From a bacterium (GTDB lineage: Bacteria; UBP14; UBA6098), in assembly GCA_023145965.1 (NCBI GenBank), contig JAGLDC010000031.1:1-36328 (forward strand): a DNA stretch of 36,328 nucleotides, written 5' to 3'. Below are positions 1-36,328 of the stretch, piece by piece. Both the position numbers and the translations under genes were made by a program. The notes below the pieces were generated by a model that searched no databases, was not told where the DNA came from, and saw only the letters and a program-made list of their open reading frames with translations. Position 1 is the stretch's first letter, and every line of letters begins with the position of its first letter.

Positions 1-216
1 GGGATGGCTGGCGAAAAGCTTTGGTCCCGGTGAGTTAGTTCTCGCTGGATTACCGAAAACAGCGGTCGCACCACCCTCGGCAAAATTAGAGCGACCTAAA
101 GCTGACGAAATTAAGTCGCAATCTATAGAAAGAAAATCAGAAACGAATGATTCACCATAAGCTAAACTCGCAGTGAGAGCAACGAGCACAAAAGATATTC
201 GTATTACATATTTCAT
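1..216 (-). CDS. PorV/PorQ-like outer-membrane barrel protein, N-terminal part (3' end outside window)
   Basis: Seventy-two residues are visible, beginning with a clear Sec signal peptide (MKYVIRISFVLVALTASLAYG). After it comes a segment around residues 37-58 containing ALGRSNFAEGGATAVFGNPA. This resembles the N-terminal 'R-A-L-G-x-G-G-A ... NPA' stretch of FadL-fold barrels of the PorV/PorQ/UPF0164 kind, which in Bacteroidetes include type IX secretion components. The ATG at 214-216 follows only a weak ribosome-binding site (TAGAG). It lies 61 bases downstream of nrdJ on the same strand, with no terminator seen between, so it could be co-transcribed. The family call rests on a short N-terminal motif; the barrel itself is outside the window. 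Confidence 0.6.
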   Translation of the reverse strand, partial: MKYVIRISFVLVALTASLAYGESFVSDFLSIDCDLISSALGRSNFAEGGATAVFGNPARTNSPGPKLFASHP

Positions 217-277
217 ACTCTAGATCGTTGCAATAGACATGCCATGCCATATTCAAATTTTAATACCAGCTCGTATC

Positions 278-2662
278 CTAACCACACTTGCTAAAACCGC
301 AACTGTGGCACTTCTGACAACCCTCTTCATAGAAAAGCCTCGCACCACAATCTGGACAGATAGTGCCCATATCACCATCGTTATCCGAATTAGTGTCAAC
401 GGGTCTGAATTTAATCGTATCGACTATATTCGCTTTAGATTTATCCGCTTTAGATTCATCAGCCACACCGGAATCAGCACGCTTGCGGGCTTCGGCATAC
501 CAACGCATAGATTTCGCTATCGCATCCGGGCAAGATTTAATCATCTCTCCTCGATCCCACACGGGTGTGGGGCAAGCAATACCCTTTAGTTGTTCGATTA
601 TCTCTTCGATATCGATACCGCTTCTTAAAGCAAGACTTACAAGCCTAGAAATACCCTCAGACCAACTCTGCGCACATCCCCCAGACTTGCCTAAATGAGT
701 GAAAAGCTCGCAAGGACCCTTTTCGTCTTCATTAAGCGTGATATATAAATTACCGCAACCTGCTGCAACCTTAAAAGTCATTCCCCGAGTAATATTAGGA
801 CGAGCACGTTTACTGAGTGGCGCTTCGATAGGCACAATTTCATTTACCTGTTTCTCTTTAGCAGCCTTCTTAAGGCTCATAACTTGATTCTGCCGGCTAC
901 CGTCCCGATATATGGTCACACCCTTGCAACCGAGTTTATTCGAGAGTATATATACATTGCGAACATCCTCTTCCGTTGCACTTTCGGAGAAATTCACGGT
1001 CTTCGAAACCGCATTATCTGTGTATCTCTGAAAAGCCGCCTGAATACGAACATGCCACTCCGGAGGAATGTCATGGCTTGTCACAAAAACCCTCTTGATA
1101 TCCTCCGGTATTTCATCGATATGAGCAATTGTTCCCTCCTCGATGATCCGATGCATAAGCTCCTCTGAAAAAACACCTTCCTTTTTAAGGATATCCTCGA
1201 AATAAGGATTAATCTCAAGCATACGCGTGCCATCGAGAATATTGCGCTCGAAAGCCAATGCAAACATCGGTTCGATACCTCCTGAACATCCCGAAATAAT
1301 GCTAATCGTGCCTGTAGGAGCGATAGTAGTGACGGTAGCATTCCTGATTCGGTCCCCATCGGGGTGATCGAAAGCACTTCCTTTAAAATTCGGGAAAACA
1401 CCCCTTTCATTCGCCAATTCGATAGACTTCTGCCTACCTTCATTTTGAACAAACGACATAACCTCTTCAGCAATATTGACTGCTTCTTCGGAATTGTATG
1501 GTATTTTGAGTTCGAATAGCATGTCGGCAAAACCCATGATTCCGAGGCCTATCTTGCGGTTACCTCGAGTGTTTTCCGCAATAGCCTTAAGCGGATATTG
1601 ATTCGCATCAATGACATTATCGAGAAAATGAACGGCATCGCGAACAACACCGCGAAGCTTTCGATAATCAATCTTTTCATCCACAATAACCTTGCTGAGA
1701 TTGATACTCCCAAGATTACAGCTTTCATAAGCAAGCAACGGCTGTTCGCCACAAGGATTAGTCGATTCGATCTCACCTATGTGAGGCGTTGGATTATCGC
1801 GGTTTATGCGATCGATGAAAACAATCCCCGGTTCCCCTGTGCTCCAGGCTTGATGGATTATTTTGTCGAAGACTTCTCGGGCGTTTCTCTCCCCTACTAC
1901 TTGATTGGTTCTAGGGTTCCTGAGCTTGTATTGTGAACCATTCTCGACAGCTTCCATAAACTTCTCAGTAACAGCAACAGAAATATTAAAATTATTAAGC
2001 TGAGTAAGATCGGCTTTGCATGTGATGAAATCCTCTATATCGGGATGGTCAATCCTGAGAATCCCCATGTTTGCGCCACGGCGCGTGCCGCCTTGCTTGA
2101 CAGTCTCGGTGGCGGCATCGTAAACCTTCATGAAGCTTATCGGGCCACTCGATATACCCGTTGTGCTGTGAACTACGTCACGCGCGGGTCGAATCTTGCT
2201 AAACGAAAAACCGGTGCCTCCACCGCTTTTATGAATAAGAGCTGTATTTTTTAGCGTCTCGAAAATTCCATCCATGGAATCGGAAACTGGAAGAACAAAG
2301 CATGCTGAGAGCTGTCCGAGATACCGGCCAGCATTCATCAAAGTGGGCGAATTTGGCATAAATGCCTTATCTACCATTATTTCATAGAAATGCTTTGCCG
2401 TGTTCTTAACATCGGCATACGGATCGTATATTTTGTCTATCTCCGCTATGGTTTGCGCAACACGACGAAACATATCCTCCGGCTCTTCGATAACGCTTCC
2501 ATCCAAGTCTCGTTTGAGATATCTTTTCTTTAGAACCGTTTTCGCGTTTGCGGATAGATTTGTTTTTTTTGTAAAAAGCGTGTTATCCGAGGGATAGTCC
2601 ATAGGCAGCTCAAGTGCGGATTGGATACTCTTTCCATCTTTTGCTTTATCTTCATTTCTCAT
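278..2662 (-). CDS. nrdJ: Vitamin B12-dependent (class II) ribonucleoside-diphosphate reductase
   Basis: Makes deoxyribonucleotides from ribonucleotides using an adenosylcobalamin-generated thiyl radical, in the cytoplasm, without oxygen and without a separate small subunit. The 794-aa product has the expected cysteines: C121 (SACFVLP), the radical cysteine C304 in NPCGEQP (302-308) and C315 in ESCNLGS. The C304/C315 spacing of 11 matches well-studied class II enzymes such as that of Thermotoga. APTGTISIISGCSGGIEP lies at 448-465. The C-terminus carries a four-cysteine zinc-ribbon-like tail (CPDCG at 769, then CQKCHSCG), typical of NrdJ and thought to help re-reduce the active site. The ATG at 2662 follows AGAGG at good spacing. 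The gene has its own upstream region with NrdR-like boxes. Family assignment is secure. Confidence 0.97.
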   Translation of the reverse strand: MRNEDKAKDGKSIQSALELPMDYPSDNTLFTKKTNLSANAKTVLKKRYLKRDLDGSVIEEPEDMFRRVAQTIAEIDKIYDPYADVKNTAKHFYEIMVDKAFMPNSPTLMNAGRYLGQLSACFVLPVSDSMDGIFETLKNTALIHKSGGGTGFSFSKIRPARDVVHSTTGISSGPISFMKVYDAATETVKQGGTRRGANMGILRIDHPDIEDFITCKADLTQLNNFNISVAVTEKFMEAVENGSQYKLRNPRTNQVVGERNAREVFDKIIHQAWSTGEPGIVFIDRINRDNPTPHIGEIESTNPCGEQPLLAYESCNLGSINLSKVIVDEKIDYRKLRGVVRDAVHFLDNVIDANQYPLKAIAENTRGNRKIGLGIMGFADMLFELKIPYNSEEAVNIAEEVMSFVQNEGRQKSIELANERGVFPNFKGSAFDHPDGDRIRNATVTTIAPTGTISIISGCSGGIEPMFALAFERNILDGTRMLEINPYFEDILKKEGVFSEELMHRIIEEGTIAHIDEIPEDIKRVFVTSHDIPPEWHVRIQAAFQRYTDNAVSKTVNFSESATEEDVRNVYILSNKLGCKGVTIYRDGSRQNQVMSLKKAAKEKQVNEIVPIEAPLSKRARPNITRGMTFKVAAGCGNLYITLNEDEKGPCELFTHLGKSGGCAQSWSEGISRLVSLALRSGIDIEEIIEQLKGIACPTPVWDRGEMIKSCPDAIAKSMRWYAEARKRADSGVADESKADKSKANIVDTIKFRPVDTNSDNDGDMGTICPDCGARLFYEEGCQKCHSCGFSKCG

Positions 2663-2683
2663 TTCGAACCTCTAGTAGTTAAA

Positions 2684-2702
2684 AGATGTTAATTTAACAT
2701 CT
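2684..2702. promoter_or_regulatory. Perfect 19-bp palindrome upstream of nrdJ
   Basis: AGATGTTAA, a central T, then TTAACATCT: 9-bp arms with a one-base centre and no mismatch. It lies about 22 bases upstream of the nrdJ ATG and downstream of the proposed promoter, so it would be in the 5' leader. One-base spacing suits a dimeric DNA-binding protein better than an RNA hairpin. The binding protein is unknown. Confidence 0.5.
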
Positions 2703-2731
2703 CAGATTTCATATTTTTTTGGATGAGTGTA

Positions 2732-2760
2732 AAGTTAAGACAAAAAAATCAAAGAGTCAA
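2732..2760 (-). promoter_or_regulatory. Possible sigma-70 promoter of nrdJ
   Basis: On the minus strand TTGACT (2760-2755) is a five-of-six match to the -35 consensus; 17 bases later comes TAACTT (2737-2732), a weak -10. The NrdR-like boxes sit just upstream of the -35. The rest of the 287-base gap (2812-2949) is AT-rich with no gene, no clear terminator and no cobalamin-riboswitch motif that I can see. Confidence 0.4.
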
Positions 2761-2765
2761 GAAAA

Positions 2766-2811
2766 ATCCTACATATTGTGGTTCTTTTTTTTGAAGCACA
2801 ATAGATTGTGG
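2766..2811. promoter_or_regulatory. Tandem NrdR-box-like sites upstream of nrdJ
   Basis: Two 16-base sites resemble the NrdR box (ACACWATATATWGTGT-like). The site at 2796-2811, GCACAATAGATTGTGG, matches about 13 of 16 positions and contains the palindrome CACAAT-AG-ATTGTG. The site at 2766-2781, ATCCTACATATTGTGG, matches about 12 of 16. Their centres are 30 bp apart, close to the roughly three-helix-turn spacing known for NrdR pairs. They lie immediately upstream of the proposed -35. NrdR represses ribonucleotide reductase genes in many bacteria; that it acts here is inferred. No nrdR gene is in the window. Confidence 0.6.
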
Positions 2812-2949
2812 ATAATGCACGTATTTTCACTCTAAAATAGAGCATTTTCATTGCTGTTATTGGATTTCTGAATGTTTATAACTTATTAACTATGAGTGAA
2901 TAAATTTTATAGCCATAAAAATTGTTTTATTTTCTAAATTATATTTACT

Positions 2950-5900
2950 TTAGAAAACCAATCTGACACTTGCGGTTGCTGTATGTTCGGGAAGACGTCC
3001 CGTTCGGCTAAGAAGATCGTAAGAGAGGTTTATTGTCGTTCCGGTGGCGATATCGACATTGGTTGAAAGGGACAGCTTGCCATTATCACCAATAAAATCG
3101 CCCTCGGCCATATCATATGGTAAAATGCCATTATATTCATCTCCGGCTAATACTCGCGAATATTGAAAATCAACACGAAGGTTTCCGAAGTCAAAGAAAT
3201 ATGTCAGTCCCGGATTAATAGCAGTTCTATCTATAATCATCGGTTCCTCGGGCCAATTATCGGTTTCGACGAGATAAGAAGCATTCATTTTCGTCTGAAA
3301 TCTATTTGAAAGCATCTTATTCCAAGATATGATCAAGGACTGCCCTTTTAGCTCAGTTCCAGTCCTTGAATTATCCGGATATATTCTCGCTGAATTTGAA
3401 AGCACCGTGGTCGCTGTAAAATTGCCTATCTTAGAGAAACTCAGGCGTCCCTCTATTTCATAATCATTCGCCCATCGAATTTCCTCTCCAGTAGTAAACT
3501 GAGCATTCCGATATTTATTATATCTGCGATGTAAAGTGAGGCTTCTCGACCGCCGAGAGCCAATCCTAATATTGCCTTCAGTCAAAAACCGCCCTAATAA
3601 AAGATACTCATTTGAGAGCATATCTGAGGGATCTAACAAGTAGGCTTCGACAGAACTCTTTGAAGAGCTACCCTCGTTTCGAATAAATCCATCGAACGAC
3701 AGCGCACGAATATAATCCATCGCAAACCAATTGCCCTCAAGATCACTGAAATCGACACTCAGATTTGCCTTTAGATCGGAATTTATCGAGGGTGTAAAAA
3801 TGCCCGTTGGTAGATATTTTTTTAAATAATCTCCTCCCACCGATGGAATATATTCGTTTCTATCGACATCGTATTCGTAGTTACCAGAACCATACCCGAC
3901 AAATTCATAGAAAGGTTCGAGAACCTCACTTTGTTCTCGCGAAAGCTCATATCGCAATCGCAGGTCACTTCTTGGGATTTTCATTCTAATCGAACCGTTT
4001 ACACTTCCGATATCTGACTTAATATTGTTAGAGAAACCTGTAAGATCTTCGAATTCTCGGTGATTTGCGACGATCTGCCAATCGTAAATTTTACTTGAAA
4101 GCTTGTATGTCTTCACCTGTGAATAAGCCATCAGGCCCATCGAATCGGATTTTTCGTCATATCTATACTCGATACCGGGGACAAAGGATACTCTCTCCAA
4201 AGGAAGGAATCCTATCGAACTCTCGATCTGATAAAAACGGAAACCCGCCTCGCCAGATTTATCTTCGAATAATGCGCTTGTTTTGGGTTCTAAAAACCAC
4301 AATTTACCCGAAATATCACCCCAATACTTATTCCATTTAGCTAAAGAGCGTATGTTAGAAGAGTTTCCATTGATATTCAATGCTGTGGAGTGATATGAAA
4401 TACTCGATATAAGGCGTTTACTATCCGAATCACCGATCACGTTAGAGCCATATGCTGCAGTTATTTCGAGAGGTTCTATAGGCTTGTAAACAATCGAGCC
4501 TTCCGCGAGTTCCTCACCTCCACCCTTTTCGGAAACCCCCCAATCGCGAAGAAATTCGGCGTCATCCATTCGACCGATAGAGGAAAAACGCTCACCCTTA
4601 TGTCGAAGTTTCGCGTTAACATTGACTTCTCCAATGTCACTTCCGAAAAAAACAAGTCCTCTCGTTAGATCGAGTTTAACCAAGTATGCACCATCTGAGT
4701 TGTCATTATCGTCACTGCTTGAAAGGCGGTTAAGGTCTATCGATGAAGTCGCAACCTCACCGCTAATCTTCATGTTTTCTACTGGCTCGAATTCGGTTCC
4801 GATATCTATAACCGAATGCGAAATCGGCAAAGGCAAAGACCTAATCGGTCTAAAGCTTCCAAAATCCGAACCGACATACTCGTATCTACAGAGGGAAATA
4901 TAATTATAATCTCCTTTGCCCGAGCCTACATTCTCGAAAACTACATCCCAGTCACCATCACCATCACCGATCCATTCAAAATGCTCGTTTGAGGTAGCGG
5001 AATCGACCAGGAAATAATCGCCGGTATCCGATAGTGTAGCATTGATCATATAGGCAGAATCGGCATTATCGCCGGCGACTTCCAGGGCAGCAAGCTCTTC
5101 TTCGGAAAACTCCAAAGTAAGAGGATTATGTGAGTCATCGGCCTCTATCATAGCCGAATAGGAAAATTTCAGCTTCTCGAATGGATCGATATTGCCCGAA
5201 AGACCGTAAAAACTACGCCTGAATTCGAGGTCTGTATATTGGAAATCTATTATAACTCTATCGTTTATACCGACTTGGCGATTAGATGTGAATGTTATCT
5301 GACCGAGATTATAGTCAATTGTGTAATCGTTATCGAGACCGCGGTCGAGTTTAGAACCGTTAAGCCATACTACCTCTGAGCCAGCTAGGATTTGAACCGA
5401 GCTATTTTCGTTTACTGATACTTGATATGGTCCTTGATTACCTTCAGAACATGTAAACTCATAAGATGCCCATATACCTTCGAGGATTGCACCGGCGATC
5501 TCGCCTGTAACCTTATCGGAGAAGCCCTTCAACTGAACACCAGAAAGTCTTCGATTGTATGATGAAAATTCCCCTTGGGCAAATGTGGCATTAAAATCGC
5601 CAAAATTTGCCGAGAAAAACGGCCCTTTGATACTTATAAAAACCTGATCGAGCTGAGCAATCTTCTCGGATGTTCCTTCTGGTTGAATTGGCAAATCCTG
5701 ATCGCTGAGCATAGCGGTTATTTCAACATCCTCGCCTATACTTCCAAAAGCTTCGAGTTGAAAAGCCGATTCTACACTTGCATCGCGCCTGCTACCGATC
5801 TTTATTCCCCTTAGAAGGCTTCCTGAGTGCGTAAGCCTATTATTTTCCGGAATCATGGACATATTGACCCTAGGTTGCCTTTCGAGAAGACGCCCGCCAG

Positions 5901-6210
5901 TCCCACTAGGCACTTTATGACGGATTTTCAGTGGGATTTTAAGGTCGATATATGAATATACAATCTTGATGGAATCGCAAATAGGTTCACCGTTAAGTTT
6001 AATAATCCCTTCAATCCGATTTATGGAGTATCTTTCGGGTGAAATATACGATTCTCCACAGAAAAGCGACTCACTCAAATCGACAATAAAACTATCGGGA
6101 AGAGTAATAAGATTCCCCAGAGGCTTAATAAATACCTCATTTCGCACAGAAAAACTAGAACATGCAATGCTGAGCACTAAAGGAATAATTATTTTGAAAG
6201 TTCTATTCAA
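2950..6210 (-). CDS. Large outer-membrane beta-barrel protein, unknown function
   Basis: A 1086-aa exported protein with an N-terminal signal peptide (residues 1 to about 21) and a terminal strand ending VRLVF, with the C-terminal Phe common in barrel proteins. Residues 168-194 (LSDQDLPIQPEGTSEKIAQL...) and 258-325 (NQGPYQVSV, GSEVVWLNG, NDYTIDYNLGQITFTS, RVIIDFQYTD) resemble stretches I know from large FCB outer-membrane proteins, including the SprA group, but the protein is much shorter than SprA. Residues 340-1086 are rich in alternating beta-strand patterns. The start is TTG (6210-6208), overlapping the upstream gene by 8 bases, so translation is probably coupled; no strong ribosome-binding site is seen. 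Last gene of the cluster running down from 9023. Role unknown: transport, secretion or structure are all possible. Confidence 0.65.
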   Translation of the reverse strand: MNRTFKIIIPLVLSIACSSFSVRNEVFIKPLGNLITLPDSFIVDLSESLFCGESYISPERYSINRIEGIIKLNGEPICDSIKIVYSYIDLKIPLKIRHKVPSGTGGRLLERQPRVNMSMIPENNRLTHSGSLLRGIKIGSRRDASVESAFQLEAFGSIGEDVEITAMLSDQDLPIQPEGTSEKIAQLDQVFISIKGPFFSANFGDFNATFAQGEFSSYNRRLSGVQLKGFSDKVTGEIAGAILEGIWASYEFTCSEGNQGPYQVSVNENSSVQILAGSEVVWLNGSKLDRGLDNDYTIDYNLGQITFTSNRQVGINDRVIIDFQYTDLEFRRSFYGLSGNIDPFEKLKFSYSAMIEADDSHNPLTLEFSEEELAALEVAGDNADSAYMINATLSDTGDYFLVDSATSNEHFEWIGDGDGDWDVVFENVGSGKGDYNYISLCRYEYVGSDFGSFRPIRSLPLPISHSVIDIGTEFEPVENMKISGEVATSSIDLNRLSSSDDNDNSDGAYLVKLDLTRGLVFFGSDIGEVNVNAKLRHKGERFSSIGRMDDAEFLRDWGVSEKGGGEELAEGSIVYKPIEPLEITAAYGSNVIGDSDSKRLISSISYHSTALNINGNSSNIRSLAKWNKYWGDISGKLWFLEPKTSALFEDKSGEAGFRFYQIESSIGFLPLERVSFVPGIEYRYDEKSDSMGLMAYSQVKTYKLSSKIYDWQIVANHREFEDLTGFSNNIKSDIGSVNGSIRMKIPRSDLRLRYELSREQSEVLEPFYEFVGYGSGNYEYDVDRNEYIPSVGGDYLKKYLPTGIFTPSINSDLKANLSVDFSDLEGNWFAMDYIRALSFDGFIRNEGSSSKSSVEAYLLDPSDMLSNEYLLLGRFLTEGNIRIGSRRSRSLTLHRRYNKYRNAQFTTGEEIRWANDYEIEGRLSFSKIGNFTATTVLSNSARIYPDNSRTGTELKGQSLIISWNKMLSNRFQTKMNASYLVETDNWPEEPMIIDRTAINPGLTYFFDFGNLRVDFQYSRVLAGDEYNGILPYDMAEGDFIGDNGKLSLSTNVDIATGTTINLSYDLLSRTGRLPEHTATASVRLVF

Positions 6211-7018
6211 TTTTCAATAAAGATTCGACGCATATTATTTTGTTTCCATATAGTAAAACCATCCTACCCGAAATATTTTGGATTACAGCTGAAACTTCAG
6301 CCTCAAATTCCATTGGTTTTTGGATTCCATCGACTATCGTTATAGCGCTTTTTTTACCGATTATATAAAATCCATCACTGCCAGAAAAAGCACCCAAAGG
6401 GGATTCGACATCTGTAAAATGAATCGTCGAGATCGGTTGGCCATAAAGAGAATAAATATAAACCGCCTCAGATGTTGTAATATTGAATCTCTTTGTAACA
6501 CGGTCGAAACCCAGAGAGTTAATTTTATCAACCCTCTTCAACTCAGGGATTAAAAATTGTCTTGGATTGGTATCCCTCCAGTCCTGAAAAAGGTAAAACT
6601 CATTTTTCCCGGCATCATAGATAAGAATCCTACCATCGGTAGAAACAGCAATTTTATCCGGTCTTAATTTTACTCCGGTCAAATTTAAAGAAATCCTAGT
6701 CGGCAAGCGAAGGTTTCTATCGGTAATAAAAATTGCCATGCCTTCACGATCTGCCAGATACAACCAGCCGACACTTAAAGCAATATCCGATATATGGATA
6801 ATCTCCATCGACAGAGCATCGTCTTCAAGTTCAGCCCTTATTTGCCCAGTCGAATCCAGAGCTATAACTTGCCCGAAATCATCTAGAAGATAGAATCCAC
6901 CAAAACCATCACTGGCTATATCTATCGCTTTGAAATCCGCTGGAAATGGTATAGAATTGCTAACGCCCATCAGTGTATAGGCAATTATCAATATGCACAA
7001 TATCTTATTGATAAACAT
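6203..7018 (-). CDS. Exported beta-propeller-like protein of unknown function
   Basis: A 271-aa product with a signal peptide (MFINKILCILIIAYTLMGVS) and, after it, repeated short blocks alternating hydrophobic strands with polar turns, such as GFGGFYLLDDFGQVIALDST, GWLYLADREGMAIF, DGRILIYDAGKNEFYLF and DGFYIIGKKSAITIV. This is the look of NHL or six-bladed propeller repeats. I start it at the ATG at 7018, because GAGGTG, seven bases before it, forms the end of the upstream ATPase gene, and because this places the signal peptide at the terminus; an ATG at 7039 would overlap that gene. It lies 4 bases after the ATPase stop and overlaps the following barrel gene by 8 bases, so the three are tightly linked. 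A periplasmic partner for the barrel is a reasonable guess. Confidence 0.6.
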   Translation of the reverse strand: MFINKILCILIIAYTLMGVSNSIPFPADFKAIDIASDGFGGFYLLDDFGQVIALDSTGQIRAELEDDALSMEIIHISDIALSVGWLYLADREGMAIFITDRNLRLPTRISLNLTGVKLRPDKIAVSTDGRILIYDAGKNEFYLFQDWRDTNPRQFLIPELKRVDKINSLGFDRVTKRFNITTSEAVYIYSLYGQPISTIHFTDVESPLGAFSGSDGFYIIGKKSAITIVDGIQKPMEFEAEVSAVIQNISGRMVLLYGNKIICVESLLKIE

Positions 7019-7022
7019 AATC

Positions 7023-8441
7023 TTACACCTCAGAATCAAAGTAGATCCCCATAGACTTTCTCAAACGCTTATCTTCGAAAAAAGCATTTGTTTCTCCATC
7101 CCAAACAATCCCCCCAGACTCGAGTATTATAGTCCTTTGAGTGCATTTTTCGGCAAGCTCGAAATCATGTGTAATTATCATTATCGTCTTTCCCTTTGAG
7201 GAAAGCAATTCTACTATATCCCTAAAGCGATGTCTTCCATCATTGTCAAGCGAGGCTGTGGGTTCGTCGAATATTATGAAATCCCTATCCATCGCAATAA
7301 CTCCAGCTATTCCGACCCACCTTTGTTGGCCATCAGATAAATCAAAAGGAGATTTATTATATACCTCTTGCTGAATTCCGACGACCTCAAGTGCCTTCTC
7401 TGCTTTATTCCTAACATTATCCATTCCAAGATTTTTTGGGCCAAACTCCACATCCTCTATCACCGTCTCGGCAAATAACTGCCTTGCAGGGAATTGAAAA
7501 CACATCGAGACATATAACTCAATCTCTGCAGATTTTGCCCCTGAAACCTTGGCCGAACCGAGGTTCGGTTTAAATAGGCCAGCGCAAACCTTTGCAAGAG
7601 TAGTTTTTCCGGAGCCACTGGCCCCGAGAAGGCCTATTCTCGTTCCGCTTTGAATCTTAAGGTCAATTCCATTAATCGCTTTAAAAGAATCATATTTAAA
7701 TTCAATATCATTAAATTGATAGCACTTTTTATTTAATGTATTACTTAAGGTGATAGGCTTTATATAAGCTTTTCCATTTAAGTTACCTTGTTTTATTACG
7801 CCTTTTTCAATAGTAACTATTCTGTCAGAGCGTCGAGCCGAAGTTTCTGACTGGGTTATATAGAGGATGGCGGTTTCGCTATCGCGAAGCTCGCCTATCT
7901 TGCGCCAAAAAAGCCTCTTGCCCTCATAATCGAGAAAAGCATCCGGTTCATCGAGGATCAAAAGACGGGGTTTCAGCGCCACAGTAGAGGCAAGGGCGCA
8001 TCGCTCCAAATTCCCACCGGATAGCTCGTCTATATTCTTCTTTAACGATGACTCCAAACCGAAATCTCGGGCTACGTTCATAATAATATTTTTAATTTCG
8101 ACGGACGGTATGCGTGCATTTTCAGGAGTAAAAGCTAATTCTCTTTCGACAGATGTCGCAATTATTCCTTCCGAGGGATCTTGAAAGAGAAATCCAACTG
8201 TTCCAGGATTGAAATAGAAATGCTCATCGAAAATATTCTGACCATCGAAAAGAACTTCGCCAGAATTCGGGCGAATAATCCCGGCAATTATCATCGCCAG
8301 TGTAGTTTTGCCCGAACCATTAGCCCCATAAAGAGAAACCATCTCGCCGGGTAATATTTTTAGATCGATACCTCTTAAAAGTTGAATCTCATCAGCCAAA
8401 TACGAATACCTAACATCAGATACATCAATAAGATAAGACAT
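7023..8441 (-). CDS. Fused double ECF-type ABC transporter ATPase (EcfA-EcfA')
   Basis: A 472-aa cytoplasmic protein made of two ABC ATPase domains. Domain 1: Walker A GANGSGKT (39-46), Q-loop FLFQDPSEG (Q87), signature LSGGN (140-144), Walker B LLILDEPDA (160-168). Domain 2: Walker A GASGSGKT (273-280), Q-loop FQFPARQLF (Q316), followed by TVIEDVEFGPKNLG, which is characteristic of energy-coupling factor (CbiO/EcfA) ATPases, signature LSDGQ (368-372), Walker B FIIFDEPTA and switch His in IITHD (H424). Domain 1 has ITQSE where the switch histidine is expected, so it may be the weaker catalytic site. ECF ATPases drive uptake of vitamins or metal ions together with an EcfT and a substrate-binding S protein; neither is recognisable in the window. 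The four-helix protein at 8520 and an exported protein at 6203 flank it in the same direction. Confidence 0.88.
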   Translation of the reverse strand: MSYLIDVSDVRYSYLADEIQLLRGIDLKILPGEMVSLYGANGSGKTTLAMIIAGIIRPNSGEVLFDGQNIFDEHFYFNPGTVGFLFQDPSEGIIATSVERELAFTPENARIPSVEIKNIIMNVARDFGLESSLKKNIDELSGGNLERCALASTVALKPRLLILDEPDAFLDYEGKRLFWRKIGELRDSETAILYITQSETSARRSDRIVTIEKGVIKQGNLNGKAYIKPITLSNTLNKKCYQFNDIEFKYDSFKAINGIDLKIQSGTRIGLLGASGSGKTTLAKVCAGLFKPNLGSAKVSGAKSAEIELYVSMCFQFPARQLFAETVIEDVEFGPKNLGMDNVRNKAEKALEVVGIQQEVYNKSPFDLSDGQQRWVGIAGVIAMDRDFIIFDEPTASLDNDGRHRFRDIVELLSSKGKTIMIITHDFELAEKCTQRTIILESGGIVWDGETNAFFEDKRLRKSMGIYFDSEV

Positions 8442-8519
8442 TCATTTGCCAAAATATATAGTTATAATTCCGCATATTATTTTTTAAATAACCAAAAATC
8501 AGATAGAAATTTAGCTTCA

Positions 8520-9023
8520 TCATTCCTTCGAAAAAGTGCGCCCGCATTTATTCAATAAACATAAGATCAAAAAGAACTCCGGTATTAACAAATAAGCCTC
8601 AGAGATACATATAATTATCCATGGAGTGAGAAACCACGGAGCTTGCATCATGCCAAACATAACCATGATCTCCGAAGCAAATGGTATAGCCCTTGAAATA
8701 TAGAAAAAAGCCAGAAATCCAATATAGATAACTTGCAGTATCGAGTTTATGAAAAGAAAAACAGGATATATTCTCCTTTTAGAAAGAGATAAAATTGCCT
8801 CTACTATAAATAAAACAGCCAATACTATAAAGCCTATAGAAACAACAGAAACAGGTTTGACAAATTCCGGAAGCTGGGCTACCGTATTATATGGAAATCC
8901 TAGCCCCATTAGAAACCTGGGGATTGTTGCTAATCTCAGCCCAATAAGTATATTAGAAATGGCATAAGCTAAGGCTAGTAAACTAATGTATATGAAACAG
9001 TTAGCACTATTTTTCTTTTCCAT
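8520..9023 (-). CDS. Four-helix integral membrane protein, unknown function
   Basis: I start it at the ATG at 9023, since GGAG lies five bases upstream; the frame is open for 17 more codons without a good site. The 167-aa product has about four hydrophobic helices, at roughly residues 9-31, 55-80, 85-110 and 128-155, with a lysine/serine-rich loop (SLSKRR) and a basic C-terminus. It is the first gene of the minus-strand cluster, 78 bases before the double ATPase, and is preceded by a good promoter. An S component of an ECF transporter normally has five or six helices, and I see no EcfT-type arginine motif, so it is not clearly either. Family not recognised. Confidence 0.6.
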   Translation of the reverse strand: MEKKNSANCFIYISLLALAYAISNILIGLRLATIPRFLMGLGFPYNTVAQLPEFVKPVSVVSIGFIVLAVLFIVEAILSLSKRRIYPVFLFINSILQVIYIGFLAFFYISRAIPFASEIMVMFGMMQAPWFLTPWIIICISEAYLLIPEFFLILCLLNKCGRTFSKE

Positions 9024-9087
9024 ATAAACTCCGGCGAATAACATTCTCTCATGTGATATAGTATTCCAAATCACTTAAACATGACAA

Positions 9088-9116
9088 AGTATAACAATTG
9101 CATTTCATGTTGGCAA
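9088..9116 (-). promoter_or_regulatory. Promoter for the 9023-2950 cluster
   Basis: On the minus strand TTGCCA (9116-9111), 17 bases, then TATACT (9093-9088): five of six matches at both boxes with ideal spacing. It reads into the membrane-protein gene at 9023. Its -35 overlaps that of the opposing promoter at 9110-9139. Confidence 0.6.
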
Positions 9117-9139
9117 GCGTATTCCTCGTTTGCTATAAA
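9110..9139 (+). promoter_or_regulatory. Promoter for the 9264 barrel gene and uvrC
   Basis: TTGGCA (9110-9115), 18 bases, then TATAAA (9134-9139). It would give a leader of about 115 bases before the ATG at 9264. The 7-base TTGGCAA at 9110-9116 serves as -35 on both strands. Nothing else is evident in the 9024-9263 gap. Confidence 0.5.
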
Positions 9140-9263
9140 GCTTTTCTTTCGAAAAATTGTTAGTCCGTAAGCCTTTATTCAAAAATATCATCTTGGGAAT
9201 TAATATACTATCTTTGTTTATCCATGCTTGACAGCAGGGAAGACTTCAAATATATTGGTTTTT

Positions 9264-10742
9264 ATGGTTTTAAAAAGCTCGATATGCTGTTTTCTGACTA
9301 TAGCCACCGGAATGCTATTTGCAATCGAGGGGCAGAATCCCACTCCGAAATTCATTCCTCCAGATTTTTCTGTGGAGGAAGAGCGTGTGGCTTACCCATC
9401 GGATTTACTCGAATTCTTCAAGATACCATTCATAGATTATCTTAGGTCTGATGCCTCTAAAGACATAATCGAAACTAATTTAGAAATCAATTCCTCAAAA
9501 GGTGCCTTGGGATCGATTATAGTCGCACAGAAGGGTTTTGTTGCGAAAGCTAAGGGGAGTCAAGATTATTACGGCGATGGAGAAACGAAGAAAATGCTAC
9601 GCGTTATCGAAGGACATGGAGGATATGCCGATATCTTAGATGAACGCTTTCCATTCGCACTCAAATCCAGTGGAGCATATTCGTCATTTCGTGGTGAGTA
9701 TGAACTATCTACATATTCTTTCTCAGGTGGTGCAGAAGGCCATATGCCCATAGGCAAAAGCCTTATTTCAATGGATATTTCTGGAACTCGCGAGAGCTGG
9801 GCACAACATTATGGGCATTTTCCTCGGATAGAATCACCGGACATACAAAGAGCGGAGATATCAAATGCCGTTTCTGGGAAGGTCGCATTTAGGAGTATGC
9901 CCGGCGAATACACGGGGTTCGAAATTATCACATCAGGAGTTACATCAACGAGATATAGGCAGAACAAGTGGAATATTAAGCGAACCGTTACATCGGGAGT
10001 AGCCAATCTCGTATATGATTCCAAATCATTAAGGTTATCTGTAGGCGCATCGGCACATAGGACATGGGAAGAAACCATCATCTCCCCTTCAATGGATTTC
10101 GAATTGAACTGGAGACAGCTATCAACCTTCGCCTCAATCGAGGGCTATACTGTGCCAATCGAAAGATATAAAGTCTTCGATACACCCCGTGCAGCTATTC
10201 CTAATAATGCTGATTTCATAACAGTTCCAATTTCTGTGACCGTTGGAGGAAGATTCGAGTTGAAACCGGAGCAAATCCTATCGATGGAAGCGAAATACTC
10301 GAAAATCGAGAATGAACCAATCCTTTGGGAGCCTCTCTCTGAAGCTCCTATGTCTGAGCTGGAACAAACAGGGCACCAAAGTATTAATCTATCTTTATCT
10401 AGCAACTTTGGTTTGTTAAAAAATAAACTAACCATAAACCTTAACCGCGATACAGCGAACGATAGACCTATTCCGATCGAACCAGAAGAAGTATTCTCTG
10501 ACACAGTTTTTATTAACATTCATGATATAACCCTCATTGCCGCAGGTTATCGAAGATATGGTCAACCATATATCGGCAAACCTCAAGAAACAAATATCGG
10601 TTTTGGCATAAAATATTCTTACAAGCTTGTGACATTCGGTTTTATGCTTCAGAATATCCTTGGCGAGCCTATTTTCGATGAACGCGCCCTCGAATTTTCA
10701 GAAGAAACCAAGCTCCTCTTCAGTCTATCTATACAGCTTTAA
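9264..10742 (+). CDS. Outer-membrane beta-barrel protein, similar in style to the barrel of TonB-dependent receptors
   Basis: Starting at the ATG at 9264, the 492-aa product has a signal peptide (MVLKSSICCFLTIATGMLFA); a TTG at 9228 would add 12 residues in front of it, so I prefer the ATG although no strong ribosome-binding site precedes either. The body is a series of amphipathic beta-strands with aromatic ends. The C-terminal region (FGFMLQNILGEPIFDE ... LLFSLSIQL) resembles the last strands of TonB-dependent receptor barrels, but there is no recognisable plug domain or TonB box, so this is only a structural likeness. Its stop overlaps the uvrC start by one base (TAATG). It is divergent from the ECF ATPase cluster and shares a promoter region with it. 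Substrate unknown. Confidence 0.55.
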   Translation: MVLKSSICCFLTIATGMLFAIEGQNPTPKFIPPDFSVEEERVAYPSDLLEFFKIPFIDYLRSDASKDIIETNLEINSSKGALGSIIVAQKGFVAKAKGSQDYYGDGETKKMLRVIEGHGGYADILDERFPFALKSSGAYSSFRGEYELSTYSFSGGAEGHMPIGKSLISMDISGTRESWAQHYGHFPRIESPDIQRAEISNAVSGKVAFRSMPGEYTGFEIITSGVTSTRYRQNKWNIKRTVTSGVANLVYDSKSLRLSVGASAHRTWEETIISPSMDFELNWRQLSTFASIEGYTVPIERYKVFDTPRAAIPNNADFITVPISVTVGGRFELKPEQILSMEAKYSKIENEPILWEPLSEAPMSELEQTGHQSINLSLSSNFGLLKNKLTINLNRDTANDRPIPIEPEEVFSDTVFINIHDITLIAAGYRRYGQPYIGKPQETNIGFGIKYSYKLVTFGFMLQNILGEPIFDERALEFSEETKLLFSLSIQL

Positions 10743-13126
10743 TGGATCTACGCGCTAAAATAAAACGCCTTCCTTTAAAACCAGGGGTTTATCTTTTTAA
10801 AAACTCAAAGGGCGAAATTATTTATATCGGTAAGGCGATCAAGCTCAAAAACCGTGTTTCGAGTTACTTTAGGGGAAAGCATTCAAATCCAAAAACTGCT
10901 AGATTAGTCGCAAAAATCGAGGATCTGGAGTTTATCGTTGTGGATAACGAGGTCGAGGCTCTTGTTCTCGAAGCCAATCTTGTGCGAAAACATAGACCGC
11001 ATTATAATGTTAATCTTAAAGATGACAAGCGCTTTCCATATATTCATGTGACAGAGGAACCCTATCCTCGAATTGAGATTGTCAGAAGAAAAAGCTCTAG
11101 CGGCTTATATTTTGGACCTTATACGGATGCACGAGGTATGCGCCAAACGGTGGGATTAATCCAGAAACATTTTCGCTTGAGATCTTGTAAAAACAATCTA
11201 CCTAAACAAGCACCTATCAGGCCTTGCCTTAATTTCGATATTGGCCGATGCGATGCGCCTTGCCAAGAATATGTTTCTAATGATATATATAGTGAGCGAG
11301 TAGATGAAGTTATCCTTTTTTTGAAGGGGAAAAAGAGGGAACTTGTCAAACGCCTAAAAGAGCGCATGGTAAAGCTTGCCTCTGAGGAAAAATATGAAGA
11401 AGCTGCCGACATTAGAGACCAGATTAAGGCTATCGATTCTATCTGGAGAAAACAGAAGATCGATACGGATCTCGCGGACAGGGACTTACATGCAGTAGCT
11501 ATCGGCCCTCGTAACGGTATAGCCGTTACAATGCAAGTTCGTCAAGGTCGAGTTATCTCGCGCGGAGAATTTTTGCTTTCAGTGAGTGAAGGAACAAAAA
11601 AAAGTGAAGCGATGTCTGGATACTTGAAGCAGTATTATCAAGATAATCCTGATCCACCAAAGGAAATACTAACTTCGGTTCAACCCGACGATTTCAATGA
11701 TATAGCCAAATTCGTGTCACAATGCCGAGGTAATAAAGTTAAAATTTCAGTGCCTTCTCGAGGCCAAAAAAAGGACCTTATCAAACTTGTCGAACACAAC
11801 GCGGAGTTACTTCTTGCCGATCTTCTAGCAAGTAAAAAGAAAATCCAATTGCCATTTGCGATAATTGACCTTCAAAAATACCTTCATTTGAATACACCAC
11901 CACGCACAATCGAAGCGATAGACATCTCACACCTCAGCGGAACTTGCGCTGTGGCTTCTCTTGTGTCGTTCATCGATGGCAAAAAGAATTCCCGAGGCTA
12001 TCGTCGGTTCCGCATTAAAACTGCCGAGGGTGGCGATGATTATGCCTCGATAGCCGAGGTAGTTAATCGAAGATACGCGCGGCTTATCGAAGAAGGCAAA
12101 GCTCTCCCCGACCTTTTATTAATCGATGGCGGGCGTGGCCAGCTAAATGCCGCTAAGAATTCTCTTAATGAACTCGAGATAGCCGATCAATTGGAGTTAG
12201 CGTCTATTGCCAAGCGCCTCGAAGAGGTTTTTCGATCTGAATACAAAAATCCAATAATGTTAGCAAAGGACTCCCCTGCTTTGAGGTTATTAGTAAAAAT
12301 AAGAGACGAAGCTCACAGATTTGCAATCGAATATCAAAGGAAGAGGAGAACAAAAGCTTATCAAGCTCAGGAGCTTATTTCGATTGAAGGGATAGGCGAA
12401 ATTCGACAAAAAAAACTCCTCAAAGAATTCGAATCGCTCGAACAGATTGCCTCTTCAAATCCCGAGGAAATATCGGAAAAAACAAGAATCCCATTAGACC
12501 TCGCCCATAAGGTCGTCGAGTTTTTGAGTTCTTATAAACTTATTTTAGTGTTAATAGCCCTCGGAATATCGATCTTAGGTGGTTGCACTCCTTCTCCGAG
12601 GTATATTGGTTCCACAAAACCTGTTTTAGCACCAAAGAAGATAGAACAGGCTAAAAAAGATGAGGATAAAAGGGTTAAGACCAAGAATGCAAAACATAAA
12701 GAGGAAACACAAAAGGCTATCCAGAAACAAAATACAACTCAGAACATCAAAACACCCTCTACTAGGTTTAATCCGGATGCCATGCTAGGAGCTGTGAATC
12801 TGTATTTGGGCACACCTTATAAATACGGAGGCAATGGCCTAGGCGGCGTGGATTGTTCAGGGTTTACCCATAATGTAATGGATGCAGCTGGTATCGAGAT
12901 ACCGCGCACAAGCTCTTCTCAATACAGACAAGGCAAACCAGTTGTAAAACCCAGCGCGGGCGACCTGGTCTTTTTCCGAATGCGCGGAAAAGGTGTCGAT
13001 CATGTTGGTGTCTTCCTTGGAGGAAATAGGTTTGTGCACGCAAGTTCGTCATCTGGAGTAACAATAGATTCGCTCGATGAGGAATATTACAAGAAACGCT
13101 ATCTCGGAGCACGGCGTTTTTATTAG
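10742..13126 (+). CDS. uvrC: UvrC excinuclease subunit read in frame into an NlpC/P60 lipoprotein
   Basis: Residues 1-594 are a complete UvrC, the dual-incision nuclease of nucleotide excision repair: GIY-YIG domain (GVYLF, IYIGKA; Y28, R38, E77 and N89 as likely catalytic residues), four cysteines C149, C162, C170 and C174 matching the iron-sulfur site described for UvrC, the UVR motif at about 211-240, the RNase H-like nuclease (AIDISH 392-397, LLIDGGRG 459-466, DEAHRF 522-527) and the C-terminal helix-hairpin-helix region (ISIEGIGEIR). With no stop codon the frame runs on into a lipoprotein signal (LILVLIALGISILGGC, lipid Cys at 615), a lysine-rich linker (630-675) and an NlpC/P60 peptidase with C705 (DCSGF), H754 (DHVGVF) and H766 (FVHAS). 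The junction is a T5 run at 12521-12525; one T fewer would stop UvrC with TGA overlapping a TTG start at 12524. This may therefore be two genes. Confidence 0.9.
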   Translation: MDLRAKIKRLPLKPGVYLFKNSKGEIIYIGKAIKLKNRVSSYFRGKHSNPKTARLVAKIEDLEFIVVDNEVEALVLEANLVRKHRPHYNVNLKDDKRFPYIHVTEEPYPRIEIVRRKSSSGLYFGPYTDARGMRQTVGLIQKHFRLRSCKNNLPKQAPIRPCLNFDIGRCDAPCQEYVSNDIYSERVDEVILFLKGKKRELVKRLKERMVKLASEEKYEEAADIRDQIKAIDSIWRKQKIDTDLADRDLHAVAIGPRNGIAVTMQVRQGRVISRGEFLLSVSEGTKKSEAMSGYLKQYYQDNPDPPKEILTSVQPDDFNDIAKFVSQCRGNKVKISVPSRGQKKDLIKLVEHNAELLLADLLASKKKIQLPFAIIDLQKYLHLNTPPRTIEAIDISHLSGTCAVASLVSFIDGKKNSRGYRRFRIKTAEGGDDYASIAEVVNRRYARLIEEGKALPDLLLIDGGRGQLNAAKNSLNELEIADQLELASIAKRLEEVFRSEYKNPIMLAKDSPALRLLVKIRDEAHRFAIEYQRKRRTKAYQAQELISIEGIGEIRQKKLLKEFESLEQIASSNPEEISEKTRIPLDLAHKVVEFLSSYKLILVLIALGISILGGCTPSPRYIGSTKPVLAPKKIEQAKKDEDKRVKTKNAKHKEETQKAIQKQNTTQNIKTPSTRFNPDAMLGAVNLYLGTPYKYGGNGLGGVDCSGFTHNVMDAAGIEIPRTSSSQYRQGKPVVKPSAGDLVFFRMRGKGVDHVGVFLGGNRFVHASSSSGVTIDSLDEEYYKKRYLGARRFY
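12524..13126 (+). CDS. NlpC/P60 cell-wall peptidase lipoprotein (alternative internal start)
   Basis: If translation begins at the in-frame TTG at 12524, the product is a self-contained 200-aa lipoprotein: signal MSSYKLILVLIALGISILGG with lipidated Cys 21, a lysine/glutamate/asparagine-rich linker, and an NlpC/P60 domain with the catalytic triad Cys (DCSGF), His (DHVGVFLGG) and His (FVHAS). Such Spr/NlpC-type enzymes cleave peptidoglycan stem peptides in the periplasm. A weak ribosome-binding site, AAGG at 12509-12512, precedes it. TTG starts seem to be used elsewhere in the window (6210, 30136), which makes this reading plausible. A lipoprotein signal makes no sense in the middle of a cytoplasmic repair protein, so I consider separate translation more likely than a working fusion. 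Confidence 0.6.
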   Translation: MSSYKLILVLIALGISILGGCTPSPRYIGSTKPVLAPKKIEQAKKDEDKRVKTKNAKHKEETQKAIQKQNTTQNIKTPSTRFNPDAMLGAVNLYLGTPYKYGGNGLGGVDCSGFTHNVMDAAGIEIPRTSSSQYRQGKPVVKPSAGDLVFFRMRGKGVDHVGVFLGGNRFVHASSSSGVTIDSLDEEYYKKRYLGARRFY

Positions 13127-13151
13127 TCAAATAATCTCGCAAATAACCCGA

Positions 13152-13186
13152 TTAAAAAAGCCCAACAAACTGCCGGGCTTTTTTAA
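13152..13186. terminator. Bidirectional rho-independent terminator between uvrC/NlpC and the giant gene
   Basis: TTAAAAAAGCCC (13152-13163) and GGGCTTTTTTAA (13175-13186) form a perfect 12-bp inverted repeat with an 11-base loop. It gives a T run on either strand and sits between two convergent genes, 26 bases after one and 15 bases before the end of the other. Confidence 0.9.
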
Positions 13187-13200
13187 TAGTTTAATTATGG

Positions 13201-16200
13201 CTAAGGCAAATAAACCTTGGCTTGAATGGTTAAAATAATCCTCTCATTAGTAAATGTCGTCGAGTTCGTGGGTGCATGGAATTGTAACCACATAGAACGC
13301 TCCTCTGAAGGCGGTATGTTCCATCCACTAGCACCGTAATAATCATCTGAAGCCCAGAATATCGATGACCTTATATAATCATACACTGGATTGAATATCG
13401 GTGGTGGCGTAACAACTTCATTATTGAAGACACCACGAAGAACAAACCTATTCAGCGCTGGGCCGATTCCAGCGGTCCAGGTTGCACCGGCATCCGAAAC
13501 ATAAAGCCCCCAGGTCGAGGCAATATCACCACAATTTTGAACTCTAATCATCTGAGAAGAATCAGTTGTAACTACCTCATTTAGATGGACTATTCCGAAA
13601 TCGATTACTGTAGTGTCAACACATACGGCAAGAATAATATCAACAGGGTCGTAATAGGCCACAAGAGATCTCGAAGCGATAACCGGCCCATGTAAATGTC
13701 CATTGGCTCCACCATCGGAGAAATTATTGAAGTAGAAAACTGAATCATTATCGTCAGTAATATCCATGGGGCTGACTTGCACCCAGATGATAGTATCGTT
13801 GTCAACCCAACGAATCATACCACCACAATCGGTGCAAATCGAATCTCCTGCGATTATCCAACCATAATCCTCATATGGAGTCTTACGAATTATAAGTGTC
13901 CTTTCGACTTTATAATCAGCAAATAGCGTTTCAGGCTCGAGGATTCTAATTTGATGGACAATATCTCCGCTATCCGACCACTCTTCGAAGGTAAATCTAT
14001 CATATCCTGAAGACGAATAATCAACTTCAGATACGGATACATAGATACTATCTCCCTCGTCAAACCAACGCTCAACGGAATATCCCGGCGGGGGCAAATA
14101 AGAGAACCCCATACGACCATAAACATTTTCAAGAGGCCTCTTTTCAAGCCTAATTAAAAATTGACGGTTATAATGAGCAATAAGAGTCATGCTCGAACCG
14201 ATCGGCCCAACCGTGTGAGTGATCGCTCCCCCATCTGACCACCTGTCAAATGTATATCTTGTAGTAAGTGTGGTATCTAGATCGGAAACGGAAATTGTAT
14301 GAGTCGAACCGAGAACCCACCAAAGCAGAAGTTCATCGGCGCCCCAGTAGCGATGACCGTCAATCTCGATATAACCTTCTGTGTGAAGCGGGTTCTTTTT
14401 CACAAAAATTCTCGCTCCTCTGGTATATACAGCTGTGATATCATAGGTTGAATCGACAAGGAAACTAACATGGAACGTATCCGGCAAAGTGGGTCCACCC
14501 TCCCAATGGTCGAATACATATATCATTCTGTCTATCTCTACAACAGAATCGGTGCTAAGATAAGCAGTTTCGCCTTGAATATACCAACCCTCACCAGATT
14601 GGACTGGAATCCCGGTGCCACATTCGCTGTAATCCAGATCGATATGGTAATTATTCACCCATTGCCAATCGATGGAAGAGTTTTCCGTAATATCGAACTC
14701 GAAGTGGGAGCTATCCCCTCCTGAAGGCACCGAATGTGAGCCACGCCATCCAGCACAAAGTCTCATTATTCCATCGCCATCGGAAATAGTATCTTCAATA
14801 AAGGCCGAGATATGGCGATCTATTGAATGATAAGTAACTCCTCTGTGCGGCCATGGCGAGCCATAATCACTCATAACTGTTAAAGTAACGACATCGGCCA
14901 ATTCTTCCCAAAGCCAGGTAACACTGGAGACCATTCCAATATTAGAGCTGAATAATGTATCGTATCCAAATGTAGGCAAGCTTCCAGTGCCATTCCAACC
15001 TATACAAACATAACCTATATAGGGGCTGGATACACTAAAATCGATCAGTGTATCATCGGGAACCCAATGCAGGCCAGTATCAGGATCAGGATAGCCTCTC
15101 CCGCTATCGGAAATTACAGTTAAAGGCCAAAGAAGCTCCCCATTCCATATCCAAGTGAGCACGGAATTTTCCGTAATCGTGAAACTCACAGCATTAGAAT
15201 CACCAGAAGCGGGGACGCTTCCGGTGCCATTCCATCCAGTGCATACCTGCCAACCAAAATCGAAAACAGAGTCCTCTACTGTGGCTCTAAGGAAGGTTCC
15301 CTCAGGCACGATATATGTGCCCGAAGGTATCGGATATCCATAAGGCGAAAATACAAACAGAGTGCAAATCTCTTCTATGGCATATTCCCAAATCCAATCT
15401 ATCGAAGCTGGATCATCCAACTCAAACGAGAAGGCTGTGCCATATCCGCTGGGTGCACTACCGATTCCGGTCCAACCGATGCAATACCAATCGCCTATAG
15501 GACTTGTAATACTGGCATCTATTGTGGTTGAGCTATCATACCATGTAGTTCCAACCGGTGGGATAGGTGTATCGTGCGAACTTGTCACAGTGACCGACAT
15601 CTCCTGTTTAAACAGCCAGTATAGCTCTGTTAAGCCAAAAATATCCCATGTAACATGATTAGTATGCCCTATTGCTGGAATTCCTGTTCCTGTTGCATTC
15701 CAGCCTGTGCATGTCATCCGTCTTCCGGAACCCAAATCTACATAGCCATCCACAATAGCGTTAATAGTTGTTCCGGTGAGATAATTAGTCGTATCCACCG
15801 GAGGATAAGGAGCACCCCAATCGCTATGAACAACAAGACGAGAAATATCGTCCGACCACAACCAATGAAGTGTGCTAGGAGTATCAATTATTGCAATAAA
15901 AGAATCTAGAATGCCATCGGGCACACTCCCCGTCCCTTCGTAACCGATACACCAAAAATCGATATCGGGGCTTGTTACATTGAATGAAACGGATTCTCCC
16001 ACGTTAAACCAATGCTCACCTTCGCCGGGAACAGGGCTTCCATGGCTACCCTCGGAGGTTATCGTCACCTTAACCTGCTTTTGCCATATCCAATTTAAAT
16101 CTGAGAAGCTATAGATATTAAAGGAGACAAAGCCGCTATCACCCAATGCTGGACAGTCGCCGGTTCCTGTCCACCCCTGAAGAACATAGCGAATATCTGT

Positions 16201-19200
16201 CGCGAATGGATAGAACACTGTGTCGGATATTGTTGAACATGTAGCAATCGAACCCATCCTATACCAATAAGTTCCTGGGGTCGGGCTTACAGAATCGGTA
16301 ACAGATGTTATTGTCAATGAGGTAACGGCTGTTAACTCATCCCAATCCCACCTTAAATTAGACGGTTCGTCCATTACAAAATAGGCATAGGTCGAAGGGC
16401 TGTAATGCGGCACACTACCAGTCCCATGATACCCAAGACAATACCAAGTGCTATCTGGAGAGGTAACCCAAGCTATAATTGTAGTATCGCGAACGTACCA
16501 ATATTCTCCGGCAGGTGGCGTTGGGCTGTCATGTGAACCCGGGTTCTCGATTGTCAGTTTATATTCGGTTCTCCAATTCCATGTTATAGTCGTGTTTTCG
16601 GTGATAGTAAAGTCTATCGAGCCACCTGTTCCGCTCGGGGGCGCACTACCTGTCGCAGTCCATCCCAGGCGAATAGCGCGGTGTCCGAGCGCGACTGTAA
16701 CAGTTTCTCCGGGACAAGTTGCATTTATGAACGATCCCGGATCGTAGAATGTTGTATCTGCCGGTATTACACCGGGATATTCGCTTTCGACAATCAACAT
16801 CAACTGCGAATCCCATTGCCACTCGACAGTTCCGGAATCATTTACTGTCCAAGTAACTATTGTATCTGTTCCCGACACGGGAAGCGAACCTGTTCCGATC
16901 CAACCTGTGCAGTAACTGTGGGTTATAATATCGGGACTTGTAACATGCGCTGTGGCCGTGCTATCCTCATAATACCAATAAGAACCGGGCGTAGGTGTAG
17001 CAGATCCGTGTCCACCATCATCGATGAATACCTTGAATTGCCTGAGCCAAACTGCAGTCTCAGTGATGGGTGAATTCATCGCGCAATAACCAGGATTATC
17101 CGTGCCGGTATAAGATATAGCACCGGCACCCACCCAATGGTCGAATACCCACCTCTCTCGAGGAGTTTCATCGGCCTCTGTCGAGCTGCTGAAACTCGGT
17201 GTCGAAGCGGCATAGAACCAACCGGAACCGGTAATATCACCATGACCGCCGTTCTCCACGGTTAAATAATATTGTATATCGAAATTAGCTGTATATGTTG
17301 AATCTGTGATCGGAGCGATAGTTCTTGTTCTCTCTGAAACTCCATCTGCCCAAGCATTAAATAAGTAACGAGTGCCAACTGCTCCATATTGTAGGCTATC
17401 TGTCGAAATAGTGTGCGAGCTTCCTGTTAACCATACGACAGTGTGAGGTGAAAGGTAAGTTATTCCGTCAACATCGACAGAATCGGCTGTGCCATCGGTT
17501 TGAATGATGATCGTTACTTCGGCAAGCTCATATGTGGCCACAGCTGTGTGCGGGGAATCCATCAGTATGGTTGTCGATGGGTTCGTTAGGTCACCGAAGG
17601 AACCTCCGCTCCAATCGACAAAATCATATCGGCGGCCGAGGCCATCGTGAATAGGATCATCTGTTGTTATCGCCGGGTTGCTACCAGCAGAATACCAACC
17701 TGCTCCAGTTTGAATAGGAACAGCCGGGCCACAATCAGCATAAGCTAGTTCAAGCCGATATTCTGTTCTCCATGTTGCTATAGCAGTCTTGTGGTTATCC
17801 ATCGTAATTGGGCTAGAAGCACTCGAATTGGTTCCTGTGGCATCCCCAGACCATCCATCAAATATATATCTGGTATCTCCAGCAACAATAATAGAATCAT
17901 TCACGCATCCCGTTGAAGTAGCACCATGATTATACCATCCTTCACTCATAGCACATGGGGAAGAATGTGCCCCCTCGTCTATATCGAACCACCATTGTTC
18001 CTGATAATTACCGGTAATTGTCGCCGCCGAACTCACGCTCCCCGACGGAGGTGCCGGACAGAACCACCTATGGTCGATGCCGCTCCCGCTCGAAGTCCAA
18101 GAGAAATTATAAGAGTGTGAAGTCCCTGTCTCAAAATAAACGGAATAATCGTGTCCATCCCAAATCTGATGTGGTGTTCCATCCACAACAACAGTTGCAT
18201 AATTCGTTGAAGATAAATCTGTTCCCAAGGTTGTCGTATTAGCCCTGAAAGTGACAGCATAATCGCTTTTCCAGTTAGCACGCGCAGTCCTTGCGGCAGT
18301 CATTGTGACCATGCCAGAATGGCTCGATGAGCTTCCTGAAGCATCTAAATCCCAGAAATCGAAGGTATATCGGGTCGTGCCTACGGTCATCACCGAATCG
18401 TTAACACAACCATAGGTCGTAGTGCCATGGTCATACCAACCTTCGAGTCCCGTGCAAGGAGTGGAATGGCCGTTTTCGTCTATGTCGAACCACCATTGCT
18501 CTTTATAATATCCCCGTATCGTATCGCCGGAAGAAACGGTGCCGGAAGGAGGACTGGAGCTGAACCATCTATGGGTGCTTCCGGAGCCGGAGCTCGTGGG
18601 CGAATAGCTGTAAAGGTGCGAAGTTCCACCGGAAACCCAAACCGAATAGTTATGCCCGTCCCAGATACCGTGACCGCCGCCGTCGAGCGTAACCGTCGCG
18701 TAATTCGAGCTTGAAAGCGCGGAACCGAGAGTCGTATGCGCTTCGAATACAAGTAAATATTCGGAATTAAAATTCGCTGTATAGGTCGCGGTTCCGGTAT
18801 ATGGCGACACGATATTATGCGTCATTGCGCCGCCATCGGACCATGAAGTCCAACTATATCGGTTCATCCCGCTGGTCTGCGGCGATGTCGTTCCTATAGA
18901 ATGCGATGATCCGGGTAACCAACAGAATTGCTGGGGAGAAGTATATGTAACTCCGTCCACGACGATTTGAAGTCCGGCGGGGTTTGTAGTAACGGTCGTT
19001 ACCGGAATTGTCATAATGTTATACGATCCGGTGTATCCGCTATAACCGCTCGAATAACCGGTTCCGCCAGCACCTCCGCTTCTGTTGACAGATGGAGATA
19101 GCGTATGACTACCACTAAGGCATGAGCTGTAAATAACTTTGATTCTGCCGCCGCCACCACCAGCACCACCCTTTGCGTAATCGTGGCAGGAACCATACGC

Positions 19201-21849
19201 AGGACTCGGAATACCGGCAACACCACCAGAACCACCTATTGCTTGAAGATAGCCTGATAGATTCATTACTCCCGCTGCCATAAGCGAAATACCACCGCCC
19301 GAACCACCACCGCCACCGCCCGCTGCGCCGCCGGATGCGTCGAAAACCTCGTAGGCATCGAAACAGCAACCGTTATAGCCATCACAGCTACAATTAAAGT
19401 CATTACTTGTGGATTCACCTCCACCATTTCCACCGGCACTACCACTAGAACCGTTAGCATATATTCTTCCAGTTGAAGAAAGGGTTAAATTGCCTGAAGC
19501 AATAAGATTCACCTCTCCCCCACCGTCGCCACCACCGCTACCGTTGGTTCCGGAAGCATAACCTCCACCTCCACCGCCAGCGCCACCACCACCAGAGCCC
19601 CATGTTACATCATAACCTGAAGCACTTCCATATGTTGAACCGCGCGAACCACCGCTTCCATATGAGCCTCCAGAAGCACCAGAAAAGCTTGCACCGTAAG
19701 CACCATAACCACCATAGCCACCGGAGCCACCATAAGCGCCGCCGCCGCCGCCACCGGCACCGCCGCCGCCGCCGTTATGACCATCATCACCGCCTATACA
19801 AAGGAAACCACAGTCCTGTCGTTCACAACCACCAGTTCCACCGCTGTAGCCACCCGAACCTCCACCACTACCTGTTCCCGAAGAACCTCCTGTTCCACCA
19901 TATCCACCATGACATGAACTCTCGCTACCGTAGGCATAACCGCCACCACTGCCACCACCACCACCATTTTCTCCCGAGCTTATAGCATCGATGGTTCCAT
20001 AGATGTTAATTGTATTGGCTTCGACGGTTAAGAACTTACAAATGCCAGCAACGGTGAGCGTAACACCAGAATTGACAGTAAATGTGCCGACATTAGTATG
20101 AGTGCCGCCCGCAGTAGTATTCGATGAAATTGTCCAGTTAGCACCACCATGGTTTGTTGTGCCGCAACTAACCGCAGTATAGTTCACAACAAGATAAGGT
20201 CTATACGATGAATAATAGAAACCATACCAATAAGTGTAATAACTCGAAGAGCTATCCCAATCTCTAATACCGGTTCCAAACCAACCGTCCCCAAGACGAG
20301 ATTGAAGAACCGAAATCCCAGAAGAATTCAGATAATAGCTTTTCCAACCGGTAGGTTCGGAGGATGACCAATTCTGAGTGAGCATAACTGTGCCGCTTGT
20401 GCAGGAAGTTCTATATGCGGTGCAATTAAAAGTCCTTTGGCTCATCGCGCGTAGCTCCCACCATGGGTAATTCCGCGCGTAACAGTAGGCATGCCAGTTG
20501 ACCGAGTTAATGGTGTAACCATCAGGAATAGCCCCAATATTAAAGAACATCCAACCTAAATTTGTGTTAGCGCCGGTTGCCCAAACATGATCACCGCAAT
20601 AACTCTCTCCGCAATAGCAATTAGTGCCTTCAGAGAAACCGGAAGATTCCGAGGTCGGTGGCGAAGTGAAAATATAACAAGTAATCGTCGGGTCTATGAT
20701 CACCGGGTAAATTCTATCCGGCGATGCAAGCCAGTCTAGAGGAACCAAGGTTGTTAAGCTATAATGATTTCCGCTTTTAATTAACCTGAAATCACCAAAA
20801 ATCTCTTCCCTGCCGATTGCTTCAGAAACGCCTTTGTAGTCTTCTATAGTATCGATTCTATCATTAGCTTCGCGTATATTAGGAAGCGGAATCTCATATA
20901 TGGTTTTGCCTTCAGAATTAATAATAGTCAGCTTCTTTCCGGCCATAATCGATGGATCTCGATTAAGGAATATTTCGCAATCCTCGGGAATATGCAGGTC
21001 TTGATCGATAGCAAGGTATTTAGCGTTCTCAGGTAGAGATGCACATATCTCCGGTATTTCATCGAGAATTAGATCATGTTCGATCCCGATTTCACCGAGC
21101 CGAACGACCTCCCTGCCAAAACCGTCCGAGGCTGCAAATACGATTTCTCCGTCGTATAACCTTCCATGACGGTTCGGGGCATCGAGTTCCCTGAGCGATA
21201 TATTCTCCGGGGTTTCGATCCGCATGTTTTTAAAATAGCTAAGCGAAATCGCGGCATCTTCTTTAACTATCGAATAGGAATCCGTGCTCTGCTTTGGAAA
21301 TCGAGTCTGGAATACGTTTTCGCGAGAAACGATAACATCTCCGAGATCGCTGAATTCCGTGCCGATATCCTGCCAAGCACCAAATTCATCGGAATAATGA
21401 ACAGGACCGGAGCTAATAACAGCCTGATAATCCTCATCGCTAATTCTGAAGGTTTTGGTGAAGGCATTTCTCTGCTCGATAACCTCGTCGTATGGGCTAA
21501 AATTGGCGAATATCCCCTCGGTTTGCCAATTTTTGCCGCTTGGGTCGGAAAGATTACCCAATACGAGTTTTTGCAAGGTTGTTGTTCCCGCATTCCCATT
21601 GACAACCAGAACCTGACTTTCCTTCTGAGCGGGCGAAACCTGACTCATTGGAACCATAATCGCTGTTCCATTCATGTCTGGAGTCTTGGATAATGAAGTT
21701 TTGCTATCACAACCACAATCCGCAACCTTTTCCGTTGTTTGCATGGAATTAGAATTTGCAGGTGATATTGGCTGTTCTCCAACCAGAACACTCAATGATG
21801 CAAGAAGAATTATTAAAACGGTATTCAAGAAACTTTTACAATAGTCCAT
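13201..21849 (-). CDS. Giant secreted repeat protein with glycine-rich block and InlB-B-like repeats
   Basis: A 2882-aa protein from the ATG at 21849, with AGGTGG five bases upstream; a GTG at 21858 lies inside that ribosome-binding site. In order: signal peptide (to about residue 25); an N-terminal region to about 385; a cysteine- and aromatic-rich region (about 390-560) that looks like DNRLRE/carbohydrate-binding-type modules of secreted proteins; a glycine-rich block (about 622-932); then about 23 repeats of roughly 80 residues (about 950-2735) resembling the divergent InlB B-repeat (YWY..., C-x-GW-x-GTGS-x-P, then W-x-W or A-x-Y); and a C-terminal beta-rich domain of about 145 residues ending AKVYLP. 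Probably a surface or released fibre used for attachment. No catalytic motif seen. It has its own promoter, and a terminator separates it from the von Willebrand protein gene upstream. Confidence 0.85.
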   Translation of the reverse strand: MDYCKSFLNTVLIILLASLSVLVGEQPISPANSNSMQTTEKVADCGCDSKTSLSKTPDMNGTAIMVPMSQVSPAQKESQVLVVNGNAGTTTLQKLVLGNLSDPSGKNWQTEGIFANFSPYDEVIEQRNAFTKTFRISDEDYQAVISSGPVHYSDEFGAWQDIGTEFSDLGDVIVSRENVFQTRFPKQSTDSYSIVKEDAAISLSYFKNMRIETPENISLRELDAPNRHGRLYDGEIVFAASDGFGREVVRLGEIGIEHDLILDEIPEICASLPENAKYLAIDQDLHIPEDCEIFLNRDPSIMAGKKLTIINSEGKTIYEIPLPNIREANDRIDTIEDYKGVSEAIGREEIFGDFRLIKSGNHYSLTTLVPLDWLASPDRIYPVIIDPTITCYIFTSPPTSESSGFSEGTNCYCGESYCGDHVWATGANTNLGWMFFNIGAIPDGYTINSVNWHAYCYARNYPWWELRAMSQRTFNCTAYRTSCTSGTVMLTQNWSSSEPTGWKSYYLNSSGISVLQSRLGDGWFGTGIRDWDSSSSYYTYWYGFYYSSYRPYLVVNYTAVSCGTTNHGGANWTISSNTTAGGTHTNVGTFTVNSGVTLTVAGICKFLTVEANTINIYGTIDAISSGENGGGGGSGGGYAYGSESSCHGGYGGTGGSSGTGSGGGSGGYSGGTGGCERQDCGFLCIGGDDGHNGGGGGAGGGGGGAYGGSGGYGGYGAYGASFSGASGGSYGSGGSRGSTYGSASGYDVTWGSGGGGAGGGGGGYASGTNGSGGGDGGGEVNLIASGNLTLSSTGRIYANGSSGSAGGNGGGESTSNDFNCSCDGYNGCCFDAYEVFDASGGAAGGGGGGSGGGISLMAAGVMNLSGYLQAIGGSGGVAGIPSPAYGSCHDYAKGGAGGGGGRIKVIYSSCLSGSHTLSPSVNRSGGAGGTGYSSGYSGYTGSYNIMTIPVTTVTTNPAGLQIVVDGVTYTSPQQFCWLPGSSHSIGTTSPQTSGMNRYSWTSWSDGGAMTHNIVSPYTGTATYTANFNSEYLLVFEAHTTLGSALSSSNYATVTLDGGGHGIWDGHNYSVWVSGGTSHLYSYSPTSSGSGSTHRWFSSSPPSGTVSSGDTIRGYYKEQWWFDIDENGHSTPCTGLEGWYDHGTTTYGCVNDSVMTVGTTRYTFDFWDLDASGSSSSHSGMVTMTAARTARANWKSDYAVTFRANTTTLGTDLSSTNYATVVVDGTPHQIWDGHDYSVYFETGTSHSYNFSWTSSGSGIDHRWFCPAPPSGSVSSAATITGNYQEQWWFDIDEGAHSSPCAMSEGWYNHGATSTGCVNDSIIVAGDTRYIFDGWSGDATGTNSSASSPITMDNHKTAIATWRTEYRLELAYADCGPAVPIQTGAGWYSAGSNPAITTDDPIHDGLGRRYDFVDWSGGSFGDLTNPSTTILMDSPHTAVATYELAEVTIIIQTDGTADSVDVDGITYLSPHTVVWLTGSSHTISTDSLQYGAVGTRYLFNAWADGVSERTRTIAPITDSTYTANFDIQYYLTVENGGHGDITGSGWFYAASTPSFSSSTEADETPRERWVFDHWVGAGAISYTGTDNPGYCAMNSPITETAVWLRQFKVFIDDGGHGSATPTPGSYWYYEDSTATAHVTSPDIITHSYCTGWIGTGSLPVSGTDTIVTWTVNDSGTVEWQWDSQLMLIVESEYPGVIPADTTFYDPGSFINATCPGETVTVALGHRAIRLGWTATGSAPPSGTGGSIDFTITENTTITWNWRTEYKLTIENPGSHDSPTPPAGEYWYVRDTTIIAWVTSPDSTWYCLGYHGTGSVPHYSPSTYAYFVMDEPSNLRWDWDELTAVTSLTITSVTDSVSPTPGTYWYRMGSIATCSTISDTVFYPFATDIRYVLQGWTGTGDCPALGDSGFVSFNIYSFSDLNWIWQKQVKVTITSEGSHGSPVPGEGEHWFNVGESVSFNVTSPDIDFWCIGYEGTGSVPDGILDSFIAIIDTPSTLHWLWSDDISRLVVHSDWGAPYPPVDTTNYLTGTTINAIVDGYVDLGSGRRMTCTGWNATGTGIPAIGHTNHVTWDIFGLTELYWLFKQEMSVTVTSSHDTPIPPVGTTWYDSSTTIDASITSPIGDWYCIGWTGIGSAPSGYGTAFSFELDDPASIDWIWEYAIEEICTLFVFSPYGYPIPSGTYIVPEGTFLRATVEDSVFDFGWQVCTGWNGTGSVPASGDSNAVSFTITENSVLTWIWNGELLWPLTVISDSGRGYPDPDTGLHWVPDDTLIDFSVSSPYIGYVCIGWNGTGSLPTFGYDTLFSSNIGMVSSVTWLWEELADVVTLTVMSDYGSPWPHRGVTYHSIDRHISAFIEDTISDGDGIMRLCAGWRGSHSVPSGGDSSHFEFDITENSSIDWQWVNNYHIDLDYSECGTGIPVQSGEGWYIQGETAYLSTDSVVEIDRMIYVFDHWEGGPTLPDTFHVSFLVDSTYDITAVYTRGARIFVKKNPLHTEGYIEIDGHRYWGADELLLWWVLGSTHTISVSDLDTTLTTRYTFDRWSDGGAITHTVGPIGSSMTLIAHYNRQFLIRLEKRPLENVYGRMGFSYLPPPGYSVERWFDEGDSIYVSVSEVDYSSSGYDRFTFEEWSDSGDIVHQIRILEPETLFADYKVERTLIIRKTPYEDYGWIIAGDSICTDCGGMIRWVDNDTIIWVQVSPMDITDDNDSVFYFNNFSDGGANGHLHGPVIASRSLVAYYDPVDIILAVCVDTTVIDFGIVHLNEVVTTDSSQMIRVQNCGDIASTWGLYVSDAGATWTAGIGPALNRFVLRGVFNNEVVTPPPIFNPVYDYIRSSIFWASDDYYGASGWNIPPSEERSMWLQFHAPTNSTTFTNERIILTIQAKVYLP
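13640..19005 (-). repeat. About 23 InlB-B-like protein repeats within the giant gene
   Basis: Units of about 240 bases encode beta-rich repeats. Ten consecutive units between roughly 14.7 and 17.0 kb share a core of the form CTGWIGTGSLP, CIGWTGIGSAP or CTGWNGTGSVP; units ending in ENS/ENT...W-x-W alternate with units carrying TSPD...YC. Units nearer both ends have the commoner form ending WSDGG...A-x-Y. Boundaries are approximate. Confidence 0.75.
17765..18755 (-). repeat. Tandem duplication of a two-repeat module, about 165 aa per copy
   Basis: Two adjacent copies of about 495 bases (about 18260-18755 and 17765-18255) encode clearly related proteins, with shared landmarks YATV, IWDGHxYSV, GSG..HRWF, PPSG.VSS, EQWWFDIDE, CVNDS and TRYxFDxW. 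The DNA has diverged noticeably, and the first copy is richer in GC, so the duplication is not recent. Confidence 0.75.
19054..19986 (-). repeat. Glycine-rich coding block of the giant gene
   Basis: About 310 residues dominated by GGG, GGS, GGY and GGA runs, broken by short ordered pieces (VNLIASGNLTLSSTGRIYA, ISLMAAGVMNLSGYLQAI, GRIKVIYSS) that look like right-handed beta-helix or autotransporter strands. On the other strand this composition creates spurious His/Arg-rich reading frames. Confidence 0.85.
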
Positions 21850-21903
21850 AAGCCCCACCTAAATAATGGGTTAATATTTCATCGAGACTAAATTATTCAT
21901 ACC

Positions 21904-21932
21904 AATATAATACAGTGCAAATAGCAATTCAA
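21904..21932 (-). promoter_or_regulatory. Promoter of the giant gene
   Basis: On the minus strand TTGAAT (21932-21927), 17 bases, then TATATT (21909-21904), about 55 bases before the ATG at 21849. Confidence 0.5.
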
Positions 21933-21954
21933 GTTCTAAGTTTTAATTGCTTAT

Positions 21955-21983
21955 AAAAAAGGCGCGTTAAACGCGCCTTTTTT
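21955..21983. terminator. Rho-independent terminator after the von Willebrand protein gene
   Basis: AAAAAAGGCGCGT (21955-21967), loop TAA, ACGCGCCTTTTTT (21971-21983): a 7-bp GC-rich stem extended by A/T runs. It is symmetric, but by position it ends the transcript of the gene whose stop is at 22004. Confidence 0.92.
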
Positions 21984-22003
21984 AAGAATAAATAGTTAAC
22001 TTA

Positions 22004-25000
22004 CTATCTCATAAGAAGAACTGTGCCGCTGCAAACAACCTCGCCTTCATTTTCTATTATGAACAAATAAAGACCGGGCGAGGTTAGCTCGCCAGTATCG
22101 GTTCTTCCATCCCATATTGTGGCACCGTTTTCTGAAACCCAAATCGGTTGATTACGTAGGTCGAAAATACGAATAATCCCCTGCCTTAAAGCCATGTATG
22201 GATATGTAAACTGAATTACATCGTTAATACCGTCGCCGTTCGCGGTAAATGGATTTGGATAAAAATTGCATGTGGTCACAGAGGGGAAAAAACACCAACG
22301 GTAAGGTTCCATGTAGTTCTGATCTCCATAATCTGGCATAATGTCCGCTGCAGAAACTGTGATGCAGATACTGTCGTTGTTAGGCCAAATTATTTCCTCA
22401 GCTTCGGGACGGAATCGGAATAACTCACCTTCGGCATCATATGTGATTCCGGGTGTTCCCCATGTGAAGGTATCGACATCGTTAAGTATCATTTCGATAG
22501 TCGTAGGATCGACCTCTCGAAGGTTATCCCACAGCTGAATTGTTATATCGTGGTCAAGATCGAGAACAACACCATCAGGCGGAGGATCAGGGGAAGCTGT
22601 AAGCGGTGGTGTTAGGTCAATAAAAAACCTCCAATATACTGGTATTGCAGCATCACCAGCCATATCGAGAGCCTGTTTAAGGCTGCAAGCTACCCATGTC
22701 CCATCGTCGAAATATTCCCCAATAGGCGGAACAAAGGTCATAGTATCATCCGCGAATGTAAGATTCCCGTCTCCAACTACATGATCTACGCCATTAACAC
22801 TGAAGATAATGCTCGTTTCATCTACACCTTGAACCGAATCTATTATTGTCATGACAATGGTCTGATCCTCATTAGTCGAAATCTCTCCGGGCTGCGGATA
22901 AATAATTTGAGGAATAGGACCTCGGATGATGTGAATCGGATAATCATCTGACCAGCAGCATGCACGGTCGTTTTCAAAACCACCATCGAGGTCATTGTCG
23001 CAGGCGAAAACCCTAAAAATAAAATCATTGGATTCGAAAAGGCCATCTATAGGAATATCGATTTTGAATGTATCCCCCACCGAAACCGACATCGAAACCG
23101 AACCTGAAATATCATCATCCAGTTCGCCATCAATATCCCAAACAAGCAAAACACCCTGTGAATCTGAAGGATCAACTGGGTCGTAAACACCCGATAAGTC
23201 ATCGACGATTAGCATGTAAATATTAAAATCTTCGCCCTCGACAACCGCTTCGGGACCAATAAACTCGAATTCTGGACAAAGCGTATCATCGTCAACCACA
23301 GCAAAACACCATTCAACAGGGCTTAGAGCATTCGTGCCAAAATCGATATCCGTGTAATCTGGAACGTCCATACCGCGAATAACAGCAACACAGATAGTGT
23401 CAAAGAAGCTATTGATTATCGGTGGTTCAGTAAGAGTGGGATCGAGATAATAATCAATTCCATCCCAGGTCACACCGGGAGAGTGAATATCGAACATCCA
23501 AATATCCGGCGGGAACTCGCTTCTTCCGGCGATATTGGAATAAGTGAACAGAACAGATTCTTCATTTAATCCAGAGAAGCTATCTTTAATTCGGAATCCC
23601 ACCGGTTCGTATGGATCTTCAGTATGTGAATCCGGTGCAGGAAGAAGATTCTCTACGAACGGCGCTTCCATATCCGCGCCCCAAACCCATCTCAAAGGCC
23701 CTACCCATGGGAGATTACCCTGACTATCCATAATACGTGCAAGAACAACATCGACCATCTGGTTATTGCTCCACGCCACCAATGGACTAAAGGCTAAAAT
23801 CGGCGCATTATAGGTCAATTCGGGAGAAGAAATGGAGTACATAGTCCCCTCGACAACAAGCTGAATTGAGGCTTCATCAACCGAATCCTCCATTTCTATT
23901 TCCGACAGGTTAAAAATTATCTTTTGGAAAGGCACATTCGATATCGGGAAAGTATGCCCGGATATCGTATCGGGGTGCGGTTCTATTATTGCCGCTGACG
24001 GACTACAAGGAGCAAAATAATCGAATTCATCATCGTCTTCGAGATCGAATTCGTCCATCGAGGCCTCGATTTCGATATGACGCATATCGCAAGATGCCAC
24101 TGGGTGGCTCGTGCTCCAGCGCACATAATAACCACCGCTGATGTTCTCGACAATTTGAGTTAGAATTGTGTCGAAATCCGTGCTTGCTTCATAGAATGCC
24201 CCCCCGGATTCAGCTGTGATGCTTCCGGGACCATAATATACACCAGAATAGGGTCGCGAGGCATCGGTATAGGATGTATCGAGAATAACAAAAGATATGG
24301 CATCGTATGACATAATCGCACTGTAAAGATCCGCGTAAACTTCATCCGAATATGTAGTCCCGTCGCTGAGATAGTGATAGGGTGCGTCGGAAACCATACA
24401 GATAACTATCCTGGCTCCCGGACGAAAATGCATCATCTCCAGAGCATCGATGATTGCATCGAAAGCCACCTCGGGACCATCGCCGCCACCACCAGAGGCA
24501 AGTGCCGCCATCCAAGATTGAAACTCAGATGCACTTCCAGTAAGATCATATCCATATGGAAATGCCACATGATCGGCGAAAGTAACTAATCCTAAACGAT
24601 AGTCTATACCAGAAACAGACAACGATTCAGCAAAATCGATACATCTATCAGCTACCTCGTCGATAAGCCCCCACATGGAACCAGTAGTATCGATAACCCA
24701 TATAATATCGGCAGCACCACCACTACCAAGACTATTAACTATAAGCGGATATTGCTCATCTCCGTTCATCCAAACCTTGAAATTATTCTCGTGGAGACCC
24801 TCGATCATTCGGTCGTCTTCGTCTTCGACAGAGCAATAAGCGCTAATAAATGGGAAATTCGCCGGATTGACCGACTCAATCGCGATAGAAAGATCAGCCG
24901 GGGGTGGGATTTCTATGCTGAATACCCAGCAGAACTCGCTCCAATTCGGACCGCATTCGCCACCTACAATATCTGCTCCACCAACACAAATATCAACAGA

Positions 25001-25879
25001 TTCATGAAGGTCAAAGGTGATGCCTGCATAGCTGGCATACCAAAAGAGTGTATCATTCCTGAATCTAACAGGAGCATCACCCCAAGAAAAGGTATCCCCA
25101 TCGACAATATAATACAGAGTCGTAGTATCGTAATCGGTGAGAGCATCCTCAACACGAACATAAACTGTCGGTGAAAAATCTCTGGTTGTTCCATCCGGTG
25201 AAGGAAGAAAATCTGAATACTCAGGGCCGGTGGTATCCATCAGTATAGTGCAATCAAACGGTGGTTCTAGAATATGGTTACCCACGGTATCTGCAAGATC
25301 TGTGAGTGCTATTCTTGTAACTCCCTCAGGAAAACCTCCTGTAGGTGTCCAAAAAATAAGAGAATCTCCTTCGAGAGTGAGTTCGGTAGAAGAAATCGTA
25401 TATGTAGTCGAACCGACGATAAGCTCGATGCTCGATGGATCAATGCCACTGATATCATCCACCTCGATAACGATTGGTCGATCATTACAAGCTGTCGTTT
25501 CTCGACAGGCAGGCCAAATGAGCGATGCTATCGGTGGGTCGCTTTCGGAAACCACAAAAAGGCCATCGATAAGTGTATCGGAATAACCACCGGGATTTGT
25601 AACGATAACATCGTGATAACCCAAAGGAGTAACACCTGTTATGTTAACAGAAGCGCGCGCATAGACTGCGCTGAGGCGAAGCGTCCCGGTTACAATAATA
25701 CCGCTGCCAAAATCGCTGGTGATTCCAGTGGCGAAACTCGAACCATAAAGATTAATATCGATAGTCGAACCTACACCAACGGTATCTGGGTCTATCGATG
25801 TAATCATCGGCGTTTGCGCATACAGCAAACCCGCTAAAATAAATGGTATAATGGTCAAAATCTTTAACTTAGCCATCAT
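22004..25879 (-). CDS. Secreted von Willebrand factor A protein with IPT domain and CHU_C-type sorting tail
   Basis: A 1291-aa exported protein; the ATG at 25879 follows GGAGGG. Domains: signal peptide (1-21, ending LLYAQ); an IPT/TIG Ig-like domain (about 24-110, with ITSIDPDTVGVGSTIDINLYG); Ig-like beta domains (115-325); a von Willebrand A domain (about 388-585) with a metal-ion site D397-TTG-S401, T433 in LVTFAD and D467; more Ig-like domains (600-1190, repeated PAPDSHTED- or PPPDGV-type starts); and an end domain of about 85 residues with NPFTANGDGINDVIQF, IRIFDLRNQPIW and GLYLFIIENEG. That end matches the gliding-motility/type B sorting-domain style of T9SS cargo. Likely a surface adhesin secreted across the outer membrane. 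No T9SS core gene other than the possible PorV-like start at 1-216 is visible. Confidence 0.85.
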   Translation of the reverse strand: MMAKLKILTIIPFILAGLLYAQTPMITSIDPDTVGVGSTIDINLYGSSFATGITSDFGSGIIVTGTLRLSAVYARASVNITGVTPLGYHDVIVTNPGGYSDTLIDGLFVVSESDPPIASLIWPACRETTACNDRPIVIEVDDISGIDPSSIELIVGSTTYTISSTELTLEGDSLIFWTPTGGFPEGVTRIALTDLADTVGNHILEPPFDCTILMDTTGPEYSDFLPSPDGTTRDFSPTVYVRVEDALTDYDTTTLYYIVDGDTFSWGDAPVRFRNDTLFWYASYAGITFDLHESVDICVGGADIVGGECGPNWSEFCWVFSIEIPPPADLSIAIESVNPANFPFISAYCSVEDEDDRMIEGLHENNFKVWMNGDEQYPLIVNSLGSGGAADIIWVIDTTGSMWGLIDEVADRCIDFAESLSVSGIDYRLGLVTFADHVAFPYGYDLTGSASEFQSWMAALASGGGGDGPEVAFDAIIDALEMMHFRPGARIVICMVSDAPYHYLSDGTTYSDEVYADLYSAIMSYDAISFVILDTSYTDASRPYSGVYYGPGSITAESGGAFYEASTDFDTILTQIVENISGGYYVRWSTSHPVASCDMRHIEIEASMDEFDLEDDDEFDYFAPCSPSAAIIEPHPDTISGHTFPISNVPFQKIIFNLSEIEMEDSVDEASIQLVVEGTMYSISSPELTYNAPILAFSPLVAWSNNQMVDVVLARIMDSQGNLPWVGPLRWVWGADMEAPFVENLLPAPDSHTEDPYEPVGFRIKDSFSGLNEESVLFTYSNIAGRSEFPPDIWMFDIHSPGVTWDGIDYYLDPTLTEPPIINSFFDTICVAVIRGMDVPDYTDIDFGTNALSPVEWCFAVVDDDTLCPEFEFIGPEAVVEGEDFNIYMLIVDDLSGVYDPVDPSDSQGVLLVWDIDGELDDDISGSVSMSVSVGDTFKIDIPIDGLFESNDFIFRVFACDNDLDGGFENDRACCWSDDYPIHIIRGPIPQIIYPQPGEISTNEDQTIVMTIIDSVQGVDETSIIFSVNGVDHVVGDGNLTFADDTMTFVPPIGEYFDDGTWVACSLKQALDMAGDAAIPVYWRFFIDLTPPLTASPDPPPDGVVLDLDHDITIQLWDNLREVDPTTIEMILNDVDTFTWGTPGITYDAEGELFRFRPEAEEIIWPNNDSICITVSAADIMPDYGDQNYMEPYRWCFFPSVTTCNFYPNPFTANGDGINDVIQFTYPYMALRQGIIRIFDLRNQPIWVSENGATIWDGRTDTGELTSPGLYLFIIENEGEVVCSGTVLLMR

Positions 25880-25950
25880 TAATTCCCTCCAAAAAGAGAA
25901 TAGAATTATAAGAATGGAGTTTTACCTCCACTACACTACCCAACCTAATC

Positions 25951-25978
25951 AATATATTTTTGATTTCTAACTTGTCAA
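25951..25978 (-). promoter_or_regulatory. Promoter of the von Willebrand protein gene
   Basis: On the minus strand a perfect TTGACA (25978-25973), 16 bases, then TATATT (25956-25951). It gives a leader of about 65 bases to the ATG at 25879. The leader contains a small hairpin, TGGAG-GTAAAA-CTCCA, of unknown relevance. Confidence 0.65.
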
Positions 25979-25994
25979 CGGGATTTGAGAATTA

Positions 25995-26024
25995 TTGTTT
26001 ATGGGTATAATAACCCATAAACAA
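25995..26024. promoter_or_regulatory. 12-bp inverted repeat over a TATAAT box, possible operator
   Basis: TTGTTTATGGGT (25995-26006) and ACCCATAAACAA (26013-26024) are perfect reverse complements around a 6-base spacer. TATAAT at 26006-26011 lies in the spacer and could be the -10 of a + strand promoter with TTGAGA (25985-25990) as a weak -35, spacing 15. That promoter would serve the gene at 26162, with a leader of about 145 bases. Otherwise 25880-26161 holds only the opposing promoter. Confidence 0.5.
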
Positions 26025-26161
26025 AATAGTATGGTTAATATTACCACAATAAAACACTATTCGCTCATAAGTTGTTTACTACCAATGTATTCTACTTGGC
26101 ATTCAAGATGCGTGTATTACAATCAAATAAATATAATTAAATTTATTGGAGTTGAGAAAAT

Positions 26162-28135
26162 ATGTTCAAGAAATTTACCTTCGCGATAATTATTTTTCTT
26201 GAAGTTTGTTTTGCTCAAGTTTCTGATGTTACTTCGGAACCCTTAAACACAGTTTCATCATTGGAGCCGATTCCAACGGAAATTGCCGCTAGTGCTATCT
26301 CCGATTCTATTGCCGATTCACTCGAACTACGTGAGCGTCCGTCCGAGCCGATGGCAGTCGGCCTCGAGATCGGGGTAGCCGGCGAGGATGTCAACTTCGT
26401 TGCCGACCATGTCGGCATCGGGACGGCAACACCGGGAAGCTATAAACTGAACATCCAGGGTAATAACGGTTTGAAAATTGGCAATTCGTCATACGAAGCT
26501 AATCTGGTTTTCGGGAACAGCGGTTCTTGGGACAGCGGAATTCGGGTTTATGACAATGGCGACGCCGAAATGAGGATTTGGCATAAAAATGCCAACGGAC
26601 AAATCATCCTGGCTACGGGATATGATGGTAATCAGTCATCTACTTATCCCACCGATGGCATATTCATCGACCATAATAAAGTCGGAATTGGCTATGCTTC
26701 TCCAGCCGCATCGACCGGAAAACTTATTGTTAATGGCAACGTCGGAATCGGGCGCACGGACCCGAGCTACCTGCTCGATGTCAATGGCACAAGCAGGTTC
26801 TCGAACAACATGATTTTACCGGGAGTCGGAACCAACGAAATCCAATACGGCACCGGCGACCAGGCGAACTACTCGACGTATAACTTCGCCATTCGAGGCT
26901 GGTGGGGCGTCGCCCTCAAAGATTACAGCAACACCGTGCGCGGCGTTTATGATTTCCGCTCGGGTAACCTCACAACCGATGGAGTTCTGAGCTTCAACGG
27001 AACGGGGAATAACTACATTGCTGGCAATGTCGGTATCGGGGTCACCAGCCCGACTGAAAAACTCAGCGTCAACGGCGCTCTCGTTACGCAAAACGGCATG
27101 GTCAAACGCGATTTTGCTACATTCAACTCGACGGTGAGTTCGGGTAATCCCATTCATATTAAAACAAACATCACATGGTCGAACATCATGTATCGTATAT
27201 TGGTCGAGGGCTATAACTACGGGGCGGCCCAACCGATCAACTCCGAAATCGTCGGATATACATATGCCCCTTCTCCCGCCGCGCCAATAAGTGCGAGCGC
27301 CGTCAATCACGCCTCCGGGGCGAGCATCTCGCAATACAAAAGCGACGACGGTTATCTGGTGGTCAAATTATCCTCGTCCAATTTTTACTACGTCGGCTTC
27401 TCGGTTTCGGCATGGCTTACAAACCCTACGGGCACGGCATTCGACATTAAAGCACTGTTAATTGTTCAACAGGCGGGCGACCTCGTCGCACACGGTTCGC
27501 AAACATTCAGCTATATCGGCGGTTCGCAAACATTCACGGTGCCATCGGGTGTCACGAGTGTTTCTATCGAATGCTGGGGTGCACAAGGTAGATCTGCTTC
27601 CGGAGGAACAGCAGGTTCTGGTGGATACGCGTCTGGAAACTTAACAGTAACTGCTGGGCAGACATTGTATATTTATGTCGGAGGACAGGGTGGAGCCTCA
27701 GGTGTTGGCGGTTGGAATGGTGGAGGTTCCGGTAGCAGTGCCAGAGGCAGTGGCGGTGGAGGCACTGATGTTCGATATGGAGGCACTGCGTTAACAAATC
27801 GTAAAATCGTAGCCGGTGGGGGCGGCGGGAACTATAGCACTTATTCACCTGGAGGTTATGGCGGAGGGACTTCAGGTGGCAATGGTGGTGGTGGTGCTAA
27901 CGGATTTGGTGGAACCCAGACAGCCGGTGGAGCAGGTCATGGCGGAAATAATGGGACCTTAGGACAAGGTGGTAGTACTGGCACTTATACTATTTCCGGC
28001 GGTGGTGGTGGTTACTGGGGCGGTGGTGCAGGTCTTGCAGGCGGCGGAGGTTCCGGGTATATTGGTGGGGTTACTGGAGGTTCGATGTCCAACGGTATCC
28101 GCATCGGCAATGGCCAGGTTACTATCACCTGGTAG
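26162..28135 (+). CDS. Tail-fibre-like surface protein with ALK-type glycine-rich C-terminal domain
   Basis: A 657-aa exported protein with signal peptide MFKKFTFAIIIFLEVCFA. Residues 80-310 contain four copies of a VGIG-x(3)-P-x(4-8)-L-x-V-x-G motif (at 84, 174, 194 and 290), the pattern of phage tail-fibre and surface-fibre proteins that often form trimers. A jelly-roll-like region follows (about 315-445). Residues 451-657 match the glycine-rich domain family found in ALK-type receptors and in many bacterial and phage fibres: FTVPSGVTSVSIECWGAQG, TLYIYVGGQGG, GGGGTDVRYGG, KIVAGGGGG, GGGGGYWGGG, GGGGSGYIGG. No chaperone-of-endosialidase domain is at the end. Probably a surface fibre. DNA from about 26330 to 27530 is visibly richer in GC than the flanks. 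Single gene, divergent from the von Willebrand gene; no clear terminator follows. Confidence 0.75.
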   Translation: MFKKFTFAIIIFLEVCFAQVSDVTSEPLNTVSSLEPIPTEIAASAISDSIADSLELRERPSEPMAVGLEIGVAGEDVNFVADHVGIGTATPGSYKLNIQGNNGLKIGNSSYEANLVFGNSGSWDSGIRVYDNGDAEMRIWHKNANGQIILATGYDGNQSSTYPTDGIFIDHNKVGIGYASPAASTGKLIVNGNVGIGRTDPSYLLDVNGTSRFSNNMILPGVGTNEIQYGTGDQANYSTYNFAIRGWWGVALKDYSNTVRGVYDFRSGNLTTDGVLSFNGTGNNYIAGNVGIGVTSPTEKLSVNGALVTQNGMVKRDFATFNSTVSSGNPIHIKTNITWSNIMYRILVEGYNYGAAQPINSEIVGYTYAPSPAAPISASAVNHASGASISQYKSDDGYLVVKLSSSNFYYVGFSVSAWLTNPTGTAFDIKALLIVQQAGDLVAHGSQTFSYIGGSQTFTVPSGVTSVSIECWGAQGRSASGGTAGSGGYASGNLTVTAGQTLYIYVGGQGGASGVGGWNGGGSGSSARGSGGGGTDVRYGGTALTNRKIVAGGGGGNYSTYSPGGYGGGTSGGNGGGGANGFGGTQTAGGAGHGGNNGTLGQGGSTGTYTISGGGGGYWGGGAGLAGGGGSGYIGGVTGGSMSNGIRIGNGQVTITW

Positions 28136-28220
28136 ATAGGTTTAATAAGGCAGTGCATTATTCGGGACAAAATAGCGGTGGTTTTACACCCGCATACGAA
28201 TTTGAAAACGATAACCGAAT

Positions 28221-28345
28221 CGTCATTGCGAGGAGCGAAGCGACGTGGCAATTCCACATTTTAGTCTGTCATTCCCCATTAGCAAAGTCGCGGTCGGGAT
28301 GGCCATCGACCATGCAGGGGATTCGGCTGTTTGCCCGACGGATTT
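28221..28345. repeat. Dispersed REP/MITE-like repeat
   Basis: Contains ATTGCGAGGAGCGAAGCGAC followed by GTGGCAAT (28225-28252), whose ends ATTGC/GCAAT are inverted, then a GC-rich segment through TCGCGGTCGGGATGGCCATC to about 28345. I recall the GCGAGGAGCGAAGCGACGTG phrase as a dispersed repeat in many unrelated bacterial genomes and metagenome bins; that is memory, not a search. No protein-coding capacity of its own. The limits are approximate. Confidence 0.55.
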
Positions 28346-28541
28346 CGCTGTGAATATCATCGATAAAAGCCCCATTAAAGCAAAAATAATAGCCATATAG
28401 AAAAGCCGGTGGCAGGTCGAGCACCTCGAAAGGCAATGCTATCGAAGCTATCGATAGGATAAAGATAATTATTATCGCATACAGGAGTCTATTCTTTGTT
28501 TCAGCGATACTTCTTTTATTTTCTTTCCTTGAGTTTACAAT
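28269..28541 (-). pseudogene. Broken small membrane-protein ORF running into the repeat
   Basis: After the stop of the Omp85-like gene, a minus-strand frame stays open for about 90 codons. It encodes a basic start region (NSRKENKRS), a strong hydrophobic helix (LLYAIIIIFILSIASIALPF) and a second hydrophobic piece (LPPAFLYGYYFCFNGAFIDD), then enters the dispersed repeat and stops at 28269-28271. No ATG, GTG or TTG begins the frame before the helix, although AAGGAAAG, a possible ribosome-binding site, lies near 28525. I read it as a gene that has lost its start and had its end replaced by the repeat. It could also be chance. Confidence 0.35.
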
Positions 28542-30136
28542 TAAGGAACAGGTATCCTGTGATCGAGGCCCACATAGGTTCTAAATAGCTGTCCAGATGA
28601 AAGACTAAACTCCCAGGTGCCATCGAATGCTCGCGCTACGCCAAGTCTGGCTATTTGTCCAGTAGTGCTGCTTATAGAACCAAGCCTCAACTCGAATCCT
28701 ACGTCACCATAAAGTGGTTTAGGTGAATTCGTGAAGCTAAAATCTCCATCGCTGAAATCCCACGCTGTAGCAGCATCGATGAAAAGCGCGCCGCCGAGTC
28801 TAACCGAGAAGAACTCGAATGGCGTAAAAATCCTCCACTCGAGATTCCCATAGGTCATCCTTTCTCCAACCTGCGCGTATGAGCGATAGGACCTCAACAC
28901 TGACTGTCCACCCACTCGATACTTAGCTTCTGGACACCCGTTGTAAATCGAGGAATACCCGAGCCTTCCACATAGCCTACCCGAAAGCATCATTTTTGAG
29001 GAAAAGCGCAATGACGCGGCAATCCTCTCGGTTTCATCGACTGTTTTGCAATATGCATTCAGCGCATAAATATTCTCCCCGATAAAACCAGTAAAAACAG
29101 CGCTAACATAAACATAATTTGCATCGAAATGCGAATCTAAACCGCCCTCGGCGTTGAGAAGAAAACCTATCGGAATATCCTCGGTTCGACCGAAAGCATC
29201 GACATCACGGTCGATAACATAGTCTCTATTTAAGTAACTTAAGCCGATAGAAACTACTTCATATTCCTTATCGATATATTCTGCAGTCGGATAAACTGCT
29301 GTATCGCAAACCTCCCTTTTCACAACCGCATTCTTAATTCCAAATCCGAGGCCTAGGTTCTGATGGAAAAGGTATTTCGCGCCAATATACTGCGCTTGGT
29401 CATCGATCTTAAATGATGGCCCTTCGATATTTCCATCGAGCCAGGTTGAATAAACACCGCTAGTTGTGAACATCCCGGCCTTGTATATAAGCCTATCAGC
29501 ATCCCTCAGGCGCGATTTGGAGAGATAAAAGCTTGTCGTTCTCGAGCCGATATCTTCGGTCTCGTCTGAATGGAATATACCAAAACTCGCACCACCGGGT
29601 AACATTCTTGGTAAATCGAGACCCATAAGCCAGCTATCGTAATCCTCATCGTGATCATAGCGTGTGCGAAAATGAAGCCCCCATCCCAGTAAATTAACCT
29701 CCTCCAATTCAAAACTCCATTCCAGCACACGCCCCTCGTAAGAAAACGATGGCGCGATCTTCGTAGTCCATAGGTCTGTGGCAGTGACTACCGCAACATA
29801 GCCACTATCGCGCCGCTCGACAACAATTTCCGCTTCGCCGATAAAATCGGTTTTGCGTAACCTTCGCTCTGACTCAGCAATTAGCTCAGTAGTGAGTTTA
29901 TCCCCTTCCGAAAAGGCCAAAAACCGCGCTATAGCAATGGGTTTCGAATCTACATGCAATTCATTGAGAATAGCATAAACCCAACGGTAGTCATAAGGCC
30001 CCCAATAATCGCCGTCCTCTTCGAACGGCGAAAGAACCTTGTACTCGATATAATCTACACGCTGTGCAAGGGAGCTTAAGGCCAAAATTAGGGCAAATAT
30101 TCCTGCTGCTTTACTCAAGCGGTGGAAAATCTTCAA
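28541..30136 (-). CDS. Omp85/BamA-family outer-membrane protein with one POTRA-like domain
   Basis: A 531-aa exported protein: signal peptide (1 to about 25), a POTRA-like domain (about 65-120; FLAFSEGDKLTTELIAESERRLRKTDFIG then VVERRDSGYVAVV), and a barrel from about 130 to the end. GGQSVLRSYRSY at 409-420 corresponds to the loop-6 motif of Omp85 proteins, usually (V/L)RG(F/Y), here LRSY. Full BamA has five POTRA domains, so this is a shorter relative, perhaps closer to TamA- or two-partner-type transporters. The start is TTG at 30136, 26 bases inside xseB; another TTG at 30118 is possible, and both leave a signal peptide. Translation is probably coupled to xseB. Partner and cargo unknown. 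Confidence 0.75.
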   Translation of the reverse strand: MKIFHRLSKAAGIFALILALSSLAQRVDYIEYKVLSPFEEDGDYWGPYDYRWVYAILNELHVDSKPIAIARFLAFSEGDKLTTELIAESERRLRKTDFIGEAEIVVERRDSGYVAVVTATDLWTTKIAPSFSYEGRVLEWSFELEEVNLLGWGLHFRTRYDHDEDYDSWLMGLDLPRMLPGGASFGIFHSDETEDIGSRTTSFYLSKSRLRDADRLIYKAGMFTTSGVYSTWLDGNIEGPSFKIDDQAQYIGAKYLFHQNLGLGFGIKNAVVKREVCDTAVYPTAEYIDKEYEVVSIGLSYLNRDYVIDRDVDAFGRTEDIPIGFLLNAEGGLDSHFDANYVYVSAVFTGFIGENIYALNAYCKTVDETERIAASLRFSSKMMLSGRLCGRLGYSSIYNGCPEAKYRVGGQSVLRSYRSYAQVGERMTYGNLEWRIFTPFEFFSVRLGGALFIDAATAWDFSDGDFSFTNSPKPLYGDVGFELRLGSISSTTGQIARLGVARAFDGTWEFSLSSGQLFRTYVGLDHRIPVP

Positions 30137-30428
30137 GAGAAAAATTGCTATCTTCGTCGAGACCGAGTTTTTTAAGTTCGCCCTGTATCGACGACAGCTT
30201 TGCTAGACACCATCGACCGAGAAATTGTGCCTCACTATATTTACTCAGTGACTCTTCGAGGCCAATCTGTCCACTCTCGAGCGTGCGAAGCACATCTTCG
30301 AGTTTCGCTATTGCATTTTCAAAGCTTTCCGGTTCGGGATATTTCTCTTTTACTTTTTTATCTTTCATTTTTCTCTTAGTTTTTTCGTTCTTTTTTTCCT
30401 CTGGAGTTTTACCGAACAAATCTGTCAT
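30111..30428 (-). CDS. xseB: Exodeoxyribonuclease VII small subunit
   Basis: A 105-aa product from the ATG at 30428, seven bases after AGGAG. Residues 35-80 (SFENAIAKLEDVLRTLESGQ, then LEESLSKYSEAQFLGRWCLAKL) match the conserved core of XseB, the small helical subunit that with XseA degrades single-stranded DNA in the cytoplasm. Unusual additions are a lysine/glutamate-rich N-terminal extension of about 30 residues and an acidic C-terminal tail (DEDSNFSLEDFPPLE); the usual length is nearer 75-85 residues. xseA, its usual neighbour, is not in the window. The last 26 bases overlap the Omp85-like gene in another frame. Confidence 0.88.
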   Translation of the reverse strand: MTDLFGKTPEEKKNEKTKRKMKDKKVKEKYPEPESFENAIAKLEDVLRTLESGQIGLEESLSKYSEAQFLGRWCLAKLSSIQGELKKLGLDEDSNFSLEDFPPLE

Positions 30429-30436
30429 AATCCACT

Positions 30437-30462
30437 CCTGAAATCTAAAATAACATTTCAGG
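30437..30462 (-). promoter_or_regulatory. Leader hairpin that can cover the xseB ribosome-binding site
   Basis: CCTGAAAT (30462-30455 on the minus strand) pairs with ATTTCAGG (30444-30437) around a 10-base loop. The AGGAG ribosome-binding site of xseB occupies 30439-30435, so its first bases lie in the stem. Confidence 0.35.
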
Positions 30463-30465
30463 TTA

Positions 30466-30494
30466 AGTTTAAAAAATATTTCACACAAAAGCAA
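30466..30494 (-). promoter_or_regulatory. Possible promoter of xseB and the Omp85-like gene
   Basis: On the minus strand TTGCTT (30494-30489), 17 bases, then TAAACT (30471-30466); four of six matches in each box. It lies about 40 bases upstream of the xseB ATG. Confidence 0.4.
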
Positions 30495-30657
30495 GGGAAA
30501 TAGAGCAAATACGAGCTTCGCCCTACCGGCGGTCATTTAAGACGGTCATTTCATATAAATAATGGGTTTCATTCCTTCACGCTCATTGGCCGTCGCCCGC
30601 ACGAGATAGACGCCGGAGCCGATATTTTTGTCGGGTTGCCAGGTGAATTCGTGGGCT

Positions 30658-30685
30658 GTAGGGGCGGCATATATGCGTCCCCTAC
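30658..30685. repeat. Near-palindromic 28-bp repeat in the sorting-tail remnant
   Basis: Arms GTAGGGG and CCCCTAC surround a core containing the palindrome GCATATATGC. The change of reading frame in the tail remnant falls around this element, which suggests that its insertion caused the break. Confidence 0.6.
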
Positions 30686-30743
30686 GGGATTGTCGGCGGA
30701 AATTTCATCAACCATCCGCCCGTTTATATCGAATATTTCAATA

Positions 30744-30838
30744 ACAGGCACGGAGGCCTGTCCCACCGGACAAAAATCGTTTGCCAGTAGGTCAGGCGTC
30801 CCTGCCTGACCATTTTGAACAGACAAGAATGTCTGTTC
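30744..30838. repeat. Three small hairpin repeats with 6-base loops
   Basis: ACAGGC-ACGGAG-GCCTGT (30744-30761), GGTCAGGC-GTCCCT-GCCTGACC (30790-30811) and GAACAGAC-AAGAAT-GTCTGTTC (30817-30838). All have perfect arms of 6 or 8 bases and loops of exactly six bases; the arms share a CAG core, so they look like members of one family. Confidence 0.65.
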
Positions 30839-30895
30839 TACCGTAATCCGCACCGCAGAATTGAAGGGGGTGGGCAAAATTTGGGGTTCGCACAT

Positions 30896-32332
30896 CTATC
30901 CACTGTAAAGCCCGTCGATGAGCGAGAGAAGCTGAATATAAAGCTTGTGATATGTCAGCGCGTTTCTCATGAGAGTCAGGCGCGCGTTGGCTTCGCTGTC
31001 CTGGCTTCGGATGACATTGGTGAAATCGTTGCGCCCGACCTCGTATTGCTTAACTTCCTCGATTGTTTGCCGTTCGGCGAGTTCTATCTGCTCGCGGTTT
31101 ATCGCCATAATGCCTTGCATATCGCGAACCTGCGCGTAGAGTGCGCGGATGCCCGACAGGTATTTGATCTCCGCCTCCGCAATTTGCAGGCGAATCTGCC
31201 CGACCTGAAGCTCGATAGATCGCAGATCCGCTTTGGACGCGGTCTTGTCGAGGGGGAATTCGTAAATCAGGTTTAGCGAAACGTCCGGTTTGTCCATCGC
31301 GATAGCATCGAGAAAATCCTCGTCGTAGTCCTTAACGCCGACCCGCGCCTGAAGCGAGAGATCGGATTTCATCGATTCTTCGGATATTTTGCGTTTGAAA
31401 TCGAGAAGCTCGATGGTCTTTTTAATTTTCGACAGAACGCGCGAACGATCCACAAATTCGGTGGCGATCTCCTCGATATCGCGTAGCTCGTGGGCCTCGA
31501 AAATATCGAAGCGCGGGGATTTCCCGCCTATTTGGCCGTCTCCGGTTATCTCGACCAGCCGGTCTATCAACGAGGTAAAGCTCATTTCGTTGCTTTCTAT
31601 CGCCATCTCGACATTTTTCAGCGAGTTCTCGGCGCGGATAACATCGACCTCGTCCACGATATTTCGCGCGCGCTTTTTCTTTGTCTGTTCGAGCGATTGC
31701 CGGGCAAGGTCGCGTCGGTGTTCGAGGATTTTCTTCTCCTCCAAAAAATAAACCCAATCGAGGAAATAGGGAGTATTCATCGCGAGAAAATTCTCCTCGA
31801 CCTCCAAAATGGAAAGGCTCTCCTGCGCGGCCTCGACAGATTTCATGTCGTAGGGCAGCGTATAGAGAAGCCCCTGCCAGTTTTTCATCAGCGGCTGAAT
31901 ATAGCTCACGTAGATCGAGTTCTCGAATGCGTTGTTCGGGCTGGCGGCGTAGATCGGGTTGTCATTATATGAGAGCCACTTGTTCCCGAGGGAAATTTCG
32001 GCGGACATAATCCCGCCGGTGCTCCAGAATGTCCTCGAAACGCCTCCGCCAAGCGCCGCCGAGGTAGTCCGGTCGATTCCCATGCCCGTCGATGCGGTTT
32101 GCGCGATACTCGAAACGCCTGCGGAGGAATTAATATTCCAATCCTCGGAGCCGGTAAGTCCCTCGCGTTCCGCCTCGATAATGCGCGGACCATATTCGGT
32201 TCGCTCGAATATCGGATGGGTCTCGATAAGATTGTTGAGGAACCGGTCGAAGGTGACGGACTCTTGCGCGAGCAGAGCCGTGGTTATCAAGAACGCAATT
32301 ACCGCAACTATTTTCGTTATTTTAAAATTCAT
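30896..32332 (-). CDS. TolC-like outer-membrane efflux protein
   Basis: A 478-aa exported protein, signal peptide MNFKITKIVAVIAFLITTALLAQ. It has the layout of the outer-membrane efflux family: two halves, each with long amphipathic helices (for example LEVEENFLAMNTPYFLDWVY ... RRDLARQSLEQTKKKRARNI, and later LQVGQIRLQIAEAEIKYLSG ... ERQTIEEVKQYEVGRNDFTN) and intervening strands that would join a trimeric barrel. It forms the outer channel for the RND pump encoded two bases upstream. The ATG at 32332 follows AGAGG, which lies at the end of the RND gene. Its stop is followed at once by a sorting-tail remnant. Family confident; substrate unknown. Confidence 0.88.
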   Translation of the reverse strand: MNFKITKIVAVIAFLITTALLAQESVTFDRFLNNLIETHPIFERTEYGPRIIEAEREGLTGSEDWNINSSAGVSSIAQTASTGMGIDRTTSAALGGGVSRTFWSTGGIMSAEISLGNKWLSYNDNPIYAASPNNAFENSIYVSYIQPLMKNWQGLLYTLPYDMKSVEAAQESLSILEVEENFLAMNTPYFLDWVYFLEEKKILEHRRDLARQSLEQTKKKRARNIVDEVDVIRAENSLKNVEMAIESNEMSFTSLIDRLVEITGDGQIGGKSPRFDIFEAHELRDIEEIATEFVDRSRVLSKIKKTIELLDFKRKISEESMKSDLSLQARVGVKDYDEDFLDAIAMDKPDVSLNLIYEFPLDKTASKADLRSIELQVGQIRLQIAEAEIKYLSGIRALYAQVRDMQGIMAINREQIELAERQTIEEVKQYEVGRNDFTNVIRSQDSEANARLTLMRNALTYHKLYIQLLSLIDGLYSG

Positions 32333-32334
32333 GA

Positions 32335-35300
32335 TTAACCTCTCTTTTTCGAGGAGAAAAGTCCCCTAATATCGTTGTGAATCATATACATCGAAGGCGT
32401 TAATAAGAGCGTTAGTGTGGTCGCGAAAATCAAACCGTAAGCCATCGCCATCGCCACCGGCGCGATCATCTCCGACTCGCCCAAGAAACCATAGACGGTT
32501 GGGAAAAGCCCCGCGACGGTTGTTATTGTCGTCAGAAGAACGGGGCGCAATCTTTCCTTTGCGCCATCGACGATAGAGGTTATGACTACTTTTTTATCGG
32601 TGCTTTGTTTTTTGCGGAAAATGCCATTGATAAAATCGACCATGATGACGCTATCGTTCACCACGACGCCCGAAAGGCCGATTATCCCGATAATTCCCAT
32701 GAACGACAGCGGCATTCCGTGCAACGTGAAAGCAACCAACGCGCCGATTATGCCGAATGGGATCACCAATATGATCTGGATCGGTTGCGTGACCGATTTG
32801 AAGAGCAGGATCAGCACGGTGAAGATAAGGATTATCGCCAGCAAATAGGCGAATACGACATCGCCGAGGGTTTCCTTTGTGCTTTTCGCCTCGCCTTCGA
32901 TTTCGACCCGTATGCCCGGATGTTTTTCGGCGATAGATTTGTAATACTCGAGGACTTTCATGTTCGCCTGCGCGGATGTGATAATCTTGTTATCGACTTT
33001 CGCGCTGAGTGAAATCGAGCGGTTGCCGTCGTAATGATTGACATTGCCTTTTCCTATACCCTCTTCGAGATAGGCAACGTCGCTCAGGCGGATCAGGCGG
33101 CCTCGATTGTTGGGGATCATAAGCGAGAGAATGTATGCCTCGTCTTTCTGGAAAGAATCATCGACCTTCACCCGGAAATCGAGCAGTTCGTCGCTGGTTT
33201 CTATCGATGTCGCGATCATGCCGTCGTAGGCGATTCGCACGGTCTGTGCGACATCCTGCGCGGTAAGGCCCAATTCTGCGAGGCGCTCGTATCGGAGGAC
33301 GACTTCAAGCTCCTTTTTCCCGTCGATAATATCGCTTCGCACGTTTTTCACTCCATCGATGGAGCGGAGGAATTTTGCGAGGTCGATCATCAACAGCTTC
33401 GATTTCTCTAAATCGTTGCCGATAATTTTAACATCGACCGGCTCCCCCATCGGCGGCCCATGGCGTTTCTCCGCCAAAAGCAGTTTTTCGAAATGGGGAT
33501 ATTTATCTTTATTTATCACTTTCCGAAGCTGTTTAATTATCTGGCCGGCGGATATATCGCGGTCGTTTATGGGCGTTAGATTGATCGTAATCGTGGACCA
33601 ATGCTCGTATTCGCCCTTGCTGCCGAGGAATCCGCCCTCGTGCTTGCCGATAGTCGCTTTTGTAGAGACCAGCGCGTCATCGGGAACATTTTTTAGAACC
33701 GCTCGTTCGATTTCCGTGGTCAGTTCGGTCATGCGTTCGAGGCTCGTTCCTTCCGCGGCTTCCAGGTCGACATGTATTACATCCGAAGCTGTCGAAGGCA
33801 TCAGAACAAAATTGCTTATGGTCTCTTTTGAAAAACTAAGCGAGAAAATAAATAGGCCGACAAACAGCAACGCCACTATATATCTGAACCTGAGCGCAAG
33901 TTTGAGAAATTTACCATAACCATTCTTAATCGAATCGAACCAGTTAGCCTTTTTTATCTTGCGAATTTTACCGTGGCTAAGGTGGTTTGGCAGCATAAAA
34001 GTCGCCTCGAAAAGAGATACGAGGAGCATCGCCGTTACGACAATCGGGAAGACCCGTATGAACTCGCCCATGATCCCGCCGATAGTGAGCATCGGTAGAA
34101 AAGCGACGATCGTCGTTACTATCGACACGATTACCGGCGATATAACGGATGCCACTCCCTCTCTCGCCGCCTGCAAAGCGGAAAGCCCCTCTCGCTTCTT
34201 CTCGAAAATTCGCTCGGCGATAACTATTCCGTCATCGACGAGCATACCAATAACCGCGATAATCGCAATTAACGTGATACGGTTGAGAGACATATCGGTG
34301 AGCATCATAAATGTAAATACCATCGCGAGGCTTATCGGAAGACCCATCGCCGTCCAGAACGCCGTTTTGCGGTCGAGGAAAATAAGAAGCACGATAATTA
34401 TGAGTATAAAACCAAGAATCGCATTGGATTGCACAACACCCAGAAGAGATTTTATCCCGATAGACCTATCCCGGACAATATCGAAATCGAACCGCGAGTT
34501 CGAAAGGATGTTTCGGCCTTCCATATATTCTCTGACATTATCGACGGTCTCGACAATGTCGGCGTTTTCCTTTTTTACTATCTCGAGCAAAACCCCGGTC
34601 TTGCCGTTGACAGTTACTTTCGTGGAGGTTTCTTTGAATGTGTCGAACACATCGGCCAGGTTTTCGACCCTCACCCGTTTGCCGGTGAAATTCGAGCGGA
34701 TTATCACGTCTCGAACGTCGAGCGGATTCTCGAACTGGCTTATCGTGACGATAGTCTTCTCATCGGACAACGACTGCAAAGTCCCGCCTGTGGATCGAAT
34801 ATTGCGGGTTTTGATGCTGTTCACGATTTGAATAAGCGAGACATCGAGCGCCCCGGCCTTTTCGGGATTCACCTCGACATGGATCTCGCGCTCTCTCCAA
34901 CCGAATTTCCGCACTTCGGAAACGCCATCGACGCGGAGGAGTTCATCGGCGAGGTCTCTGGAATAGTCGTAAAGTTCGGCCTCGGTAACGCCCATGCCGT
35001 CTTTTGGGTAAATGACAAAGGAGATGACGTCTTTGAGCTTCGGGTTAAAATCGAGAATGTGTATATTCTCGACCTCGGGCGGAAGTTCAGGGATACTGCT
35101 TAGCGAAATGTTTCGATAAATCTCATCTTTGACAGCTCGAATATCCGCGACATCGGAATCGAGTTCGAGCGAGATAATCGCTTTGCCCTCGAGCGAAAGC
35201 GACGTGTAATGATCGATCCCGCTTATCGTGGCGAGCTTTCGTTCTATCGGCTCGACCGCATTTATCTCGACGTCAGATGGGCTACTACCGGGGTAAATCG

Positions 35301-35451
35301 CCGAAATGGTCATAATGTTTATCTCGACCTCGGGGGTTTCTTCTTGCCTGAGATTCATCAGGCTGTAAGCCCCGATAATCAGAACAAAGATCATGAGCAT
35401 ATTAACGACGAGCTTATTCTCGAGGAAGTAATTGAATATCGATTTCATCAT
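32335..35451 (-). CDS. RND-family efflux pump, inner-membrane permease
   Basis: A 1038-aa proton-driven exporter of the AcrB/HAE type. It starts with a membrane helix (about 15-34), followed by a large periplasmic loop, helices at about 338-560, a second periplasmic loop and a last helix bundle (about 865-1030). The proton-relay aspartates are present in GMLVDDGIVIAERI (D406, D407). In the second bundle GVVVNDSVIMVDF replaces the lysine-bearing motif of AcrB with an asparagine form, as in other RND branches. The first ATG (35451) overlaps the TetR stop as ATGATG/TGA, so both are translated together. No membrane-fusion (AcrA-like) gene lies in the operon. DNA here is about 50% GC, higher than much of the window. 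Confidence 0.95.
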   Translation of the reverse strand: MMKSIFNYFLENKLVVNMLMIFVLIIGAYSLMNLRQEETPEVEINIMTISAIYPGSSPSDVEINAVEPIERKLATISGIDHYTSLSLEGKAIISLELDSDVADIRAVKDEIYRNISLSSIPELPPEVENIHILDFNPKLKDVISFVIYPKDGMGVTEAELYDYSRDLADELLRVDGVSEVRKFGWREREIHVEVNPEKAGALDVSLIQIVNSIKTRNIRSTGGTLQSLSDEKTIVTISQFENPLDVRDVIIRSNFTGKRVRVENLADVFDTFKETSTKVTVNGKTGVLLEIVKKENADIVETVDNVREYMEGRNILSNSRFDFDIVRDRSIGIKSLLGVVQSNAILGFILIIIVLLIFLDRKTAFWTAMGLPISLAMVFTFMMLTDMSLNRITLIAIIAVIGMLVDDGIVIAERIFEKKREGLSALQAAREGVASVISPVIVSIVTTIVAFLPMLTIGGIMGEFIRVFPIVVTAMLLVSLFEATFMLPNHLSHGKIRKIKKANWFDSIKNGYGKFLKLALRFRYIVALLFVGLFIFSLSFSKETISNFVLMPSTASDVIHVDLEAAEGTSLERMTELTTEIERAVLKNVPDDALVSTKATIGKHEGGFLGSKGEYEHWSTITINLTPINDRDISAGQIIKQLRKVINKDKYPHFEKLLLAEKRHGPPMGEPVDVKIIGNDLEKSKLLMIDLAKFLRSIDGVKNVRSDIIDGKKELEVVLRYERLAELGLTAQDVAQTVRIAYDGMIATSIETSDELLDFRVKVDDSFQKDEAYILSLMIPNNRGRLIRLSDVAYLEEGIGKGNVNHYDGNRSISLSAKVDNKIITSAQANMKVLEYYKSIAEKHPGIRVEIEGEAKSTKETLGDVVFAYLLAIILIFTVLILLFKSVTQPIQIILVIPFGIIGALVAFTLHGMPLSFMGIIGIIGLSGVVVNDSVIMVDFINGIFRKKQSTDKKVVITSIVDGAKERLRPVLLTTITTVAGLFPTVYGFLGESEMIAPVAMAMAYGLIFATTLTLLLTPSMYMIHNDIRGLFSSKKRG

Positions 35452-36047
35452 TTTCCTTTCGCGATACCATTCAGGAACGCCGAAACAATCATATCCGCAT
35501 CGAGCTTAATATCGGAATCACAAAACATCTTCGACCTAAAAACAGAATCCGACATGCACGAAAACAGCATAACAGCGGTTTTTATAGGTATATCTTTCCT
35601 AATTTCTGTTTGGGATTTTTCGAATAACTCGGTCATATAAGAAATGTCGGCTTTCATGAATGCAAACATCTTTTCCCTGATATTTGGCGGCATTCGATGC
35701 CCTTTTTTCATCGCGCCGGATAAAATGATCGGAAAAAAATTCTGTTTATTAGATACGACGGCTATTCTTCCCTGAGTTAATTTTTTCAAGCTCTCTTTAA
35801 AATCGAGGTCGAGTTCTAATGTCGCGGCATAACTGGATTTCATTTTTTCAGTTGCGATATCTAAAATTTCCAAAACCAGCGCCTCTTTACTTTCGAAATA
35901 GTAATAGAAAGTGCCCTTAGAACATCCGGCTCTATCGACAATATCGTCAACATTCGCGGCGTGGACGCCGTTCTGGCTGAAGATTTCGATAGCCGCTTCA
36001 ATCAGGATTTTCTTACTTTGCTTTGCCTTTTCGTTTTTCCAACCCAC
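35448..36047 (-). CDS. TetR/AcrR-family repressor of the efflux operon
   Basis: I start it at the GTG at 36047, because AGGAG lies five bases upstream; a TTG at 36062 would precede that site. The 199-aa protein has the TetR DNA-binding helix-turn-helix at about 33-57 (VDDIVDRAGCSKGTFYYYF) and a variable ligand-binding region after it. It is the first gene of the operon and overlaps the RND gene by 4 bases. Two copies of a palindromic operator lie directly upstream, one inside the promoter, so it very likely represses its own operon and releases it when a pump substrate binds. The substrate cannot be told from sequence. Confidence 0.9.
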   Translation of the reverse strand: MGWKNEKAKQSKKILIEAAIEIFSQNGVHAANVDDIVDRAGCSKGTFYYYFESKEALVLEILDIATEKMKSSYAATLELDLDFKESLKKLTQGRIAVVSNKQNFFPIILSGAMKKGHRMPPNIREKMFAFMKADISYMTELFEKSQTEIRKDIPIKTAVMLFSCMSDSVFRSKMFCDSDIKLDADMIVSAFLNGIAKGK

Positions 36048-36073
36048 AATATCTCCTATCAAAATTGACCTAT

Positions 36074-36109
36074 ACTGACCGGTTAGTTTTTATACCGACC
36101 GGTTGGTAT
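36074..36109. promoter_or_regulatory. Tandem TetR-type operator
   Basis: ACTGACCGGTTAGT (36074-36087) and ATACCGACCGGTTGGTAT (36092-36109) are two near-perfect palindromes with the same core GACCGGTT. Their centres are 20 bp apart, about two helical turns. One lies between the -35 and -10, the other just after the -10, as expected for a repressor site. Confidence 0.8.
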
Positions 36110-36116
36110 GATACAA
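36089..36116 (-). promoter_or_regulatory. Promoter of the TetR-RND-TolC operon
   Basis: On the minus strand TTGTAT (36116-36111), 16 bases, then TATAAA (36094-36089). The spacer contains an operator palindrome. The leader to the GTG at 36047 is about 35 bases. Between 36117 and 36184 the DNA is AT-rich and I see nothing else. Confidence 0.6.
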
Positions 36117-36184
36117 ATCTATCTGCGAAAGTCAAAATTTATTTCTTTATTAAAAAAATTAATTGGGGAAATTCTGAATAACTT

Positions 36185-36239
36185 CGCCGAGTCGGCCTAA
36201 TGGAGCCTATTTGTTCAACCGACTTCGTCGGATTCGGCG
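36185..36239. repeat. Nested hairpin after a secretion-tail gene
   Basis: Outer arms CGCCGA (36185-36190) and TCGGCG (36234-36239) enclose CCGAC-TTC-GTCGG (36219-36231) and a weaker inner stem. It begins directly after the stop of the minus-strand tail at 36240. It has no T run, so it may be a mobile palindromic repeat or a structured 3' end rather than a standard terminator. Confidence 0.5.
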
Positions 36240-36328
36240 CTACTTCAGATACACGATTCTCTTAGTCAGCGCCTGTCCATCCGGTCGCTGAGCGGAGTCG
36301 AAGCGTGCGCGGACGAGATAGATGCCCG
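36240..36328 (-). CDS. C-terminal end of a secreted protein with sorting tail (5' part outside window)
   Basis: The last 29 codons encode GIYLVRARFDSAQRPDGQ, then ALTKRIVYLK and a TAG stop. GIYLVRA...K-R-I-V-Y-L-K is the typical end of FlgD-like/T9SS-type tails. The peptide RFDSAQRPDGQ between the two conserved pieces comes from a dispersed DNA repeat (36283-36304) carried in frame. The identity of the protein is unknown, as its body is outside the window. Confidence 0.7.
   Translation of the reverse strand, partial: GIYLVRARFDSAQRPDGQALTKRIVYLK
36283..36304. repeat. Dispersed repeat inserted in frame in a sorting tail
   Basis: GGTCGCTGAGCGGAGTCGAA and the next two bases form a sequence I recall as a dispersed repeat in many bacterial genomes; this is memory, not a search. 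It adds about ten residues between GIYLVRA and ALTKRIVYLK without breaking the frame. Confidence 0.55.

Follow-up and report, generated by a model that had tools for sequence, protein, structure and literature searches.

A conserved in-frame fusion of uvrC with an NlpC/P60 lipoprotein gene, and a model for its processing at an internal signal

The gene at positions 10742–13126 of the forward strand of the window (the whole 36,328-nucleotide stretch of DNA that was analysed) is almost certainly a genuine fusion, joining uvrC to a lipoprotein gene of the mepS/nlpC type, rather than the result of a sequencing slip. Its translation is a single 794-aa open reading frame ending at a TAG codon (13124–13126), with no stop codon between the UvrC and lipoprotein parts, and the arrangement is kept in seven other genomes. 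The model that best fits the sequence data, and that we regard as fairly probable, is a single precursor in which an internal type II signal would export the C-terminal peptidase, making the product a two-compartment polyprotein.

The UvrC part (residues 1–595; 10742–12526, forward strand, as for all parts of the gene given below) contains GIY-YIG, UVR, RNase H-like nuclease and helix-hairpin-helix domains. Pfam placed GIY-YIG at residues 14–89, UVR at 200–232, UvrC_RNaseH at 246–359, UvrC_RNaseH_dom at 378–529 and HHH_5 at 543–595, with NLPC_P60 following at 690–792. The NCBIfam profile TIGR00194 (uvrC) gave a full-length match covering all UvrC domains, at 575 bits against a cut-off of 285.45. 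The nuclease residues Y17, Y28, R38, E77, N89, D394, D462 and H525 were invariant in the fused genomes with sequence there. The peptidase domain (residues 690–792; 12809–13117) matched PF00877 at 100 bits against a threshold of 23, and its C705, H754 and H766 were invariant in all eight fused genomes. With the MepS equivalog NF008096 of NCBIfam it scored 94.7 bits, below the curated cut-off of 186; by sequence it is therefore named MepS-like only and is not classed as MepS. Apart from this sub-cut-off score, profile and residue tests place both halves among the ordinary members of their families. The proposal of an earlier note on this DNA, that UvrC is read in frame into an NlpC/P60 lipoprotein, was thus borne out by the uninterrupted frame and by the agreement of Pfam, TIGR00194 and PF00877.

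Between the two halves lies a junction (residues 596–614; 12527–12583) consisting of S-S-Y-K, a hydrophobic stretch and L-G-G, which hydropathy (a peak of 2.7 over 15 residues) and a predicted helix mark as a candidate internal type II signal. It is followed by the lipobox cysteine C615 (12584–12586), invariant in the eight genomes, which opens a lipoprotein N-terminus, C-T-P-S-P-R-Y-I-G, and a disordered linker of low pLDDT (residues 615–689 together; 12584–12808). A K or R directly before the hydrophobic stretch, the stretch itself and the G-C were found in every fused genome; these are the features of a bacterial lipoprotein signal, placed internally rather than N-terminally. An AlphaFold2 model built with eight sequences (mean pLDDT 71, a confidence at which the relative placement of domains is not trustworthy) showed the last UvrC helix at 585–594, a second helix at 597–611, the disordered linker and an NlpC fold. 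In Foldseek searches, the best matches of the UvrC part were the solved UvrC C-terminal halves of T. maritima, B. stearothermophilus and D. radiodurans, while the peptidase part matched T. thermophilus NlpC/P60, LytE and MepS in the PDB.

A whole-protein search was made of 60 relatives and of 17 genomes of the window's phylum, the window's own genome being G000. The in-frame fusion was recovered in seven other genomes belonging to three families, at 42–73% identity to the window protein: G001 and G002, of the same genus as G000; G003 and G004, of the same family (f1); G005 and G008, of family f2; and G006, of family f3. Six of the seven carried it at full length in one open frame. In G003 contig ends break UvrC, and the second piece spans the junction through to the end of NlpC. 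Recurrence in seven relatives at this level of identity places the continuous frame far beyond chance.

The TTTTT that the earlier note had placed at the junction is present at 12521–12525, within the codons of Phe594 (TTT) and Leu595 (TTG), and its arithmetic was correct: with one T fewer, TTT would be followed by TGA, UvrC would end after residue 594, and a TTG would overlap the TGA. It is this neat overlap that favours a fault of sequencing or assembly, or T5 slippage, as the cause that joins two normally separate genes. The relatives speak against such a cause. T5 is kept in G002 and G003 (TTTTTA) and is absent from the other five, which read TTTCTC (G001 and G004), TTCCTT (G008), TTCCTG (G005) and CACCTG (G006). 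Were the frame shifted by +1 right after the corresponding codon, a stop would follow immediately in G000 (TGA) and G002 (TAA) and in none of the others. A conserved slippery run coupled with a conserved alternative stop was looked for and not found among the eight fused genomes, only three of which have T5. Sequencing error was excluded because independent assemblies from three families show the same in-frame join, and slippage was rejected as a conserved device because the immediate +1 stop is limited to two genomes. As a general explanation this reading is refuted, and we hold it to be highly improbable, though slippage could occur at a low level in the window species alone. By sequence, T5 arises simply from the codons used for Phe-Leu. 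Of the three options that had been left standing (a real fusion, a sequencing error or a pair joined by slippage), only the first survived, with all seven relatives in frame; the comparison of junctions suggested at that time, in which in-frame fusions lacking the run would argue for a genuine one, came out in its favour.

Each fused genome has a single PF00877 match and a single PF08459 gene, in both cases the fused one (in G003 as two contig-end halves). A search with these two profiles found no further copy of UvrC or NlpC/P60 outside the fusion in any fused genome. Both functions must therefore come from the fusion ORF, and both halves look functional, since the active-site residues, the C-H-H triad and the lipobox Cys do not vary in any fused genome with sequence at these sites. 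The G000 genome encodes UvrA and UvrB at other loci. As a separate observation on UvrA, an unrelated outgroup genome contains a 1653-aa open frame (G023:C3:124646-129541) that UvrA matches twice in tandem. Of the lipoprotein-processing enzymes, Lgt was detected in every one of the eight fused genomes, and LspA in seven of them. LspA (PF01252) was not found in the draft assembly of G000 (96% complete, 139 contigs), an absence probably due to assembly incompleteness. Nearly all relatives carry both enzymes; in G010 Lgt (PF01790) had no match, probably through an assembly gap.

The upstream neighbour of the fusion is a 504-aa ORF (9228–10742, forward strand) whose TAA overlaps the uvrC ATG as TAATG. 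Its N-terminus resembles a signal, neither Pfam nor NCBIfam matched it, and f1 and f2 relatives have a comparable ORF in front of the fusion; the ORF is a probable operon partner. Downstream, beginning 25 bases past the fusion stop codon, an inverted repeat at 13151–13187 can form a hairpin (−20.1 kcal/mol, z −2.8) with a T-rich 3′ side, usable from both strands, which is probably the end of the transcription unit. The TAATG overlap upstream and the strong hairpin downstream make the fusion the probable last gene of that unit. Inspection by eye of the two f2 loci (L157, 13690–16115; L159, 4108–6533) suggested that genes further upstream resemble yidC and its usual small neighbours, placing the fusion near a membrane-insertase cluster there. 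Elsewhere in the window, the reverse strand encodes a very large (2885-aa) secreted ORF that is repeat- and Gly-rich (13201–21858), a 1291-aa ORF whose C-terminal domain, of FYPNPFTANGDGINDV type, resembles sorting domains (22004–25879), and a 472-aa ORF (7023–8441) that, by eye, has two ABC ATPase domains per chain, as in fused EcfA-type transporters.

The two genes are separate in a further family, f4, in which uvrC ends at the HhH domain and nlpC lipoprotein genes lie at other loci. A tree of RpoB and UvrA placed f4 beside f1 (99.2/99), with f2 and f3 outside, and the UvrC tree agreed on the grouping of f4 and f1 (86/94). In the NlpC tree, which has long branches, the fused sequences were grouped weakly (60/92), and this tree does not decide the history. 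One ancestral fusion followed by one split in f4 requires as many events as two fusions. A single old fusion is favoured by matches at the joint, namely E-F-L-S-P-Y-K/R in f1 and f2, the spacing, the lipobox and P-R-Y. On this sequence evidence the fusion was probably ancestral and was split once in f4. It was not found in 44 genomes of other lineages outside the phylum, nor in one other phylum among 74 genomes with a UvrC match.

The junction appears to be constrained as protein. Counted from HRFA, the lipobox Cys lies at a distance of 93 in each of the five f1 genomes, of 94 in the two f2 genomes and of 91 in f3. Within f1, codons 591–600 had a pN/pS of 0.26, compared with 0.27 in neighbouring UvrC and 0.27 in NlpC; with synonymous sites close to saturated, the ratios serve as description only. 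Looser values were obtained for the hydrophobic stretch (0.62) and the disordered linker (0.76), and G-C-T-P-S-P-R-Y underwent no amino-acid change within f1 (0.00). Protein-level constraint on codons 591–600 is thus, by this measure, equal to that on UvrC. The lipobox G-C and the downstream P619-R620-Y621 are invariant in all eight fused genomes and are mostly common to the stand-alone lipoproteins of f4. The lipobox is weak in G008 (G-N-G-C), and the hydrophobic stretch of G005 contains a Glu.

If an in-frame start near the end of uvrC yielded most of the lipoprotein, the gene would have two products, and the full-length protein would be a minor one or a UvrC with a disposable tail. In G000 a TTG at 12524, 20 codons before the Cys, is well placed for this and would produce a textbook signal, MSSYKLILVLIALGISILGG; some separate lipoprotein could be made from it. 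G006 also has a TTG at −20, and in G002, G003, G005 and G008 starts that take in the charged residue occur farther from the Cys (−23 to −33). The position of the start differs, however, in nearly every genome, and no shared internal start codon or ribosome site was found near the junction across the eight. The in-frame ATG, GTG or TTG codons of G001 and G004 (within −36 to −10) lie only 11–13 codons before the Cys and bring no positive charge, the conserved K of these genomes being upstream of them. In G001, G002, G004, G005 and G008, a signal begun at any start codon lying 20 codons or fewer before the Cys would lack the K/R, and two fused genomes have no usable internal start. The SD energies of the candidates were weak (−4.9 to +3.4 kcal/mol); the best starts of ordinary genes had medians of −4.2 to −8.1 kcal/mol, taken from sampled stretches as best-of-several values. 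An internal start was rejected as a general route, neither start nor SD being shared, and so was an internal promoter, since no promoter-like site was seen within 12200–13300. Internal initiation also leaves unexplained the continued lack of a stop codon between the halves in eight genomes. We therefore consider this arrangement unlikely. A start including the charged n-region would be expected to be conserved if the lipoprotein were translated separately; as it is not, a single precursor is the simplest reading.

A single product might also remain uncleaved. It would then be a bitopic protein, for which the topologies of ToxR, CadC and RodZ serve as a model, with the hydrophobic stretch holding a cytosolic UvrC at the inner membrane and the peptidase in the periplasm. 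The K/R before the hydrophobic helix and the near-fixed spacing from UvrC to this helix are in keeping with such a protein. A mere anchor, however, would not need the invariant lipobox Gly-Cys, or the P-R-Y common to stand-alone lipoproteins, and the distribution of Lgt and LspA among the fused genomes also counts against it. We judge an uncleaved protein to be quite unlikely.

The single, processed precursor is thus preferred. Translation would give one protein of ∼90 kDa, with its UvrC part remaining cytosolic. The hydrophobic stretch, flanked by K/R, would act as an internal type II signal oriented N-in, C-out, with the K/R supplying its n-region, and the NlpC/P60 domain would be exported across the membrane. 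Lgt would then lipidate C615 and LspA would cut before it, releasing a lipoprotein endopeptidase of ∼20 kDa. The hydrophobic stretch would remain on UvrC as a C-terminal tail embedded in the inner membrane, with UvrC either tail-anchored or freed by later trimming. The whole would be a polyprotein of two compartments that matures at its internal signal peptide. That G-C and P-R-Y never vary, and for the most part recur in the stand-alone lipoproteins, speaks for continued lipidation and cleavage at C615. For the cleavage itself and for the fate of the UvrC tail our confidence is moderate, and cleavage may not be universal among the fused genomes, given the poor lipobox of G008 and the Glu within the hydrophobic stretch of G005.

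UvrC is ordinarily a soluble enzyme. It is conceivable, and we propose it only tentatively, that in this phylum UvrC is a repair nuclease that stays bound to the membrane permanently. Its synthesis in one polyprotein with the cell-wall endopeptidase would then fix the output of repair enzyme and wall enzyme at 1:1, and DNA incision would take place at or near the inner membrane. In the phylum's fused genomes the only UvrC detected runs into a lipoprotein signal, which makes them a natural test of whether tethering to the membrane is tolerated, or put to use, in nucleotide excision repair. How a single protein can serve both faces of the membrane is a question that the fusion poses. Lin et al. 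(1997), as cited in PMC5007444, reported that repair proteins are recruited to the inner membranes of E. coli, and no such recruitment of UvrA was observed in living cells (PMC5007444); the fusion gene offers an independent, testable case for repair proteins at this site. If processed as proposed, it would be an unusual bacterial polyprotein, in which the lipoprotein pathway splits a cytosolic from an envelope product. It is also a caution for annotation pipelines, by which such a gene would be trimmed or split.

Searches of the literature for a UvrC–NlpC fusion, a membrane-anchored UvrC or bacterial internal-signal polyproteins returned nothing relevant; the papers searched contained no example of UvrC combined with NlpC, or of a lipoprotein signal used internally after a cytosolic repair nuclease. 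Compared with the ordinary UvrC of UvrABC nucleotide excision repair, the fusion has the same domains in the same order and the same catalytic residues. The helix-hairpin-helix is the last domain of ordinary UvrC, that of f4 included, whereas the UvrC of the fusion continues into the signal and peptidase. Domains of UvrC are joined or used elsewhere too, in DEDD exonuclease plus GIY-YIG proteins (PRK07883) and in Cho, which match the UvrC part weakly; unlike the fusion, these are cytosolic nucleases with no exported partner. The peptidase half shares its Cys-His-His residues, lipoprotein N-terminus and fold with MepS/Spr and other NlpC/P60 murein endopeptidases, and differs from them in having no N-terminal start of its own, its signal lying inside a larger ORF. 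FbcH of Bradyrhizobium japonicum is a polyprotein of cytochrome b and c1 that is cut at an internal signal peptide. As proposed for the fusion, one ORF gives two proteins, the second of which is exported by way of an internal signal. The products of FbcH are two subunits of one membrane complex, whereas the halves of the fusion would belong to different compartments and unrelated pathways, and would be separated by LspA.
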